Positions 1 through 64,000 of a DNA stretch of 64,000 nt are shown piece by piece. Position 1 is the stretch's first letter. Each line of letters begins with the position of its first letter. The notes beneath the pieces are model-generated. The model worked only from the letters and a program-made list of their open reading frames with translations. It did no database searches and had not been told where the DNA came from. The DNA comes from Polyangium sp. 15x6 (GTDB lineage: Bacteria > Myxococcota_A > Polyangia > Polyangiales > Polyangiaceae). Location of the stretch: assembly GCF_029960785.1 (NCBI RefSeq), contig NZ_JASBQE010000009.1:124001-188000 (forward strand), given 5' to 3'. The position numbers were made by a program, and so were the translations under genes.

Positions 1-1314
1 CTCCATCCCGACGCGCGGGATGAATTGAAAGCCCCAGCCGGTGCCCGCCCACGCCTGCGCGATGCGGATCCAGCAAGACGAATGCTCGTCGCGTTTTCCT
101 TCCAGGTCCCAGTGGAACTGCACCTTGATGCGGCCGTACGGATCCGTATGAATTTCCTGCCCCGAGGGCCCCACGACCGTCGCCGTTTCCATCACCTGGC
201 GCATCGTGCGGCGCGGCTTCTTCGGGCGGATGGCCACCGACGCAGGCGCCGCGCGGAACGTCGTCGTGAAAATGGGCTCGTTCGTCCCGGCGTGCTGCGG
301 GTCGTGGCCCTCGTGGACGGCGCGGACCACGACGTAATGGCCGTTCAGCGCGGGGACGTCGTGATCTTCGAGCGTGAAGCGGTGGCCCGGTGACAGCCTG
401 CGGCAATACGTCGTCCCCTCGGCGAGCGCGGCGCGCGCCCTTCGCTGTTCGAGCATGGTGATCGCCCGCGCCGGCTCGATCTCGGGCTCCTCGTCCTCGC
501 CGTGGTGCTCGTACACGACGAGCCCCTCGGCCTTGCCCGCGCTCGCCCGCAGCTCGGCCGTGGGCTTGCGGAAATCGTGATCCCGGACGAGCGTGCCCTC
601 CGTCGCCGCGCTCGTTTGTCGAATGAAACGCGTGACCTGATCCTCGCGGACCGTGAGCGCGGTCGCGCCGTCGGCCCGGCGGAACACGAGGACGTCGGCG
701 CCGGGGATGCGCGGATAGAGCGTGGGGGCGTCGCCGAAGACCACGACCTCCCGGGCGTCGTCGGTGCCGTCGCCGGGAAACTCGAAATGGTAGAAGACGC
801 CGGCCTCCGCGGCGAGGCGCTGCACGAAGGCGAGGTCGCTCTCGCGGTGCTGCACGCAATACGCGCGGCGCGGGTGCGGGCCGAGCAGGTCGAAGCGGCA
901 AGGAATGCCGTGCCCCGCGAGCACGGCGGCGACGATCTCGGGGAACGTACGGTCTTGAAAGATGCGGCTTCGCTGGTTGAGCCGGCAGAGCGCGAGGCGT
1001 GGCGCGAGGCGGAGGCGGAAGGCGATCCGGCCTTGTTCGACCGCGCCCTCGGCCCGCACGCGCGAGACCACGCCGCGCACGATCCGCGGCGCGTGATCGG
1101 GGACCGCGATGCAGAGGACGGCGTCCTTGCCGATCGTGTCCCGCTCGAAGCTCGCCTCGTCGAGCCCCTGGGCCTCGGCGAACGCGACCACGTCGAAGGC
1201 GAAGGGCCGCGAGATGCGCTCCTCGCCGGCGATTTTCACGACCGTGAGGCGGCCTTTGCCGAGCTCCCCGACGCGGAGCTCGAAGTGGGTCCTGGGCTCG
1301 GAAGAATGGGCCAT
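1..1314 (-). CDS. vgrG: Type VI secretion tip protein VgrG (C-terminus off window)
   Basis: Reading the minus strand from an ATG at 1314 gives 438 codons that run off the left edge, so the C-terminus is missing. The translation has the gp27-like N-terminal half (ERISRPFAFDV near residue 34, LCRLNQRSRIFQDRTFPEIV near 110-130, VQHRESDLAFVQRLAAEAG near 153-171). It then enters the gp5/OB-fold part with DPYGRIKVQFHWD and SSCWIRIAQAWAGTGWGF, the hallmark of VgrG. VgrG forms the trimeric puncturing tip of the T6SS and carries effectors. Any effector or PAAR gene would lie outside the window. The downstream-encoded gene at 1337 is co-directional but unrelated. Confidence 0.95.
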   Translation of the reverse strand, partial: MAHSSEPRTHFELRVGELGKGRLTVVKIAGEERISRPFAFDVVAFAEAQGLDEASFERDTIGKDAVLCIAVPDHAPRIVRGVVSRVRAEGAVEQGRIAFRLRLAPRLALCRLNQRSRIFQDRTFPEIVAAVLAGHGIPCRFDLLGPHPRRAYCVQHRESDLAFVQRLAAEAGVFYHFEFPGDGTDDAREVVVFGDAPTLYPRIPGADVLVFRRADGATALTVREDQVTRFIRQTSAATEGTLVRDHDFRKPTAELRASAGKAEGLVVYEHHGEDEEPEIEPARAITMLEQRRARAALAEGTTYCRRLSPGHRFTLEDHDVPALNGHYVVVRAVHEGHDPQHAGTNEPIFTTTFRAAPASVAIRPKKPRRTMRQVMETATVVGPSGQEIHTDPYGRIKVQFHWDLEGKRDEHSSCWIRIAQAWAGTGWGFQFIPRVGME

Positions 1315-1336
1315 GGGCGAGGTAGCGCCCACGATA

Positions 1337-2398
1337 TCACCCGGGCGGCCGCACCGCGAGCGTGTAGAGCACGGATAAGTCGTTCTGGAGGTCCATCGCG
1401 TCCTCGCCTCGATCCCAGCCGAGGACGTGCCCGATCGTCCGGATGGCCTCGGTGTCGTCCCGATCGAAGGTTTTCACCTCGAAGCCCGCAGCCGTGAAAG
1501 CCTCGCGCGGAAACGGGGAGCGGCCGTCGGACCAGGGCACGAAAGGTTTGTCCGCGGGCGTCGGGGCCGGGCAGATGTTGTAGATGAGGAAAGACCCCCC
1601 GGGCCGCAAGCGCTCGAAGACGGCGCCGAGGAAGGCCGCGTCGTCGACGCCGAGCCGGATGAGCTTGCGCTCGTCCGCGGGTCTGTCCGGGTGGATGTAC
1701 CCTTTCTTGAGGACGTTTTTCGAGACAATCACGTCGAACGGGCCCACGGCGGCCGCGCGGACCGCGGGATCACCGGGAAAGCTCCCGTGGAGGAGGCGCA
1801 GCGAGCCGGGCGCGCCGGAGAGGCCGCGGATTTCGCCTTGATCGCCGGGCACGCCATAGAGCGCGGCGAGGAGCGGATCGACGTCCACGCCGACCGCCTG
1901 GACGCCGAGGCTCGCGAGCATCCGGAGGTGCCCCGCGGCGCCGTACCCGAAATCGAAGAATCGCGACCCGGGCGGCAACGTGACCCCGGCTTCGCCGAGC
2001 ACCTCGAGCGCGCGCGTGTATGCGAGCGGCGAGCCATAACGCGTGCTGTAATAAAACTCCTCGTCGACGGGCAGCGGCTGGAAGGCGTCGCGGTCCGGGA
2101 CGCGCGACAAACCGTCCGCGTCGACGACACGCTTCTTTTCGGCATCACGATACAACGTGCGCGGCGCGATGGACGGGAGCGACGGCGCGGCCGAGAGGAA
2201 TCGGCGTGCGAGATCCGAGCGGACGAGCGGGGCGAGTTTTTCGGCGTCGGCGCGGATGCGCGCCACGCCTTTCGACGCGGCCGCGGGCGCGGGCGCTGGC
2301 GCGCGGGCCGGCTCGGGTGGCGCGGCGCCGCTGCACGCCGGAAGGACGAGGGGGATCGTGAGAATGGCGGCGAGGGAGAGCCCGAGGCGCGTCGACAT
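1337..2398 (-). CDS. Putative lipoprotein with SAM-methyltransferase-like domain
   Basis: 353 aa from ATG 2398. I chose this start because it gives a clean signal peptide ending in a lipobox (LVLPACSG, Cys about residue 23) followed by an Ala/Pro linker; longer in-frame starts put unlikely sequence in front. The middle contains RFFDFGYGAAGHLRML followed by AVGVDVDPLL, which matches motif I and the acidic end of beta2 of class I methyltransferases. IVSKNVLKKGY and LRPGGSFLIYNI later fit motifs IV/VI. The fold is well supported. A SAM-dependent reaction outside the cytoplasm is puzzling, so either the substrate and function are unusual or the signal is not processed. No partner gene identifies the substrate. 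Confidence 0.75.
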   Translation of the reverse strand: MSTRLGLSLAAILTIPLVLPACSGAAPPEPARAPAPAPAAASKGVARIRADAEKLAPLVRSDLARRFLSAAPSLPSIAPRTLYRDAEKKRVVDADGLSRVPDRDAFQPLPVDEEFYYSTRYGSPLAYTRALEVLGEAGVTLPPGSRFFDFGYGAAGHLRMLASLGVQAVGVDVDPLLAALYGVPGDQGEIRGLSGAPGSLRLLHGSFPGDPAVRAAAVGPFDVIVSKNVLKKGYIHPDRPADERKLIRLGVDDAAFLGAVFERLRPGGSFLIYNICPAPTPADKPFVPWSDGRSPFPREAFTAAGFEVKTFDRDDTEAIRTIGHVLGWDRGEDAMDLQNDLSVLYTLAVRPPG

Positions 2399-2412
2399 GA
2401 AAACCGCGTAGC

Positions 2413-2826
2413 AGGGGCGCCCGGGCGAAGCAATCCTCGTTGATCCCCCGCTGACTGCCATTTTTTCCGGGCGCGCCGTCCGCGCGATGCGCTCACGGAC
2501 AACGTGGCAATCGACGGAGGCCCTGGAATCGCGTACGCACGGGGCCGTTTGCGGCCCGGGTCGGGCGCCGCGTCGTCGCCCTCGGCGAGGTCCGCCGCGA
2601 CGAGGCGGAGGGGTCGCTCTACCGCCTGCCCGCCCGCGGCGCGCGGCTCGTGCGCGGCGAGGCGCCCCACTTCTGCGTCCGTGAAGGGGATCTCGCCGCC
2701 GTGGTCGCAGAGATCCGCCGTGAAGAGACTTCACCCGCCTGGGGTATCTTCTCGCTCGTCTTGCTGGCGGTCGGCTTCGGCTCGATGATCGGCGCCCAGT
2801 CCGCAGCGCCGCCGTGGTTTCCGTGA
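2413..2826 (+). pseudogene. Remnant or start-less small membrane protein
   Basis: Between a TAG at 2410 and a TGA at 2824 one plus-strand frame stays open. Its translation looks coding over its last 90 residues: VVALGEVRRDEAEGSLYRLP, then a hydrophobic segment GIFSLVLLAVGFGSMIGA near the end. No ATG, GTG or TTG precedes the conserved-looking part, so this is either a truncated gene or one with a non-standard start. It ends inside the longest possible 5' extension of the phosphatidylserine synthase gene. I do not recognise the family. Confidence 0.35.
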
Positions 2827-2879
2827 TGGCGCTGCTGCGAAGCATTTTGCGCACCGCGCCGCCGTCAGCGGACCACGCA

Positions 2880-3686
2880 ATGGCTTTTGACGCGGCGCCC
2901 CGGACGGAGGTACCATCCCGCGCCGTGCCGCCGCTTCGTTACTTCGTACCCAATGGGTTCACCGGGCTCTCGCTTCTCCTCGGCCTCGGCTCCGTCGTGA
3001 TGAGCTCGGAGGGCAATTTCCGCCTCGCGGCGTGGATGATCCTCTGGGGCGTCTTGCTCGACAAGCTCGACGGCAGCGCCGCGCGTCTGCTCAACGCCAC
3101 GAGCAAGTTCGGCGTCGAGTTCGACAGCTTCGCCGACTTCGTGGTCTTCGGCATCGCCCCGGCCGCGCTGGTCTACTACCGGCTCCTGCCGCTCGGGCCG
3201 CAGCTCGGCTGGGAGAAACCCGCGCTCCTCGCGACCTCGGGCCTCTACGCGCTCGCGCTCTCCGTGCGCCTCGCGCGCTTCAACGTCATGACGGGCGGCG
3301 AGGGCATCTTCTACGGCCTGCCCGGCACGTTGATGGGCGCCATCGTCGCTTCCGCGTACCTCACCTGGGACAAGTACGGTTTGCCCGAGCGCTCGCTCAT
3401 CGTGAGCCCCGCCGTGCTGGTGATCGCCGCGGGCCTCATGGTGAGCACGGTCCGCCTGCCGAAGCTGAAGCTCGGCAAGAACAAGGTCATGAAGGCGTTC
3501 ACGGTGTGCAACGTCGTCGGGGCGTACCTGTGCGGGCCGCTCCGGATCTTGCCGGAGTACCTGCTCGGCATCGCCCTGATCTACACCCTCGGGGGGGTCG
3601 TGTATTGCCTGATGAACCCGAGCGCAGGACTCGACGCCGAACCCGAGTCCACCCCCGAGCCTGCCCAGGCCGAGCGTCTCGCCTGA
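2880..3686 (+). CDS. pssA: CDP-diacylglycerol-serine O-phosphatidyltransferase (phosphatidylserine synthase)
   Basis: 268 aa from ATG 2880. It is an integral membrane enzyme that joins CDP-diacylglycerol and L-serine to phosphatidylserine, the precursor of phosphatidylethanolamine. The CDP-alcohol phosphatidyltransferase signature DG-x2-AR-x8-G-x3-D-x3-D is complete (DGSAAR ... GVEFDSFAD), and FVPNGFTGLSLLLGLG is the usual N-terminal start of this family, followed by several hydrophobic segments. The start is uncertain: GTG 2925 lies just before the conserved YFVPN block and has GGAGG about 14 nt upstream; GTG 2814 and ATG 2826 are longer options. The C-terminal 25 residues are a Pro/Glu-rich tail. 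Confidence 0.85.
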   Translation: MAFDAAPRTEVPSRAVPPLRYFVPNGFTGLSLLLGLGSVVMSSEGNFRLAAWMILWGVLLDKLDGSAARLLNATSKFGVEFDSFADFVVFGIAPAALVYYRLLPLGPQLGWEKPALLATSGLYALALSVRLARFNVMTGGEGIFYGLPGTLMGAIVASAYLTWDKYGLPERSLIVSPAVLVIAAGLMVSTVRLPKLKLGKNKVMKAFTVCNVVGAYLCGPLRILPEYLLGIALIYTLGGVVYCLMNPSAGLDAEPESTPEPAQAERLA

Positions 3687-3700
3687 CTTTCCCGCGTTTT

Positions 3701-3745
3701 CCCGCATGCGCGGGTCACGCGAGGCCCTGATGTAGGGCCGTTTGC
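3701..3745 (+). terminator. Hairpins downstream of pssA
   Basis: Two short perfect inverted repeats follow the pssA stop. CCCGC/GCGGG pairs at 3701-3714 with a 4-nt loop. GGCCCT/AGGGCC pairs at 3723-3739 with a 5-nt loop and is followed by GTTTGC. The second resembles a weak intrinsic terminator. Confidence 0.4.
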
Positions 3746-4033
3746 GCGACGGAAGCGCGTCCGAACGACCATGCCGTCAACGCCCGATGCCCCGGGCGCG
3801 GCGCGTCTGACAACGCCACCATTGCCATCATCCGGGACGCGACGGCATAGCTCTGGGCGCAATGCACGTGTGGATTGTCTTACCTTTTAGGTGGTCACGC
3901 GAGTTATCATCGCTATCCTCCCGACTCGAGCCGTGTGCATGACCCTGGCGTGGCGCCGGGGCGAAAAGCGCCGGCCATTGCTTGGCTCGCGGGCGCAAAC
4001 GCCACGTGAAGCGAGCCACTAGGGAGGGGCTAC
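3746..4033. promoter_or_regulatory. Gene-free stretch and leader upstream of the CxxCH lipoprotein
   Basis: No coding sequence is visible. The DNA is locally AT-richer around 3880-3930. Just before the next gene, TGGCTCGC (3983-3990) and GCGAGCCA (4011-4018) form an 8-bp perfect inverted repeat with a 20-nt spacer, and a strong ribosome binding site GGGAGGGG (about 4022-4029) precedes ATG 4034. The dyad could form a leader hairpin or bind a regulator. Confidence 0.35.
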
Positions 4034-5791
4034 ATGAGGGCCATCGGTGCTCCGGCGGACCGCTTACGTTCAATTCATCGCACGATTCCCCCCTATCTTT
4101 CGCTGCTCCTGCTGCTCGGCGTGAGCGCGTGCGACGCGCCCGCGGAGGAGGAGGAGACCTTGCAGGAGGTCGAGGAGGCGCTCGGCTCGAAACCCAACAA
4201 ACCGCCGCCGGTGATCAACATCGATCGATCGCTGATGGTGGTGGATCTGCCTACGCTCGAGGCAAAAGACGCGAAGGGCGGCTTTCTTTTCTCGCTAAAG
4301 CGGGTGCTCGGCCAGCTCGCGGCCACGAGCGGGTCGAACCCGGGCCTCGACGCGGCGAAGCTCTACCAGCGCGTCTTCGATACGAACAACACGAAGGCCG
4401 GGGGCCTCGTGCCCGACGGACAGCACTGCGACGACGAGAAAGACCCGAGTGGGAAGCCAGTGCTGAACGGATTCCGGCTCGAATGTCCGCGGCAGGAGGG
4501 AGCGCTCGCGGATCTCTCGAAGCACGACCCGTTCTGCAGCGGCCCGAACTGCGATCCTTACACGCCGATCGCCATCGCCAACCGGTTCGATCTGGCCCCG
4601 AGCAATGGGCAAACCTGCGGCCAGTACCGCATCATCTTCGCCAAGGGCTCCCACCAATCGCCGCTCGAGACGGCGGGCAATCAGCTCCTGACCAATCGCA
4701 ACCTCCTCATTTTCGAGGCGGTCCTGCCGAACCCGAAGCCGGCGTTCGGCCTCAAGGGCTGCTCCAAGGTGGTCGAGTTCTGGGCGGGGCTCTCGAAGAT
4801 CCACGACCCGGCGCAGCGGGCAGAGCAGCTCGAGCGCTTCTTCTTCAAGGGCGTCCAGGGCTTGCCCGCGGCCTTGCAGTGGGACCACTTCACGGGGGAG
4901 GTGGATCCGCAGACCGGCGAGCAGCTCAGCGGCCAGATCCGCAGCAACCAGTTCCTGAACGACAAGGCCGCCGGCGGGCTCGGGCAGCCCTGGCAGCTCC
5001 GCGAATACAACCTCCGCCGCTCGTGCTCCGGGAAGGCCAAAAAGCAGAATTGCAAGGCCGAGGTCCGGATGGTCCCCACCGGGGTGAACCCCGAGGCCAG
5101 CCTGTTCAGCGACGACAACACGAGCCCCCGGGCGCTCGAGTTCCGCGACCCGAGCTACGCCAATAGCTTCATCAACCAGATCCCGGCGCTCGCGCTGGGC
5201 GACCCGAACCTCTTCAACATGAATCGATTGGGCCGGGAGTTCAACGGCGGGCAGAGCACGTCGCAGCCGGCCCTCCAACCGAACGGCCCGCCCGTGGCCA
5301 ACGACACGAACTACAACCTCGTGTTCAGCCCCAGCGGGCCCTTCGCCGCGAAGATCAAGGCGAAGCTCGCCGAGATCGGGAGCCCGCTCAAGCCCATGGA
5401 AATCGTGCGCCGCGCCCAGTCCCAGGCCTGCGCTGGGTGCCACGAGCTCTCCACGTCGACGGCGCCGATCTTCGGCGGAGCGATCGACGCAAACAAACTC
5501 GGCGAGAGCGTCCTATGGCCCGACGTGGCGCAAGGGCCGGAGGTCGCGCCGGGCGTGCGTCCCCCCGCGTTCACGCAGGTCTCCGATTCGCTCCTCGTGC
5601 CGACGGCCACCGGCGTCACGTGCAATACGGCGTGCACCGCGGAGCCCTCCTCCTGCCAGTGCGCGTGGGCCGTCTCGCCGGCGCTGGCCACGGTCTTCCT
5701 GCCGTTCCGGCGCGACAACATGGTCAATTACTTGAAGAGCCTGAGCAACGGCAACCCGCACGCGGTGGAGGACGAGGGCAGCTTCCAGTGA
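4034..5791 (+). CDS. Secreted lipoprotein with single c-type haem motif
   Basis: 585 aa. An N-terminal signal peptide ends in LGVSACDAP, a lipobox with Cys at about residue 33, followed by an acidic Glu-rich linker. A single CAGCH motif at residues 466-470 (C466, C469, H470) fits covalent haem c attachment and is followed by LSTSTAPIFGG. Further Cys residues (CNTACTAEPSSCQC) near the C-terminus suggest disulfides. The long region before the haem motif has no domain I can name. Large lipoproteins with one CxxCH near the end are known to me from myxobacteria, but their function is not established. The single-gene context gives no pathway. GGGAGGGG before ATG supports the start. Confidence 0.75.
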   Translation: MRAIGAPADRLRSIHRTIPPYLSLLLLLGVSACDAPAEEEETLQEVEEALGSKPNKPPPVINIDRSLMVVDLPTLEAKDAKGGFLFSLKRVLGQLAATSGSNPGLDAAKLYQRVFDTNNTKAGGLVPDGQHCDDEKDPSGKPVLNGFRLECPRQEGALADLSKHDPFCSGPNCDPYTPIAIANRFDLAPSNGQTCGQYRIIFAKGSHQSPLETAGNQLLTNRNLLIFEAVLPNPKPAFGLKGCSKVVEFWAGLSKIHDPAQRAEQLERFFFKGVQGLPAALQWDHFTGEVDPQTGEQLSGQIRSNQFLNDKAAGGLGQPWQLREYNLRRSCSGKAKKQNCKAEVRMVPTGVNPEASLFSDDNTSPRALEFRDPSYANSFINQIPALALGDPNLFNMNRLGREFNGGQSTSQPALQPNGPPVANDTNYNLVFSPSGPFAAKIKAKLAEIGSPLKPMEIVRRAQSQACAGCHELSTSTAPIFGGAIDANKLGESVLWPDVAQGPEVAPGVRPPAFTQVSDSLLVPTATGVTCNTACTAEPSSCQCAWAVSPALATVFLPFRRDNMVNYLKSLSNGNPHAVEDEGSFQ

Positions 5792-5850
5792 GCTCACGCG
5801 CCGGCCCGTCCGTCTGAATTTCCCGCGATTTCCCGCCCATCTACGCTATC

Positions 5851-6756
5851 ATGGGTTCGCCCATGAAGCGCCGCGTCCCGCCCTCGATCGCGACGATCGT
5901 GCTCACGGTCGTCCTCCTCCTCGCCGCGTCCCCCGTGTGGGCCAAGGGCAAGAAGAAGCCGCCTCCGCCGCCTCCGCTCGACGGCAAGACGATCGAGTAC
6001 GCGTGGGACGGCAAGGACATCGGACATCCCGAGCGCGCCTGGCTCGGACGGACGTTCGTGCATCGCGCGGCCCTCGCCGACGCGAGCGCCAAGCGGCCGC
6101 TCCTGGTTTTCATCCACGGCCTGAACACCGAGCGCATCAAGTATCGCTGGATGGGCGGAGGAAACGAGGGCGACGTGCGGCGCATCGTGGCCGGGCTCGT
6201 CGAGGCAGGGAAAATCCCGCCGGTGATCGTCGCCGCGCCGAGCTCGATCGTCCCCTCGGCCGTGACGAACGCCGTGACGAGCTGGCCCGCCTTCGATCTC
6301 GATCGGTTCGTCGAGGAGACGAGCAAAGCGCTGGGCGGAACGGCCACCATCGATTCGAGCCGCATCCTCGTGGCGGCGCATTCGGGCGGCGGGTGCAACG
6401 CGCGCGGCGGTATCGGAAGCGCGATCGGCGGGAAAACCAAGGTGCACGCGGCGCTCGTGATCGACACGTGCATGCTTCCCGATATGGCGAAGGTGCTCGC
6501 GGGCGGCCGATCCGACATGCACGTGATCGTCTCGTGGCAGACGCTCTCCTGGGCGAAGCGGCCGTTCGGCGAATTTCGCTCGGTGTTCACGAAGGGCGTG
6601 GCGCAGAACCCCGCCGCGGCCGGGTTTCTGCGGGAGCTCGAACACGTGCAGCCGCGCGAGCCGATGCCGCACGACGCCATGGTGGGCTTGACGCTCGGCC
6701 GGTGGCTCCCGATTCTCCTCGCTGCCCCTGGTGGGGGTGCTCCGGTCGGCCCCTGA
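5851..6756 (+). CDS. Secreted alpha/beta-hydrolase-fold protein, possibly frameshifted at its 3' end
   Basis: 301 aa with a signal peptide ending near SPVWAKG. An oxyanion-type LLVFIHGLN block at residues 84-92 and a nucleophile elbow AAHSGGG (Ser about 178) indicate an alpha/beta hydrolase (esterase/lipase or peptidase-like). GIGSAIGGKTKVHAALVIDTCM fits the strand carrying the acid. The start is either ATG 5851 or ATG 5863; neither has a clear ribosome binding site. The reading frame ends at TGA 6754 between two G-runs (about 6733 and 6757), and a coding-like sequence continues in the +2 frame straight after, so the annotated C-terminus may be a frameshift product. Confidence 0.7.
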   Translation: MGSPMKRRVPPSIATIVLTVVLLLAASPVWAKGKKKPPPPPPLDGKTIEYAWDGKDIGHPERAWLGRTFVHRAALADASAKRPLLVFIHGLNTERIKYRWMGGGNEGDVRRIVAGLVEAGKIPPVIVAAPSSIVPSAVTNAVTSWPAFDLDRFVEETSKALGGTATIDSSRILVAAHSGGGCNARGGIGSAIGGKTKVHAALVIDTCMLPDMAKVLAGGRSDMHVIVSWQTLSWAKRPFGEFRSVFTKGVAQNPAAAGFLRELEHVQPREPMPHDAMVGLTLGRWLPILLAAPGGGAPVGP

Positions 6757-7017
6757 TGGGGGGGGCGACGATTTCTTCCTGAAGATGCGCCTGGGCGGGC
6801 GTCGCGTGAGCGGCGAATACACCGTGCGCGCCCGCCGCGAGACCGCCTCTCTCGTGCGATTCTGGCTCGATCTCACGCGGCCCTCTGATACCGATGATTG
6901 CTGGGGGGGGCCGGGTCGATCCCGCGCCCCAGGGCAAGGCCCTCTTGACGTATGGGGCCCTGCTTCACCTCGAGTTCGGCGTCATCAAGCTTCTTTTCCA
7001 GGAGAAGATCCGCGGCG
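6757..7017 (+). pseudogene. Decayed coding fragments in two frames
   Basis: Directly after the hydrolase stop, the frame starting near 6731 reads DDFFLKMRLGGRR ... ASLVRFWLDLTRPSD up to about 6900. After a run of eight G at 6903-6910 the sense continues in another frame as RVDPAPQGKALLTYGALLHL ... IKLLFQEKIRGAL to about 7017. Both pieces look like real protein and join across the G-run. I do not recognise the family. The 3' part abuts a transposase remnant, which may have truncated it. Confidence 0.45.
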
Positions 7018-7281
7018 CTCTTGCGGCATGTGTTTGCGATTGACGTGACGGTGTGTCCCGAATGCTCGGGCAAGATGCGCTGGCGGGCGGTGACGCTCAC
7101 GCCCGAAGCGATCAACATTGCGCCCAAGACGGAGAACGGCGAGCTCCAGAGCAGGAAGCGGGTCTCCCAATGGTGTATAAGGATATCGTTGGCCGCCGCA
7201 TGGGAAGCATCCTACGCGCCGAGGATGCAGAAATCCTGGTTGATTCGTCCCAAGCGCTCCAGGCATCGACCGCCCAAGTAA
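7018..7281 (+). mobile_element. Remnant of an IS91-type transposase C-terminus
   Basis: The plus frame from 7018 begins LLRHVFAIDVTVCPECSGKM, then RWRAVTLTPEAI. It matches from memory the zinc-ribbon-like C-terminal block of IS91/IS801-type transposases (typically LLxRVFxIDVxxCPxCGGRxRxxAxxxxPxVI). Only about 32 residues are preserved. The rest of the frame to 7281 looks random, and no terminal repeats or other transposase parts are present. This is a scar of an insertion, not an active element. Confidence 0.55.
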
Positions 7282-7344
7282 AAACCAATGACCGCATTCG
7301 TACCGTCGAGTCGATGCTTGGAGCCCCTTCACTGGAGATACGTC

Positions 7345-8352
7345 ATGGGTATTCACAAGACTCTCTCGACTTTGATGGCGGCCGGCGTCATTGGCTCGGC
7401 CACGCTCGGGCTCGTCGGATGCGGCGGCTCACATGCAGCCGAACCCATGGGTGCAGCGCGCGGACTGCTGAAGTCGCAAGCGCCCGCCTTCTACCGCATG
7501 CAACTGGGCGACTATGAGCTCACGGCGCTGTCCGACGGCACCGTTTTATTGCCTCTGGATCAGATGATGTCCAACATCACCCCCGCCGAGGTGCGTGCCT
7601 TGCTCACGGCGGGGTTCGAAGCCCATCCGACCGAAACATCGATCAATGCGTTCCTGGTCAATACGGGCAGCAAGCTGTTGCTCATCGATGCTGGCGCGGG
7701 AACGCTCTTCGGCACCAGCGGCGGCCGGCTGATCGACAACCTCAAAGCCGCTGGCTACGATCCGGATGAAATCGATGCGGTTCTGCTGACGCACCTGCAT
7801 GGTGACCACTCCGGCGGCCTGACGGTCGATGGCAAACGCGTCTTTCCCAACGCCGTCGTCTACGTGGACAAGGCCGACCGCGACTACCGCTTCGATCCTC
7901 AGGCCGAGGCGGCCGCTCCCGCCAACCAGAAAAACATGTTCCCGCAGTCGCGGGCTGCCCTGATGCCGTACGAGGCTGCGGGAAAGGTGGCCCTGTTCCA
8001 GGGAGCCGGTGAGCTGTTTCCGGGCGTCGAGACCATTCCTGCGCACGGCCACACACCCGGGCATACCCTTTTTCATGTCGAGAGCAGGGGCGAAAAGATC
8101 GTGTTCTTCGCCGACCTGGTGCATGTGGCCGCCGTGCAGTTGCCCCAACCCCAAGCGACGATCAACTTCGACGCGAACGAAAGCGCTGCCGCTGCGGACC
8201 GATTGGGGATGCTCGAGAAATTCGCAGACGACCGCACGCTGGTGGCCGCGGCGCACATCGCGTTCCCTGGCTTGGGTCATGTCCGATCCGACAAGGCAGG
8301 AGGCTTCCAGTGGATCCCTCGCTACTACAGTCTTCAGGGCCTGACCCGCTGA
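7345..8352 (+). CDS. Secreted metallo-beta-lactamase-fold hydrolase (lactonase-like)
   Basis: 335 aa from ATG 7345, chosen because GGAG at 7334-7337 lies 7 nt upstream and the product starts with a signal peptide ending in LGLVGCGG (lipobox-like, Cys26). The MBL zinc motif is complete: THLHGDH (His150, His152, Asp154, His155), GHTPGHT, FFADLVH and a late AHIAFPGLGH. The closest family I know is the periplasmic MBL proteins of Burkholderia and Pseudomonas that start FYRMxLGDxExTALxDG. Related MBL proteins cleave lactones such as N-acyl-homoserine lactones, but the substrate here is unknown. Codon use is less G/C-biased than in neighbouring genes, and a transposase scar lies immediately upstream, so horizontal acquisition is likely. 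Confidence 0.85.
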   Translation: MGIHKTLSTLMAAGVIGSATLGLVGCGGSHAAEPMGAARGLLKSQAPAFYRMQLGDYELTALSDGTVLLPLDQMMSNITPAEVRALLTAGFEAHPTETSINAFLVNTGSKLLLIDAGAGTLFGTSGGRLIDNLKAAGYDPDEIDAVLLTHLHGDHSGGLTVDGKRVFPNAVVYVDKADRDYRFDPQAEAAAPANQKNMFPQSRAALMPYEAAGKVALFQGAGELFPGVETIPAHGHTPGHTLFHVESRGEKIVFFADLVHVAAVQLPQPQATINFDANESAAAADRLGMLEKFADDRTLVAAAHIAFPGLGHVRSDKAGGFQWIPRYYSLQGLTR

Positions 8353-8493
8353 TGACCGTCGGCGAGTGAGCTCGTTGGCTCTTCTATCGAACGGCGCTTG
8401 TACCAAAGTCGGCAGGTCGGTCGATAGCGCTCCGCAAGACACGAGGGCCGACAAGCTTGCAGCGAACGAGCTGAACGGTTAAGCGAGGCGCCG

Positions 8494-9696
8494 ATGCAGG
8501 TGCCGCTCCGCTCGTCCAGAGTCGAAGCGCGCTGGTCGGTCCTCGCGCATTGCGCATGGCTGCTCCTCGCTGGCTGCTCGCTCGCATGCAGTCGAGGCGC
8601 GACGGCGCCGGCCCCGCCGCGCACGGTCGACGTCGCCGCCCCTCCGCCATCTGCGCAGACGGTGACCAGACCCGCCTCGACCGATCCGATCACCGTCCCA
8701 CGAGAAGCCACCTTTCGTGATCTCGTCGCGCGAGCCCGTGACGTTGCGCCGGCCAAGCGGGCCGGCACCTGCCTCGTACGAGAGGACGAGACCCGCGCGC
8801 TCGTGCTCGAGACGCTCGACGTCGAGGAGGGCGACCTCCCCGACCCTCCCGACGATCTCGATGCATTGCTCGACCGCAATGTCTACGTCGCCAGCGACAT
8901 CGCGTGGGGCACCCGACTCGTGCGTCCTTTCGTGACCGACGGCGGGAATTACCTCGATCTCGTTGCGCTCACGCCCGTCCCACGTCTCGTCTTGCGCGCG
9001 AACACGATGGTCCTGGTCGTCACGGACCGTTCGGTCTACCTCGGCATGCACCGTACCGTGGGGTTTCGGCATCTCGAGACGTTGCCGCCCAAGCTCGTGA
9101 CCGCCGCTCTCGCGCAGGTGGCCGTGTGGATCGTCGCGGCCGAAGGCGCGGCTCCGCTCACGCGCGTAAAGGAGGCGCTCGACACGCTCCGCGAGGCGAA
9201 AGGCAGCGTGGTCCTCGCGACGCCGCTTCCGATGGCAGCGCCGGGCTCGACCGCGTTGACGAGTCCTCACTGGCCCGTGCCGACCGAAGCGCCCGAGCGC
9301 TGCCGACCGGGTGTGTACGAGAGGACGACGATCCAGTTCCCAGGGGACTACAGCGACGAGAAGCACGCAGGTGTCATGAAGGCGTTCGAGCGCGCAGCGT
9401 CCTCGTGCGGGGCGAAGCTTCCCGCAGGGGCCGGCGGGACGCTCGACGTCCGTGCTCTGATCCGCCCCGACGGGGACGTGGAGGACGCATGCATCGACAG
9501 CGACGACGCTCTCGATGGCACGCTTCGATCGTGTCTCGCCGACGCCGTGCGGCACACCCGCTTCCCCGCACCCGACAAGAGGTCCGGATGGGTGGCCTTT
9601 GGAACACGCCCCTCCGTGGCGGGGCCCCCGATCCTCGGCATCTGCGGCTCACCCTCGGTCGCCCCCACGCAATCGACGTCTGCTCCCGCGAAGTGA
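8494..9696 (+). CDS. Putative lipoprotein, unknown function, AgmX/TonB-like C-terminus
   Basis: 400 aa. The N-terminus has a hydrophobic stretch with two possible lipobox cysteines (LLAGCSLACSRG, around residues 28-32), then an Ala/Pro linker. The final third contains GGTLDVRALIRPDGDVEDACID followed by LRSCLADAVRHTRFP. This resembles the C-terminal 'F-x-C-x ... V/I-x-P-DG-x-V' module that myxobacteria attach to surface and motility proteins (AgmX/PglI-type), but the similarity is partial. The central part is not recognisable. The gene stands alone between the MBL gene and a convergent unknown gene. Confidence 0.6.
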   Translation: MQVPLRSSRVEARWSVLAHCAWLLLAGCSLACSRGATAPAPPRTVDVAAPPPSAQTVTRPASTDPITVPREATFRDLVARARDVAPAKRAGTCLVREDETRALVLETLDVEEGDLPDPPDDLDALLDRNVYVASDIAWGTRLVRPFVTDGGNYLDLVALTPVPRLVLRANTMVLVVTDRSVYLGMHRTVGFRHLETLPPKLVTAALAQVAVWIVAAEGAAPLTRVKEALDTLREAKGSVVLATPLPMAAPGSTALTSPHWPVPTEAPERCRPGVYERTTIQFPGDYSDEKHAGVMKAFERAASSCGAKLPAGAGGTLDVRALIRPDGDVEDACIDSDDALDGTLRSCLADAVRHTRFPAPDKRSGWVAFGTRPSVAGPPILGICGSPSVAPTQSTSAPAK

Positions 9697-9751
9697 GCGG
9701 CTCACGGCGCGGAGCGCGCGCGTAGGGCGAACAAACTTTGGCGGTGGCGGC

Positions 9752-10627
9752 TCATGAAGTTCCTTGGGCCGGGATCACGACGATCATGCTGCGATGGGAA
9801 GCTTCGAGCGAAGGGGGCTCGTGCGGCCGGACGTCGAGCCCCTTCAGCGCACGCGCAGAGGCCGTCGGGAGATCGACGCGTCCGAAGTGACGAACCCAAA
9901 AGCTCACGTCTGCGAGCTCCTCCGCGCATCGCTGCGAAAGCTCGCGGATCTTCGTGTCGTCGGTTCGGGTCGTCGCCGTGGTCAATGACGCCAGGCGAGC
10001 ACGCACGGGGAGGTCGGTCGCGAGCGCGCCCAGCATCAGGTGACAGAGCGCGCCGTGGAACGCCGCGAGCCTGTTCGCCGGCGCCAGCGCATGGCTCTGA
10101 TCGAAGTCCCGCGAAGCGCGGAGCCGAGCCTTCGAGACCGACCTCCCGTAGAGGGGTTCGGCTGGCAAGACCGCGGCATCGAGGAGCGCGTCGAGGGCAC
10201 CGATGTCCGCAACGACGTCGCCGGCGCTCGAAAAGAGCCGTACGACCGGTGAGCGGGCCATCTGCACGTCGATCTCATGGCCGGGATGGATCGCGGGGGG
10301 ACCGCGGAGCGTGCTGAGCAAGAGGGCGAGGCCGCGGTGGTACAAGATGCCGGCGCGCCGCTCGGCGGACGCGGTGCACGTCAGCGCGACGTCGAAGTGA
10401 GGGATGGCCTCTTTGGCCTCGCCAGCGGCACACAGCACGATGCCGTCGAACTGAAAGAGCGCCGCGACTTGCTCTGCGGCTGTCGCCGAGAACGCACCGA
10501 GGTCGATTTCGGCCTTGGATCGCGTCACCGCCCGCAGCGCGCGGCCGGGCTCGCGGCCCGCGGCGATCCGCTCGCGAACGCGCTCGAACGCGGCGCGGAT
10601 GTCGGCTTCGCGGAGTGGCTTCCTCAT
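9752..10627 (-). CDS. Hypothetical protein, possibly helical repeat
   Basis: 291 aa, no signal peptide or membrane segment. Ala/Leu-rich helices such as AAGEAKEAIPHFDVAL and ILYHRGLALLLSTL have the look of TPR-type repeats, though no full TPR consensus is visible. Host-like codon use supports a real gene. It is convergent with the lipoprotein at 8494-9696, and the 42-bp repeat array lies upstream of its start. Not assigned to a family. Confidence 0.55.
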   Translation of the reverse strand: MRKPLREADIRAAFERVRERIAAGREPGRALRAVTRSKAEIDLGAFSATAAEQVAALFQFDGIVLCAAGEAKEAIPHFDVALTCTASAERRAGILYHRGLALLLSTLRGPPAIHPGHEIDVQMARSPVVRLFSSAGDVVADIGALDALLDAAVLPAEPLYGRSVSKARLRASRDFDQSHALAPANRLAAFHGALCHLMLGALATDLPVRARLASLTTATTRTDDTKIRELSQRCAEELADVSFWVRHFGRVDLPTASARALKGLDVRPHEPPSLEASHRSMIVVIPAQGTS

Positions 10628-10752
10628 CCCGCGCCTTTGTACCTTGCCATGAATGCTCCTTGCCCCGCGCGCGGCGAGAGATCGGGCACGGCGCGGTCGG
10701 CGTCAAGCACGACGCCGCCACGCGTGCGCCTCCCGTCTTTACCTACCGAAGG

Positions 10753-11066
10753 GGCTCCCGCCGTTCAGCGTTGGCCACCTCCACGTGTAGCAGCGGCTCC
10801 GGCCGCTCAGCGTTGGCCACCTCCACGTGTGGAAGCGGCTCCAGCCGCTCAGCTTTGGCCACGTCTACGTGTGGAGGCGGCTCCCGCCGTTCAGCGTTGG
10901 CCACCTCCACGTGTGGAGGCGGCTCCCGCCGTTCAGCGTTGGCCATCTCCACGTGTGGAGGCGGCTCCCGCCGTTCAGCGTTGGCCATCTCCACGTGTGG
11001 AGGCGGCTCCCGCCGTTCAGCGTTGGCCATCTCCACGTGTGGAAGCGGCTCCAACCGCTCCGTTCG
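10753..11066. repeat. 42-bp tandem repeat array (about 7.5 copies) with internal dyad
   Basis: Units begin at 10753, 10795, 10837, 10879, 10921, 10963, 11005 and 11047, exactly 42 bp apart. They diverge by a few bases at the left end and are nearly identical at 10879-11046. Each unit carries a dyad: GCCACCTCCAC and GTGGAGGCGGC around a GT spacer (11-bp arms, one mismatch; some units have ATCTCCAC). Because 42 is a multiple of three and no unit contains a stop in most frames, long spurious reading frames run through on both strands. The array fills most of the 522-bp gap 10628-11149; nothing else is visible there. Confidence 0.85.
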
Positions 11067-11149
11067 ACCCGCCTCGGTCGGTGGAACCGGCTCGGTCCGT
11101 GGTTCAACGCACTATTGCTTGGGATCCCACATGGCTCAGGGGATGCCCG

Positions 11150-13024
11150 TCATCTTTTCGCGCAGAAGTCGGCCCAGTTTGCCTGGTGCAGCGCGACCGG
11201 CCTCGGAACCGCTGTCCTCGTGGCGCGCGCCGGGGGAACGAGCACCTTGCCGGTCGGATCGAGGACGGCCACGTACACCTCGCTCACGCAGTTGCTCGCT
11301 GGAGCGCATTGGCGCTGATCGTCGTCGCGGACATCGGTCCAGGTGGCGAGGAGCCGGCTCTTGTCCGCTGTCGCCCAGAGTCCGTGCGTCCCGCCGGCCG
11401 CTTGGCTCAGGAGGACCTGCGGCGCCTGCGCTCCAGGTTCCGACGCAAAGAGCAATCTTCGATCCTCGCTCCACACACGCGTGAGCCGGCTGTCCAGCCA
11501 CGCCGCGGCGCCGAAGCGCGCCGTCTGCTGGTCCCAAGGACTGGCCGGCGCATCGGAGAGCACGCGGAAGTCGGCGGCCGTTAGCTCGAGCGCGTGCAGA
11601 CCCATGGTATCCCGCGCGATTGCATGATTCACGCCGTTATCGGCAACCACGATGCCCACCCGGTCGCCGAGCGTCCCGAGCGCGACGAGCGTCCCCGTGT
11701 CCGCGAGCTTGACCGTGCCAGCGCTCCCCAAAGGCGCACCATCGGCAGCGAGGCGCTGGAGCCGAAGCTCGGGACCACCTTGGTGCCAGGCCAGCAAGTA
11801 ATCGCCGCCGACGGGCTCGAACAACATCTCTCCGCCCGCGAGACCGGCGCTCGACGAAATCGATACCGCGCCCCCGGTGGGCTCGCCATTCAGCCCGAGC
11901 GGCCTGAACCTCAATACCTCGTCCCCGCCCACACGGCTTTGCCAAACGATACCCGCGCGGGCTCCGGCGCGCGCCAGCCCGAGGAAAAAGGGCCGCCCGG
12001 GCTCCGTCGAAATCGTCTTGATCGACCCCGGCCTCGGCGCTCCCTGGCTCGTGTCCACGTACACCAGACGAACGTCGCGATCCCCCTTGCTACGGGCCGT
12101 CGTGAAGGCCACGAGCAGCCCGCCCGGAACGTCCAGCGTCTCGACGAGCCCGAGCCAGTCCTTATCGCTCCGCGCGAGCTCGACGGGGGCCCCGACCGGC
12201 TCGCCCCGAGGCCCGAGCTGCTGGGCGAACACGGCCCCGACGGAGCTCGTCTCCTCAGGCCGCACGTGCGTCTCGGTCCGTCGATAGACGAGGAGGTAGC
12301 CGTCATCGCGTGCGACGAGCCGAGAGGGCGTGTTCTCCGCATACACGTGCTGCCTGGCCCGCTCGGCCTGCGCGTTGCGGCAGGCCCAGAGCGCCTCATT
12401 GCCGCCGCGAATGGTGAGCTCGACAGGGTTCGAGACGAGCGCGAGCGGCGTGACCCCGGATAGGCCGTCCGCCCGGTAGCGCACGCGTAGCGACACCACG
12501 CCGGGCCGGGCGTGATCGAGGACGCGGAACGAAGGCGCCCAGGCGTGCGCGTCCTCGATCGCGAGCTTGTCATGCGCGCCGAGGACGCGTCGATCCTTCG
12601 GCTCGATCGGATTCGTGAGGCCACACCGCGCGTTGGTCGTGAAGCCCAGCGCGTGCGGCAGCGGCTGGCCTTTGGCATCCGCGAAGACGAGCTCATAGGC
12701 GGGCTGCCGCATGCCGCTCCAGGAGCCGTCGAGGGGCGGGACGACGACAGCCGCGTCACCCGAGGCGTTGCGGAATGCGAGTTGAAAGCGGAGCTCATCG
12801 CCGACGGCGAGGTCGGTGTCGTCGACCGTCAGGACGAGCGATACGCCCCGCTGCACCTCTTGCGCGGCAACATTTGCAGGGGAAGCGGAGGTGGACTCGG
12901 CGAGCGCGTGGCCCTTGCCGCAAGAGCCGAGCGCGAGCAGGGAGAGGAACGCGAAGCGCCGGTGAGCGACGGGGCTTTTGCCTTGCACGAGCGTATGATG
13001 CGAGATGCACGTGCGCCTTGGCAA
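11150..13024 (-). CDS. Large putative lipoprotein, unknown function
   Basis: 624 aa from ATG 13024. A GTG at 12988 would give a shorter, more typical signal peptide ending in LLALGSCGKG (lipobox). The first half has a beta-rich domain (VSLVLTVDDTDLAVGDELRF). The second half consists of repeated beta-strand motifs with Trp/Asp/Gly spacing (AWHQGGPELRLQRLAADGAP, AAWLDSRLTRVWSEDRRLLF, LLATWTDVRDDD). This suggests a beta-propeller-like fold, an inference only. No enzyme motif was found. It is monocistronic on the minus strand. Confidence 0.6.
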   Translation of the reverse strand: MPRRTCISHHTLVQGKSPVAHRRFAFLSLLALGSCGKGHALAESTSASPANVAAQEVQRGVSLVLTVDDTDLAVGDELRFQLAFRNASGDAAVVVPPLDGSWSGMRQPAYELVFADAKGQPLPHALGFTTNARCGLTNPIEPKDRRVLGAHDKLAIEDAHAWAPSFRVLDHARPGVVSLRVRYRADGLSGVTPLALVSNPVELTIRGGNEALWACRNAQAERARQHVYAENTPSRLVARDDGYLLVYRRTETHVRPEETSSVGAVFAQQLGPRGEPVGAPVELARSDKDWLGLVETLDVPGGLLVAFTTARSKGDRDVRLVYVDTSQGAPRPGSIKTISTEPGRPFFLGLARAGARAGIVWQSRVGGDEVLRFRPLGLNGEPTGGAVSISSSAGLAGGEMLFEPVGGDYLLAWHQGGPELRLQRLAADGAPLGSAGTVKLADTGTLVALGTLGDRVGIVVADNGVNHAIARDTMGLHALELTAADFRVLSDAPASPWDQQTARFGAAAWLDSRLTRVWSEDRRLLFASEPGAQAPQVLLSQAAGGTHGLWATADKSRLLATWTDVRDDDQRQCAPASNCVSEVYVAVLDPTGKVLVPPARATRTAVPRPVALHQANWADFCAKR

Positions 13025-13385
13025 CGGCCGCGTGCCGTCCGGATGACGGTATCCGCCTTCGAGGCGCTGGTCACCGCGGTCGAAGCAATCGAAAGGACGT
13101 GAAGATTTCGCCGCGAGGGCGGACGGCGTCAGCGAAATCCACCACGCCAGGCCCGCGCAATGCCTGCTGTGGATGCATCAAGCCGCTCGCGTGCCCTTCC
13201 GTGCTGACGACGAATCCGAGGGGGGGGCTCGACAAGGGGAGGGGGATGGACTCACCCCCCGAAATCCCCGGATTTTTCCTACTCGGCTCGAGCCGATTCC
13301 TCTGCCCCCTACACCCCCCGCGGGACCCGCTCCGGCCACGCCTGCGTCGCCCTGATACGACGCGGAACGCTCGCCCGCGGGCCTC
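13025..13385. promoter_or_regulatory. Gene-free divergent region with a 14-bp palindrome
   Basis: No gene is visible between the divergently read 11150-13024 and 13386-14654. A perfect 14-bp palindrome TCGGCTCGAGCCGA lies at 13283-13296, about 90 bp before the sugar dehydrogenase start, and could be an operator. G- and C-runs flank it (13211-13218, 13253-13258). Confidence 0.35.
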
Positions 13386-14654
13386 GTGCTTGCAAGCGCG
13401 GCTCCCATGGCGCGCGCCTGCCCGCAAGGACCCCTCCCCAGAAGCCGGTACGGTCGCGCCGGGGTGGTGCTCGGGCTGGTCCTCGGCGCGTTCGGGGGCG
13501 CGTGCTCGACGAACGGCGCGCCGCGCGTCGACAGCCGATGCACGCTCGTGCCCGGGCCAGGCTCGGGGCCGCCCGGCGGCGCGGCCCTGAAAGCGGAGAC
13601 CGTCGCGGACGGGCTCGAAGTGCCGTGGGGAATCGCCTTCCTGCCGAACGGCGATATGCTCGTGACCGAGCGTCCCGGCCGCGTCCGGCTGCTGCATCAA
13701 GGCGGGCTCACGCCGCCCATCCTCGTGCTGCCCGTGGTGCAGGAGGGCGAGGGGGGGCTGCTCGGCGTCGCCGTCGATCCGAAATTCGCGCAGAATCGGT
13801 ATTTTTACATTTACCTGACGGTGCGCGGGTCGGACGGACCCGAGAATCGGATCGAGCGATATCGCCTTTCGGACGACAGCGCGAGCGCGACGCGCGACAA
13901 GGTGCTCGTCGAGGGGATCCCGGCGAATCGATTCCACAATGGCGGGCGGCTGCGTTTCGGGTTCGACGGGACGTTGTACGCGGGGACGGGGGACGCGCAG
14001 CACCCGGACCTCGCGCGGGATCCGAAGAGCCTCGCCGGCAAGCTCTTGCGAATGACGCGGGACGGGGAGGTGCCCGGGGACAATCCCTTCCGCAAGAGCC
14101 TCGTGTACCTGAGCGGAGTGCGCAACGTACAGGCCTTCGCGCTCCTGCCGGGCGGCGAGGTGATCGTCGCGGATCACGGGCCGAGCGGGGAGATGGGCCG
14201 AGAAGGGCACGACGAGATCACGCGGGCGCGGGCCGGCGACGATCTCGGGTGGCCGACGTATTACGGTTGCGAGGTGGCGCTCGGGGTGACGGCGCCGTCG
14301 CTCGTGTTCGAGCAGGCGACGCCGCCGGGCGGGGCCTTGCTTTACCAGGGCGACGCGATTCGCGAGTGGAAAGGGAGCCTGCTCGTGGCGACGCTCGGCT
14401 CGCAGCACCTGCACCGCGTGACGTTCGACAGGGACGACCCGAGGCGCGTGGAGCACCACGAGGTCTATTTCCAGGGCGAGGGGCCGACGGGGCTCGGGCG
14501 GCTCCGCGACGTGGTGACGGGGCCCGACGGGGCGCTCTACGTGACGACGAGCAATTGCGACGGCCGCGGCGATTGCCCTCGCGACGGGGACAAGATTTAC
14601 CGGATTACCCGCTGGTCGCCGCCGCCCGCCCCGCTTCCATCGCCCGAGGGGTGA
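13386..14654 (+). CDS. PQQ-dependent sugar dehydrogenase family lipoprotein
   Basis: 422 aa. The signal region ends in LGAFGGACSTNG (lipobox). VPWGIAFLPNGDMLVTERPG, LLGVAVDPKF, RFHNGGRLRFGFDGTLY and VIVADHGPSGE ... DEIT are the characteristic blocks of the six-bladed glucose/sorbosone dehydrogenase propeller (Asd/YliI type). Such enzymes oxidise aldose sugars with PQQ in the periplasm and pass electrons to the respiratory chain. ATG 13386 and ATG 13407 are both possible starts. It is followed after 60 bp by the DNRLRE-like lipoprotein gene on the same strand. PQQ synthesis genes are not in the window, so cofactor supply is unknown. Confidence 0.85.
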   Translation: MLASAAPMARACPQGPLPRSRYGRAGVVLGLVLGAFGGACSTNGAPRVDSRCTLVPGPGSGPPGGAALKAETVADGLEVPWGIAFLPNGDMLVTERPGRVRLLHQGGLTPPILVLPVVQEGEGGLLGVAVDPKFAQNRYFYIYLTVRGSDGPENRIERYRLSDDSASATRDKVLVEGIPANRFHNGGRLRFGFDGTLYAGTGDAQHPDLARDPKSLAGKLLRMTRDGEVPGDNPFRKSLVYLSGVRNVQAFALLPGGEVIVADHGPSGEMGREGHDEITRARAGDDLGWPTYYGCEVALGVTAPSLVFEQATPPGGALLYQGDAIREWKGSLLVATLGSQHLHRVTFDRDDPRRVEHHEVYFQGEGPTGLGRLRDVVTGPDGALYVTTSNCDGRGDCPRDGDKIYRITRWSPPPAPLPSPEG

Positions 14655-14714
14655 CGTCTTTTTCCTTCCGTGGTGGGAGCGGGCGGGCACTTTTGCTAGG
14701 GTCCCGGGGCCGCC

Positions 14715-15401
14715 GTGTGGATTGCTCGCCCGCCTTTCGCCGTGCTCCTCGCCGCTTCGCTCCTCGGCTGCGTGCAGAGCCCACCCGGCCCGCCGCTCTG
14801 CGCCGCGGACGTGCCCTGCGCGGCCGAGGGGGACGCCTGCGTGGTCGGTCGTTGCAGGCCCAAAAAAGACACGCTCGTGACCGCGATGGACGCGCGCCGC
14901 TTGCTCCTCTTCCCGGACGCCGTCGCGGTCGTGTCGTCGAAGGGGCCGAGCGGGGGCGGTGAGGCGCTGCCGGAGGCGGTCTCGCTCGGGCGAAGCGCGG
15001 CCGGCGATACGTCGCTCCTGCTGCACTTCGAGGTGCCGGTCGCCGAGGTGGGCGAGGTGTCGTCGGCGTTCCTCGTGCTCGAGACGGCGACCGCGTCCGA
15101 GCCGCCGACGCAGCCGGTGTCGCTCTCGATCGCGCGGATCCTCGAGCCGTGGCGCGCGGATTTCGTCTCGTGGGGGCGGAGCCCGCGCCTCGACGTGGCC
15201 GAGAAGGCGGGCACGGTGGGCGTGACGTCGCCGAGCCCCATGCGCATCGACGTGACGCACGTGGTGCAGCGCTGGGCGAAGCGGACGGGCGAGGAGCATG
15301 GCCTCGCGGTGCTCGCCGATCCGAACGATCCACGCGGGATCACGTTCTCCCTCGGCGTGGTGGAGAAGCGGGGCCCGCGCCTCGAGGTCTACGCACGGTG
15401 A
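14715..15401 (+). CDS. DNRLRE-like lipoprotein
   Basis: 228 aa from GTG 14715. The signal peptide ends in AASLLGCVQS (lipobox, Cys about 19). A short Cys cluster (CAADVPCAAEGDACVVGRC) follows, then a beta-rich domain with SLLLHFEVPVAEVGEVSSAFL, PWRADFVSWGR and IDVTHVVQRWAKR. The last block is typical of the DNRLRE/disaggregatase-related carbohydrate-binding-like domain. The stop codon overlaps the GTG start of the following ABC ATPase by 4 nt (GTGA), so translation is probably coupled and the lipoprotein may be the surface partner of that transporter. Confidence 0.65.
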   Translation: MWIARPPFAVLLAASLLGCVQSPPGPPLCAADVPCAAEGDACVVGRCRPKKDTLVTAMDARRLLLFPDAVAVVSSKGPSGGGEALPEAVSLGRSAAGDTSLLLHFEVPVAEVGEVSSAFLVLETATASEPPTQPVSLSIARILEPWRADFVSWGRSPRLDVAEKAGTVGVTSPSPMRIDVTHVVQRWAKRTGEEHGLAVLADPNDPRGITFSLGVVEKRGPRLEVYAR

Positions 15402-16405
15402 CGGCCCAGGAGCCGCTGCTCTCGGTCCGCGACCTTGCCGTCTCGTTCGCGACCGCCGAGGGAACGAGCGTGAAGGCGCTCGACGGCGTCTCGTTCGACG
15501 TGCCGCAAGGAAAGACCGTGGGGCTCGTGGGCGAGTCGGGCTGCGGGAAGACGGCGACGGCGCTGTCGATCCTGCGGCTCTTGCCCACGCCGAGCGCGCG
15601 GATCGATCGCGGCGCGATCCTGTTTCAGGGCGAGGACCTCTTGAAGCTGCCGGAGCGCGCGATGCGGCAGGTGCGCGGCGGCAAGATCGGGATGGTGTTC
15701 CAGGAGCCGCTGACGGCGCTCACGCCGGTCTACTCGGTGGGCTCGCAGATCATGGAGGCGATCCGCCTTCACGAGAGCATGTCCCGCAAGGAGGCGCGGG
15801 CCCGCGCGAGCGAGCTGCTCCACCGCGTCGGTTTTCCCCGGCCCGACGAGCGCTTCGACAGCTACCCGCACGAGCTCAGCGGCGGCATGCGGCAGCGCGT
15901 GTTGCTCGCGATGGCGCTCGCCGCGCCGCCGCGGCTGCTCGTCGCGGACGAACCGACGAGCGCGCTCGACATGGCGCTGCGCGCGCAGATCATGGCGCTG
16001 CTCGCAGATCAAGCGCGCGAGCTCGGGATGAGCTTGCTCGTGATCACGCACGACCTGCCGTTCGTCGCGGAGATCGCGCACGAGATCGTGGTGCTCTACG
16101 CGGGGAAGGTGGTGGAGACGGGGCCACCTTCGCGGGTGCTCTCGTCGCCGCGGCATCCGTACACGCGCGCCCTCGTGCGCAGCGTGCCGCCCGCGGGCTC
16201 GTTCCGGACGCGCGGAGAGAAGCGGAAGGCGCTGCCGACGATCGAAGGCGCGCTGCCGGATCCGCGCGGCGTCTCGCGCGGATGTGCGTTCGCGCCGCGC
16301 TGCGCCGAGGTGATGGATCGGTGCCGCGAGGAGGCGCCGCCGCTCTTCGCGGTGGGAGGCGAGCGCGACGCGGTCAGGTGCTTCCTGCATGGAGGCGCGG
16401 CATGA
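15398..16405 (+). CDS. Oligopeptide-type ABC transporter ATP-binding protein (OppD-like)
   Basis: 335 aa from GTG 15398. Walker A GESGCGKTA, Q-loop VFQEPLTAL, signature LSGGMRQRV, Walker [13 protein letters not shown] and H-loop ITHD are all present. The C-terminal Cys motif (GCAFAPRC ... MDRC ... RCFL) is the one shared by peptide/nickel importer ATPases. This is the OppD/DppD member of a heterodimer that drives substrate import. It overlaps the preceding and following genes by 4 nt each. No permease or conventional solute-binding protein is encoded nearby, so those subunits must lie elsewhere. Confidence 0.9.
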   Translation: MTAQEPLLSVRDLAVSFATAEGTSVKALDGVSFDVPQGKTVGLVGESGCGKTATALSILRLLPTPSARIDRGAILFQGEDLLKLPERAMRQVRGGKIGMVFQEPLTALTPVYSVGSQIMEAIRLHESMSRKEARARASELLHRVGFPRPDERFDSYPHELSGGMRQRVLLAMALAAPPRLLVADEPTSALDMALRAQIMALLADQARELGMSLLVITHDLPFVAEIAHEIVVLYAGKVVETGPPSRVLSSPRHPYTRALVRSVPPAGSFRTRGEKRKALPTIEGALPDPRGVSRGCAFAPRCAEVMDRCREEAPPLFAVGGERDAVRCFLHGGAA

Positions 16406-17474
16406 GCGGAGGAGGACCGGACAAACCTCGCTCGGGCAAACCGCTGCTCCAGGTCGAGAAGCTCTCGACGTTGTTCCCGGTGCGGCAGGGCTTCTTCAAG
16501 GCGCCGAAGTTCTTGCACGCGGTCGACGGCGTGAGCTTCTACATCCGGCCGGGCGAGACGCTGGGGCTCGTCGGCGAGTCGGGCTGCGGCAAGAGCACGC
16601 TCGGGCGCACGGTGCTCCGCCTCGTCGAGCCCACGCTCGGGCGCATCGTGTTCGACGGGCAAGACATCACGCGCCTCTCCGAGCGCGCGATCCGGCCGCT
16701 GCGCCGGCGCATGCAGATCGTCTTTCAGGACCCGTACTCGTCGCTCAACCCGCGCATGACGGTGCGCGAGATCGTCGGCGAAGGGATCGCGGCGCTCCGG
16801 CTCGCGAAGACGCCGCGCGAGGCCGACGAGACCGTCGAAGAGATGGTCGCGAAGGTGGGGCTCGGCCCCGAGGCGCTCGATCGTTACCCGAACGAGTTCT
16901 CGGGCGGGCAGCGGCAACGCATCGCGATCGCGCGAGCGCTCGCGGTGCGGCCCGACTTCGTGGTCTGCGACGAGCCCACGAGCGCGCTCGACGTGTCGGT
17001 GCAGGCGCAGATCCTGAACCTGCTCGAACGGCTGCAGGACGAGCTCTCCGTGAGCTACCTGTTCATCTCGCACGACCTGCGCGTGGTGAGCTACATGAGC
17101 CACCGCATCGCGGTGATGTACCTCGGCCGCATCGTGGAGATGGGGCCGGCGCGCGAGGTGGCGGAGCGGCGGCTGCACCCCTACACGCGCGCGCTCTTCG
17201 GGGCGCTGCCGCGCGAGGACGGCGATCCGCGGCCCCGCCGCGTGCTCTGGGGCGAGCCGCCCGGCCCGCTCGAACCGCCGCGCGGGTGCGTCTTCCAGTC
17301 GCGCTGCCAGAAAGCCGAGAAGGGGCGCTGCGACGTCGAGGCGCCGGACCTCACGGAGATCGTCCCCGGCAGCCACCACCGCGTGGCCTGTTTCCATCCG
17401 GAAGCGAGCGAGGTGCCGGCGCCGTGGCCGAGCGCGAGGCCCTCGATTCCGGCGGGGGGCCCGCCGAGCGAGGG

Positions 17475-17478
<4 letters not shown>
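16402..17478 (+). CDS. Oligopeptide-type ABC transporter ATP-binding protein (OppF-like)
   Basis: 358 aa from ATG 16402. Walker [11 protein letters not shown]-loop [15 protein letters not shown], signature FSGGQRQRI, Walker [15 protein letters not shown] and H-loop ISHD are intact. The C-terminal motif GCVFQSRC ... GRCDVE ... RVACF marks it as OppF/DppF-like, the partner of the preceding ATPase. A Pro-rich tail of about 25 residues is added. The stop overlaps by 4 nt with the convergent kinase gene's stop at 17475. Confidence 0.9.
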
Positions 17479-19766
<2,288 letters not shown>

Positions 19767-19981
19767 GCGGTCGTTTTCCCCACGGGAACCTCCGCGACCG
19801 GCATTGCCGAAAGCACCGGAGTCGAGAGAAATCTAAGGTAGCACGGGCACATGCACCGGGCGAGACGATAGCGGTCGCAATGGTGCGTCACGCCATTGAC
19901 GTTGGATCGTCAAACGGAGCTCACGCATTGCGTCGATGGGGAGACGACCCGGGGCGCGTGTCGTCGGACCATGGAGGACAA

Positions 19982-20013
19982 ACGCGCTCACCCCGGGAAG
20001 GAGGTGAGCGCGT
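19982..20013 (-). terminator. Intrinsic terminator after the winged-helix gene
   Basis: An 11-bp perfect inverted repeat (ACGCGCTCACC at 19982-19992, GGTGAGCGCGT at 20003-20013) with a 10-nt loop lies 12 nt past the stop of the minus-strand gene. Read on the minus strand it is followed by a short T-run (TTTG). Confidence 0.6.
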
Positions 20014-20024
20014 GAGGGGTCCGA

Positions 20025-20564
20025 TCAGGCCTGGGCCACCGTCTCGTCTTCGTCGCTCTCGTCGGCGGCATCATCCGCGCTCGGAACGACGCCCGTCCCG
20101 AGCTGCGACAGGATCTGCGTGCGCCACGAGATCAACGTCTGCGCGCGGCGGCCCGCGGTCGAATCCGACAGCCCGCTGAGCTTCACGATGTTCTTCGTGA
20201 TCGTGTCCTGCGTGGGGGGCTTGTCGGACAGGATCCCGGGGGCGATCGCGCCGATGATCTCGCTCTCCTGGATCGACTTGCGGAACGCCTCGCGCTCCTC
20301 GGCGCTCCCGGCCGGGTCATTGCGGAGCGTGTTGCCGAGCTCGGTGGTCCCGAACCCGCCGCCCTCTTCCTCCACGAGGAACCCGAGCACCCGAGCGGTG
20401 TGGAGTCCGTAGAGCACGTGGCGGGGGTTGATCCCGGTGCGGTCGGAGACGTCAGCCTTCGTTTTCGAGCCATCGGCGACCGCATCGATGATGCGGCGGA
20501 CGTTTTCGAGGCTGTCTGCTTGCGGAATGTCTTTGCTTTCGAGGCGACGACGAGCGGTCGGCAT
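20025..20564 (-). CDS. Winged-helix DNA-binding protein, unknown role
   Basis: 179 aa. Residues about 19-70 form a winged-helix-like unit: SLENVRRIIDAVADG, KTKADVSDRTGINPRHVLYGL and RVLGFLVEEEGGGFGTTELG. A second helical domain (about 85-155) has IIGAIAPGIL and TITKNIVKLSGLSDSTAGRR, suggestive of another helix-turn-helix and known to me from proteins linked to restriction or AAA modules. The C-terminus is acidic. It stands alone with its own terminator. The function is probably sequence-specific DNA binding; targets are unknown. Confidence 0.65.
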   Translation of the reverse strand: MPTARRRLESKDIPQADSLENVRRIIDAVADGSKTKADVSDRTGINPRHVLYGLHTARVLGFLVEEEGGGFGTTELGNTLRNDPAGSAEEREAFRKSIQESEIIGAIAPGILSDKPPTQDTITKNIVKLSGLSDSTAGRRAQTLISWRTQILSQLGTGVVPSADDAADESDEDETVAQA

Positions 20565-20756
20565 GTTGAGGGGACGGAGTCTACATGCAGACCGGCGACC
20601 TTTCCGCCAAAAATTTGCCCGAACGTGTCGAGCGCGCGCGGAAGGGCCCCCGAGCCGCTGGAACCACGTGACGAGCCTGCCTCCGCGGGGGCATGATCAA
20701 AGTTTTTTGGCGCAGTTGACGTGGCTGGGATTACGTGGGTTCGCGGGGAAGCGAGG

Positions 20757-22202
20757 TCAGCGGACGGCGCTCGCGGCGCCCACGGTCGCGGCGCGGTAGG
20801 CGGCGAGCGCCTTCTGCCAGTCGGCCACGGCGTCGATCTGGCGGAGCGCCGCCTCGAGCGCGGCTTGCTCGCGCAGGTTCACGAGCAAGAGCGTGCCCTC
20901 GCCGAGCTCGAAGCGCCGGAGCTCCTGATCGGCCAGCTTACGCGCGATGTCGAGCTCCGCGCGCGCGATGGAAGCGCGCTGCTCGGCCGCCGCGAGCGCA
21001 GAGGCCGCGTCGCGCACGTCCGCCACGACCCGATCCCGCTGCAGCCGCGCCTGGGCCTCGATGCGCGAGACCTGCGCCGCCGCGGCGCGCTCGCGACCGT
21101 TCGCCACGCGGTTCAAGAGCGGAATGTCGACGACGACGGCCGCTTCGAGCACGGGCAACGCTTGCTTCGGATCCCCCGGGCCGAGGTCCTTCGAGCCGAC
21201 GACGACGAGGTCGATCGCAGGGCGCCCTTGGTTCTCGGCCCAGCGACGCTCGACCCCGGCTTGCTCCTTCTGCGCATCGAGGCGCTTGAGCTCGGGCCTG
21301 CGCTCGATCGCCGCCCGCTCGTCCACGCGGACGCGCGTGACGTCGAGCGGCGTGGGCTCGGGCATCGACGCAGGCAGGCGCGAGGGCTCGGGCAGGATGG
21401 CCGAACCGTCGGGGGCGCGCAGGAACAACGAGAGCTCGATCGCGGCCTGTTCGAGCGCGCGCTGCGCCGAGGCGAGCTGCGCCTTGCGCTGGAGGATCGC
21501 CCGCTGGTTCTCCTGACGCTCGAACGCGGGGACGTCGCCGGTATCCACGCGGCGCGCGAGCGCGTCGTCCCGCACGAGCGCGAGGTCGAGCCAGGTGCGC
21601 GCGACGGCGAGCCGCCTGCCCGCGGCGACCCAGTCCCAGTAGCGGAACGAGGCGAGGCGCGTGGCCTCGATGCGCTGTTGATCGGCGCCCTGCGCGGCCG
21701 CGTCGACGCCGAGCTCGGCGCGCTGGAGGTTGGCGCGGCGCCGGTCGATCGGCCCGTCGCGCCAGAGGGAAAGCCGCGCGCCGGCACGCACCTCGCCGTA
21801 CGAGTTCGTGGCGAGCTTGCCGTCGTAGACCGGGTACGCGCCGAGGCCGAGGCGATAGCCGGCGAAGACGCTCGATCCCCACCACGGGAGCGGCTGCTCG
21901 ACGAAGGTGTCGAGCCGCTGCGAGGGATACCCGCCGACAGGGATCACGGCCGCGCTCGTGCGCCAGGAAGGGTCGAACCCGCCCGACGCGGACAGGCGAT
22001 CGGCCTCGGCCGCCACGCGCTCCTGCTCGGCCGCGAGGATGAGCGGGAAGCGCTGCTCGACCGTACGGACGAGCTCATCGAGGCCGAGCTCGCCGACGCT
22101 CGTCGAGGCCGTCGCTGCCGAGGGGGTTTGTCCTGCGGTAACCGCCGGCCACGCGATCCCGAGCGCGAGGGCGAGGCCGCGGGCGAGGGTTCGTCCACGC
22201 AT
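20757..22202 (-). CDS. Outer membrane efflux protein (TolC family)
   Basis: 481 aa from ATG 22202, with a signal peptide ending near VTAGQTPS. It has the coiled helical-barrel pattern of TolC: LVRTVEQRFPLILAAEQERV near residues 45-64, two long Ala/Arg/Glu-rich repeats, IDLVVVGSKDLGPGDP and VVVDIPLLNRVANGRERAAA. It provides the outer-membrane tunnel for the adjacent ABC/HlyD exporter. The gene starts 2 nt after the HlyD stop, so the three genes form one operon (ABC, HlyD, TolC). Confidence 0.9.
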   Translation of the reverse strand: MRGRTLARGLALALGIAWPAVTAGQTPSAATASTSVGELGLDELVRTVEQRFPLILAAEQERVAAEADRLSASGGFDPSWRTSAAVIPVGGYPSQRLDTFVEQPLPWWGSSVFAGYRLGLGAYPVYDGKLATNSYGEVRAGARLSLWRDGPIDRRRANLQRAELGVDAAAQGADQQRIEATRLASFRYWDWVAAGRRLAVARTWLDLALVRDDALARRVDTGDVPAFERQENQRAILQRKAQLASAQRALEQAAIELSLFLRAPDGSAILPEPSRLPASMPEPTPLDVTRVRVDERAAIERRPELKRLDAQKEQAGVERRWAENQGRPAIDLVVVGSKDLGPGDPKQALPVLEAAVVVDIPLLNRVANGRERAAAAQVSRIEAQARLQRDRVVADVRDAASALAAAEQRASIARAELDIARKLADQELRRFELGEGTLLLVNLREQAALEAALRQIDAVADWQKALAAYRAATVGAASAVR

Positions 22203-22204
22203 GC

Positions 22205-23578
22205 TCACTTGCTGCCTCCCTTCTTCGGAGCGTTCTTGCCTTCCTTTGCGGTCTCGTCGCTCGGCGCAGGCCACTGGGGCGGGAAGCCGTTGAACTGACG
22301 CCAGAGCTCGTAGCCGAGCGAGACGCGGTCGAGCAGGACCCAGGCGTTCGCGCGCGTGCCTTGCCGGAGATATTGCTTGGAAGGCCAAGGTTCGTCCCCG
22401 TCGGGCACGACGACCACGCGGAACTTGCCGGCGCCGTCGTCCGTGGCGTCGACGAACGCGACCTTGCCGCCGTACGTGCCGACGGCCGCCGAGGGCCAGC
22501 CGGAGAACTGGATCGCGGGCCAGCCCTCGAACTGGAGGCGCACGCTCCGGCCCGGCGTGACGAGGTTGACGTCGTTGCCGTCGACCCAGAGCTCGACGGC
22601 CGCTTCGTCGGTGTCGGGCACCATCACCGCGAGCACCTCGCCGGACTTGATCATCTCGCCGCCCTGCTTGGCGACGACCCGCAGGACCGTGCCCGATCGC
22701 GGCGCCTTCACGCTCTGCGTGAGCTGCCGGGCGAGCCTCACTTCCATGCGCGCGAGCTCCGCGGTCGCCGAGGCGACCTCGGCCTCCGCCGTGGCGCGGG
22801 ACGCGGCCGCGTCGTTGATGGACGCGCTCGCGTCGTTCTTTATCTTCGCGAGGTCCGCGGCGAGCGCGGCCTCTTCGGAGCGGGCGGCCGAGAGCGCGGC
22901 GTCGGCGCGATCCTGGTCGGTGCGCGCCCGCGCCTCTTCGAGCTCCGCGAGCTCGACCTGCCGCTTCGACGACAGGCCTTCCTCGAAGAGCGTGCGCTGC
23001 CGCGCGAGGTTGAGCTCGGCCGTCTTGTGCGCGGCCTTCGCCGCGACGATCGCCTGCTCGGCGGCGCGTACGCGATCCTTGGCCATCCGCACGCGCGACG
23101 AGGCCGCTGCGAGCGCGCTGTCGCGCGACGACTCGAGCGACGTGATGCGATCCCCCACGGCGCCGGCCCGCGCGCGCGCCGCCTCGATCCGTGCGTCCAT
23201 GGCGGCCTTCTCGCGTTCGAGGCGCGGGACGAGCTCGGGGTCGTTGTCGGCGATGTCGGCGATCGGCGCGCCTTCCTCCACGCGATCGCCCTCCTTCACG
23301 TACCAGCGCACGACGCGGCCCTCGACGGGCGCATCGATCGTCTGCTGGCGATCGAGCGGGGCGAAGGCGATGACGCGCCCTTGCGCGGGCGAGTTCTGCT
23401 GCCAGGGCACCACCACGAGCGCCACGGCCACGAGCCCGAGCAGCGTGATCAGCATCCGCGCGATCGTCCGCGTCAGCCGCGGCGCGCGCACGAGGCGCAG
23501 CACGTCGCTCTCGCCTTCGAGGACCATCGTTCGGTAGGGCTTGCCGCGTTTCGACATGGGGATTTCGCTCTTCTGCAT
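22205..23578 (-). CDS. HlyD-family membrane fusion protein
   Basis: 457 aa from ATG 23578 (GAAGG 5 nt upstream); ATG 23557 is an alternative. One transmembrane helix (about residues 42-60, ARMLITLLGLVAVALVVVPW) is followed by the first biotinyl-lipoyl half (GRVIAFAPLDRQQTIDAPVE, GRVVRWYVKEGDRVEEGAP). A long coiled coil spans about residues 110-300, and the second lipoyl half is VKAPRSGTVLRVVAKQGGEM. It bridges the inner-membrane ABC protein and TolC across the periplasm. There are 8 nt between the ABC stop and this start. A Lys-rich tail ends the protein. Confidence 0.9.
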   Translation of the reverse strand: MQKSEIPMSKRGKPYRTMVLEGESDVLRLVRAPRLTRTIARMLITLLGLVAVALVVVPWQQNSPAQGRVIAFAPLDRQQTIDAPVEGRVVRWYVKEGDRVEEGAPIADIADNDPELVPRLEREKAAMDARIEAARARAGAVGDRITSLESSRDSALAAASSRVRMAKDRVRAAEQAIVAAKAAHKTAELNLARQRTLFEEGLSSKRQVELAELEEARARTDQDRADAALSAARSEEAALAADLAKIKNDASASINDAAASRATAEAEVASATAELARMEVRLARQLTQSVKAPRSGTVLRVVAKQGGEMIKSGEVLAVMVPDTDEAAVELWVDGNDVNLVTPGRSVRLQFEGWPAIQFSGWPSAAVGTYGGKVAFVDATDDGAGKFRVVVVPDGDEPWPSKQYLRQGTRANAWVLLDRVSLGYELWRQFNGFPPQWPAPSDETAKEGKNAPKKGGSK

Positions 23579-23586
23579 GTGCGCCT

Positions 23587-25854
23587 TCAAGGGAGGTCCC
23601 CCGCGCGCAGGGGGCGCACCCGGCCCGCGTCGAGCACGAAGATCTCGTCGCACCTCCGCAGGACGTCGCGGTCGTGCGTCGTGACGAGCACCGTCCACGG
23701 CGCCCCGCGATCGAGCAGCGCGGCCTGGATGGCCTTACGCGACGCCGGATCGAGCTCCGCGAGCGCCGTGTCGAGCACGACCAGGCGAGGTTTGCCCGCG
23801 ATGGCGCGCGCCACGCAGAGGCGCATCGCCTGTCCGTGCGAGAGAAGCGGCCCACCCGTGGGCAGGTGCGTCTCGAGCCCCTCGGGCAGCGCCGCGATGT
23901 CCTCCCAGAGCCCCACGGCCTCGAGCGCCGCGCGCACGTCGCGCGTCTGCACCTCGGGCCGGCCCACGCGCACGTTCTCCGCGACGGTGCCGTCGAAGAT
24001 CTCGACGCCGCGTACGAGCGCGAGGTGCTCCCGCAGCGAGCTCAGTTCGACGTCGCGCAGGTCCGCGCCGTCGACGTCGATTCGCCCGCGCGTGGGCGCG
24101 CGCAGGCCGTAGAGCAGGTCCGCGAGCGTGCTCTTGCCCGCGCCGCTCGTGCCGACCACGGCCACGCGCGCGCCCGGCTCGAGCGAGAGCGACACGTCCT
24201 CGAAGAGCGGCTTCTTGCATGGATACGCGAACGCGACGTCGACGAACCGGACGCGCGCGCCCTTCTCGCTCCGCGGGACGTGCGTGCCGCCGGGGACTTC
24301 GAGGGGCAGATCGACGAGCTGTCCGAGTTTGTCCACGCCCGCGAGCAGGTCGTAAAAGCTCTCCAGCGCCTTGCCGAACTTCGCGATGCCCGCGACGACC
24401 GCGGTGACGATGAGCTCCGCGGCGACGAGCTGGCCGAGCGTGAGCTTGCCGCCGATGACGAGCCAGCCACCGACGCCGAGCAGCGCCGCGCTGGCGAGCG
24501 CCTGCACCACGAGCGCGCCCGCGATCTGGCGGAACAGCACCTTCCAGTGCTTCTTGCGCGCGTCGAGCCAGGTGTGGAGCAGGTCCTCGGCCCGCGCCCG
24601 CGCGAAGCCCGCGGCGCCGCCCGAGCGGAAGGCCGCCGGGTGGCGCGCCATCTCCTCCAGCCACGCGGCCACCGCGTACTTCGCCTTCGACTCCTTGACG
24701 GCCGTCTTCACCGCGCCGCGCCCGAGGCCGAGCAGGACGAACGACACCGCGAGCACGAGCGCCACGTCGAACGCGAGCAGGAGCGGGTGGTAAAACGCGA
24801 GCACGAGCATGCCCACGGCCGTCTGCAGGAGGATGGAGACGCCGTCGACGAGCAGCGTGGCCGCGCCCTTCTGCACGGTGAGCACGTCGAAGAAGCGGTT
24901 CACGAGCTCCGGCCCGTACGTCCCGCCGAGCCCGTCCGCGCGCATGCGCGGCAGCCGGTGCGCGAGGTCCACCGCGACCCGCACGAACACGCGCTGCTGG
25001 ATGCGCTCGACGACCCACGCCCAGAGCGCGCGCAGGACGCCGGCGAACGCGAGCGCGACGAAGACCAGCAACGTCAGCACGACGAGCGGCTGGAGCAGCC
25101 CGCCGAACGCCACCGTGTTCACCAGCGCCTGGACGCCGATCGGCGCGGCGAGCGACACGATGCCCACGCCGATCGCGTAGACGAGCGTCACGCCGATGTC
25201 GTCGCGCTCGAGCCGGAGCAGCGAGACGAGCCTGCCGAGCGGCGAGGGCGCGCCGGGGCCGTGTCCGCCGCCGCCGAGCGTCGCTAGCGGCTCGAGCGGA
25301 TCGGCGATCGCCCATGTCACGACCTCGGCCTCGCTCGCGGCGCCCACGATCGCCGCGAGCTCCTTGGGGCTCGCCCACGTGGGTTTGTCCGTGCCGCCCA
25401 CGGGCACGACGTACACCGCGCCGGGCTGCTGATCCACGATCGCCACGGCGCTCGTCGGTCTGTTCGCGCCGGCCGCGAGTGAGACTGCGGGCACGAGAGC
25501 GCGCGCGCCGGCCACGGCGTCCACGCTTGATCGGCGCAGCGTGCGGATGCGCAGGCCGACCATGACGCCCGCGCGGGCGAGCTCATCGAACCACGCGTCC
25601 GGCCCGACGAACACCGCGTCTCGCCGCGCCTCGTCGAGCGCCCGACGCGACGCCGAGCGGTCGATCTCGACGCCCGCGCTCGTGCCCAGGAACTCGAGCG
25701 CGTGGAGCAACGGCTCCGCGAGCTCCGCGTCGCAGGCGGCCTTCGCCGCGGCCGAGGGCTCCTCCGCGGACGGAGGCGGCGTGGACGCGCGTGGCTCCGG
25801 CGGCGGCGGCAGGGGGCGACGAGGGGCAGGGGGGACGATTTCCGGTTGGGCCAC
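23587..25854 (-). CDS. Type I secretion ABC exporter with degenerate ATPase and peptidase-like domain
   Basis: 755 aa from GTG 25854. After a Pro-rich start, residues about 40-190 resemble the C39-like/cyclic domain of peptide exporters but lack the catalytic Cys. Five to six transmembrane helices (about 225-500) follow. The ATPase has Walker A GTSGAGKST (568-576), but the signature is LSHGQ (671-675) and Walker B reads VVLDT with Thr696 in place of the catalytic Glu. The H-loop His727 is kept. It should export a peptide or protein with HlyD and TolC, and the ATPase may be slow or asymmetric. No substrate gene is visible in the operon. Confidence 0.85.
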   Translation of the reverse strand: MAQPEIVPPAPRRPLPPPPEPRASTPPPSAEEPSAAAKAACDAELAEPLLHALEFLGTSAGVEIDRSASRRALDEARRDAVFVGPDAWFDELARAGVMVGLRIRTLRRSSVDAVAGARALVPAVSLAAGANRPTSAVAIVDQQPGAVYVVPVGGTDKPTWASPKELAAIVGAASEAEVVTWAIADPLEPLATLGGGGHGPGAPSPLGRLVSLLRLERDDIGVTLVYAIGVGIVSLAAPIGVQALVNTVAFGGLLQPLVVLTLLVFVALAFAGVLRALWAWVVERIQQRVFVRVAVDLAHRLPRMRADGLGGTYGPELVNRFFDVLTVQKGAATLLVDGVSILLQTAVGMLVLAFYHPLLLAFDVALVLAVSFVLLGLGRGAVKTAVKESKAKYAVAAWLEEMARHPAAFRSGGAAGFARARAEDLLHTWLDARKKHWKVLFRQIAGALVVQALASAALLGVGGWLVIGGKLTLGQLVAAELIVTAVVAGIAKFGKALESFYDLLAGVDKLGQLVDLPLEVPGGTHVPRSEKGARVRFVDVAFAYPCKKPLFEDVSLSLEPGARVAVVGTSGAGKSTLADLLYGLRAPTRGRIDVDGADLRDVELSSLREHLALVRGVEIFDGTVAENVRVGRPEVQTRDVRAALEAVGLWEDIAALPEGLETHLPTGGPLLSHGQAMRLCVARAIAGKPRLVVLDTALAELDPASRKAIQAALLDRGAPWTVLVTTHDRDVLRRCDEIFVLDAGRVRPLRAGDLP

Positions 25855-26037
25855 GGTGCCCCGCCCTTTTCACCTCCCGTGCCAGCACGTGGAGCCGCCG
25901 CGCGCCGCGTTTCCGTGGCGCTTCGTCCCTGACGCGGTGCGACGTCGGATCCCAGGTGCGACTTTGTGCCGCACCTCGGATTCACGAAATGATTTTCGTG
26001 TTTCAGGGTTGGGGAACCGGGCGACGCCTTCTCGGGC

Positions 26038-27402
<1,365 letters not shown>

Positions 27403-27416
27403 CCCGTTCTCCGAGC

Positions 27417-27455
27417 TTGGCACGGGGCGCGCTCCCGGCCGACCGTGTGCCATAA
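27417..27455. promoter_or_regulatory. Divergent sigma54-type promoter candidates
   Basis: In the 64-bp gap between the regulator and the kinase, the plus strand has TTGGCAC-N5-GCGC-T at 27417-27433 (TGGCAC -24 box, GC -12 core, first two -12 bases GC not TT), about 33 bp before ATG 27467. On the minus strand TGGCAC-N5-CGGC runs from 27452 to 27438, about 36 bp before the regulator ATG. Both have the correct -24/-12 spacing. Confidence 0.35.
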
Positions 27456-27466
27456 CGAGCTCGTCC

Positions 27467-28945
27467 ATGAACCTCGCGCGCAAGCGGCTCACCCGCAAGC
27501 TCCTCGCCATCTTCGCGACGCCCGTCGTCCTCGGCTTCGTGGTGACGGGGCTCGTGTCCATCCGGACGACCCGCGCCTCACTCGTCGAGAGCAGCGAGCG
27601 CGCGCTCGCGGACAACATCGCGACGCTCCGGACGGCCGCCCTCCCCGTCGCAGCGACGAACCGGCAAATGCAGGAAGCCGCGGCGCTCGTCGAGCGTGTC
27701 GCCGCGGAGGAGACCGTTCACGGCGTGGCGCTCTACGACGAACGAGGTGCTCCGCTCGCGCGCTCGTCGATGCTCGCGCACGCTCCTTCCGCCCTCGACG
27801 CCATGGCCGCGCGCGCCGTTACCAGCGGCGAGCCGAGCCACGGCGCGCTCTTCGTCGGCGACGAGGAGGTGCTGGTTCATGTGGAGCCGGTGCGTGACGC
27901 GCCGGGCCTCGGCGCGGTGATCATGACCCGCGAGCTCGCGCCGATCGATCGCATGATCGACCTCACCCTGGTGCGGCTCGCGCTCACGGGCGGGGCGGCC
28001 GCGCTCTGCGTGTCGATCATCGCGATCTGGATCTCGCGCGTGCTCGGACGCGAGTGGGGCAACCTCGTGCACGCCGCCGATCGAGTGGCCACGGGGGACC
28101 TCGACGTCCGCGTCGAGGCCTCGCCGCTGCTCGAGCTCGATCGCGTGGCGCGCGCCGTGAACGACATGACCCGATCCCTCGCCGAGACGCGCGAGAAGCT
28201 GCTCGCGGCCGAGGCGGAGCGGACCGAGCTCGCTTCGCGCATGCGGCACGCGCAGGCCCTCGCGGTCGTGGGGCAGGTGGCCGGATCGTTCGCGCACGAG
28301 ATCGGCTCGCCGCTCAACACCATCCTCGGCTGGTCGCGCCTCTCGGCCGCGGACGAGGAGCTGCCCGGGCCCGTGCGCCGGCAGTTCGAGACGATCGCCG
28401 GCCAGTGCGAGCGGATCACCCGCATCGTCCAGCGCATGCTCGACGTGAGCCGGCCTCCCACGGACCATGTCGTCCCCGTGCAGCTCGCCGACGTCGTGCG
28501 TGACGTGACTGCGTTCCTCGCGCCCGACCTGCGCGTGCGTCGCATCGATCTGCGCCTCGTGGTCGCCGAACGCCTCCCGCCCATCGTGGCCGTGCGCGAT
28601 CGCCTCTTGCAGGTCGTGATGAACCTCTGCATCAACGCGATCCAGGCGCAGCCGGGCGGCGGCACGCTCCGGATCTCGCTCGCGATGGAGTCCGCCGATC
28701 CGGAGCGCGAGCCGTTCCTCCGGCTCGAGGTCGCCGACGCGGGGCCGGGCGTCCCCGAGGACAAACGGTCGCAAGTCTTCGAGATGTTCTACTCGACGAA
28801 GGTCGAGATCGGCGGCACGGGGCTCGGCCTCCCCATCGTGGCCGACGTCGTGCGCGAGCTCGGCGGACGTCTCGAAATCGCGGACGCACCCGAAGGCGGC
28901 GCCCTCTTCATCGTGCGCCTGCCAGCGAGCTCCACCCCGCGCTGA
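27467..28945 (+). CDS. Membrane sensor histidine kinase (HAMP, HisKA, HATPase)
   Basis: 492 aa from ATG 27467. Transmembrane segments at about 12-31 and 169-190 enclose a periplasmic sensor of about 135 residues without an obvious domain. HAMP follows (190-243), then a coiled linker, phospho-acceptor His277 in SFAHEIGSPLNTI, N-box NLCINAIQA, G1 ADAGPGVPED, F-box and G2 GGTGLGLPI. It should autophosphorylate on His277 and pass phosphate to the divergently encoded NtrC-type regulator. The two starts are 64 bp apart with shared promoter DNA. Confidence 0.92.
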   Translation: MNLARKRLTRKLLAIFATPVVLGFVVTGLVSIRTTRASLVESSERALADNIATLRTAALPVAATNRQMQEAAALVERVAAEETVHGVALYDERGAPLARSSMLAHAPSALDAMAARAVTSGEPSHGALFVGDEEVLVHVEPVRDAPGLGAVIMTRELAPIDRMIDLTLVRLALTGGAAALCVSIIAIWISRVLGREWGNLVHAADRVATGDLDVRVEASPLLELDRVARAVNDMTRSLAETREKLLAAEAERTELASRMRHAQALAVVGQVAGSFAHEIGSPLNTILGWSRLSAADEELPGPVRRQFETIAGQCERITRIVQRMLDVSRPPTDHVVPVQLADVVRDVTAFLAPDLRVRRIDLRLVVAERLPPIVAVRDRLLQVVMNLCINAIQAQPGGGTLRISLAMESADPEREPFLRLEVADAGPGVPEDKRSQVFEMFYSTKVEIGGTGLGLPIVADVVRELGGRLEIADAPEGGALFIVRLPASSTPR

Positions 28946-28951
28946 AGCGCC

Positions 28952-29659
28952 TCACAGCACGAGCGCAGGCCCGTTCGTCCGCGTGATCGACTCGCCGCCG
29001 GAGAGGCGCAGATCGCGCACGAACACCGTGTCCGTATCCGCCGCGTCTTCCCCGAGCACCACCGTCGTGCCCATCTCCGTCTGCACGACGAGCTGATCGA
29101 GCGGCGCGAGGTAGCTCCACGCCTTGCTCGCCGACACCACCCGCAGCCACGGAGCCGTGTCGGCCCCGCGCTTCGCGATCCACGCCGCGATCGGCGTCGC
29201 GGGGATCCCCGCTGGCAGGGCCGTGTAGACCCACGGCGCATCCACGGGCACGTGGAAGCTCGTCTCGGTCGAGCCCGACACGATCCGCACGAGCCCCTCC
29301 GAAGGCACGAGCCTGAGCCGCACCGGGAGCTCGTTCGGCGTGCTGCTCGTCGTCGTGATCTCGGCGGACACGATGCGGCCGCTCACGTCGAGCGTCACAT
29401 CCTCGACCACCTGCCGCTCGGCCCCGCTCGCGAGCATGAGGCGCGTCTCGCCGTGCAGCTTCTCGGTGCCGTCCGGACCGAGCGAACGCCACGCCTGGCC
29501 CGCCGATCCGCGCTTGCCCGCGAAGACGAACGTCGACTCGGCCGCTCCTTTGGAGGGTTCCTTCGAATCCCCCGCGCCCGCAGGTGCGTCACATGCGGTC
29601 GTGAGTGAGGCTGCGGCGACGATCGATACGGCGGCAAACAGCGTCTGCGAAGTGCGCAT
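28952..29659 (-). CDS. Putative lipoprotein, unknown function
   Basis: 235 aa. The signal peptide ends in AAASLTTACDAPAG (lipobox, Cys about 23). The mature part is beta-rich (ESTFVFAGKRGSAG, LDVSGRIVSAEITTT, DAPWVYTALPAG) without Cys pairs or enzyme motifs. It is convergent with the histidine kinase, only 6 bp from its stop. The kinase-TPR gene upstream on the same strand is 69 bp away. Whether it is the sensor partner of either kinase cannot be told. Confidence 0.6.
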   Translation of the reverse strand: MRTSQTLFAAVSIVAAASLTTACDAPAGAGDSKEPSKGAAESTFVFAGKRGSAGQAWRSLGPDGTEKLHGETRLMLASGAERQVVEDVTLDVSGRIVSAEITTTSSTPNELPVRLRLVPSEGLVRIVSGSTETSFHVPVDAPWVYTALPAGIPATPIAAWIAKRGADTAPWLRVVSASKAWSYLAPLDQLVVQTEMGTTVVLGEDAADTDTVFVRDLRLSGGESITRTNGPALVL

Positions 29660-29728
29660 CAGGAAGGCCCTCCGTCGGTCCGTTCATGGGGATCGACGGA
29701 GAACCCCGGCGGGTGTGACGAAAAAAGT

Positions 29729-32494
29729 TCAGTGTGTACAGCCGAGCCGCGTCGACCGATCGCGCGCCTCGTCCGCCGTCACGCTCCGCGGCCGCGCGCG
29801 CCCCCATCGATCGAGCACCGTTCGGTACGACGCACACGCGCCGCGTGTGTCCCCCGAAGCCTCCAGCGCCTGCCCGAACCACAGGTGCGCCCGCGTGTGC
29901 GCGATGGGAAAACTCAGCGCCGAGCAGCTCCCGGCCGCCTGCGAGAGCCAGCGCTTCGCGTCGTCGAGCCGACCGCCGAGCAAGAACGTGAGGCCCGCCG
30001 ACGCGCCCACCAGCGTGCCCGGTACGTACGGCGGCAGGGGCCCGTGCTCCGCGAGCGCCGCGAGCGCGTCGCGCGCCTCCTCCGCCTGGATCGTCGTGGC
30101 CGCCCAGCCGTGCAGCCACAGATAACTCCGCGCGGCCGGCGTCGCGCGGGACGACCACTCCGCGAGCCACGCGCGTCGCCGCGACGCGAGCCCCTCCCGC
30201 GTGATCACCCCGGCTTTGCGCGCCGCGACGAGCAGCGCGGGGGTCGCGTCGTTCGAGAGGGCCGAGTCCTCCGCGCTCGGATCCGGCTCCCACGCGCCCT
30301 GACGGTCCAGATAGCCGAGCGCGACCGCCCCGGCCTCCGCGTTCTTCCCCGATTCGATCAGGAGCTCCGCGACCGCGCGCGCCGCGATCCCGTGATCGTT
30401 GCGCCGCGCGCTGCCCTCCGCCCTCTGCCCGAGGGCCCGCGCGTGTTCGAGCGCCGCCTCGAAGTCACCGTAGAGCGCGGCCTTGCGCATCGCGCCCACG
30501 ACGAGCACGCGACTGCGCACGAGGTCCGCCGTGCCCTTCGGTAGCTCGTCCACTTGCTTGCCCGCGTGACGCAGCGCCTCCTCCACCGTCGCGCTCGGCT
30601 CGCCGCGGGACGCGAGCGCGTCGGCGAGCAGCGGGTACGAGAGGTGCGCCTGCGCGCCGCGCGCGATCATTTGCCGCGCCGTCGACTCCATCGCGGCGCA
30701 TCGCCCCGCATACCCTTCGAGGCGCGCGCGGTACGACAGGCACGCCATCGCGTCCGGCGCGACCTCGAGGCATCGATCGATGGCCTTCTGCGCCTCGTCG
30801 AACCGGCCGCGGTATGCCTCGAAGACGGCCAGCGAGCTGAGCGCCCGGGCGAACTGCGGATCGAGCTCGATCGCGCGCTTGAGGTGCTGGATCGACGCCT
30901 GGAAATCGTCGAAATTGCCGCGACCGAGCGCCAGGAAGTACCAGAGCTGCGCGTCGCCCGGGTGGTCCTTGATCATCACGCCGAGCCTGCGGCTCGCCTC
31001 GGCCCAGTCCGCGGGCTCGCGCTGCACGACCGGCTCGATCGCGTCGAGCAGCGCGCGGTCCCGCGGCGAGAGCGCGTCGCTCTTCGCCCGCGCTTGCCGG
31101 AAGCTCTCGCGGACGCCGTCGAGGTGCTGCGCCATCCCGATCGCCGCGTACTGCACGTGCGCCGAAGCGAGCGCCGGATCGAGCGTGATCGCCCGCTGGA
31201 AATCCGGCCCCCACGAGCCGCCCGCGCGGAATGCTTCGAGCCCCGCGCGATAGGCCGCGCGCGCCTCCTCGCTTCGCGACTCCGAGCTCGGCAGATCCGT
31301 CGCGACCACCGGCGAGAGCGCGTTCACGGCGGCGACACGCTTGCTCGCCGAGGGCTCCTCCGGCGGCGCCGCGGCCCTCTCGCGCTGGATCTTCGACGCC
31401 CCGATCGCCGCGACGAGCATCAAGACGAGCACCACGAGCGCGGCCGGGGCCAGGACGCGATTCCTTCCCGGCTTTCGTGCTTCGTGATCGAGAGCGAGCT
31501 CCTTCGCCATCGCCCCGGCGTTCTCGTATCGCGCGTACGGCTCTTTTTGCAGGCACCGGAGCGCCACGCGCGCGAGGTCCGGGTCGACGCCCGCGCGGAT
31601 CGTCGACGGCAGCGTCGGCTCCGATCCCTCGATCGACGCGAGCACGGCCGCCGCGTTTTTTCCGACGAACGGCCGCTTCCCGGTCAGCATCTCGTAGAGC
31701 ATCACGCCGAACGAGAAAACGTCGCTCCGCGCGTCCACCGGCTTTCCGCTCGCTTGCTCGGGCGACATGTAGCTCGGCGTGCCGATGATCGCGCCGTCGG
31801 CCGTCGCGACCGACACCGGATCGATCTCCATGTGCGTCGCTTTCGCCAGCCCGAAATCGAGCAGGATCACCCGGCCGTCGGCCTCGATCATCACGTTCTC
31901 GGGCTTGAGGTCCCGATGCACGAGGCCACGGCCGTGCGCCTTCGCGAGCGCGCGGGCGAGGTCCCGCGCGACGCGTCGCGCCTCGTCCGGAGGCAGCGCA
32001 GGCGCCTCCTTTGGCCTCGCGTCGAGCCGCTCGCGCAGCGTCGAGCCGCGCACCCGTTCCATCGCGATGAACGCCCGGCCCGAGTCCTCGCCGACGTCGT
32101 AGATCGCCACGACGCCCGCGTGCCCGAGCGCCGCGGCCGCGCGCGCCTCGCGCAAGAGCCGCCGCTTGCGCTCCTCGTCCTCCGAAAGAAGCACCTTCAG
32201 CGCGACCTCGCGGCCGAGCGTCGGATCCGTCGCGGCGAACACCACGCCCATGCCGCCGCGACCGATCTCCTCGCGCACGACGAATCGCCCCACGCGCTCG
32301 CCCGGCCGCGGCAACGTCGCCGGCGCGCCTGGCTCGCTCCGCGAAGGGATCCGCGCGATCTTCGCAAGGAATGGATCGGGCGTGATCGACCCGTCGCCGT
32401 CTTCCGACGAGGACGACAGGGACGTGTCGTCGTCGCCGTCGTCGACGTCCTGCCGCACGTCGGTCGTGCGTCCGGACAAGGGCTCGCCTGGCAT
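29729..32494 (-). CDS. Membrane Ser/Thr protein kinase with C-terminal TPR domain
   Basis: 921 aa from ATG 32494; ATG 32515 or 32545 are in frame. An acidic N-terminal region precedes a full Hanks kinase with GRGGMGVVF, VALK, HRDLKPEN and DFGLAK plus GTPSYMSPEQ. One transmembrane helix (VLAPAALVVLVLMLVAAIGA, near residue 360) follows. The remaining 550 residues are a long TPR superhelix with recurrent FQRAITLDPALASAHVQYAA and HLKRAIELDPQFARALSSLA motifs, probably periplasmic. It is a typical myxobacterial kinase architecture for signalling driven by protein-protein contacts. Divergent from the sigma factor gene at 32618. Confidence 0.92.
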   Translation of the reverse strand: MPGEPLSGRTTDVRQDVDDGDDDTSLSSSSEDGDGSITPDPFLAKIARIPSRSEPGAPATLPRPGERVGRFVVREEIGRGGMGVVFAATDPTLGREVALKVLLSEDEERKRRLLREARAAAALGHAGVVAIYDVGEDSGRAFIAMERVRGSTLRERLDARPKEAPALPPDEARRVARDLARALAKAHGRGLVHRDLKPENVMIEADGRVILLDFGLAKATHMEIDPVSVATADGAIIGTPSYMSPEQASGKPVDARSDVFSFGVMLYEMLTGKRPFVGKNAAAVLASIEGSEPTLPSTIRAGVDPDLARVALRCLQKEPYARYENAGAMAKELALDHEARKPGRNRVLAPAALVVLVLMLVAAIGASKIQRERAAAPPEEPSASKRVAAVNALSPVVATDLPSSESRSEEARAAYRAGLEAFRAGGSWGPDFQRAITLDPALASAHVQYAAIGMAQHLDGVRESFRQARAKSDALSPRDRALLDAIEPVVQREPADWAEASRRLGVMIKDHPGDAQLWYFLALGRGNFDDFQASIQHLKRAIELDPQFARALSSLAVFEAYRGRFDEAQKAIDRCLEVAPDAMACLSYRARLEGYAGRCAAMESTARQMIARGAQAHLSYPLLADALASRGEPSATVEEALRHAGKQVDELPKGTADLVRSRVLVVGAMRKAALYGDFEAALEHARALGQRAEGSARRNDHGIAARAVAELLIESGKNAEAGAVALGYLDRQGAWEPDPSAEDSALSNDATPALLVAARKAGVITREGLASRRRAWLAEWSSRATPAARSYLWLHGWAATTIQAEEARDALAALAEHGPLPPYVPGTLVGASAGLTFLLGGRLDDAKRWLSQAAGSCSALSFPIAHTRAHLWFGQALEASGDTRGACASYRTVLDRWGRARPRSVTADEARDRSTRLGCTH

Positions 32495-32617
32495 GGACCG
32501 CCGCGAGTATACCATCCGCGAGCGCCGTTTCGCGCGGGAGAGCACTTCCCAAGCGCCGGCGGGGCGGGCAAGATGGCCGTGCCCGCGCGCTGCCCCAAGG
32601 CTCGGGACTCACGTCGC

Positions 32618-33250
32618 ATGGACGCGGACAAAAGGCGCACGATCGACGCAGACATCCGCCGCCTCGCCGAGGGCGGGGACATCGGCGCCGCCACGTCCGT
32701 CGCCTTGCGCGCCTACGGCCCCGAGATCTTCGAGTTCGTCGCGGCGCTCCACCGCAACGAGACCGACGCTTCGGAGGTATTCTCCCTTTTCGCCGAGAAG
32801 CTCTGGAAAAGCCTGCCGAGCTTTCGCTGGGACGCCTCCTTCCGCACCTGGGCGTATGCCGTGGCGCGCACCTCCTCCCTCGATTTTCGCCGCGCGGAGA
32901 AGCGCCGCGCCGCGCGGGTCGTGCCCTTGCCGGAGGGCTCGCAGCTCTCGGCGATCGAGGCCGAGGTCCGCACCGTCACGCGCTCCTATCTCCGTACCGA
33001 GCGTCGTGATCGTTTCGCCGAGCTCCGGGCGCGCCTGCCGCCCGAGGAGCAGGAACTCCTCATGCTGCGCGTCGATCGACAGCTCTCGTGGGACGACCTC
33101 GCCGTCGTGCTTCACGGCGAGGACGCGCCGCCGCTCGGGGCGGACGAACGAAAACGCGCCGCCGCGCGCCTGCGCAAGCGCTTCCAGCACCTCAAGGAAA
33201 AGCTCTACGAGATGGGGCGGCGTGAGGGGCTCGTGGGGGATGACGGCTAG
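32618..33250 (+). CDS. RNA polymerase ECF-type sigma factor
   Basis: 210 aa from ATG 32618 (ATG 32573 also in frame). Region 2 is recognisable (DASEVFSLFAEKLWKSL, FRWDASFRTWAYAVARTSSLDFRR). Region 4 has LPPEEQELLMLRVDRQLSWDDLAVVL followed by an Arg/Lys-rich recognition helix. The spacing in region 4 is unusual, with an inserted EDAPPLGADE stretch. Divergent from the kinase-TPR gene (123 bp between starts), it may be controlled by that kinase, since myxobacterial ECF factors are often neighbours of Ser/Thr kinases (inference). No anti-sigma gene is adjacent. Confidence 0.8.
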   Translation: MDADKRRTIDADIRRLAEGGDIGAATSVALRAYGPEIFEFVAALHRNETDASEVFSLFAEKLWKSLPSFRWDASFRTWAYAVARTSSLDFRRAEKRRAARVVPLPEGSQLSAIEAEVRTVTRSYLRTERRDRFAELRARLPPEEQELLMLRVDRQLSWDDLAVVLHGEDAPPLGADERKRAAARLRKRFQHLKEKLYEMGRREGLVGDDG

Positions 33251-33301
33251 CGAAAAAAGCTCTTTCGCGGCGCGTCGTCCCCTGCTATCGCACGCGGCGA
33301 G

Positions 33302-34663
33302 ATGAGCCGCATCTACCGCACCCTTCCTCCGCCGGGCACCGCGCTCGGCATTGCATTCTCCGGGGGCCTCGACACGCGCACGGCCGTGGCCTGGCTCTCG
33401 CGCCAGGGCCTCCGCGTCCATTGTTATACCGCCGATCTCGGCCAGCCGGACGAGAAGACCCCGGCGGACATCCCGCCCGTCGCGCTCACGCACGGCGCCG
33501 CGGCGGCGCGGCTCGTCGATTGCCGCGAGTCCATGGCGCGCGAGGGCATCATCGCGATCCAGTGCGGCGCGTTCCACCTCTCGACCGCCGGCCGCAAGTA
33601 TTACAATACGACGCCCCTCGGCCGCGCCGTCACCTCCACGGCCATCGTCCGGGCCATGCGCGAGGAGGGCGTGCACGTCTTCGGCGACGGCAGCACGCAC
33701 AAGGGCAACGACATCCAGCGGTTTTACCGTTATGGCGTGCTCGTCGATCCCGAGCTCAAGATCTACAAGCCCTGGCTCGACCAGAAGTTCGTCGACGCCT
33801 TCGGCGGCCGCACCGAGATGGCCCAGTACCTCGATTCGATCGGCATGCCGTACCCGATGGGCACCGAAAAGGCGTACAGCACCGACGCGAACGTCCTCGG
33901 CGCGACGCACGAGGCGAAGGACCTCGAGTTCCTCGACAAGGGCATGACGATCGTGAACCCCATCATGGGCGTGCCGTTCTGGCGCTCGGACGTCGCGATC
34001 GCCGAGGAGGAGATCACGGTCGAATACGCCGAGGGCGTGCCCGTCGCGCTGAACGGCGCGCGATTCTCGTCCCTGTTCGACCTCGTCGTCGCGGCGAACG
34101 AAATCGGCGGGCGGCACGGGCTCGGGATGAGTGATCAGATCGAGAATCGCGTCATCGGCGCGAAGAGCCGTGGCATTTACGAGGCGCCCGGCATGGCGCT
34201 GCTCCACATCGCCTACGAGCGCCTGCTCTCCGCCACGCACAACGAGGACACGACCGACCTCTACGTCACGCTCGGCCGCCGCCTCGGCCGCCTCCTCTAC
34301 GAGGGCAAGTGGTACGACCCCGAGGCGATGATGCTGAAGGAGTCGCTCGCCCGCTGGGTCGCGACGCCGATCAGCGGAATCGTGCGCCTCTCGCTCCGTC
34401 GCGGCGACGATTACACGATCCTCGAGACCCGCGCCGAGAAGAGCGCGTATGCGCCCGAGAAACTCTCCATGGAGAAGACCGAGGCCGCGTTCACGCCCGA
34501 GGATCGCATCGGCGCCCTCGAGATCCAGAACCTCGCCGTCTCGGACAACCGCACCCTCCTGCTCCATTATGCCGATCGTCTCGGCCGCCTCACCGGTCCT
34601 TCGGCGTCGTCCTTCGGCGACGTCCTCGGCGAGGGGGAGGGCGGGCCGAAGCGCCTCTCCTGA
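33302..34663 (+). CDS. argG: Argininosuccinate synthase
   Basis: 453 aa. The ATP-binding PP-loop is [36 protein letters not shown], and [21 protein letters not shown] are conserved blocks of the E. coli-type (about 447 aa) ArgG subfamily. It condenses citrulline and aspartate to argininosuccinate in arginine biosynthesis, in the cytosol. Monocistronic here: no other arg gene is near. The following kinase gene starts 57 bp downstream on the same strand and could be co-transcribed. A short GCGAAA/TTTCGC stem precedes the gene at 33250-33268. Confidence 0.96.
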
Positions 34664-34720
34664 GGGGATACGGCGCCGCTTGTCGCCGCGCGGGCGCGTT
34701 GGTAGCGTCACCTGTCCTCG

Positions 34721-36088
<1,368 letters not shown>

Positions 36089-36157
36089 GCGCCGGGCTGG
36101 CATCTGGAATCGGGTCCATGGACGTGGTACGGGCGAGCTTCAGACAGGAGTCACGTC

Positions 36158-37627
36158 GTGGACCAAATTCGAAGGGTGACGAGCGGTAAGGCGCTGGCCA
36201 CGCTGCTGGGTGGGGCGCTCCTCTCGAGTATGCTCGGAGGATCGGCTGGGGGGTGTGCGCGGGGCGCCGGGGGGCCTGGCACCGGGGGCTTCGGAGGGCA
36301 GGGCGCGGAGGTCTGCGGCGACGGGAGCGTCGCCGGTGGGGAAGACTGCGACGATGGCAATACGGCGGACGGCGACGGCTGTTCGGCCACCTGCTCCCTG
36401 GAGCAGGGCTTTACGTGCGACGGCGAGCCCACGGAATGCAACGACATCGACGAGTGCGCGCAAAGCCCGTGCGGCCAGAACGCCACCTGCATGAACACGC
36501 AAGGCTCCTTTGCGTGTGTCTGTAACCCTGGTCATGTGGGGCCCGCCTGCGAAAAGGGACCTTGCCTCATCGACGTCGCCGGCGGTCGCGGGCATAGCCT
36601 GGCGGTGCGGGGCGAAGGCACGGCCATGGCCTGGGGCAGCAACGCCTCGGGCCAGCTCGGCGAAGGCAGCACGATGAGCCAGCCCACGCCCGTGCCGGTC
36701 CAGGGGCTCACGGGGGCTTTGCGCATCGCGGCCGGCCGCGTGCACGTCGTGTCGGCGCGGAGTGACGGCACCGTCCGCGCCTGGGGCTCGAACCTTTATG
36801 GCCAGCTCGGCGACGGCACCACCACCCAACGAAATACGCCGGTGCTCGTGCAGAACCTCGCCGACATCCTCTCCGTCACGGCGGGCTCGTACCATTCGCT
36901 GGCGCTCACCAAGGCCGGCGCGGTCTGGTCTTGGGGGCAGAATTCCAACGGTCAGCTCGGCGACGGGAGCGTCAACAACCGCACCGCGCCCATTCAGGTG
37001 CAGAACCTCTCCAACGTGGTCATCATCGCGTCGGGGCAGCTCCACAACCTGGCGCTCAAGGCGGATGGCTCGGTCTGGGCCTGGGGCCATAACGTCAGCG
37101 GTCAGCTCGGCGACGGCACCACCATGCAGCGAAATACGGCCGTGCAGGTGCAAGGCATCACCGGCGCCGCGGCCGTGGCGGCCGGGCAGGGGCATAGCCT
37201 GGCGCTCAAAGCCGACAAAACCGTCTGGGCCTGGGGCCAGAACGCGAGCGGCCAGCTCGGCGACGGCAGCACCACGCAGCGAAATACCCCGGTGCAGGTC
37301 CAGGGGCTCTCCGACATCGTGGCCATCGCCGCGGGCGATCTGCACAGCATGGCGCTCCGGAGCGACGGGACCGTATGGACCTGGGGCGACAACCAGAACG
37401 GGCAGCTCGGGGATGGCAGCACCACGCCGCGAACGACGCCGGTGCAGGTGGTCGGGCTACCGGCCATCAAGACCATCGGGGCCGGCCCCGACGCGCTGCA
37501 CAGCTTCGCTCTCACCGCCGACGGCGTGATCCATGCCTGGGGCCGCAACGACTCCGGGCAGCTCGGCGACGGCAGCGTCGTCTTGCTGAAGTCGTCGCCG
37601 GTCCTGCCGCAGATCACCTGCGATTGA
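36158..37627 (+). CDS. Surface protein with myxococcus Cys-rich, EGF-like and RCC1 repeats
   Basis: 489 aa from GTG 36158. The N-terminal signal ends near LGGSAGGCARG (lipobox-like). Domain order: Gly-rich linker; DUF4215-type Cys-rich repeat (CGDGSVAGGEDCDDGNTADG); calcium-binding EGF-like module (DIDECAQSPCGQNATCMNTQ); then seven RCC1 repeats of about 50 residues, each with W(S)WG-x-N-x-x-GQLGDG. This forms a seven-bladed propeller likely anchored at the outer membrane. Such architectures are common in Polyangiales; binding partners are unknown. The gene ends facing the Cys-rich repeat gene at 37703 with a shared terminator. Confidence 0.88.
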   Translation: MDQIRRVTSGKALATLLGGALLSSMLGGSAGGCARGAGGPGTGGFGGQGAEVCGDGSVAGGEDCDDGNTADGDGCSATCSLEQGFTCDGEPTECNDIDECAQSPCGQNATCMNTQGSFACVCNPGHVGPACEKGPCLIDVAGGRGHSLAVRGEGTAMAWGSNASGQLGEGSTMSQPTPVPVQGLTGALRIAAGRVHVVSARSDGTVRAWGSNLYGQLGDGTTTQRNTPVLVQNLADILSVTAGSYHSLALTKAGAVWSWGQNSNGQLGDGSVNNRTAPIQVQNLSNVVIIASGQLHNLALKADGSVWAWGHNVSGQLGDGTTMQRNTAVQVQGITGAAAVAAGQGHSLALKADKTVWAWGQNASGQLGDGSTTQRNTPVQVQGLSDIVAIAAGDLHSMALRSDGTVWTWGDNQNGQLGDGSTTPRTTPVQVVGLPAIKTIGAGPDALHSFALTADGVIHAWGRNDSGQLGDGSVVLLKSSPVLPQITCD

Positions 37628-37656
37628 CGGGGAGGAGCGGACGAGGGGGGGAACGC

Positions 37657-37680
37657 GGCCGGGACGGGCTCGTCCCGGCC
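37657..37680. terminator. Bidirectional terminator hairpin
   Basis: Perfect 10-bp inverted repeat GGCCGGGACG / CGTCCCGGCC with a 4-nt loop, placed between the convergent stops at 37627 and 37703. There is no strong T-run on either side, so termination may be partial. Confidence 0.6.
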
Positions 37681-37702
37681 AGGAGGGGTGTGTCGTTGCG
37701 GG

Positions 37703-40630
37703 TTACGGCTGGAGCGCGAAGTTCACGGTCGCGGTTTGTCCGGCGGTGACCGTGACCGTCTTGACGGTGTCCTGATATCCCGCCTTGGTCACGCGCACCT
37801 CGTATTGCTGCGCGAAGACCGAGTTCGCGAAGGCGAAACCGCCGCTCGCGTTGGTCGTCCCGTCGTGCATGCCGCGGTTCAGCGTGACCGTCGCGCCCGA
37901 CACGAACTGACCCGTCATCGCGTCGGTGACCGTGCCCGACACGCTGCCCTTGCCCGGATCGGTGCCGATCTGGACGCGGTAGTGCGTGGCGTTCTTCGTC
38001 AGGTTCCCCATCGTGTCTTCGGCGATCAGGTGGAAGAACCAGATGCCGTTGGCCTTGCCGGGCAGGAGGATCTGCTTCGAGTTCTGCGGGCTCGTCAGAT
38101 CCATGGGGATCGTGTTCGAGTCGTGATCCGGCATGGTCGTCGCGTAGGGATCGAACTCCCAGAAGAAGTTCTTCGTGTTCTCGTCCGCCTTCGGCAGCGT
38201 CCACGTGAAGTACGGCGAGTTGTTCGTGTACCAGGTCGACTGGTTCGTGTGGCTCGACGAGGACACCCCGGGCGTGGCCGCGTTGATGTTCACCACGAAG
38301 CGTTCCTCGACGGTGCCGAAGTTGGCGAACGGCCCGAGCGTGCTGATGTGGAAGTAGTTCGTCCCGACGGCCAGGTCGGCCGGCGTGTAGAGCACGCTCT
38401 CCTCCGGCTTGTAGCTCGCGTTCGCCGAGTTCGGCACGAAGCCGTAGCTCGTGTTGAGCTTGTAGTAGTAGCCAGCCGAGGCCGTGAACGGCTTGCTCCA
38501 CGCGAGCTCGAACGACGGATACCCATCGTTGTACCAGAGCTTCGAGTTCGGATGCGTCGACGACGACACGTCGAACGGCGCCATGTACGAATCGAACTTC
38601 GCGGCCACGACCGAGCCGGTCAGCGTCTTCGAGTTGCCGTAGAGCAGCTTGACCGCGCCGTTGCCGCCGTTGCCGCCGCCGCTGGGGCCGCCGTTGCCGC
38701 CTGCGGTCGAGATGGAGCCGGTGAACTTGAGGTCGTTCGTCGCGCGCAGCACCACGCCGCCGCCGGAGCCGCCGCCGGCGCAGCCGGACGCGCTCTGGCC
38801 GTTCACCGTGACTTGACCCGCGATCGTGATGTTCTCCGCGTAGATCACGAGCATGCCGCCGCCGAGGCCCGGGGTGCCGCCCGAGCAGGCGCCGCCGCTC
38901 GAGCCCATCGCCGGCTCCTGATCGGCGATCGCGTACGCGGGGCCGCCCAAGCCCGTGACGGTGCAGTACCGCGTGCCGCTGTAGTAGCAGCTGAACGTCG
39001 CGCTGCCGCCGCTGCCCACGACACCGTAGCCGCCGCCGGCGCCGGGCACCGTACCGTAGGCGGTGCACCACCCCTGCGCGTTGCAGGAGCTCGAATAACT
39101 GGCTGCACCCTGACCGCGCGGATCGTTGCCCGTCGGCGTCACGACGATCTGCGAGCTCGCGTCGAGCACGAAGTTCTTCGCGCGGATGACGAGTTTGCCC
39201 GAGGGCACCGTGAGCACGCTCGAGTTGATGATGGTCACGTCGCCGGCGAACACCTGCTCGCCGTCGAGCGTGGCGTTGGCGTTGGCGTCGATGACCAGGC
39301 TCGGCTGCGCGCAGTCGCCGTTGAAGCAATACGTCGCGCAGGTTTGCCCCTGCGTCCAGGCGGTGCCCGTGGCGTTGCAGGTCTCGGGCGTGTTCCCGTT
39401 GCAGCGCTTCTCGCCCGTCTCGCACGCGCCGGCGCAGAGGCCGTTCGCGCTGTCGCAGGCGATGGCGCACGTCTCGACCGTGAGCCACGCGGTGCCGGTG
39501 GAGTTGCAGACCTGCGTCTGCATGCCGTTGCAGCGCCGCGAGCCGGCCACGCAGGTGGTCACGCCCGTGCAGGCCTTCATCGCCGGGTCGCACGCCTGCG
39601 CGCAGACCTGCTGCGTTTGCCACTGGTTGCTGCCGTTGCAGACCTCGAGCAGGTTGCCGTTGCAGCGCAGCTCGTTTTGCGTGCACGTCGACGACATGCA
39701 CGCGTTGCCCTGGCAGATCTGCGGCGACGGGCAGGCCATCGGCGCGCCCCAGTCGTAGCAGCCGGTCGCCTGCATCACGCAGGACTGCACCTGCGTACCC
39801 GAGCACTTCGTTTGTCCCTGCGTGCAATTGTCATCGCACTGCGAGGCGCACGCGCCGGCTTCGCAAGCCTGGCCTGCGGGACAGCTCGCGCCGGGGTTCC
39901 AGTCGTAACAGCCGTTCGCCTGGAGCCCGCACGTCTGGACCTGCGGGCCCGAGCACTGCGTGGCGCCGCCCGTGCATTGATCGGTGCAGGACGAGACGCA
40001 CGCGCCGCCGTTGCAGGTCTGGAACGTGGGACAGTTCTGCGGGGTGTTCCAGTCGTAGCAGCCATTGACCTGCAGCCCGCAGGTCTGGATCTGCCCGTTC
40101 GAACACTGCGTGGCTCCGTTCGTGCACACGTCGGTGCAGCTCAGAACGCATTGCCCCTCGGAGCAGGTCTGGAACGTGGGGCAGCTCTGCGCGGGGTTCC
40201 AGTCGTAGCACCCGTTCGCTTGCAGCATGCAGGACTGCACGTTCGCGCCGGAGCACTGCGTTTGTCCCGCGGTGCATTGATCGGTGCAGGACGAGACGCA
40301 CTGCCCACCGGAGCACGTCTGGAAGGTCGGGCAGGCCTGCGGCGGCGCCCAGTCATGGCAGCCATTGGCCTGCAGCGCGCACGCCTGGAGCTCCGTGTTC
40401 GAGCACTGCGTTTGCCCGGCGGTGCATTGATCCGTGCACGCGCCGCCGCCGCCTTGGCCCATCCCGCCGGTCCCGGCCGGGTTGACTCCGCCGCCGCTGC
40501 CCCCGTCTCCGCCTTGGCCGCCCCCGGCGCCTTGGCCGCCCTCACCGCCGGCCGGGCCGCACCCAGCGACACCGATCAGCGAGGCGCAGGCGAGCGCCCA
40601 TCCAAGTTGCAACACTTTTGACTTGTGCAC
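37703..40630 (-). CDS. Large Cys-rich repeat lipoprotein with carboxypeptidase-regulatory-like C-terminus
   Basis: 975 aa. The signal peptide ends in SLIGVAGCGPAG (lipobox, Cys about 24), then a Gly-rich spacer. Residues about 64-430 hold at least eight Cys-rich repeats (C-x3-C-x4-GxTQC ... LQANGCYDW ... CPTFQTC). Residues about 440-690 are Gly/Ser-rich and beta-helical-looking (VTIINSSVLTVPSGKLVIRA). Ig-like material (LAWSKPFTASAGYYYKLN) follows, then a final carboxypeptidase regulatory-like domain (GSVSGTVTDAMTGQFVSGAT). It is an outer-membrane or matrix adhesin-type protein (inference). Repeat copies are similar enough at DNA level to allow copy-number change. Confidence 0.85.
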   Translation of the reverse strand: MHKSKVLQLGWALACASLIGVAGCGPAGGEGGQGAGGGQGGDGGSGGGVNPAGTGGMGQGGGGACTDQCTAGQTQCSNTELQACALQANGCHDWAPPQACPTFQTCSGGQCVSSCTDQCTAGQTQCSGANVQSCMLQANGCYDWNPAQSCPTFQTCSEGQCVLSCTDVCTNGATQCSNGQIQTCGLQVNGCYDWNTPQNCPTFQTCNGGACVSSCTDQCTGGATQCSGPQVQTCGLQANGCYDWNPGASCPAGQACEAGACASQCDDNCTQGQTKCSGTQVQSCVMQATGCYDWGAPMACPSPQICQGNACMSSTCTQNELRCNGNLLEVCNGSNQWQTQQVCAQACDPAMKACTGVTTCVAGSRRCNGMQTQVCNSTGTAWLTVETCAIACDSANGLCAGACETGEKRCNGNTPETCNATGTAWTQGQTCATYCFNGDCAQPSLVIDANANATLDGEQVFAGDVTIINSSVLTVPSGKLVIRAKNFVLDASSQIVVTPTGNDPRGQGAASYSSSCNAQGWCTAYGTVPGAGGGYGVVGSGGSATFSCYYSGTRYCTVTGLGGPAYAIADQEPAMGSSGGACSGGTPGLGGGMLVIYAENITIAGQVTVNGQSASGCAGGGSGGGVVLRATNDLKFTGSISTAGGNGGPSGGGNGGNGAVKLLYGNSKTLTGSVVAAKFDSYMAPFDVSSSTHPNSKLWYNDGYPSFELAWSKPFTASAGYYYKLNTSYGFVPNSANASYKPEESVLYTPADLAVGTNYFHISTLGPFANFGTVEERFVVNINAATPGVSSSSHTNQSTWYTNNSPYFTWTLPKADENTKNFFWEFDPYATTMPDHDSNTIPMDLTSPQNSKQILLPGKANGIWFFHLIAEDTMGNLTKNATHYRVQIGTDPGKGSVSGTVTDAMTGQFVSGATVTLNRGMHDGTTNASGGFAFANSVFAQQYEVRVTKAGYQDTVKTVTVTAGQTATVNFALQP

Positions 40631-40739
40631 GAAATTCCTCCGAGCGCGGAATGAAAACTGGGAATCTCGCGAATGTCAAGCGAGTCAGCCTGCGATTCAC
40701 GCTGTCAAGAAGCGCGCCCGAGCGCCTTCGGCGTCTGTT

Positions 40740-41462
40740 TCATGACGGCGGTCCTCCCATCGAAGGCGCCGCCTCCCCTCCATTCTCCGCGGCCCGCTTC
40801 TTCTTCCTCGAACCTGCCGAAAGCGCCTCGAAGCTCGCCCGTGTCGCCTCGTCGTTCGCGAATTCCATGCGCCCTGCGCCCTCGATCCGCCCGACGGCGC
40901 GGAGGATCCGGTGGCCCATTCGATTCCGCTCCTGCGTCGCGAGCGGCGCGCTCGCGCGCTTTTGCTCTTGAATCGCATCCGCGTTCGTGATCTCGACGAG
41001 CGCCTGCGCGAGCCCGTCGAGGTCTTTGGACTGGATCCCGAGCGACGCGGCCTCGGCGGGATGCTCCTTGGCGCGATCGAGGATCTGCCGGATCGCGACC
41101 TTCACGTCGCGCACGTTCGTTTTCTTCACCTTCTGGCCGACGCCATACGCGCGTTTCACGTCGGCGGGCGCGTGGGCGCGGCGAAGGGCGGCGCGGATCT
41201 GCCGCGCCTGCGCGTACCCCCGTTCGAGCGTGACGTTTTGCGCGCTGGTGGCGGCCACGGCCTCGCTCCTGGCTTGCTTGGCGCCGGGGACCACCTTGCC
41301 GAGCTTCTCGATGTCATTCGAGAGGAGCTCGATCATCCCTTCCGGGAGCCGCGGGACGAGGCTATCGGCGTGGGTGAGTGCGAGGCTCAAGGCTTTGAGG
41401 CCGAGCTGCGTGATGGCCGTGAAATCCTTGCGGGGAAGCGTGCTCTTGACGCTCGTATTCAT
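40740..41462 (-). CDS. Hypothetical cytosolic helical protein
   Basis: 240 aa from ATG 41462. A longer frame from 41897 runs through the 21-bp repeat and is not credible as a start. There is no signal peptide. Helical, Ala/Lys/Arg-rich sequence with ITQLGLKALSLALTHADSLV, QARSEAVAATSAQNVTLERGY and a basic tail (GSRKKKRAAENG). No family recognised. Host-like codon use and the ribosome binding site GAGG shortly before ATG support it as a gene. Confidence 0.6.
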   Translation of the reverse strand: MNTSVKSTLPRKDFTAITQLGLKALSLALTHADSLVPRLPEGMIELLSNDIEKLGKVVPGAKQARSEAVAATSAQNVTLERGYAQARQIRAALRRAHAPADVKRAYGVGQKVKKTNVRDVKVAIRQILDRAKEHPAEAASLGIQSKDLDGLAQALVEITNADAIQEQKRASAPLATQERNRMGHRILRAVGRIEGAGRMEFANDEATRASFEALSAGSRKKKRAAENGGEAAPSMGGPPS

Positions 41463-41548
41463 GACGGTTCCTCCCTCGACGCGTCGTTGGGGGTATGACG
41501 TCGCGTATCCGCCCCGAGCTTGTGCATGATCCATGCCAATGGAGACCG

Positions 41549-41821
41549 GCGAAGAGCGCGGAGGCCGTGGCGAAGAGCGGGGAGGCCGTGGCGAAGAGCG
41601 CGGAGGCCGTGGCGAAGAGCGCGGAGGCGCTGGCGAAGAGCGCGGAGGCGCTGGCGAAGAGCGCGGGGGGACTGGCGAAGAGCGGCGAAGCCGTGGCGAA
41701 GAGCGGGGAGGCCGTGGCGAAGAGCGGCGAAGCCGTGGCGAAGAGCGGCGAAGCCGTGGCGAAGAGCGGCGAAGCCGTGGCGAAGAGCGCGGAGGCCGTG
41801 GCGAAGAGCGCAGAGCGGCTG
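41549..41821. repeat. 21-bp tandem repeat, 13 copies
   Basis: Thirteen consecutive 21-bp units of the form GCGAAGAGCGGSGARGCCGTG (variants at positions 11-19), starting at 41549. On the plus strand they would encode the heptad A-K-S-(A/G)-E-A-(V/L) with 100 % G/C at third positions. Five other frames are also open because 21 is a multiple of three. The array sits 87 bp upstream of the minus-strand hypothetical gene start and after the amine oxidase stop. The remaining gap (41463-41548, 41822-41930) shows no gene. Confidence 0.85.
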
Positions 41822-41865
41822 GCGAAGGGACGAACGACACGCGCGAGGAGCGGGAAGCACCCGGG

Positions 41866-41929
41866 CCGCTCCGAAACGGAGCGGAGGACCGCTCCAAAAC
41901 GGAGCGGGACGTGCTTCAAAACGGAGCGG
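41866..41929 (-). terminator. CCGCTCC hairpin cluster after the amine oxidase gene
   Basis: Two perfect stem-loops lie just past the amine oxidase stop: CCGCTCCG/CGGAGCGG with an AAA loop (41866-41884) and CCGCTCC/GGAGCGG with a 5-nt loop (41889-41907). A third half copy AAAACGGAGCGG is at 41918-41929. There is no T-run, so they may be transcript-stabilising or weak terminators. Confidence 0.45.
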
Positions 41930-41930
41930 C

Positions 41931-43322
41931 TCAGGAACGGTGAGCCGCCGCGCGCTCGCCCTCGAACCGCGCCCGCACCTCGGCGGCCGCGCGCTCGCCC
42001 GATTCGAGCGCCCCCTCCATGTAGCCCGTCCATTCCGTCGCCGTCTCGGTGCCGGCCCAGTGGATCCGCCCCACCGGCTCGCGCAGCGCGCGCCCGACGC
42101 CGGTCATCACGCCCGGCCCCATGACCCCGACGGGACAGCCGCGCGTCCATGCCTCCGACGACCAGTCGAACTCGACGTATTCACTCGGCCGGAGCGCCCG
42201 CTCGCCGAACATGCGCCCGAGGCTCCCGAGCACCACCGCGCGCCGCTCCTCCGGAGGCCGCTCCGAGAAGACACGCGCCTTCTGCCCCACGACGAACCCC
42301 AAGAGCGAATGCACCGCGCCGTCGTGCGAGCCATTGTCGAACACGACCGACATCGGCCCCGTGCTCGTCACGGCCTCCCCCGACAGCCCCGCCTCGCGCC
42401 AGAAAGGCCGATCGTAGACGGCGATGCATTTCACCGTGGAGCCCATCGGCATGCGCTGCGTGAGCTGATCCCGCACGACGGGCAGGAGCGGCCTGTATTC
42501 GATGCGGCCCGCGAGCGCCGGAGGGACCGCGACGATCACGTACTGCGCGCGCACCGCGACCTCGTCCGAGGTCACGACGACACCACGCGCATCCTGCTCG
42601 ATGCGCCGCGCCGGCGCGGAGAGAACGACCGCGTCCCCGAGCCGCGCCGCGAGCCGGATCGAGAGCTCCTGCGCGCTGCCCACGAAGCGCCGCTCCTGCG
42701 CCCCGCCCTCGATTTCGACGAGCCGCATGAGCCCGCCGCCCGCGCGCAGGTACGCGAGGAAGTACAGCATCGAAATCTCGCGCGGCTCCGCGCCGAACAC
42801 CACCCGCACCGCCGCGTCGAAGAGCTCGCGCACGTCGGCGCGCGTGAGGAGCTGCCTGGCGACGGTTTCGAGCGTATCCTCGTCCCACGCCGGAGCCTCG
42901 GCCGCCGCGAGCGGCCTCCCCTCGGGCAGGCGCGCCGCGAGCGCGTCGAGCTTGCGTAGCGCGAGGTGCAGCGCGACGAGCCCCGGCACGGGCAACGAGG
43001 GAATGGTCCCCGCATACGTCGAGACCCGCCCATCCCGCAGCAGGACCTTTTGCCCGGAATGGTACGTCGGAAACGTCGCGACCCCGAGCTCGGCCGCGAG
43101 GCGCCCGAGGCGGCGTTGCCCCGCGCCGAGCCATTGCCCCCCGAGGTCGAGCACACGGCCCCCGATCTCCCGGCCCAGCGTGCGCCCGCCGACGCGATCG
43201 CGCGCTTCGAGCACGACGACACGTTTTCCCGCGCGGGTCAGCGCGTCCGCCGCCGAGAGACCCGCGAGGCCGGCGCCGACGATGACGACGTCGGCCTCGC
43301 GTTCGTTCTGGAAAGGGGCCAT
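41931..43322 (-). CDS. Flavin-containing amine oxidase (MAO family)
   Basis: 463 aa from ATG 43322. The N-terminal FAD-binding GxGxxG motif is VVIVGAGLAGLSAADAL. VLEARDRVGGRTLG follows, as does the MAO hallmark GGQWLGAGQRRL, and the C-terminal flavin-contact block WAGTETATEWTGYMEGALESG is intact. It lacks a signal peptide, so it is cytosolic. The Cys that covalently binds FAD in eukaryotic MAO is not present in the expected place (IHWAGTETA), so FAD is probably bound non-covalently. The gene starts 16 bp after the thiolase stop, so the two are likely one operon; substrate unknown. Confidence 0.88.
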   Translation of the reverse strand: MAPFQNEREADVVIVGAGLAGLSAADALTRAGKRVVVLEARDRVGGRTLGREIGGRVLDLGGQWLGAGQRRLGRLAAELGVATFPTYHSGQKVLLRDGRVSTYAGTIPSLPVPGLVALHLALRKLDALAARLPEGRPLAAAEAPAWDEDTLETVARQLLTRADVRELFDAAVRVVFGAEPREISMLYFLAYLRAGGGLMRLVEIEGGAQERRFVGSAQELSIRLAARLGDAVVLSAPARRIEQDARGVVVTSDEVAVRAQYVIVAVPPALAGRIEYRPLLPVVRDQLTQRMPMGSTVKCIAVYDRPFWREAGLSGEAVTSTGPMSVVFDNGSHDGAVHSLLGFVVGQKARVFSERPPEERRAVVLGSLGRMFGERALRPSEYVEFDWSSEAWTRGCPVGVMGPGVMTGVGRALREPVGRIHWAGTETATEWTGYMEGALESGERAAAEVRARFEGERAAAHRS

Positions 43323-43338
43323 GGCCTCGCCGCTCCGA

Positions 43339-44538
43339 TCAGAGTCGCTCGAGGACGACCGCGATCCCCTGCCCGCCGCCGATACAGGCGCTGCCCACGG
43401 CGATCTGCTTGCCCGTGCGGCGCAGCGTGTGCACGAGGTTCGCCGTGATGCGCGCGCCCGAGGCGCCGAGCGGGTGGCCGAGCGCGATCGCCCCGCCATT
43501 GACGTTCGCCTTCTCCAGCGGAATCCCGAGCTCCTTCTGCACGGCGAGCCATTGCGGCGCGAACGCCTCGTTCACGTCGAAGAGGTCGACCGCGTCGAAG
43601 GAGACCCCCGCGCGCTCGAGGGCCTTCGGAATGGCGGCCGCCGGGCCGATGCCCATGATCGAGGGATCCACGCCCGCCGACGCCCATTGCAGGAGCCGCG
43701 CGAGCGGCGTCCAGCCTTTTTCGCGCGCCTTCTCCGCCGTGGTCACGACGAGCATCGCGGCGCCGTCGCAGATGCCGCTCGCATTGCCGGCCGTGACCGT
43801 GCCGTCCTTCTTGAAGACGGGCGCGAGCTTCGCCAGCGCCTCAGGCGTCGATTGCGGCCTCGCGTGCTCGTCCACCGCGAACGAGACCGGCGGCGCCCCG
43901 CGCTTGCCCGGGAGCTCGATCGGCGCGATCTCGTCCTTGAACGCGCCCGCCTCGTTCGCCGCGGCCCAGAGCTTCTGGCTGCGGAGGGCGTATTCGTCAC
44001 ACTCGGCGCGCGAGATGTTGTACTTCGCCGCCAGGTTCTCGGCCGTGATGGCCATCGGCGAATTCACGTAGCTATCGGTGAGCGCGCTCCAGAGCGAATC
44101 CTCGAGCGCCGGGGCCTTGCCGAACGCGAAGCCCTCGCGCCCGCCGCGCAGCACGTGCGGCGCCTGCGACATGTTCTCGGTGCCGCCCGCGAGCACCACG
44201 TCGGCGTCGCCGAGCAGGAGGAGCTGGGCCGCCTGCACGACAGCCTCGAACCCCGAGCCGCAAAGCCGGTTCACCGTGAGCGCCGGGACCTCGATGGGCA
44301 CGCCCGCCTTGAGGCCGACGTGGCGCGCGCAGTAGATGGCGTCCGCGCTCGTCTGCATGACGTTGCCAACGACGACGTGCCCGACGTCGGTCGGCGCCGC
44401 GCCGGCCTGCGCGAGGGCAGCCTTGGCCGCGTGCGCCGCCAGATCGTTCGCCGTGACGCCCTTGAGCGCGCCATTCATCGTCCCGAACGCGGTGCGCTTC
44501 GCGCCCACGATCACGATGTCCTTGCTGAGCTTGGCCAT
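43339..44538 (-). CDS. Acetyl-CoA acetyltransferase (thiolase)
   Basis: 399 aa from ATG 44538, with GGAG 7 nt upstream. The nucleophile Cys is in NRLCGSGFEAV (about residue 91); the other catalytic motifs are NGGAIALGHPLGASG (His) and CIGGGQGIAV (Cys). NVNGGAIALGHPLG and FDVNEAFAPQ are diagnostic of biosynthetic/degradative thiolase II. It makes or splits acetoacetyl-CoA. With the amine oxidase next in the operon, amine or amino-acid-derived acyl-CoA breakdown is one possibility (inference). Confidence 0.92.
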   Translation of the reverse strand: MAKLSKDIVIVGAKRTAFGTMNGALKGVTANDLAAHAAKAALAQAGAAPTDVGHVVVGNVMQTSADAIYCARHVGLKAGVPIEVPALTVNRLCGSGFEAVVQAAQLLLLGDADVVLAGGTENMSQAPHVLRGGREGFAFGKAPALEDSLWSALTDSYVNSPMAITAENLAAKYNISRAECDEYALRSQKLWAAANEAGAFKDEIAPIELPGKRGAPPVSFAVDEHARPQSTPEALAKLAPVFKKDGTVTAGNASGICDGAAMLVVTTAEKAREKGWTPLARLLQWASAGVDPSIMGIGPAAAIPKALERAGVSFDAVDLFDVNEAFAPQWLAVQKELGIPLEKANVNGGAIALGHPLGASGARITANLVHTLRRTGKQIAVGSACIGGGQGIAVVLERL

Positions 44539-44655
44539 GTTTTCTCCGTGCATGTCCTGTGGGGGCCGGGAGCATGCGCCGGACTTTCGTGCCGGGCAAG
44601 CCCCCAGTTCGAGCGCAAGAAATGCGCGGATCGCGCGCCGAGGGAGCGTGATCCC

Positions 44656-45666
44656 TCACCTCGAAAACCGACTGCGGTACTCCGTCGGCGACACCAAAAG
44701 GTGCCGCTGGAACGTCATGCGCATCCGCTCCTCATTGCCGAATCCGCACTGCCGCGCGATCTCGTCCATGTTGCGCGTTGACGCTTCGAGCAGCCGCCGC
44801 GCCGCCTCCAGCCGGAACATCTCCACCGCCTTCGCCGGCGTTCGTCCCGTCTTCTGCCGGTAGACGCGCGAAAAATTCCGCGGGCTCATCCCCGCCTTTT
44901 CCGCGAGCAGCTCCACCGTCAGATCCTCGCGGACGAGGTGCTCCGAGATCCAGTGGTGCAGATCGTCGAAGGCTCCGCGGTCTTCCGCCTGCGATTGCAA
45001 TACCTCGCTGAACTGCGACTGCCCGCCCGGCCGCTTGAGGAAGACCACGAGCTCGCGCGCCACCTTCATCGCGATGTCCCGCCCGCAGTCCGCTTCCACG
45101 AGCGCCAGGGAGAGATCGATTCCCGCCGTCACGCCCGCCGACGTCCAGACCGGCCCCTCCTGCACGAAGATCGCGTCTCGATCGACCTCGACCGAGGGAA
45201 AACGTTTCTTCAAGAGGTCACACATCAACCAGTGCGTCGCGGCTCGTTTTCCCGTGAGGAGCCCCGCCTGGGCCAGGAAAAACGTCCCTGTGCACACGGA
45301 GGCCGTCCGCCGCGCCCTGCGGGACATCTCGGCGAGCCTGCGCGCGAGCTCCGCGGAGCAATCGAGCGCCTGCTCGATCTCCGGCGCGCCGGGCACGATG
45401 ATCGTGTCCACCTCCTCGGCCGCGAACTCCGCGAGCGGCGACGTATCGAGCGCCACGCCCTCCGCCGCGCACACGAGCCCGCCTGTCAGGCTCACGGTTC
45501 GTCGCGTGTAGCCTGGCCGCCCGAGCGCCTCCATGTAGCGCGACGCGGCCCAGAACACCGTCTGCGGCCCGGTCAGGTCGAGCAGCCCCATCCCGGGAAG
45601 CGCGACGAACAGCACGAGCCGCGGTTGGTTCGCGCACGTTGGCCGAAAATCAGGGATCAATGGCAT
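44656..45666 (-). CDS. GlxA-type transcriptional regulator (DJ-1/PfpI plus AraC HTH)
   Basis: 336 aa. Residues about 15-200 form the DJ-1/PfpI-like domain (LVLFVALPGMGLLDLTGPQT, IIVPGAPEIEQAL, nucleophile-elbow-like ASVCTGTFFLAQAGLL). Residues about 235-336 are AraC-type: LTVELLAEKAGMSPRNFSRVYRQ for the first HTH and IARQCGFGNEERMRMTFQRHLLVSPTEYR for the second. It probably regulates the thiolase/amine oxidase genes downstream (117 bp gap) and/or the divergent oxidoreductase 35 bp away (inference). The start is ATG 45666. Confidence 0.9.
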   Translation of the reverse strand: MPLIPDFRPTCANQPRLVLFVALPGMGLLDLTGPQTVFWAASRYMEALGRPGYTRRTVSLTGGLVCAAEGVALDTSPLAEFAAEEVDTIIVPGAPEIEQALDCSAELARRLAEMSRRARRTASVCTGTFFLAQAGLLTGKRAATHWLMCDLLKKRFPSVEVDRDAIFVQEGPVWTSAGVTAGIDLSLALVEADCGRDIAMKVARELVVFLKRPGGQSQFSEVLQSQAEDRGAFDDLHHWISEHLVREDLTVELLAEKAGMSPRNFSRVYRQKTGRTPAKAVEMFRLEAARRLLEASTRNMDEIARQCGFGNEERMRMTFQRHLLVSPTEYRSRFSR

Positions 45667-45701
45667 GGGCGGCGGGCCCTCCTCGCCATACCAGAGGTAG
45701 C

Positions 45702-46910
45702 ATGTCGAAGAAAGTATTGATCGTCGGAGGAGGCTTCGCCGGAGTCTGGGGCGCCCTGGCGGCCGCGCGGCTGCTCGACCAGCAAGGAAAAACCAGCGCG
45801 GACGTCGAGGTCACGCTCGTCTCTCCGCAGCCCGCCCTCACCATTCGCCCGCGGCTCTACGAGCCCTCTCCGGAGGACATGAGCGCGCCCCTCTTGCCGC
45901 TCCTCGATGCGATCGGCGTCCGATTCGTCGAGGGGACCGTCGCGGAAATCCGGACGGGCGACGCGCAGGTCGACGTGATTGCGACGAACGGCGCGAGGCG
46001 CACCTTGCCTTATGATCGGCTCCTGCTCACCAGCGGCAGCAAGCTCTTCCGACCGCCCGTTCCCGGCCTCTCGGAGCATGCGTTCTCCGTCGATCAGCTG
46101 GGCGATGCCGTCGCGCTCGACAAGCACCTCGCGGGCCTCGCTGCCCTGCCCGAGACGTCCGCGCGAAATACGGTCGTCGTCGCAGGGGGCGGATTCACGG
46201 GGCTCGAGCTCGCCACGGAGCTGCCCCTGCGCCTGCGACAGGTGTTCGGCGCGAATGCGAAGTTCTCGGTGATCATCGTCGAAAGGGGAGGGGAGGTCGG
46301 CGGCGGCCTCGGTGAGAATCCGCGTCCCATCATCGTGGAGGCGCTCCAATCCCTCGGCGTGGAATACCGGAGCGGCATCGCCGTCGCGTCCATCGATGCC
46401 GGCGGCGTGGTGACCAGTTCCGGCGAGCGCATCGAGGCTCGCACCGTCGTCTGGACCGCCGGCATGCGCGCGAGCAGCCTCACGGCCCAGGTCTCTTCCT
46501 CGCTCGACCCGCTCGGCCGCGTCGAGGTCACCCCGGACCTGCGTGTCGTCGGCATACCGCACGTCTTCGCGGCGGGTGACGTCGCCCGCGCGCTCACCGA
46601 CGAGCAGGGCCATTACGCTCTGATGTCGTGCCAGCACGCCGTCGCGATGGGCCGCTTCGGCGGGCACAATGTCGTGGCCGACCTCCTCGGCGCTCCCACG
46701 CTCGAATACCGGCAGCGCTTCTACGCCACCTGCCTCGACCTCGGCGAATGGGGAGCTCTCTACACGGAAGGCTGGGATCGCGAGATCAAGCTCACGGCCG
46801 CCGCGGGCAAGGAGCGCAAGCGCGCGATCAATACCATGTGGATTTATCCCCCCGCTCCGAACCGCGCTACGGCGCTCGCCGCGGGCGACCCCCTGATCAC
46901 CTTCGGCTGA
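45702..46910 (+). CDS. NAD(P)/FAD-dependent oxidoreductase, NDH-2-like
   Basis: 402 aa from ATG 45702 (AGAGG just upstream). Two dinucleotide-binding folds: VLIVGGGFAGVWGALAAARL (FAD, N-terminus) and VVVAGGGFTGLELATELPL (NADH, about residue 155). IPHVFAAGDVARA is the C-terminal FAD motif. The overall pattern matches type II NADH:quinone dehydrogenase and related ferredoxin reductases (about 400-430 aa). No C-terminal membrane helix is obvious. The promoter is in the 35-bp gap shared with the GlxA-type regulator, which suggests regulation by it. Confidence 0.85.
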   Translation: MSKKVLIVGGGFAGVWGALAAARLLDQQGKTSADVEVTLVSPQPALTIRPRLYEPSPEDMSAPLLPLLDAIGVRFVEGTVAEIRTGDAQVDVIATNGARRTLPYDRLLLTSGSKLFRPPVPGLSEHAFSVDQLGDAVALDKHLAGLAALPETSARNTVVVAGGGFTGLELATELPLRLRQVFGANAKFSVIIVERGGEVGGGLGENPRPIIVEALQSLGVEYRSGIAVASIDAGGVVTSSGERIEARTVVWTAGMRASSLTAQVSSSLDPLGRVEVTPDLRVVGIPHVFAAGDVARALTDEQGHYALMSCQHAVAMGRFGGHNVVADLLGAPTLEYRQRFYATCLDLGEWGALYTEGWDREIKLTAAAGKERKRAINTMWIYPPAPNRATALAAGDPLITFG

Positions 46911-46915
46911 ATTCC

Positions 46916-46957
46916 GCGCGGGGGGGTGATCGGCTTTTCGGGCCGATCCCCCCGCGC
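46916..46957. terminator. Strong bidirectional terminator
   Basis: GC-rich stem GCGCGGGGGG...ATCGGC at 46916-46934 pairs with GCCGATCCCCCCGCGC at 46942-46957, with a 3-nt bulge and a loop containing TTTT. It lies between the convergent stops at 46910 and 46966. Confidence 0.7.
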
Positions 46958-46965
46958 TGCGAACC

Positions 46966-49593
46966 TCAGGGCCGCTCGACCTTGAACGAGGGCGACGTCC
47001 AGGTCTCCCAGTGCGCCGGGTCGTTCGCGTCGCCGAGCGCCTTCAGCACGCTCATCTTCATCACGTAATTGCCGTTCGGCACGACGTATACCTTCTTGCC
47101 GACCGTCGTGGTCCCATTCCAGGCGAACGAATACGTGCCCGTCGGATCCGCGTTCCGCCCGACGTACGTATACGTGTAGGCGTTGCCCCACGGCTTCTGG
47201 AGGCCCGCGGCCTCGACGATGTCGACCTTGATCGTCGTCACCTGGTGTTCGAGGTGCACGGTGACGTTGGGCACGTTGGACGTCCCCGACATCGAGAACA
47301 CCGCGCCCGCATTCTCCTTGTTGTACGTCGTCGCGTTGATCTGCCGCGACAGCCACGGGAAGCTTTGCCCCGTCGGGACGAGCGCCACGATCGATTGATA
47401 ATCACCCTTGAAGCCGATGTACGGCACGCGCAGCGTCGTCGTGCCGCCTGTCTGCGCGAACTTGATGAAGCCGCCGTACACGCCCTGAGCGGCGAGGTTC
47501 GGGTTCGGCGTGATCGTGACGTCCACCGTCGCCGTGCCGTTCGCCGGGACCGTCACGCTTTGCGCGCTGAACTCCGCGCTCGGCGGCACGTCCGTCTTCG
47601 AGAGCGCCTGCGGCGTGCCATACGTGCCCACCGACGAGGCGCCCGGCTGGTGCGAAACCTCGTACGTGATGGGCTCGTTGCCGTCGTTTTTCAGGGTGAT
47701 CGTCTGCGTCGTGGGGCCCGTCGTCTCGCCGAGGGCGATCCGGCTCGGCCACACGCTGGCCGTCGTGACCGCGGCCTTGTCGACACGAATGAGGCCCGCG
47801 CCCTGCCGATGCGCGCTGTCGAGGATGCCCGTAGACGGATCGATGCCCCAGAGGAGCGGCTCCGCCGTGTTCTGGAGGCGCGCGCGAATCGCCTCGAAAT
47901 TGGTCTCGCCCGTCGCCTGGATGAGCAGCGCGATCGAGCCCGCCGTGTGCGGCGAGGCCATCGAGGTGCCGCTCTGCGAGGTGTACCCGCCGATCTCCAG
48001 CGGATACGTCGAATAGATCGCCCCGCCCGGCGACGTGAGGTCCGGCTTGAACGAGAGATCCGGCCCCGCGCCCCACGAGCTGAACGTCGAAATGCGCCCG
48101 GCGACGCTGTTCGGCGAGATGACCGTTTCATCCGTCCACGTCAAGGACACCGCGCCCGCGCTCAGGCGCTGCGCGATGGTATCGCCCTCCGCCATCGTGA
48201 TTCCGACGACCGGGACGCCCACGGGCGTCGTGCCCGCGGGTGAGCCCGTGGGAATCGTGACGCCGGGGACGAGCGCGCCGGCGGCGTTGTTGTACACGAC
48301 GACGGCCGCGGCGCCCGCGGCCTGCGCATTCTTGGATTTCTCGAAGAACGTGCAGCCGCCGCGCTTGATGAGCGCCACCTTGCCCGTGAGGCTCCCCGCC
48401 GCCGGCGGATTCACGTTGCACGCGTCCGTGGCAATCGTGGCCGCCGTCGCCGTGGCCACCACCTCCAGCGTGCCCGTGAGCGGCGCGGGCGGCACGCCCG
48501 TGCCCAGGTTGTACCCGAAGCTCGTGGCGTCCGGCGTGATCGTGAACGAAAGCTGCGCGACGTGCGTGTTCTCGGCCGAGGCCGAGGCGAGGACGTTCGT
48601 CCCGACGCCGGGCGCGCCCGTGGCCCAGACGCCGCGGTCGCCGTTGTTGCCGCCCGAGCAGGAGACGATCGTGCCGCTGTTCGAGAGGTTCGACGCCGCC
48701 ACGGCCGTCGGATACTGCGGCCATTGATATCCGGAGCCGATGCTCATGTTGACGACGCGCATGCCGTCCTGCTGCGCCCGCTCCATGGCCTGGATCATGA
48801 TGTCCGTGCTGGTCGACCCTGCGCAGCCGAACACGCGATACGCGCCGAGCGTGACCTCGGGCGCGACGCCGACGACCTTGCCATTCGCGCCGACGATGCC
48901 GGCGACGTGCGTGCCGTGACCGCCGCAATCGTCCGGATCCGCGTCGGGAATGGCATACGCCCCCGCGACGCCCGACTGGAACCCGTCACCGACGAAATCG
49001 TAGCCGTACTGGACCCGGCACCCCGGACCAAAGCAGCCGCCGCCGAGATCGGGGTGATCGTAATCGACGCCGCTGTCGATGATGCCGACGCGGATATTCG
49101 CGCCCGTGAGCCCGAGCTGGTTCCGCGCGATGTCGACGCCCGTCATCGCGATCGCCGTCGCCATGTCCATCTGCGGCCCGCCGCTGTCCCCCGGCGTATC
49201 CTCCTGCTGGATCGGGACCACCGGCCAGACCGACTTCACGCCGGGAATCCGCGCGAGATCGGCGACGTGCTCGGGCGCGACCCGGATCGAAAGCCCGTTC
49301 CACAGCCGGTGGAACGAGATCCGCTCGGTGTACGAGATGCCCCGCTTCTCGGCCTCGGCCTTGAACACGACCTTTTGCTGGAGGAGCAACGACTCCGACC
49401 CGCCGCGCAGGAGCGGCTTCTCTTCGAGCTCCACGAACCAGAACTCGGGGGTCTCGTTCTGCTCCCGCGTCACGACCGACGAGGGATCGTACGCGTCCCC
49501 GTTCTCGTTCGCCTGCTCCCCGTCGGGCTCTCCGCCGCAAGCCGCGAGCAAGGAGGGCAATGCAAGTAGGTGAATCCAGCGAAAGCGCCTCAT
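46966..49593 (-). CDS. Secreted S8 family subtilisin-like protease (lipoprotein)
   Basis: 875 aa from ATG 49593 (AGAGG upstream). The signal ends in LPSLLAACGGEP (lipobox, Cys19). Propeptide-like residues about 50-130 (HRLWNGLSIRVAPEHVADL) precede the catalytic domain. Triad: Asp173 (IIDSGVDYDHPDLGG), His226 (GGHGTHVAGI) and Ser544 (SGTSMASPHTAGS). A PA-type insert (residues about 390-510, VALIKRGGCTFFEKSKNAQA) splits the catalytic domain, and a Fn3-like domain (VNTDVTITPNPNL region) and a long beta-rich tail follow. It likely digests extracellular proteins during predation or scavenging (inference). Confidence 0.93.
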   Translation of the reverse strand: MRRFRWIHLLALPSLLAACGGEPDGEQANENGDAYDPSSVVTREQNETPEFWFVELEEKPLLRGGSESLLLQQKVVFKAEAEKRGISYTERISFHRLWNGLSIRVAPEHVADLARIPGVKSVWPVVPIQQEDTPGDSGGPQMDMATAIAMTGVDIARNQLGLTGANIRVGIIDSGVDYDHPDLGGGCFGPGCRVQYGYDFVGDGFQSGVAGAYAIPDADPDDCGGHGTHVAGIVGANGKVVGVAPEVTLGAYRVFGCAGSTSTDIMIQAMERAQQDGMRVVNMSIGSGYQWPQYPTAVAASNLSNSGTIVSCSGGNNGDRGVWATGAPGVGTNVLASASAENTHVAQLSFTITPDATSFGYNLGTGVPPAPLTGTLEVVATATAATIATDACNVNPPAAGSLTGKVALIKRGGCTFFEKSKNAQAAGAAAVVVYNNAAGALVPGVTIPTGSPAGTTPVGVPVVGITMAEGDTIAQRLSAGAVSLTWTDETVISPNSVAGRISTFSSWGAGPDLSFKPDLTSPGGAIYSTYPLEIGGYTSQSGTSMASPHTAGSIALLIQATGETNFEAIRARLQNTAEPLLWGIDPSTGILDSAHRQGAGLIRVDKAAVTTASVWPSRIALGETTGPTTQTITLKNDGNEPITYEVSHQPGASSVGTYGTPQALSKTDVPPSAEFSAQSVTVPANGTATVDVTITPNPNLAAQGVYGGFIKFAQTGGTTTLRVPYIGFKGDYQSIVALVPTGQSFPWLSRQINATTYNKENAGAVFSMSGTSNVPNVTVHLEHQVTTIKVDIVEAAGLQKPWGNAYTYTYVGRNADPTGTYSFAWNGTTTVGKKVYVVPNGNYVMKMSVLKALGDANDPAHWETWTSPSFKVERP

Positions 49594-49745
49594 GTGTACC
49601 TCTTCGGCCGCCGCTTTTGGGGCCCTTTCCAGACCAGTGCCCCCGCTGCAACCGGGCGTCAAGAGGGTGGGAGGGCTTGCCGTCGGGGAGGCGTGCCCCA
49701 TTGCCTTGGAACATGCCCCCGAAAGGGCGGCCGGGGAGGGTGAAA

Positions 49746-51437
49746 ATGCGAATTTCATCGCGGAAGATGCTCTTCGTTGTTTTCGGTTTGCTCGGCGCAT
49801 CGTCCTTCCTCGCCACGCGCGCCGCGGTGAGCGACGATGCCAGCAAGATCACGAACCCGCCCGCAGGGGCGCCGGTGCTCGAAGGGATGGGATCGCTCCA
49901 CTTTCCCATCACCACCAGCGTCCCCTCCGCCCAGCGTTATTTCAACCAGGGCATGACGCTGGCTTATGCCTTCAACCACGCCGAGGCGGAGCGCTCGTTC
50001 CTCGAAGCCGCGCGCCTCGATCCCGGCTGCGCGATGTGTTTCTGGGGCGCCGCGCTCGTGCTCGGCCCGAACATCAACGCCCCCATGAGTGACGACTCCG
50101 TCCCGCGCGCGTATGCGCACATCCAGCGCGCCCGCGCCCTCGCGACCCCGACCAGCGTCACGCGCCGCGAGTGCGAGCTCATCGAGGCCCTCGCGACCCG
50201 ATACGCGCCCGCCCCCGTGGCCGATCGCCGCCCGCTCGATGTCGCCTATGCCGGGGCCATGAAGAAGGTCGCCAAGCGCCTCCCGGACGACGCGGACATT
50301 CTCGCGCTGTACGCCGAGGCGCTCATGGACCTGAGCCCCTGGAATTACTGGGAGCGCGGGAAGCCGCGGGCGAATACCGAGGAGGTGATGTCCGCGCTGG
50401 AGCGGGCGATGAAGCTCGCTCCGAACCACCCCGGGGCGAACCATTACTACATTCACGTCCTCGAGTCCTCGCCGCACCCCGCGCGCGCGCTCGACGCGGC
50501 CGAGCGGCTCGCGGACCTCGTGCCCGGCGCCGGGCACCTCGTGCACATGCCGTCGCACATCTACCTTCGCCTGGGCCGCTACGAGGACGCCGCGATCGCC
50601 AACAAGCGCGCCATCGTCGCCGACGACAAGTACGCGCCCCTCGCCGACCCCTCGAACATGTACCTGTTCATGTACCGGACGCACAATGTGCACTTCCTGT
50701 GGGCCGCGTTGACGCTCCAGGGGAAGTCCGAGGAGGCGCTGCGCGTGGCGCATTCGATCCCGCGGCGTCTCGGACACGCCGCGCACGGCCGCGCCGGCGC
50801 CATGGCCACGATGATCGAGCATTTCCAGGCCGCACCCCTCTATGCGATGGTTCGTTTCGGCCGGTGGCACGAGATCCTGCACGCGGAAGCGCCGCCCGAG
50901 GATCGCGTCTACACGCGCGGCGTCTACCATTACGCCCAGGCCATTGCGTTCTCCCGGCTCGGCGACGTGAAGGCCGCGGATCGCGAGCTCGCCGCGCTGG
51001 AAAAGGTCGCGGCGGAGCCCTCGCTCCTCGGGACCACGGTGTCCGGCGTGAACTCGCCGAGCGCCGTGCTGGGCGTCGCCCTCGCCGTCACGCGCGGCGA
51101 GCTCGCGGCGGATCGGGGCGATCTCGACACGGCCATCCGCGAGCTCCAATTCGCGGTCGTCCTCGAAGACGAGCTCCGTTACATGGAGCCGCCGGACTGG
51201 CACCACCCGACGCGGCAGATCCTCGGCGCCGTCCTGCTCCGCGCGCAGAGGGCCACGGAGGCCGAGCGTGTCTATCGAGAGGACCTCGAAAACCTGCCGG
51301 AGAACGGGTTTTCGCTCTTCGGCCTCGCCCATGCGCTCGAGCTCCAGGGCAAGGCGTCCGAGGCGGCGAAGGTCCTTCGCCGATTCGAGAAAGCCTTCGC
51401 CCACGCCGACATCCGGCTCGAAGCCTCCCGGTTCTGA
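49746..51437 (+). CDS. Secreted TPR-repeat protein
   Basis: 563 aa from ATG 49746, preceded by GGAGGG about 7 nt upstream. A signal peptide (KMLFVVFGLLGASSFLATRA) is followed by a TPR superhelix. The first repeats read QRYFNQGMTLAYAFNHAEAE and RSFLEAARLDPGCAMCFWGA, a block I know from a conserved family of uncharacterised TPR proteins. ALYAEALMDLSPWNYWERGK and HYYIHVLESSPHPARALDAA follow. No enzymatic motif. The shared start region with the divergent subtilase (153 bp between starts) may link their expression. Confidence 0.75.
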   Translation: MRISSRKMLFVVFGLLGASSFLATRAAVSDDASKITNPPAGAPVLEGMGSLHFPITTSVPSAQRYFNQGMTLAYAFNHAEAERSFLEAARLDPGCAMCFWGAALVLGPNINAPMSDDSVPRAYAHIQRARALATPTSVTRRECELIEALATRYAPAPVADRRPLDVAYAGAMKKVAKRLPDDADILALYAEALMDLSPWNYWERGKPRANTEEVMSALERAMKLAPNHPGANHYYIHVLESSPHPARALDAAERLADLVPGAGHLVHMPSHIYLRLGRYEDAAIANKRAIVADDKYAPLADPSNMYLFMYRTHNVHFLWAALTLQGKSEEALRVAHSIPRRLGHAAHGRAGAMATMIEHFQAAPLYAMVRFGRWHEILHAEAPPEDRVYTRGVYHYAQAIAFSRLGDVKAADRELAALEKVAAEPSLLGTTVSGVNSPSAVLGVALAVTRGELAADRGDLDTAIRELQFAVVLEDELRYMEPPDWHHPTRQILGAVLLRAQRATEAERVYREDLENLPENGFSLFGLAHALELQGKASEAAKVLRRFEKAFAHADIRLEASRF

Positions 51438-51528
51438 GACCTCCTCGTTCCGAGGAGGACACCTCACGTCACGAACTTTTCGATGCTCCAAGCCGGTTCG
51501 GCTATCCTCGCCCGCGAGGAGGCCTTCG

Positions 51529-54138
51529 GTGACGAAAACACGCAAGAAGACGCTCGGATGGATCGCCCTCGGGTTGCTCGGGGCGACCTTTGCTGCCTGC
51601 GGGGGCGAAGACAAACCGATAACGGAAACCCCCCCGACCGTGGTCGATCCGCTGGCCCATTGCCAGTTCGAGACCCCGCCGGAGCGCCCGTCCAAACCGG
51701 CGAATGCTCCCACGGACGTCAAGGCCGGCTACGGCGCCGCCGTCCTGCCCATGCCCATCGGCACGCCCGTGGGCGGCTACGCGTCCCGCACCATCGGCCT
51801 CGGCGGCGCCAAGCCCGTCGACGACCGCCCCCGGCGCTTCGGCAAGAGCCTCGTCCCCACCGTGGGCATCCACGACGCGCCGCGCGCCGAGGCCCTCGCC
51901 CTCGAAGCCGGCGGCGAGCGCGTGGTCATCGTCCGCGTCGACGCGCCGCTCCTCAACGAGAACACGCTCTTCGAGCTCGAATCGAAGGTCGCCCCCGACG
52001 GCTCCATGCGCGGCCGCATCATCATGACCGCCTCGCATAGCCACGCCGCCTGGGCCGGCTACCAGCCGAGCTTCATCCTCATGCCCGGCGTCGATCGCCC
52101 GAAATCCGCGCTCGCCGAGCGCGCCATCGCCGCCATGGCCGACGCCGTCGTTCAAGCGATCGAAGGCCTCGCCCCCGCGAAGATCGGCGTCACGGTCGAG
52201 AAAGACTTCGACCCGAACGACGAGGTCAACCGCGACCGGCGCGGCGAAAACAACATGCTCCCCGGGCCCGACGGCAACGACGCGGGCAAACGCAAGGACC
52301 CGACGCTCTGGGTCCTGCGTGTCGACAAGGCCGACGGCACGCCGCTCGCGGCCCTCGTCGATTTCCCCATCCACGGCACGATCGGCGGCGGCGACAACCC
52401 GCTCGTCTCGACGGACGCCCCCGGCGCCATCGCGCGCGCGCTCAGCGCCGAGCTCGGGTATCCCGTCATGCACGTGCAGGGCGCGGCCGGCGACGTCTCG
52501 CCCGCGGGCCACGATGGCCGCACCTCCTGTCCGGACTCGCTGCGCTGCCTCGACATTCCGCGCCTGGAGACGCTCGGCGCCCGCGCCACCGAGCTCATCG
52601 CGCCCATCATCGGCGGCGTCCAGACCGGCGACAAGGCCGCGCTCGAGATCGTCACGCGGAGCTACTACATCGGCCGCGACGGCGTCGTGAAGCGCCCCGA
52701 CGGCACCGAGCTCCGCTACGCGGCGTACGATCCGAACGTCGTGGAGTACGTGCCCGACGGCGTCCTGCTCGACGAGAATGGCAAGGTCAAGAGCCCCATC
52801 GACGAGTTCAACACCTACGCCGGCGCGGGCCTGTGCGGCGAGCAGAGCGGCACCGGCGCGCTCGCCGGGCTCCCGGGCGCGCTCGGCATGCCGGTCTACG
52901 GCTCGTGCCTCGAAATCGCCAAGGGCGGAGGCATCATCTTCGGCCTCTTCGACGTGAGCGCCGACATGCCCCTGCCGCTCTGCGACTCCGTCCGCACGAC
53001 GGCCGCGGCGCTGCGTATTTCCGGCACGCCGACCGGCGATTACCTCGTCGTCACGGCGCCCGGCGAGCCCGTCGCGCCCTGGGCCGCCTATCTTCGTGGC
53101 CTCTCGCCCGCGGGCCCGGATCGGACGCTGCTCATCGGGTATGCCGACGATCACGTCGGATACATTCTCACGGGCGAGGATTGGCTCGCCGGCGGCTACG
53201 AGCCGAGCATCAACGTCTGGGGCCCGCTCGAAGGCGAGCAGATCCTCGCCGGCGTGCTCGAAGCGGCGAAGCTCGCGTGGACGCCCGAAATCGAGGACCC
53301 CGAAGTCGGCAGCTCGCGCTTCACCGCCTGGAAATACCCCGACGAAGCGCCGATCACGAAGCTCGAGACCACCGATCACGGCACGGCGGCGTCCGTGTCC
53401 CCCGCGCTCTTCTGGCCGGACACGGTGGCCGCGGAGGTCTCTTCGCCGCAGGTCTCGCGAGCCATCGGCGCCGCGCGGTTTGCCTGGTACGGCGGCGATC
53501 CGGCCGTCGACATGCCCGTGGTGTTCATCGAGCGCGAGGCGGCGCTCGGCATGTACCAGCCGCTCACCGACGCGAAGGGCCGCCCCGCCAGCTCGTACGA
53601 GGGCACGATCGTCACGACGTACTCGCCCGATCCGGTGACCGCCGAGGCGCCCGAGCACCACGTCTACACGGCGACATGGCAGGTCGTCCCGCCGGACCTC
53701 TTCTCCGCGCAGAAGCCGATGCTGCCGTTCTCGCTCCCGCTCGGCAAATACCGCTTCCGCGTGAAGGGCAAGGCGCTCGCGGCGTCCGGCGAAACGACCT
53801 ACGAGATCACGAGCCCGTCGTTCGACGTCGTCGCCGCAGAGCTCTCGGCTGCGTCGACCGCGACGCGCGGCGACTCGTCGATCGACCTCGTGGCGAACCT
53901 CGGGACGGCGCCGGGGCTCCGTGCTTTGCGGGTGGGGCCGAGCGATTCGGGCGTGCCGCTGCTCGGCCCGTGGACGGTGACGGTGACGTTCGCGAACAAC
54001 CCGACGAAGACGGTCGAGGTCAATCCCGACGCCGAGGGCAAGGCCAGCGTGCCGCTCACGATGCAGGAGGCGCAGGATGCGCAATCGGTCGAGATTCGCG
54101 ATGTGGCGGGCAATGGCGGGACGCTGACCGTACCTTGA
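51529..54138 (+). CDS. Neutral/alkaline ceramidase-like lipoprotein
   Basis: 869 aa from GTG 51529 with GAGGAGG 6 nt upstream. The signal ends in LGATFAACGGED (lipobox). The N-terminal domain carries conserved ceramidase blocks: VKAGYGAAVLPMPIGTPVGGY, IIMTASHSHAAWAGYQP (zinc His), VDFPIHGTI and MHVQGAAGDVSP. Neutral ceramidases hydrolyse the amide bond of ceramide outside the cell. The rest to residue 869 is beta-rich and partly Ig-like. The stop lies 1 nt from the convergent Lys-rich gene's stop. The product may act on sphingolipids of prey or of the bacterium's own membrane; neither is shown. Confidence 0.8.
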   Translation: MTKTRKKTLGWIALGLLGATFAACGGEDKPITETPPTVVDPLAHCQFETPPERPSKPANAPTDVKAGYGAAVLPMPIGTPVGGYASRTIGLGGAKPVDDRPRRFGKSLVPTVGIHDAPRAEALALEAGGERVVIVRVDAPLLNENTLFELESKVAPDGSMRGRIIMTASHSHAAWAGYQPSFILMPGVDRPKSALAERAIAAMADAVVQAIEGLAPAKIGVTVEKDFDPNDEVNRDRRGENNMLPGPDGNDAGKRKDPTLWVLRVDKADGTPLAALVDFPIHGTIGGGDNPLVSTDAPGAIARALSAELGYPVMHVQGAAGDVSPAGHDGRTSCPDSLRCLDIPRLETLGARATELIAPIIGGVQTGDKAALEIVTRSYYIGRDGVVKRPDGTELRYAAYDPNVVEYVPDGVLLDENGKVKSPIDEFNTYAGAGLCGEQSGTGALAGLPGALGMPVYGSCLEIAKGGGIIFGLFDVSADMPLPLCDSVRTTAAALRISGTPTGDYLVVTAPGEPVAPWAAYLRGLSPAGPDRTLLIGYADDHVGYILTGEDWLAGGYEPSINVWGPLEGEQILAGVLEAAKLAWTPEIEDPEVGSSRFTAWKYPDEAPITKLETTDHGTAASVSPALFWPDTVAAEVSSPQVSRAIGAARFAWYGGDPAVDMPVVFIEREAALGMYQPLTDAKGRPASSYEGTIVTTYSPDPVTAEAPEHHVYTATWQVVPPDLFSAQKPMLPFSLPLGKYRFRVKGKALAASGETTYEITSPSFDVVAAELSAASTATRGDSSIDLVANLGTAPGLRALRVGPSDSGVPLLGPWTVTVTFANNPTKTVEVNPDAEGKASVPLTMQEAQDAQSVEIRDVAGNGGTLTVP

Positions 54139-54139
54139 T

Positions 54140-54607
54140 CTAGCTCGCGCGCTTCTCGCGCCTCTCGCGCTTCTTCCCGTCGCGGCGCGCCTCCTTGCCG
54201 AATTTCTCGCGCGCGTTTTCCTTCAGCTCCTTCGCGAGCTTCTTCACGTCCTTCGCCTCGTCGCGCGTCACCTTGCCGTCCTTGCCGGCCTCCTTCGCGG
54301 CGGCGCGGATCGCGGCGGCGCCGGACTCGAAATCCTTGCGGATCTGGGCCTTCATCGACTCCGGCAGCGGATGCGCGGCGAGGAGCGACTCCATTTGCTC
54401 GCGCGCGTGCTTGATCTTCTCCTCGACCTTCTCGTCGAAGCGGGCCGACTCCATGGGGAACTCGCCCTTGCCGTGCTTCTTCTTGTCGACCTTCTCGACC
54501 CTCGGCGCCTTGCCCTTCTCCTCGGCGGAGGCGGCGAGCGGGGCGGTCGCGAAGACGAAAGCGAGGGCGAACGCGAGGGGGCGGACGATGTTACGAAGGC
54601 TCGACAT
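54140..54607 (-). CDS. Small secreted Lys/Arg-rich helical protein
   Basis: 155 aa with a clear signal peptide (LAFALAFVFATAPLAASA) and AAGGAG-type ribosome binding site upstream (AAGGAG). The mature protein is almost entirely charged helix: VEEKIKHAREQMESLLAAHP, then Lys/Asp/Glu-rich segments ending in RDGKKRERREKRAS. It may bind nucleic acid or membranes, or be a structural helical protein. No family recognised. Single gene, convergent with the ceramidase-like gene. Confidence 0.65.
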   Translation of the reverse strand: MSSLRNIVRPLAFALAFVFATAPLAASAEEKGKAPRVEKVDKKKHGKGEFPMESARFDEKVEEKIKHAREQMESLLAAHPLPESMKAQIRKDFESGAAAIRAAAKEAGKDGKVTRDEAKDVKKLAKELKENAREKFGKEARRDGKKRERREKRAS

Positions 54608-54860
54608 GGCGGGGCTCCTTTACGGGCAATGCCGTGGTTCGAGCGGAGGAAGAGCACGCGGCGTGCCAGGCGCTCAGGCCTCGTGATCCGCGGGTTTCGC
54701 GGGATCTCGGCCTGCGGAGCGAGCGCCGCACCTGCGGAATTCCGCGCCCGCTGCGGCGCATCGCGCGCACCGGGGCGGCTCGGGTACGCTTGCGTAGAAA
54801 GAGCGGATCCACATCGACGACCGGCGCGACGGGCGCCGAGGGAGGCTGGTACGAGATCGA

Positions 54861-55178
54861 TTACTGCTGATCGAGTTGCTCGTAAGGCCAACCGGGCGGC
54901 GGCGGGGCCGTCGTCCAGCGGAAATTGTCCGGCTCGAGGAGCGATTCGAGGTTTTCTCGCCAGAGCTCGAGCATCAACCGATACGTCGACGCCGTCACGA
55001 GGACCTGCATGGCCAAGCGACCCGCCCTCGTGGCTTCATTCGGCCATTTCTGCGAGATGTGCGCGACCACCGTGTATTCGAGCTCGATGATGCGGTCGAC
55101 CAAATCCAGGCGCCGGCGGATCTCCTCCCATCGGACGGCGATGATCTCCTTGTACCCGTCGTGTCCCTCCCTGGTCAT
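54861..55178 (-). CDS. Small protein in a spore-surface-like gene pair
   Basis: 105 aa, no signal peptide, strong ribosome binding site (GGGAGGG) before ATG 55178. Helical core EIRRRLDLVDRIIELEYTVV and LVTASTYRLMLELWRENLES, then a Pro-rich end (APPPPGWPYEQL). No family recognised. It follows the 55256-55639 gene on the same strand after 77 bp, so co-transcription is likely. Its size and context suggest a partner of that protein. Confidence 0.6.
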   Translation of the reverse strand: MTREGHDGYKEIIAVRWEEIRRRLDLVDRIIELEYTVVAHISQKWPNEATRAGRLAMQVLVTASTYRLMLELWRENLESLLEPDNFRWTTAPPPPGWPYEQLDQQ

Positions 55179-55255
55179 CGCGCCCTCCCTTCACGAGGTG
55201 ATGGCGCGCGCCGCGGCCCCCCACCTGGGCAGCCGCGGCGCGCGCCTCGGCTCGT

Positions 55256-55639
55256 TCACGGCTGTCCAGGCGCCGGGGCCGGGGCCGGCTCCGGGGCCGG
55301 GGCCCCACCACCGCCCGGCGCCGTGGCGGCCTCGAAGAAGCGAATCACCCTCCCGGCCTTCATGTGGAGGAGGAGATTCTTGGCGACGACCGCCTCGAGC
55401 GTGTCCCGAACCGACTCGTTGATGTCGAGGACCTGATCCACCGTGGGGTTCGCCGGCGAGGTGGCGCCACCCTCGAGCGTGCCGAGGATCCACTGGATCT
55501 TCTCACCCTCCGCATTGAGGATGTGCGAGAGGCCCATCTCCTCCATCGCGATCGAGATGAGGACGAGGGACGCGACGTCCCGGGGGTTTTGAGCGGGGAG
55601 GGGGGGGAAATCACCCTGTTCGAATTGCGCTCGGCTCAT
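55256..55639 (-). CDS. Small protein resembling Firmicutes spore-surface domain
   Basis: 127 aa. Residues about 23-60 read VASLVLISIAMEEMGLSHIL then NAEGEKIQWILGTL, and later VDQVLDINESVRDTLEAVVA. The motif LIxxSIAxEExGLxHIxNAEGEKxQxxLGTL is one I associate, from memory, with small proteins and leaders of collagen-like proteins on Bacillus and Clostridium spores. A Pro/Ala-rich tail ends it (PAPEPAPAPAPGQP). AGAAGGAAG precedes the ATG. A role on the myxospore or matrix surface is an inference. Confidence 0.65.
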   Translation of the reverse strand: MSRAQFEQGDFPPLPAQNPRDVASLVLISIAMEEMGLSHILNAEGEKIQWILGTLEGGATSPANPTVDQVLDINESVRDTLEAVVAKNLLLHMKAGRVIRFFEAATAPGGGGAPAPEPAPAPAPGQP

Positions 55640-55950
55640 GGTTTTCTTCCTTCTTATTGGTAATGACCCGCGGCGTCCGGCTCCCTATGAGCCGTTTCGT
55701 TTATCGCCGCGGGCACTAACAATGACGAACGAGGCGTCGTTTTCGTGAGCAGAGAATCGACGCTCGCGCGTCGTTTTCCCGGACCGCTATAGGCATCCGA
55801 CACGGACGGACGCGATCGTGTGCCTCGATGATTCCCGTGTCGATTGGCGAATCGATATTGACGGGGCCGCTCCTCCATCGAATCATCGGCAATATTCAAC
55901 TTACCTGCGCGCGCTCGACTGGCGCGTCGCGTCGATTGGGGAGGTTGCTC
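55640..55950. promoter_or_regulatory. AT-richer divergent promoter region
   Basis: No gene is visible between the spore-surface-like gene and the sigma factor. Toward the plus strand, TTGACG (55858-55863) and AATCAT (55881-55886) are 17 bp apart, a plausible sigma70-type promoter about 65 bp before ATG 55951. AT content is clearly above the local average between 55640 and 55780. Confidence 0.4.
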
Positions 55951-56544
55951 ATGGGGGGGGAGAACCAGAGCTTCACGCGTGCCTCTTTTGAAGAGGCGTG
56001 GTCGCAATCCGAGCCGCAGCTCCGAAAGCTCTGCTTTCGCTGGACGGGGAGGGATCCCGAGGCTGCGCGCGACGCGCTCGGCACGGTCGCCGTGCTCGCC
56101 ATGGAGGAGCTCACGCGCAGCAGTGGTGAGATATCGAATGTGCGCGCTTGGCTCACCCGGCTCGCGCGGAACGCTTGCGTCGACATCCACCGGGAGCGCG
56201 CGATCAAAAGGAGGGCGATCGAGCGGCTGACGGTGGAAGGGGCGCTCGAATCGGCGCACGCCGAGTCCCCCGAGGCCGAGCAGATGCGGCGCGAGCTCGA
56301 CGTGCTCGTAAGGAGGGCCATCGACGGCTTGCCGCCCGGACTCGCAGAGACCGCGAAGCTCCGTCTCGTCGAGGAAGAACCTTACGAGGACATCGCAGGC
56401 GAGCTGTCGCTCTCGCCCGAGACCGTACGAAAGCGTATCCAGGACGCGCGAACCCGTTTACGCAACGAGCTCGCGACGCACGTGGAGGAGACGAGGCCCC
56501 GCGGAATCACACGCCAGGTGGAAAGCCGCCTCTCCACACGTTGA
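55951..56544 (+). CDS. ECF-like RNA polymerase sigma factor
   Basis: 197 aa from ATG 55951 (GGGGAGG about 7 nt upstream); a longer frame from 55828 is less likely. Region 2-like FEEAWSQSEPQLRKLCFRWT, ISNVRAWLTRLARNACVDIH, and region 4 LPPGLAETAKLRLVEEEPYE then IAGELSLSPETVRKRIQDAR. It probably directs transcription of a small regulon. It is divergent from the spore-surface-like pair, an attractive target (inference), and lies just before the palindromic repeat. No anti-sigma factor gene is adjacent. Confidence 0.82.
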   Translation: MGGENQSFTRASFEEAWSQSEPQLRKLCFRWTGRDPEAARDALGTVAVLAMEELTRSSGEISNVRAWLTRLARNACVDIHRERAIKRRAIERLTVEGALESAHAESPEAEQMRRELDVLVRRAIDGLPPGLAETAKLRLVEEEPYEDIAGELSLSPETVRKRIQDARTRLRNELATHVEETRPRGITRQVESRLSTR

Positions 56545-56546
56545 TG

Positions 56547-56621
56547 CATACGGCCCGGGCCGGATATGTTTCATACGGCCCGGGCCGGATATGCTTCATA
56601 CGGCCCGGGCCGGATGTGACA
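56547..56621. repeat. Three tandem 25-bp palindromic repeats
   Basis: Units start at 56547, 56572 and 56597, exactly 25 bp apart. Each contains the perfect 12-bp palindrome CGGCCCGGGCCG flanked by CATA on the left and GATATG (GATGTG in the third copy) on the right. The array begins 3 nt after the sigma factor stop and ends about 100 bp before the HTH-citrate synthase gene. It could be an operator for the HTH protein or a transcript-end structure. Confidence 0.85.
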
Positions 56622-56679
56622 TTGTCCGACCCATTTTACCTCGACTCCCGCGCCCAACGCGCCTCGGTTTGGTGATAGC

Positions 56680-56709
56680 TTGGTCGACACTTCTATACAC
56701 TTGTACAAT
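56680..56709 (+). promoter_or_regulatory. Putative promoter of the HTH-citrate synthase gene
   Basis: TTGGTC (56680-56685) and TACAAT (56704-56709) with an 18-bp spacer, just 12 bp before ATG 56721. The -10 overlaps the small palindrome TTGTACAA. If used, the leader would be very short, so the start site may need revision. Confidence 0.3.
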
Positions 56710-56720
56710 CGGGGGGCGTA

Positions 56721-57956
56721 ATGACGACGACCACGCCGGGTCCTGGATTTCTCACGGCGAACGAGGCCGTAGCGTTTCTTTCCGTCAAGCGGGCGACGCT
56801 CTACACCTACGTGAGCCGGGGCCTCTTGCGAAGCGTCCCGTGCCCCGGAGGGCGCGGCAGGTATTACCTGCGCGAGGACGTCGAGCGATTGAAAGCTCGG
56901 AGCGAGGCGCACGCCGGCAGGTCCGGGCCCGATTCCGATGTGGAGCGAAGCTCGTCCCGGACGTTCATCACGCAGATGTCCCCCGAGGGGCCACGTTATC
57001 GAGGGCATGCCGTGGCCGACCTCGTGCGCGAGGGCAACTCGTTCGAGGCCGTGGCCGAGCTCCTCTGGTCCGGGAGGCTCCCCTCGAAGGAGGACCGAGA
57101 CTGGGCGTGGCCCTCATCCGACGAGGAGCGGCGCGACGTCCTTTCGATCCTGCGCCGGGCCTGCGATGCGCTCGTGCTCCTCGCCTTGCCTTCGGCCCCC
57201 CTCGACGTCGTGCGCCTGGGTATCCTCTTCTGGGCGCTCCACCGGCACGGGAACCCCAGCCCGGACCCGCAAGAGAACCTCGTCGAGGCGCGCGCGCTGC
57301 TCTCGCTCGTCGCCGCATTGCCCGCCACCTGCCGTGGCGTCACGCGCGCTCTATCGGCCGCCCGCGCCCCGACCCTCGCCGAGAGCCTCGCCATGGCGTG
57401 GCCATTCTCGGAAGCGGATTCCAGCGCGCCGACGCGCGTGGCGCTGCTCGATCGCGCGCTCTCGCTCGTGGCCGATCATGCCGTTGATCCGCCCGCGCTC
57501 GCCGCGCGCGCCGCCGCGCATGCGGGCGGCAGCCTCGCGGCCTGCGTGCTCGCGGGCGTCGAGGCGCTCTCGGGGGACGAGCACGCCGGGGTATGCACGG
57601 AGCTCGCGAATTGGATCGACGTCCTCGAGACGACGGCGAAGGTCCGGGAATTCGTGGCCGAGCGGCTCGACAGCGGGACCCCGATTCCTGGCTTCGGTCG
57701 TCTCGCCGGCGCGGACCCCCGCACTGCGATCCTGCTCGAGGCCGCTGCATCCTTTGCGCCCGCGGATAGGCGTCTCCAGCGCGCCCTGGATCTCGTCGAA
57801 TTCGCGCGCGGTTACGGGGAGCCCGGCCTCGAAGTGGGGCTCGTGGCCCTCGCCGCGGCGCTCGGATTGCCGCCGGGCGCGCCGGCCGCCATTCTCGCCG
57901 TCGGCCGCGTGGCCGGCCTCGTCGCGCACGTCCTCGAAGCGGAAAACCGCTATTGA
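56721..57956 (+). CDS. HTH (excisionase-type) fused to catalytically altered citrate synthase fold
   Basis: 411 aa. Residues 10-58 form a MerR/excisionase-type HTH (LTANEAVAFLSVKRATLYTY). The rest is a citrate synthase fold: oxaloacetate-binding His253 (ADHAVDPPALAAR) and His288 (SGDEHAG) are kept. The third His of the usual IPGFGH motif is Arg327 (IPGFGR), and the catalytic Asp before the last helices is replaced at Glu371 (LEVGLVALA). It therefore probably cannot make citrate. A metabolite-sensing DNA-binding regulator is more likely (inference). The gene overlaps the convergent SDR gene by 7 bp. The array at 56547 may be its operator. Confidence 0.85.
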   Translation: MTTTTPGPGFLTANEAVAFLSVKRATLYTYVSRGLLRSVPCPGGRGRYYLREDVERLKARSEAHAGRSGPDSDVERSSSRTFITQMSPEGPRYRGHAVADLVREGNSFEAVAELLWSGRLPSKEDRDWAWPSSDEERRDVLSILRRACDALVLLALPSAPLDVVRLGILFWALHRHGNPSPDPQENLVEARALLSLVAALPATCRGVTRALSAARAPTLAESLAMAWPFSEADSSAPTRVALLDRALSLVADHAVDPPALAARAAAHAGGSLAACVLAGVEALSGDEHAGVCTELANWIDVLETTAKVREFVAERLDSGTPIPGFGRLAGADPRTAILLEAAASFAPADRRLQRALDLVEFARGYGEPGLEVGLVALAAALGLPPGAPAAILAVGRVAGLVAHVLEAENRY

Positions 57957-58813
57957 CGCGCGAGCGCCTCGAACCACGGCCGGAGCGGGCGCGTCCCTCG
58001 CGCCTCGGCCACCGAGTCCGTGGTCGTGACGGCCGCGACGAACTCGAGCATGTCGGACAGGCGCGGGTGCGGTAGGCGCAGGGTGGCGCTCCAGAACCGG
58101 AACACGCCGGGCGGCACGTGCATGATCCGCGGCTTCTTGCCCACGACGTCGAACGCGAGCCGCATGATCTCCTCGCGGGTCAGGACCTCCGGGCCGCCCA
58201 CCGCGACGAACTCCGGACCTTCCTCGACGACGGAGACCATCGCCTCGGCGACGCAGATCGGGTGCACCGGATTGGCCTTCGCCGTCCCGTCGCCAGCGAC
58301 GGACCCGAATCCCATGCGGGCCATGTCGATCAGATCGCCGAGCGCCGAATAAATACCGGTTGGCCGGACGAACGAGCACGAGAGGCCCGAGGCGCGCAGC
58401 AAGTCCTCCGTCTCGACGTGCGCCCGGATGTACCGCGTGTGATCGTATCCGGGCCCGGGGTGCGCGGAGAGATAGACGAAACGTTTGGCCGAGGCGCGAA
58501 GCGAAGCTTCGAGGAGGTTTTCGTGGGCTGTGACGTCCACGTCGCGGAAGGAGCGACGCTCGTGCATCCCCAGCGCCACGTTCGCGCCGAGGCAAGACAC
58601 GACGACGTCGATCCCCGCGAGCGCCTCGCCGAGCGAATCCGCGCGCGTCGCGTCCCCGAGGACGACCTCGCTCGCGAGCGGGCGGATTTTCTCGGCGTTC
58701 TTCGCGCTCCGGGAGAACGTTCGCACGAAATGGCCACGCTCGCGGAGGAGCCGCAGCACCTCGGAGCCGACGGCGCCGGTCGCGCCGGCGAGGAGAACAC
58801 GCGGTTGACTCAT
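57950..58813 (-). CDS. Atypical short-chain dehydrogenase (NAD(P)-binding, NmrA-like)
   Basis: 287 aa. N-terminal NAD(P) motif VLLAGATGAVGSEVLRLLRE, FVYLSAHPGPGYDHTRYIRA (atypical active-site region) and VRPTGIYSALGDLIDMARMG. This fits atypical/extended SDRs of the NmrA or NAD-dependent epimerase group, which often bind NADP without classical Tyr-x3-Lys catalysis. No membrane segment. It ends convergently, 7 bp into the HTH-citrate synthase gene. Substrate unknown. Confidence 0.8.
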   Translation of the reverse strand: MSQPRVLLAGATGAVGSEVLRLLRERGHFVRTFSRSAKNAEKIRPLASEVVLGDATRADSLGEALAGIDVVVSCLGANVALGMHERRSFRDVDVTAHENLLEASLRASAKRFVYLSAHPGPGYDHTRYIRAHVETEDLLRASGLSCSFVRPTGIYSALGDLIDMARMGFGSVAGDGTAKANPVHPICVAEAMVSVVEEGPEFVAVGGPEVLTREEIMRLAFDVVGKKPRIMHVPPGVFRFWSATLRLPHPRLSDMLEFVAAVTTTDSVAEARGTRPLRPWFEALARQ

Positions 58814-58847
58814 GGATACCCCCAGGGCCTGGAGGATACCGCGCGTC

Positions 58848-60316
<1,469 letters not shown>

Positions 60317-60320
<4 letters not shown>

Positions 60321-61723
60321 GGCTCGCGCTCCTCCGCCTCCTCGTCCTCGTTGCTGGTCGCGCCCTTCTTCGGGGCGACGAGCACCACGTGCTCGTTCGG
60401 GCGCACGCGGAACGTGTACTCGCGCCGCGCGCCCTTCGGTAGCACGACGGCGACCGTGTGCTCACCGCTCCTGAGCTCCAGCCTGCCATCCGCGGGCAAG
60501 GCCACCTTCTCCCCGTCGACCTCGACGTGCGCGCGCCGCGGCACGACCCCGGCGAGCGAGACGGAGCCGCGCGGGTTGCGCGGCGGGAGGCGCGCCGAGA
60601 ACTGGCCCATCGCGAAGAGCAGCACCGCGCCGAGGGCCACGGCGAGATACACGCCGGCAGAACGTCGAGGCGGCGGCGCGGGCCGGGGCGCAGGCTCGGG
60701 CGCAGGCTCGGCGAGCGCGGGCAGCGGGGACTTCTCGGGCAACACGCGCGCCTCGACCGCCGGGAGCCGGGCGAGCGACGTTCGTTCCTCGGAGGCGCGC
60801 GCGCGGTGCGCCTCCACGCGCGCGGCGAGCGCCTCCCGATCGAGCGCCAGCGCTTCGAGGCCCTGCACGATCGACGCGCTCGTCGGCCTGCGCGAGGCTT
60901 CCCGCGCGAGCGACGCCGAGAGCCCCGGAATGCGCGCCTCCCACGCCGCGAGCGCCCGCGGCGGATCCCCGCGCGCGCCCGCCGATGCGAGGTCGTCCTC
61001 GGGGAAGATGCGCCGCCCGAGCACGCACTCCGCGACCACCACCGCCCATCCGTAGACGTCGCTCGCGACGCTCGCCTCGCCGGGGAGCGCCGCCTCCGGG
61101 GCGAGATATCCCGGCGTCCCCGCGACCTCCGGCCGCGCCTCGCCTGCGCGCCTCGCGAGGCCGAGGTCGACGAGCTTCGCCTCGCCGGTCTCGTCGATCA
61201 TCACGTTCGAGGCGGCGAGATCGCCGTGCACCCAGCCCTTCTCGTGCAGCGCCGCGAGCGCCCGCGCCACGTCGAGCGCCACCGCGCGCGCCGCGCCTTC
61301 CGGCATCGGCTCCGCGCCGGAGGCGAGCTCGTCGAGCGGCGCGCCGCGCACGTGCTCGAGGGCCACGTACGGCAGACCCGCGAGCTCGCCGCGCGCCGCG
61401 AGGGCGGGCAGCGCCGGGGCGCGCACCTCCGCGAGCACCTCGCCCTCGCGCTGGATGGCTTGCGCGGCGCGGCCCGAGGCGCGTTCGCCCAGCACGGGCC
61501 GCTTCAGCACGAACGTCTGGCCGCTCCGGTCGCCGAGCCGGACGGCGACGAGCACATCCGACATCGCCCGCCGCGCGAGTCGTTGCACGAGGAGGAAGTC
61601 GCCGAAGAGCTCGGGCACGAACGGCGCGGGCACGGGCGGAGGGTAGCCGAGAACGGCCCCCGGCGGACACCTTCGCGCGGGATCCGGGAACCTTCCGTCT
61701 TCCGCGGCGTCCACACCCGCCAC
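60317..61723 (-). CDS. Degenerate Ser/Thr kinase with C-terminal PEGA-like domain
   Basis: 468 aa from the longest start; GTG 61633 or 61618 give shorter products and look more natural because the first 30 residues are low complexity. Kinase domain with G-loop altered to [14 protein letters not shown] (no GxGxxG), Lys in FVLKRP kept, catalytic loop HGDLAASN (Lys of HRDLKPEN replaced) and DLG for DFG. It may be a weak kinase or pseudokinase. A Pro-rich linker, a transmembrane segment ([17 protein letters not shown], near residue 385) and a beta-rich PEGA-like end ([20 protein letters not shown]) follow. The stop overlaps the FHA activator start by 4 nt: one operon. Confidence 0.85.
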
Positions 61724-61767
61724 ACAGGGCCGCTCCGCAGGCGTGATCCGGCCCGAGGAAGGTCGTC

Positions 61768-64000
61768 ATGCGTCGTCATCGTCCTCTCGTCGCGGCCCAC
61801 ACCCTCGTCCTCCTCGCGGGCCTCTCCGGATGCCTCGCCGCGCCTGGCGAGGTCGACGGCGAAATGACGCCGCCCGCCGCGACGCGCGGCGCCCCCGCCA
61901 TTCTCGAAACGGCCTCCGGGATCAGCGAGGAGGACTTCCTTCAGGACGAGACGAGCTCACCGACGCTCGCCGCCCCGCGCGGCTTCGGCACGATCACGGG
62001 GCGCCTGCCGGGCACGAGCACCGTCGTCCCCGGCGTGCGCCTGCGGGCGCATTCCGTGCGCGTCACCATTCGCGACGGATTCGCTCGCACCGAGATCGAG
62101 GAGGAGCTCGCGAACGACACGCCCACGGTCCTCGAAGGCCGGTACGTCTTCCCGCTCCCGCCGGACGCGAGTTTGTCGCGGCTCGCGCTCTGGGTGGGCG
62201 ACGAGCTCGTCGAGGGCGAGATGGTCGAGCGTGATCGCGCCGCGCGCATTTTCCAGGGCATCGTCGACGACACGGTGCGCCCGCGTGATCCGGCGCTGCT
62301 CGAATGGACGCAGAACAGCTCGTTCTCCCTGAAAATCTTCCCGATGCCGGCGCGCGGCAGCCGCAAGGTGATCCTCGCCTACGACGAGGTCCTGCCCGTG
62401 ACGAAGGGCGTCCTGCGGTACACGTATCCGCTCTCTCTCGGCGAAGATCGCGCGGTCCGGATGGATTCGTTCCGCGTGCACGTCACGGTCGAGGACGCGG
62501 GCGGCGCCGCGGCCGAGGCGAAGGTCCTCGGACATGCGGCCTCGCTTCGCACCGAGGCGGGCCGCCTCGAAGCCGATTTCCAAGCCGACTCGTTCGTCCC
62601 GAAGGATGATTTCGTCCTCGAATTTCCGCGCTCCCAGGCGGAGATCCTGCCCGTCGCGGTCGAGAACGGCGGCGAGGGGCGTGGGTTTTTTGCGGTCCGT
62701 GTCCCGGTCCCGACGGCGCCCGAGGCCAGCTCGATCGAGCTCCGCAACGAAAAGGTAATCGTCCTCGACGCGAGCCACGGCATCACGCGGGAGGGCCTCT
62801 CGGCCGAGGTCACGGTCGCCGAGAGCATGCTGCGCCGATTGCGGGAAGGCGAGCGATTCGCCGTCCTCCTTTGCGACAGCGCCTGCGTCTCCTACCCCGA
62901 GCGTGGCCTCTCCGCGAAGAGCGACACGTCCCTTGCCGGGGCCTTCCGATTCTTGCACGAGCGCGCGCCCGAGGGCGCCTCGGACCTCGCCTCCGCCCTC
63001 GTATCGGCGATTTCGCGCGTCGAGACGCAGGGCCGAGGGCAGGTCGTTTATCTCGGCGACGGCGCCCCCTCCGCGGGAGAGCTGAAGGTCGATTCGATCG
63101 CCGCGCGGGTCCGGCCGGTTCTGTCGGACAAACAGGCCGAGCTTCGTCTGGTCGGCGCGGGCCCCTCCATTGACGAGCTCGTCCTCGGCGGGCTCGCGGA
63201 GGAGCTCTCTGCTTCCTACGAGCGGCTCGCAGCGGGCAGCGGTTCGCTCGCGCAGCGCGCGCTCGTCCTCGCGAAGGGCCTCGACGTCCCGCTCCTCATG
63301 AATGCGCGCCTCACGTTGCCGGCAGGCTTCATCGACGTATTCCCGCGCAAGCTCCCAGCGGTGCGCGCCGGGGAAGAGTTCGTCCTCGTGGGCCGGTGGT
63401 CCGGGGCGCCCTCGGCCGAGAGCGCGACCGTGGAGCTCGCGGGCGAATTCGATGGCATGCACGTGCTCGAAGCACGGACGCTCTCGTTCTCGGCGGCGCC
63501 GGGCGCCGATCGAAAGGTCATTGCGCGGCGCTGGGCCACCGAGCGCATCAGCGAGCTCGGCCGGCGCGCGGACGACGACGCGGCCAAGGAGACCATCGCG
63601 CTCTCCCAGCAATACCACGTGCAGAGCCGCCTGACCTCGTTGCTCGTCCTGGAAAACGACCGCATGTTCGCCGCCTTCGGCATTCCCCGCACGCAGGGCA
63701 AGGGCGGCCTCTCCTCCGAGGTCGAGACCGGCCGCGGGCGCCTCGGCGGCAGGCCTTTCGATTCGATCGGCGAGTCGTTCGGCACGGGCGGCCTCGGTTT
63801 GTCCGGGGTCGGCGAGGGCGGGGGCGGGACGGGGCAAGGGTTTGGCGCGGGCCATGGGAGGCTCGGGCCCATGCGCGACGGGATCGGAATGGGGAGCCAC
63901 GCGGGCCGATCAGGCGTGGCGCCGACCGTCCGCATGGGCGCGACGACCGTGAGCGGCCGGATGCCGCCCGCGGTCATCCAGCGTATCGTGCGGCAGAACT
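61768..64000 (+). CDS. VIT/vWA-domain lipoprotein with AgmX-like C-terminus (runs off window)
   Basis: 744 complete codons from ATG 61768 (GAGGAAGG about 6 nt upstream), cut by the right edge. The signal ends in LAGLSGCLAAPG (lipobox). The VIT domain (about 85-230) has VTIRDGFARTEIEEELANDT, ARGSRKVILAYDEVLPV and YTYPLSLGED. A vWA-like middle follows, but KVIVLDASHG keeps only part of the DxSxS MIDAS motif. A Gly-rich stretch ends in SGRMPPAVIQRIVRQN, which matches the start of the AgmX/PglI-type module of myxobacterial surface and motility proteins. Divergent from the degenerate kinase gene, 44 bp away. Likely a cell-surface protein under control of the FHA/kinase pair (inference). Confidence 0.88.
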   Translation, partial: MRRHRPLVAAHTLVLLAGLSGCLAAPGEVDGEMTPPAATRGAPAILETASGISEEDFLQDETSSPTLAAPRGFGTITGRLPGTSTVVPGVRLRAHSVRVTIRDGFARTEIEEELANDTPTVLEGRYVFPLPPDASLSRLALWVGDELVEGEMVERDRAARIFQGIVDDTVRPRDPALLEWTQNSSFSLKIFPMPARGSRKVILAYDEVLPVTKGVLRYTYPLSLGEDRAVRMDSFRVHVTVEDAGGAAAEAKVLGHAASLRTEAGRLEADFQADSFVPKDDFVLEFPRSQAEILPVAVENGGEGRGFFAVRVPVPTAPEASSIELRNEKVIVLDASHGITREGLSAEVTVAESMLRRLREGERFAVLLCDSACVSYPERGLSAKSDTSLAGAFRFLHERAPEGASDLASALVSAISRVETQGRGQVVYLGDGAPSAGELKVDSIAARVRPVLSDKQAELRLVGAGPSIDELVLGGLAEELSASYERLAAGSGSLAQRALVLAKGLDVPLLMNARLTLPAGFIDVFPRKLPAVRAGEEFVLVGRWSGAPSAESATVELAGEFDGMHVLEARTLSFSAAPGADRKVIARRWATERISELGRRADDDAAKETIALSQQYHVQSRLTSLLVLENDRMFAAFGIPRTQGKGGLSSEVETGRGRLGGRPFDSIGESFGTGGLGLSGVGEGGGGTGQGFGAGHGRLGPMRDGIGMGSHAGRSGVAPTVRMGATTVSGRMPPAVIQRIVRQN

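Follow-up and report, generated by a model that had tools for sequence, protein, structure and literature searches.

The gene at positions 56721-57956 of a 64,000-nucleotide stretch of Polyangium DNA (hereafter the window) sets a DNA-binding domain in front of a citrate synthase (CS) fold, and it raises the question of whether its product, P0001, is still an enzyme or has become a regulator. From our analysis, P0001 is very probably not a citrate synthase and is likely to be a DNA-binding regulator; our preferred reading, held with moderate confidence, is that of a non-catalytic CS-derived transcription factor which autoregulates a sigma-factor operon. The first-pass annotation, made from the sequence letters, had proposed a helix-turn-helix (HTH) preceding a CS fold, and Pfam bears this out (HTH_17 at residues 10-59, E 9e-9; Citrate_synt at residues 81-407, E 4e-39), with the HTH passing the cut-offs of both HTH_17 and MerR_1. 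We define the HTH-CS family by this arrangement, in which a winged HTH of the HTH_17 type at the N-terminus is joined to a CS fold. In the AlphaFold model of P0001 (77 sequences, mean pLDDT 91), a winged HTH is followed by a linker of low confidence (67-78) and then by a CS core, and the CS domain superposed on T. thermophilus CS 1ixe with a VIA-align Z of 35.7 (rmsd 2.9 over 330 residues) and on the 2-methylcitrate synthase PrpC 3tqg with a Z of 35.5. Among the 60 matches listed of 85 to solved sequences, the best stretch started at position 69 or later and did not cover the HTH (family profile). Of the four CS homologues in the source genome (G000), one is a canonical CS, two form a divergently oriented pair on C133 (an HTH-CS next to a CS), and the fourth is P0001, which is ∼40% identical to the C133 HTH-CS, its paired paralogue.

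In our alignments, H253, H288, R327, and E371 of P0001 stand opposite His, His, His, and Asp of the solved CS 6abx (phmmer), and the family alignment is concordant. We take H288, R327, and E371 to be the equivalents of the catalytic triad of pig CS (His274, His320, and Asp375), and H253 that of pig His238, a substrate contact outside the triad. The triad of P0001 hence reads H288/R327/E371. The arginine that the first-pass annotation had noticed at a catalytic His position is indeed there; His253 and His288 are retained as it had stated, but His253 is not a member of the triad, and Glu371 does occupy the position of the catalytic Asp but is not in itself a sign of catalytic loss. Of 75 ordinary CS rows, 51 have Glu here, 21 have Asp, and 3 are incomplete; these rows comprise CS genes that adjoin an HTH-CS gene and other CS genes, plus a single stray fragment of P0001. 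Because of this frequency, E371 alone is a weak sign of lost catalysis, and we rejected an argument built on it. Stronger evidence against catalysis, beyond E371, appears to lie in the surroundings: two residues are deleted directly after R327 (GFGHPxYPxGDPR to GFGRLAGADPR), the GPxHGG loop has become GDEHAG, and the C-terminal RPR tail, which is kept by the paired paralogue and most relatives shown, is absent. R327, E371, and these three changes are common to P0001 and its orthologues in three congeners (G003, G004, and G005), and the C133 paralogue retains His/His/His/Asp together with the RPR tail. Arg334 and Arg396 correspond to the substrate-binding Arg329 and Arg401 of pig CS, and the third such arginine is pig 421, which comes from the partner subunit; P0001 has the first two, and with the RPR tail it lacks the last. 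The first-pass annotation had suggested acetyl-CoA or oxaloacetate as the sensed metabolite; such sensing would be conjectural, as the pocket retains R334, R396, and H253 but neither the His at the pig His320 position, nor the full active-site loop, nor the arginine of the RPR tail. The coordinates of these and the other features discussed here are collected in the table.

Table. Features of the P0001 locus, in window coordinates.
Feature	Position	Strand	Evidence
HTH-CS family-type predicted operator, TCGATTGGCGAATCGATATTGACGGG; lies ∼85 bp ahead of the probable sigma start	55840..55865	+	motif score, genome scan, position in 5 genomes
ECF-like sigma-70 factor gene, adjoining P0001 in the 5 genomes having the sigma gene	55951..56544	+	synteny, alignment
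Palindrome TACGGCCCGGGCCGGAT in three tandem copies of 25 bp, downstream of the sigma gene and upstream of P0001	56547..56615	+	sequence inspection, genome matches
HTH-CS-fold protein P0001, 411 aa	56721..57956	+	ORF, Pfam, AlphaFold model, VIA-align
Winged helix-turn-helix (HTH_17/MerR-like), residues 10-59	56748..56897	+	Pfam, AlphaFold model, dN/dS
CS fold, residues 81-407	56961..57941	+	Pfam, phmmer, VIA-align
His253 codon, retained	57477..57479	+	phmmer and family alignment
His288 codon, retained, context altered to GDEHAG	57582..57584	+	phmmer and family alignment
Arg327 codon, replaces the conserved catalytic His; 2-residue loop deletion next to it	57699..57701	+	phmmer and family alignment
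Arg334 codon (DPR), present in 115/115 family rows	57720..57722	+	family alignment
Glu371 codon, aligned with the catalytic Asp (Glu is frequent here in ordinary CS rows as well)	57831..57833	+	family alignment
Arg396 codon, present in 115/115 family rows	57906..57908	+	family alignment

Matches to P0001 at E <= 1e-30 were found in 41 of 183 genomes of the order, and the P0001 type proper (at least 79% identity) in five of the six genomes of its own genus and in no other genome among the 183. The best 80 of 509 confirmed stretches place HTH-CS proteins in Myxococcota, Alpha-, Beta-, and Gammaproteobacteria, Melainabacteria, Acidobacteria, Calidithermus, Anaerolineaceae, and others; judged by their sequences, they are a broad family. 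After fragments (L023 and L009), a cut row (L113), and duplicates (L070, L086, and L092) had been left out, the family alignment held 115 HTH-CS rows, of which 79 kept the triad and 36 did not, and the His253 equivalent was kept in 30 of these 36. On a quick tree of the rows, the triad state requires five changes at the fewest: one in a clade of 27 rows carrying Burkholderiales and other Betaproteobacteria labels with one Hyphomicrobiales bin (support 99, starred), one in the Polyangium P0001 clade (4 rows; 100, starred), one in Obscuribacterales/Melainabacteria (3 rows; 100, starred), and two in single rows. The tree counts changes alone, and we infer that they are losses. In the Obscuribacterales/Melainabacteria rows (L097, L099, and L107), the His320 equivalent alone is changed (to Thr or Ser) and a CS match lies in the same locus, which suggests a third route of active-site change. 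In an Alcaligenaceae genome (SAGV5), HTH-CS matches numbered four, one of them containing an internal TAG, and there were other CS matches besides. A CS gene was present in the fetched locus of 57 of the 79 triad-intact rows, a call limited by the shortness of the flanks (about 1.5 or 3 kb, and still shorter where a contig ended). The proposal that the triad is lost where the locus has no CS gene (57/4 vs 22/32, Fisher p 7.5e-10) was rejected, as independent pairs on the tree gave no signal; the association fails there because most degenerate rows belong to one clade. A recent duplication of the paired HTH-CS within the genus was likewise rejected as the origin of P0001: its clade falls outside the clade of the six Polyangium paired proteins (100, starred) and stands beside the long-branched L101 with an unstarred support of 85, a placement which is unsure.

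We then looked at the company that degenerate HTH-CS genes keep, in 20 loci drawn from the mostly Burkholderiales 27-row clade with one mechanically picked ORF each. Nine of ten divergent upstream neighbors had a Pfam match, comprising TctC receptors (2), Rieske ring hydroxylases (3), MFS transporters (2), an aldehyde dehydrogenase, and a short-chain dehydrogenase. Ten further neighbors, upstream and downstream mixed, gave seven matches (UbiD, TctC, TPP enzyme, CoA-ligase type, aldehyde dehydrogenase, methyltransferase, and a less fitting threonyl-tRNA-synthetase-like protein), so that 4 of the 20 ORFs were without a Pfam match at 1e-5. Plasmid-borne HTH-CS proteins are annotated as ‘citrate synthase’ in five of seven matched plasmid records. 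The triad is lost in all four of the plasmid proteins inspected; three of their genes are divergent from a gene for a TPP enzyme, an oxygenase ferredoxin, or a ring-hydroxylating dioxygenase, and the fourth follows a MarR gene. To judge from such neighbors, the placement of degenerate HTH-CS genes is that of local transcription factors.

A repeated ATCAAT/ATTGAT dyad was seen by eye in the regions upstream of HTH-CS genes, and expectation-maximization on 80 non-redundant upstream regions, with the P0001 orthologues left out of the training, yielded de novo the family dyad TTGATTnnnnAATCAAnATTGATCAA. Scored on the same 80 regions that trained it, the dyad exceeded the 99th percentile of dinucleotide shuffles in 65, lying directly upstream of or over the HTH-CS start; by class, it was above threshold in 46 of 55 intact and 19 of 25 degenerate non-redundant rows (all clades). 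It overlaps the first HTH-CS codons in several Myxococcota, including the Polyangium pair. The plasmid loci, which were outside the training, had two strong dyads (33.9 and 24.6 bits) and one weak dyad (10.2 bits) in the gap, and the remaining locus had none in the gap and an 11.8-bit match before the preceding MarR gene. In nine HTH-CS genomes scanned, the best profile match lay at the HTH-CS gene in 9/9, with the genome's own site in the profile for five (G024, G160, G036, G148, and G048) and not for the other four; the best match of G048 (13.7 bits, E 0.97) is within noise, and nine HTH-CS-free genomes reached 13.3 bits at best. A class-V aminotransferase gene is preceded by a second family dyad (15.5 and 19.5 bits) in two genomes of genus g19 (L166:1665-2855 in G171 and L165:1696-3039 in G169; Pfam was run on the G171 copy, and the G169 ORF is 86% identical), which makes this gene a candidate further HTH-CS target. 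Intact HTH-CS proteins with the full triad were seen at L003/L061 (C133 of the source genome) and many paired loci, and in Polyangium the intact gene is divergent from a CitA-like CS gene with the family dyad between them or over the start; such a protein could possibly be a bifunctional enzyme-regulator of the CS gene.

The highest family-dyad score in the window (20.2 bits vs 14.6 for the next) falls at 55840-55865, before the sigma gene, whose ORF is listed from 55828 and probably starts at 55951. Each of five orthologous stretches of 15-20 kb has a single site of at least 20 bits, at the same place. The first-pass annotation had pointed to the DNA directly upstream of P0001 (56547-56720) as its target; unlike most relatives, this DNA holds no family-dyad match (best -0.4 bits), and the family-type site before the sigma gene takes its place. 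Whole genomes were scanned with a profile of 53 sites, none from the sigma-P0001 operon; in each congeneric genome, 150 first-look candidates out of 735 to 1021 were scored. At E<=10, two sites emerged in the source genome, one between the CS and HTH-CS genes on C133 and the other at 55840-55865; the same two emerged in each of G002-G005, and the CS/HTH-CS intergenic site alone in G001. Because the C133-type site was in the training set (the G002 copy), only the sigma-operon site is an independent find in Polyangium. It scored 14.3 (E 0.8), 14.7, 12.8, 11.7, and 14.3 bits in G000, G002, G003, G004, and G005, respectively. As a lone match it is weak, near the noise marked by the best HTH-CS-free genome, and the weight of this predicted operator lies in its place and conservation before the presumed operon in the 5 genomes. 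In G003, the sigma-gene match (L156) has one in-frame TGA near the 3' end by alignment, and its sigma protein is probably slightly shorter.

Does P0001 still work, and if so, as an enzyme? Both P0001 and the sigma gene are absent from G001, and the G002 orthologue (L009, around 1327-2046) has an internal deletion that sets its two parts in different frames; the gene is therefore dispensable. Such losses, with the several active-site changes, would suit a decaying paralogue without present function. However, no stop interrupts the gene in G000, G003, G004, and G005, and in six pairs from four species dN/dS is 0.13-0.28 over the whole gene, 0.05-0.14 in residues 1-65, and 0.15-0.31 in the CS part, compared with 0.13-0.21 for the paired HTH-CS of the same species. 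This is indicative of purifying selection that is strongest in the HTH, as in a working gene, and together with the conserved 55840 site and the synteny it renders decay very improbable. An enzyme of another kind, a CS-like condensing enzyme or a citryl-CoA-type lyase with an altered substrate and Arg/Glu in its site, might be read from the intact fold, from the commonness of Glu at the Asp position, and from the four kept residues R334, R396, H253, and H288. We regard it as extremely unlikely, since it would have to work with the His320 equivalent replaced, the loop shortened, GPxHGG changed, the RPR tail lost, and an HTH in front.

The remaining alternatives concern the DNA that P0001 would bind. 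Between the sigma gene and P0001 lie tandem palindromes, whose copies differ from one another and number 2-3 in the five genomes with the operon; G001 gave no match, and a search of the six genomes allowing up to 1 mismatch found no other cluster, the remaining matches being single and 5/6 imperfect. P0001 could bind these palindromes directly upstream of its gene, and the similarity at 55840, near noise as a lone match, would then be a relic or chance. We consider this quite unlikely: the palindrome does not resemble the family dyad, although the recognition helix of P0001 is family-like, and the region folds strongly as RNA (z -4.2 vs shuffles), so that it may be an intercistronic hairpin. 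On sequence, the palindromes were rejected as family operators; they may be sites of a second regulator or an RNA hairpin setting the sigma/P0001 ratio. Alternatively, the intact C133 HTH-CS could be what binds the sigma-gene site, and P0001 would act as a modulator by pairing, as a catalytically dead subunit, with that protein or with the CS itself. Consistent with this, there are two operators of one type per genome, and the recognition helices of P0001 and the C133 HTH-CS closely resemble each other (KRATLYTYVSRGLLRS and KRETLYAYASRGLVRS). Also in favor of a heterodimer, both subunits of a CS contribute to an active site, and P0001 is without the C-terminal arginine normally given to the partner. 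On the other side, the HTH end is the most constrained part of P0001, which implies that its own DNA binding matters, and at only ∼40% identity to its paralogue mixed dimers are less likely. A modulator of this sort thus seems unlikely to us.

The earlier suggestion of a transcription factor rather than an enzyme is well supported on comparative grounds, by the constraint on the HTH, the repeated change of the triad, the shared dyad, and the placement of the degenerate relatives. In the autoregulator that we prefer, a winged HTH would be joined via a flexible linker to a CS-fold domain, which is expected to dimerize in the manner of citrate synthases. The family dyad is the most likely target of this dimer, bound through its HTH; that P0001 acts at 55840-55865 we think reasonably probable. 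It would there control a small operon of the ECF-type sigma factor and P0001 itself, on the assumption that the two genes are co-transcribed. Because the recognition helices are close, P0001 may also compete with its paralogue, or join it, at the site between the CS and HTH-CS genes. A ligand pocket would be the role of the CS domain, the likeliest kind of effector being an organic acid held by Arg334, Arg396, and His253; an oxaloacetate-like acid is our tentative choice, and a doubtful one. A ligand in the former substrate pocket would shift the geometry, and the levels of sigma factor and P0001 would follow.

For the family as a whole, we put at about an even chance the view that CS has repeatedly been turned into a family of transcription factors. 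HTH-CS proteins across Myxococcota, Proteobacteria, and other phyla would share one dyad; CS-paired members would keep the triad as enzyme-sensors at the entry to the TCA cycle; and at least five lineages, including P0001 and the Burkholderiales clade at operons for aromatic- and organic-acid catabolism, would have lost the triad and kept the substrate-binding arginines, P0001 coupling the sensor to a sigma factor. Conceivably, some of the ‘extra’ CS genes counted in genomes are regulators, as the plasmid-borne members annotated as citrate synthase suggest. HTH-CS would be an enzyme fold reused as a sensor of which both intact and degenerate stages are extant, and, with one predicted operator in common, its members can all be tested together. 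The family also points to unstudied regulators heading aromatic and organic-acid degradation operons, and, if the proposed role is true, P0001 would tie the central carbon state of Polyangium to an alternative sigma factor.

In comparison with known systems, the fold of type II CS and 2-methylcitrate synthase (PF00285; 1ixe and 3tqg) is common to residues 66-411 of P0001, which likewise keeps His253, His288, Arg334, and Arg396 but differs in its HTH, the Arg in place of the catalytic His, the shortened loop, and the lack of a C-terminal RPR. For each NCBIfam CS model listed, the score of P0001 fell well short of the cut-off, and three other HTH-CS proteins did not reach it either. The intact HTH-CS proteins (Polyangium C133, Pseudoxanthomonas, Rhizobiales, etc.) have the architecture, recognition helix, and operator type of P0001; they keep H/H/H/D and mostly the RPR tail, whereas P0001 keeps neither and adjoins a sigma gene. 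In the degenerate Burkholderiales proteins (e.g., WP_253045312.1 and WP_047824832.1, annotated ‘citrate synthase’), as in P0001, an HTH precedes a CS fold that has lost catalytic residues and kept the arginines. They nevertheless represent a separate change on the tree, with the His274 equivalent, which P0001 keeps, lost in 27/27 and the RPR tail, which P0001 lacks, present in 26/27, and their neighbors are mostly transport and catabolic genes. Among the top-ranked matches in open-licence PMC papers, we found no report of an HTH-CS or CS-fold regulator. The HTH itself is like the MerR-like/excisionase-type winged HTH (HTH_17 and MerR_1); MerR proteins have a coiled coil and an effector part after the HTH, whereas P0001 has a CS fold behind it. 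The regulator BzdR has a shikimate-kinase-like domain, and both its enzyme fold and its HTH class are other than those of P0001. Enzyme-derived one-component regulators are nonetheless a known kind, BzdR being an example (PMC3602430), and P0001 is like BzdR in that a metabolic enzyme fold has recruited a DNA-binding domain.
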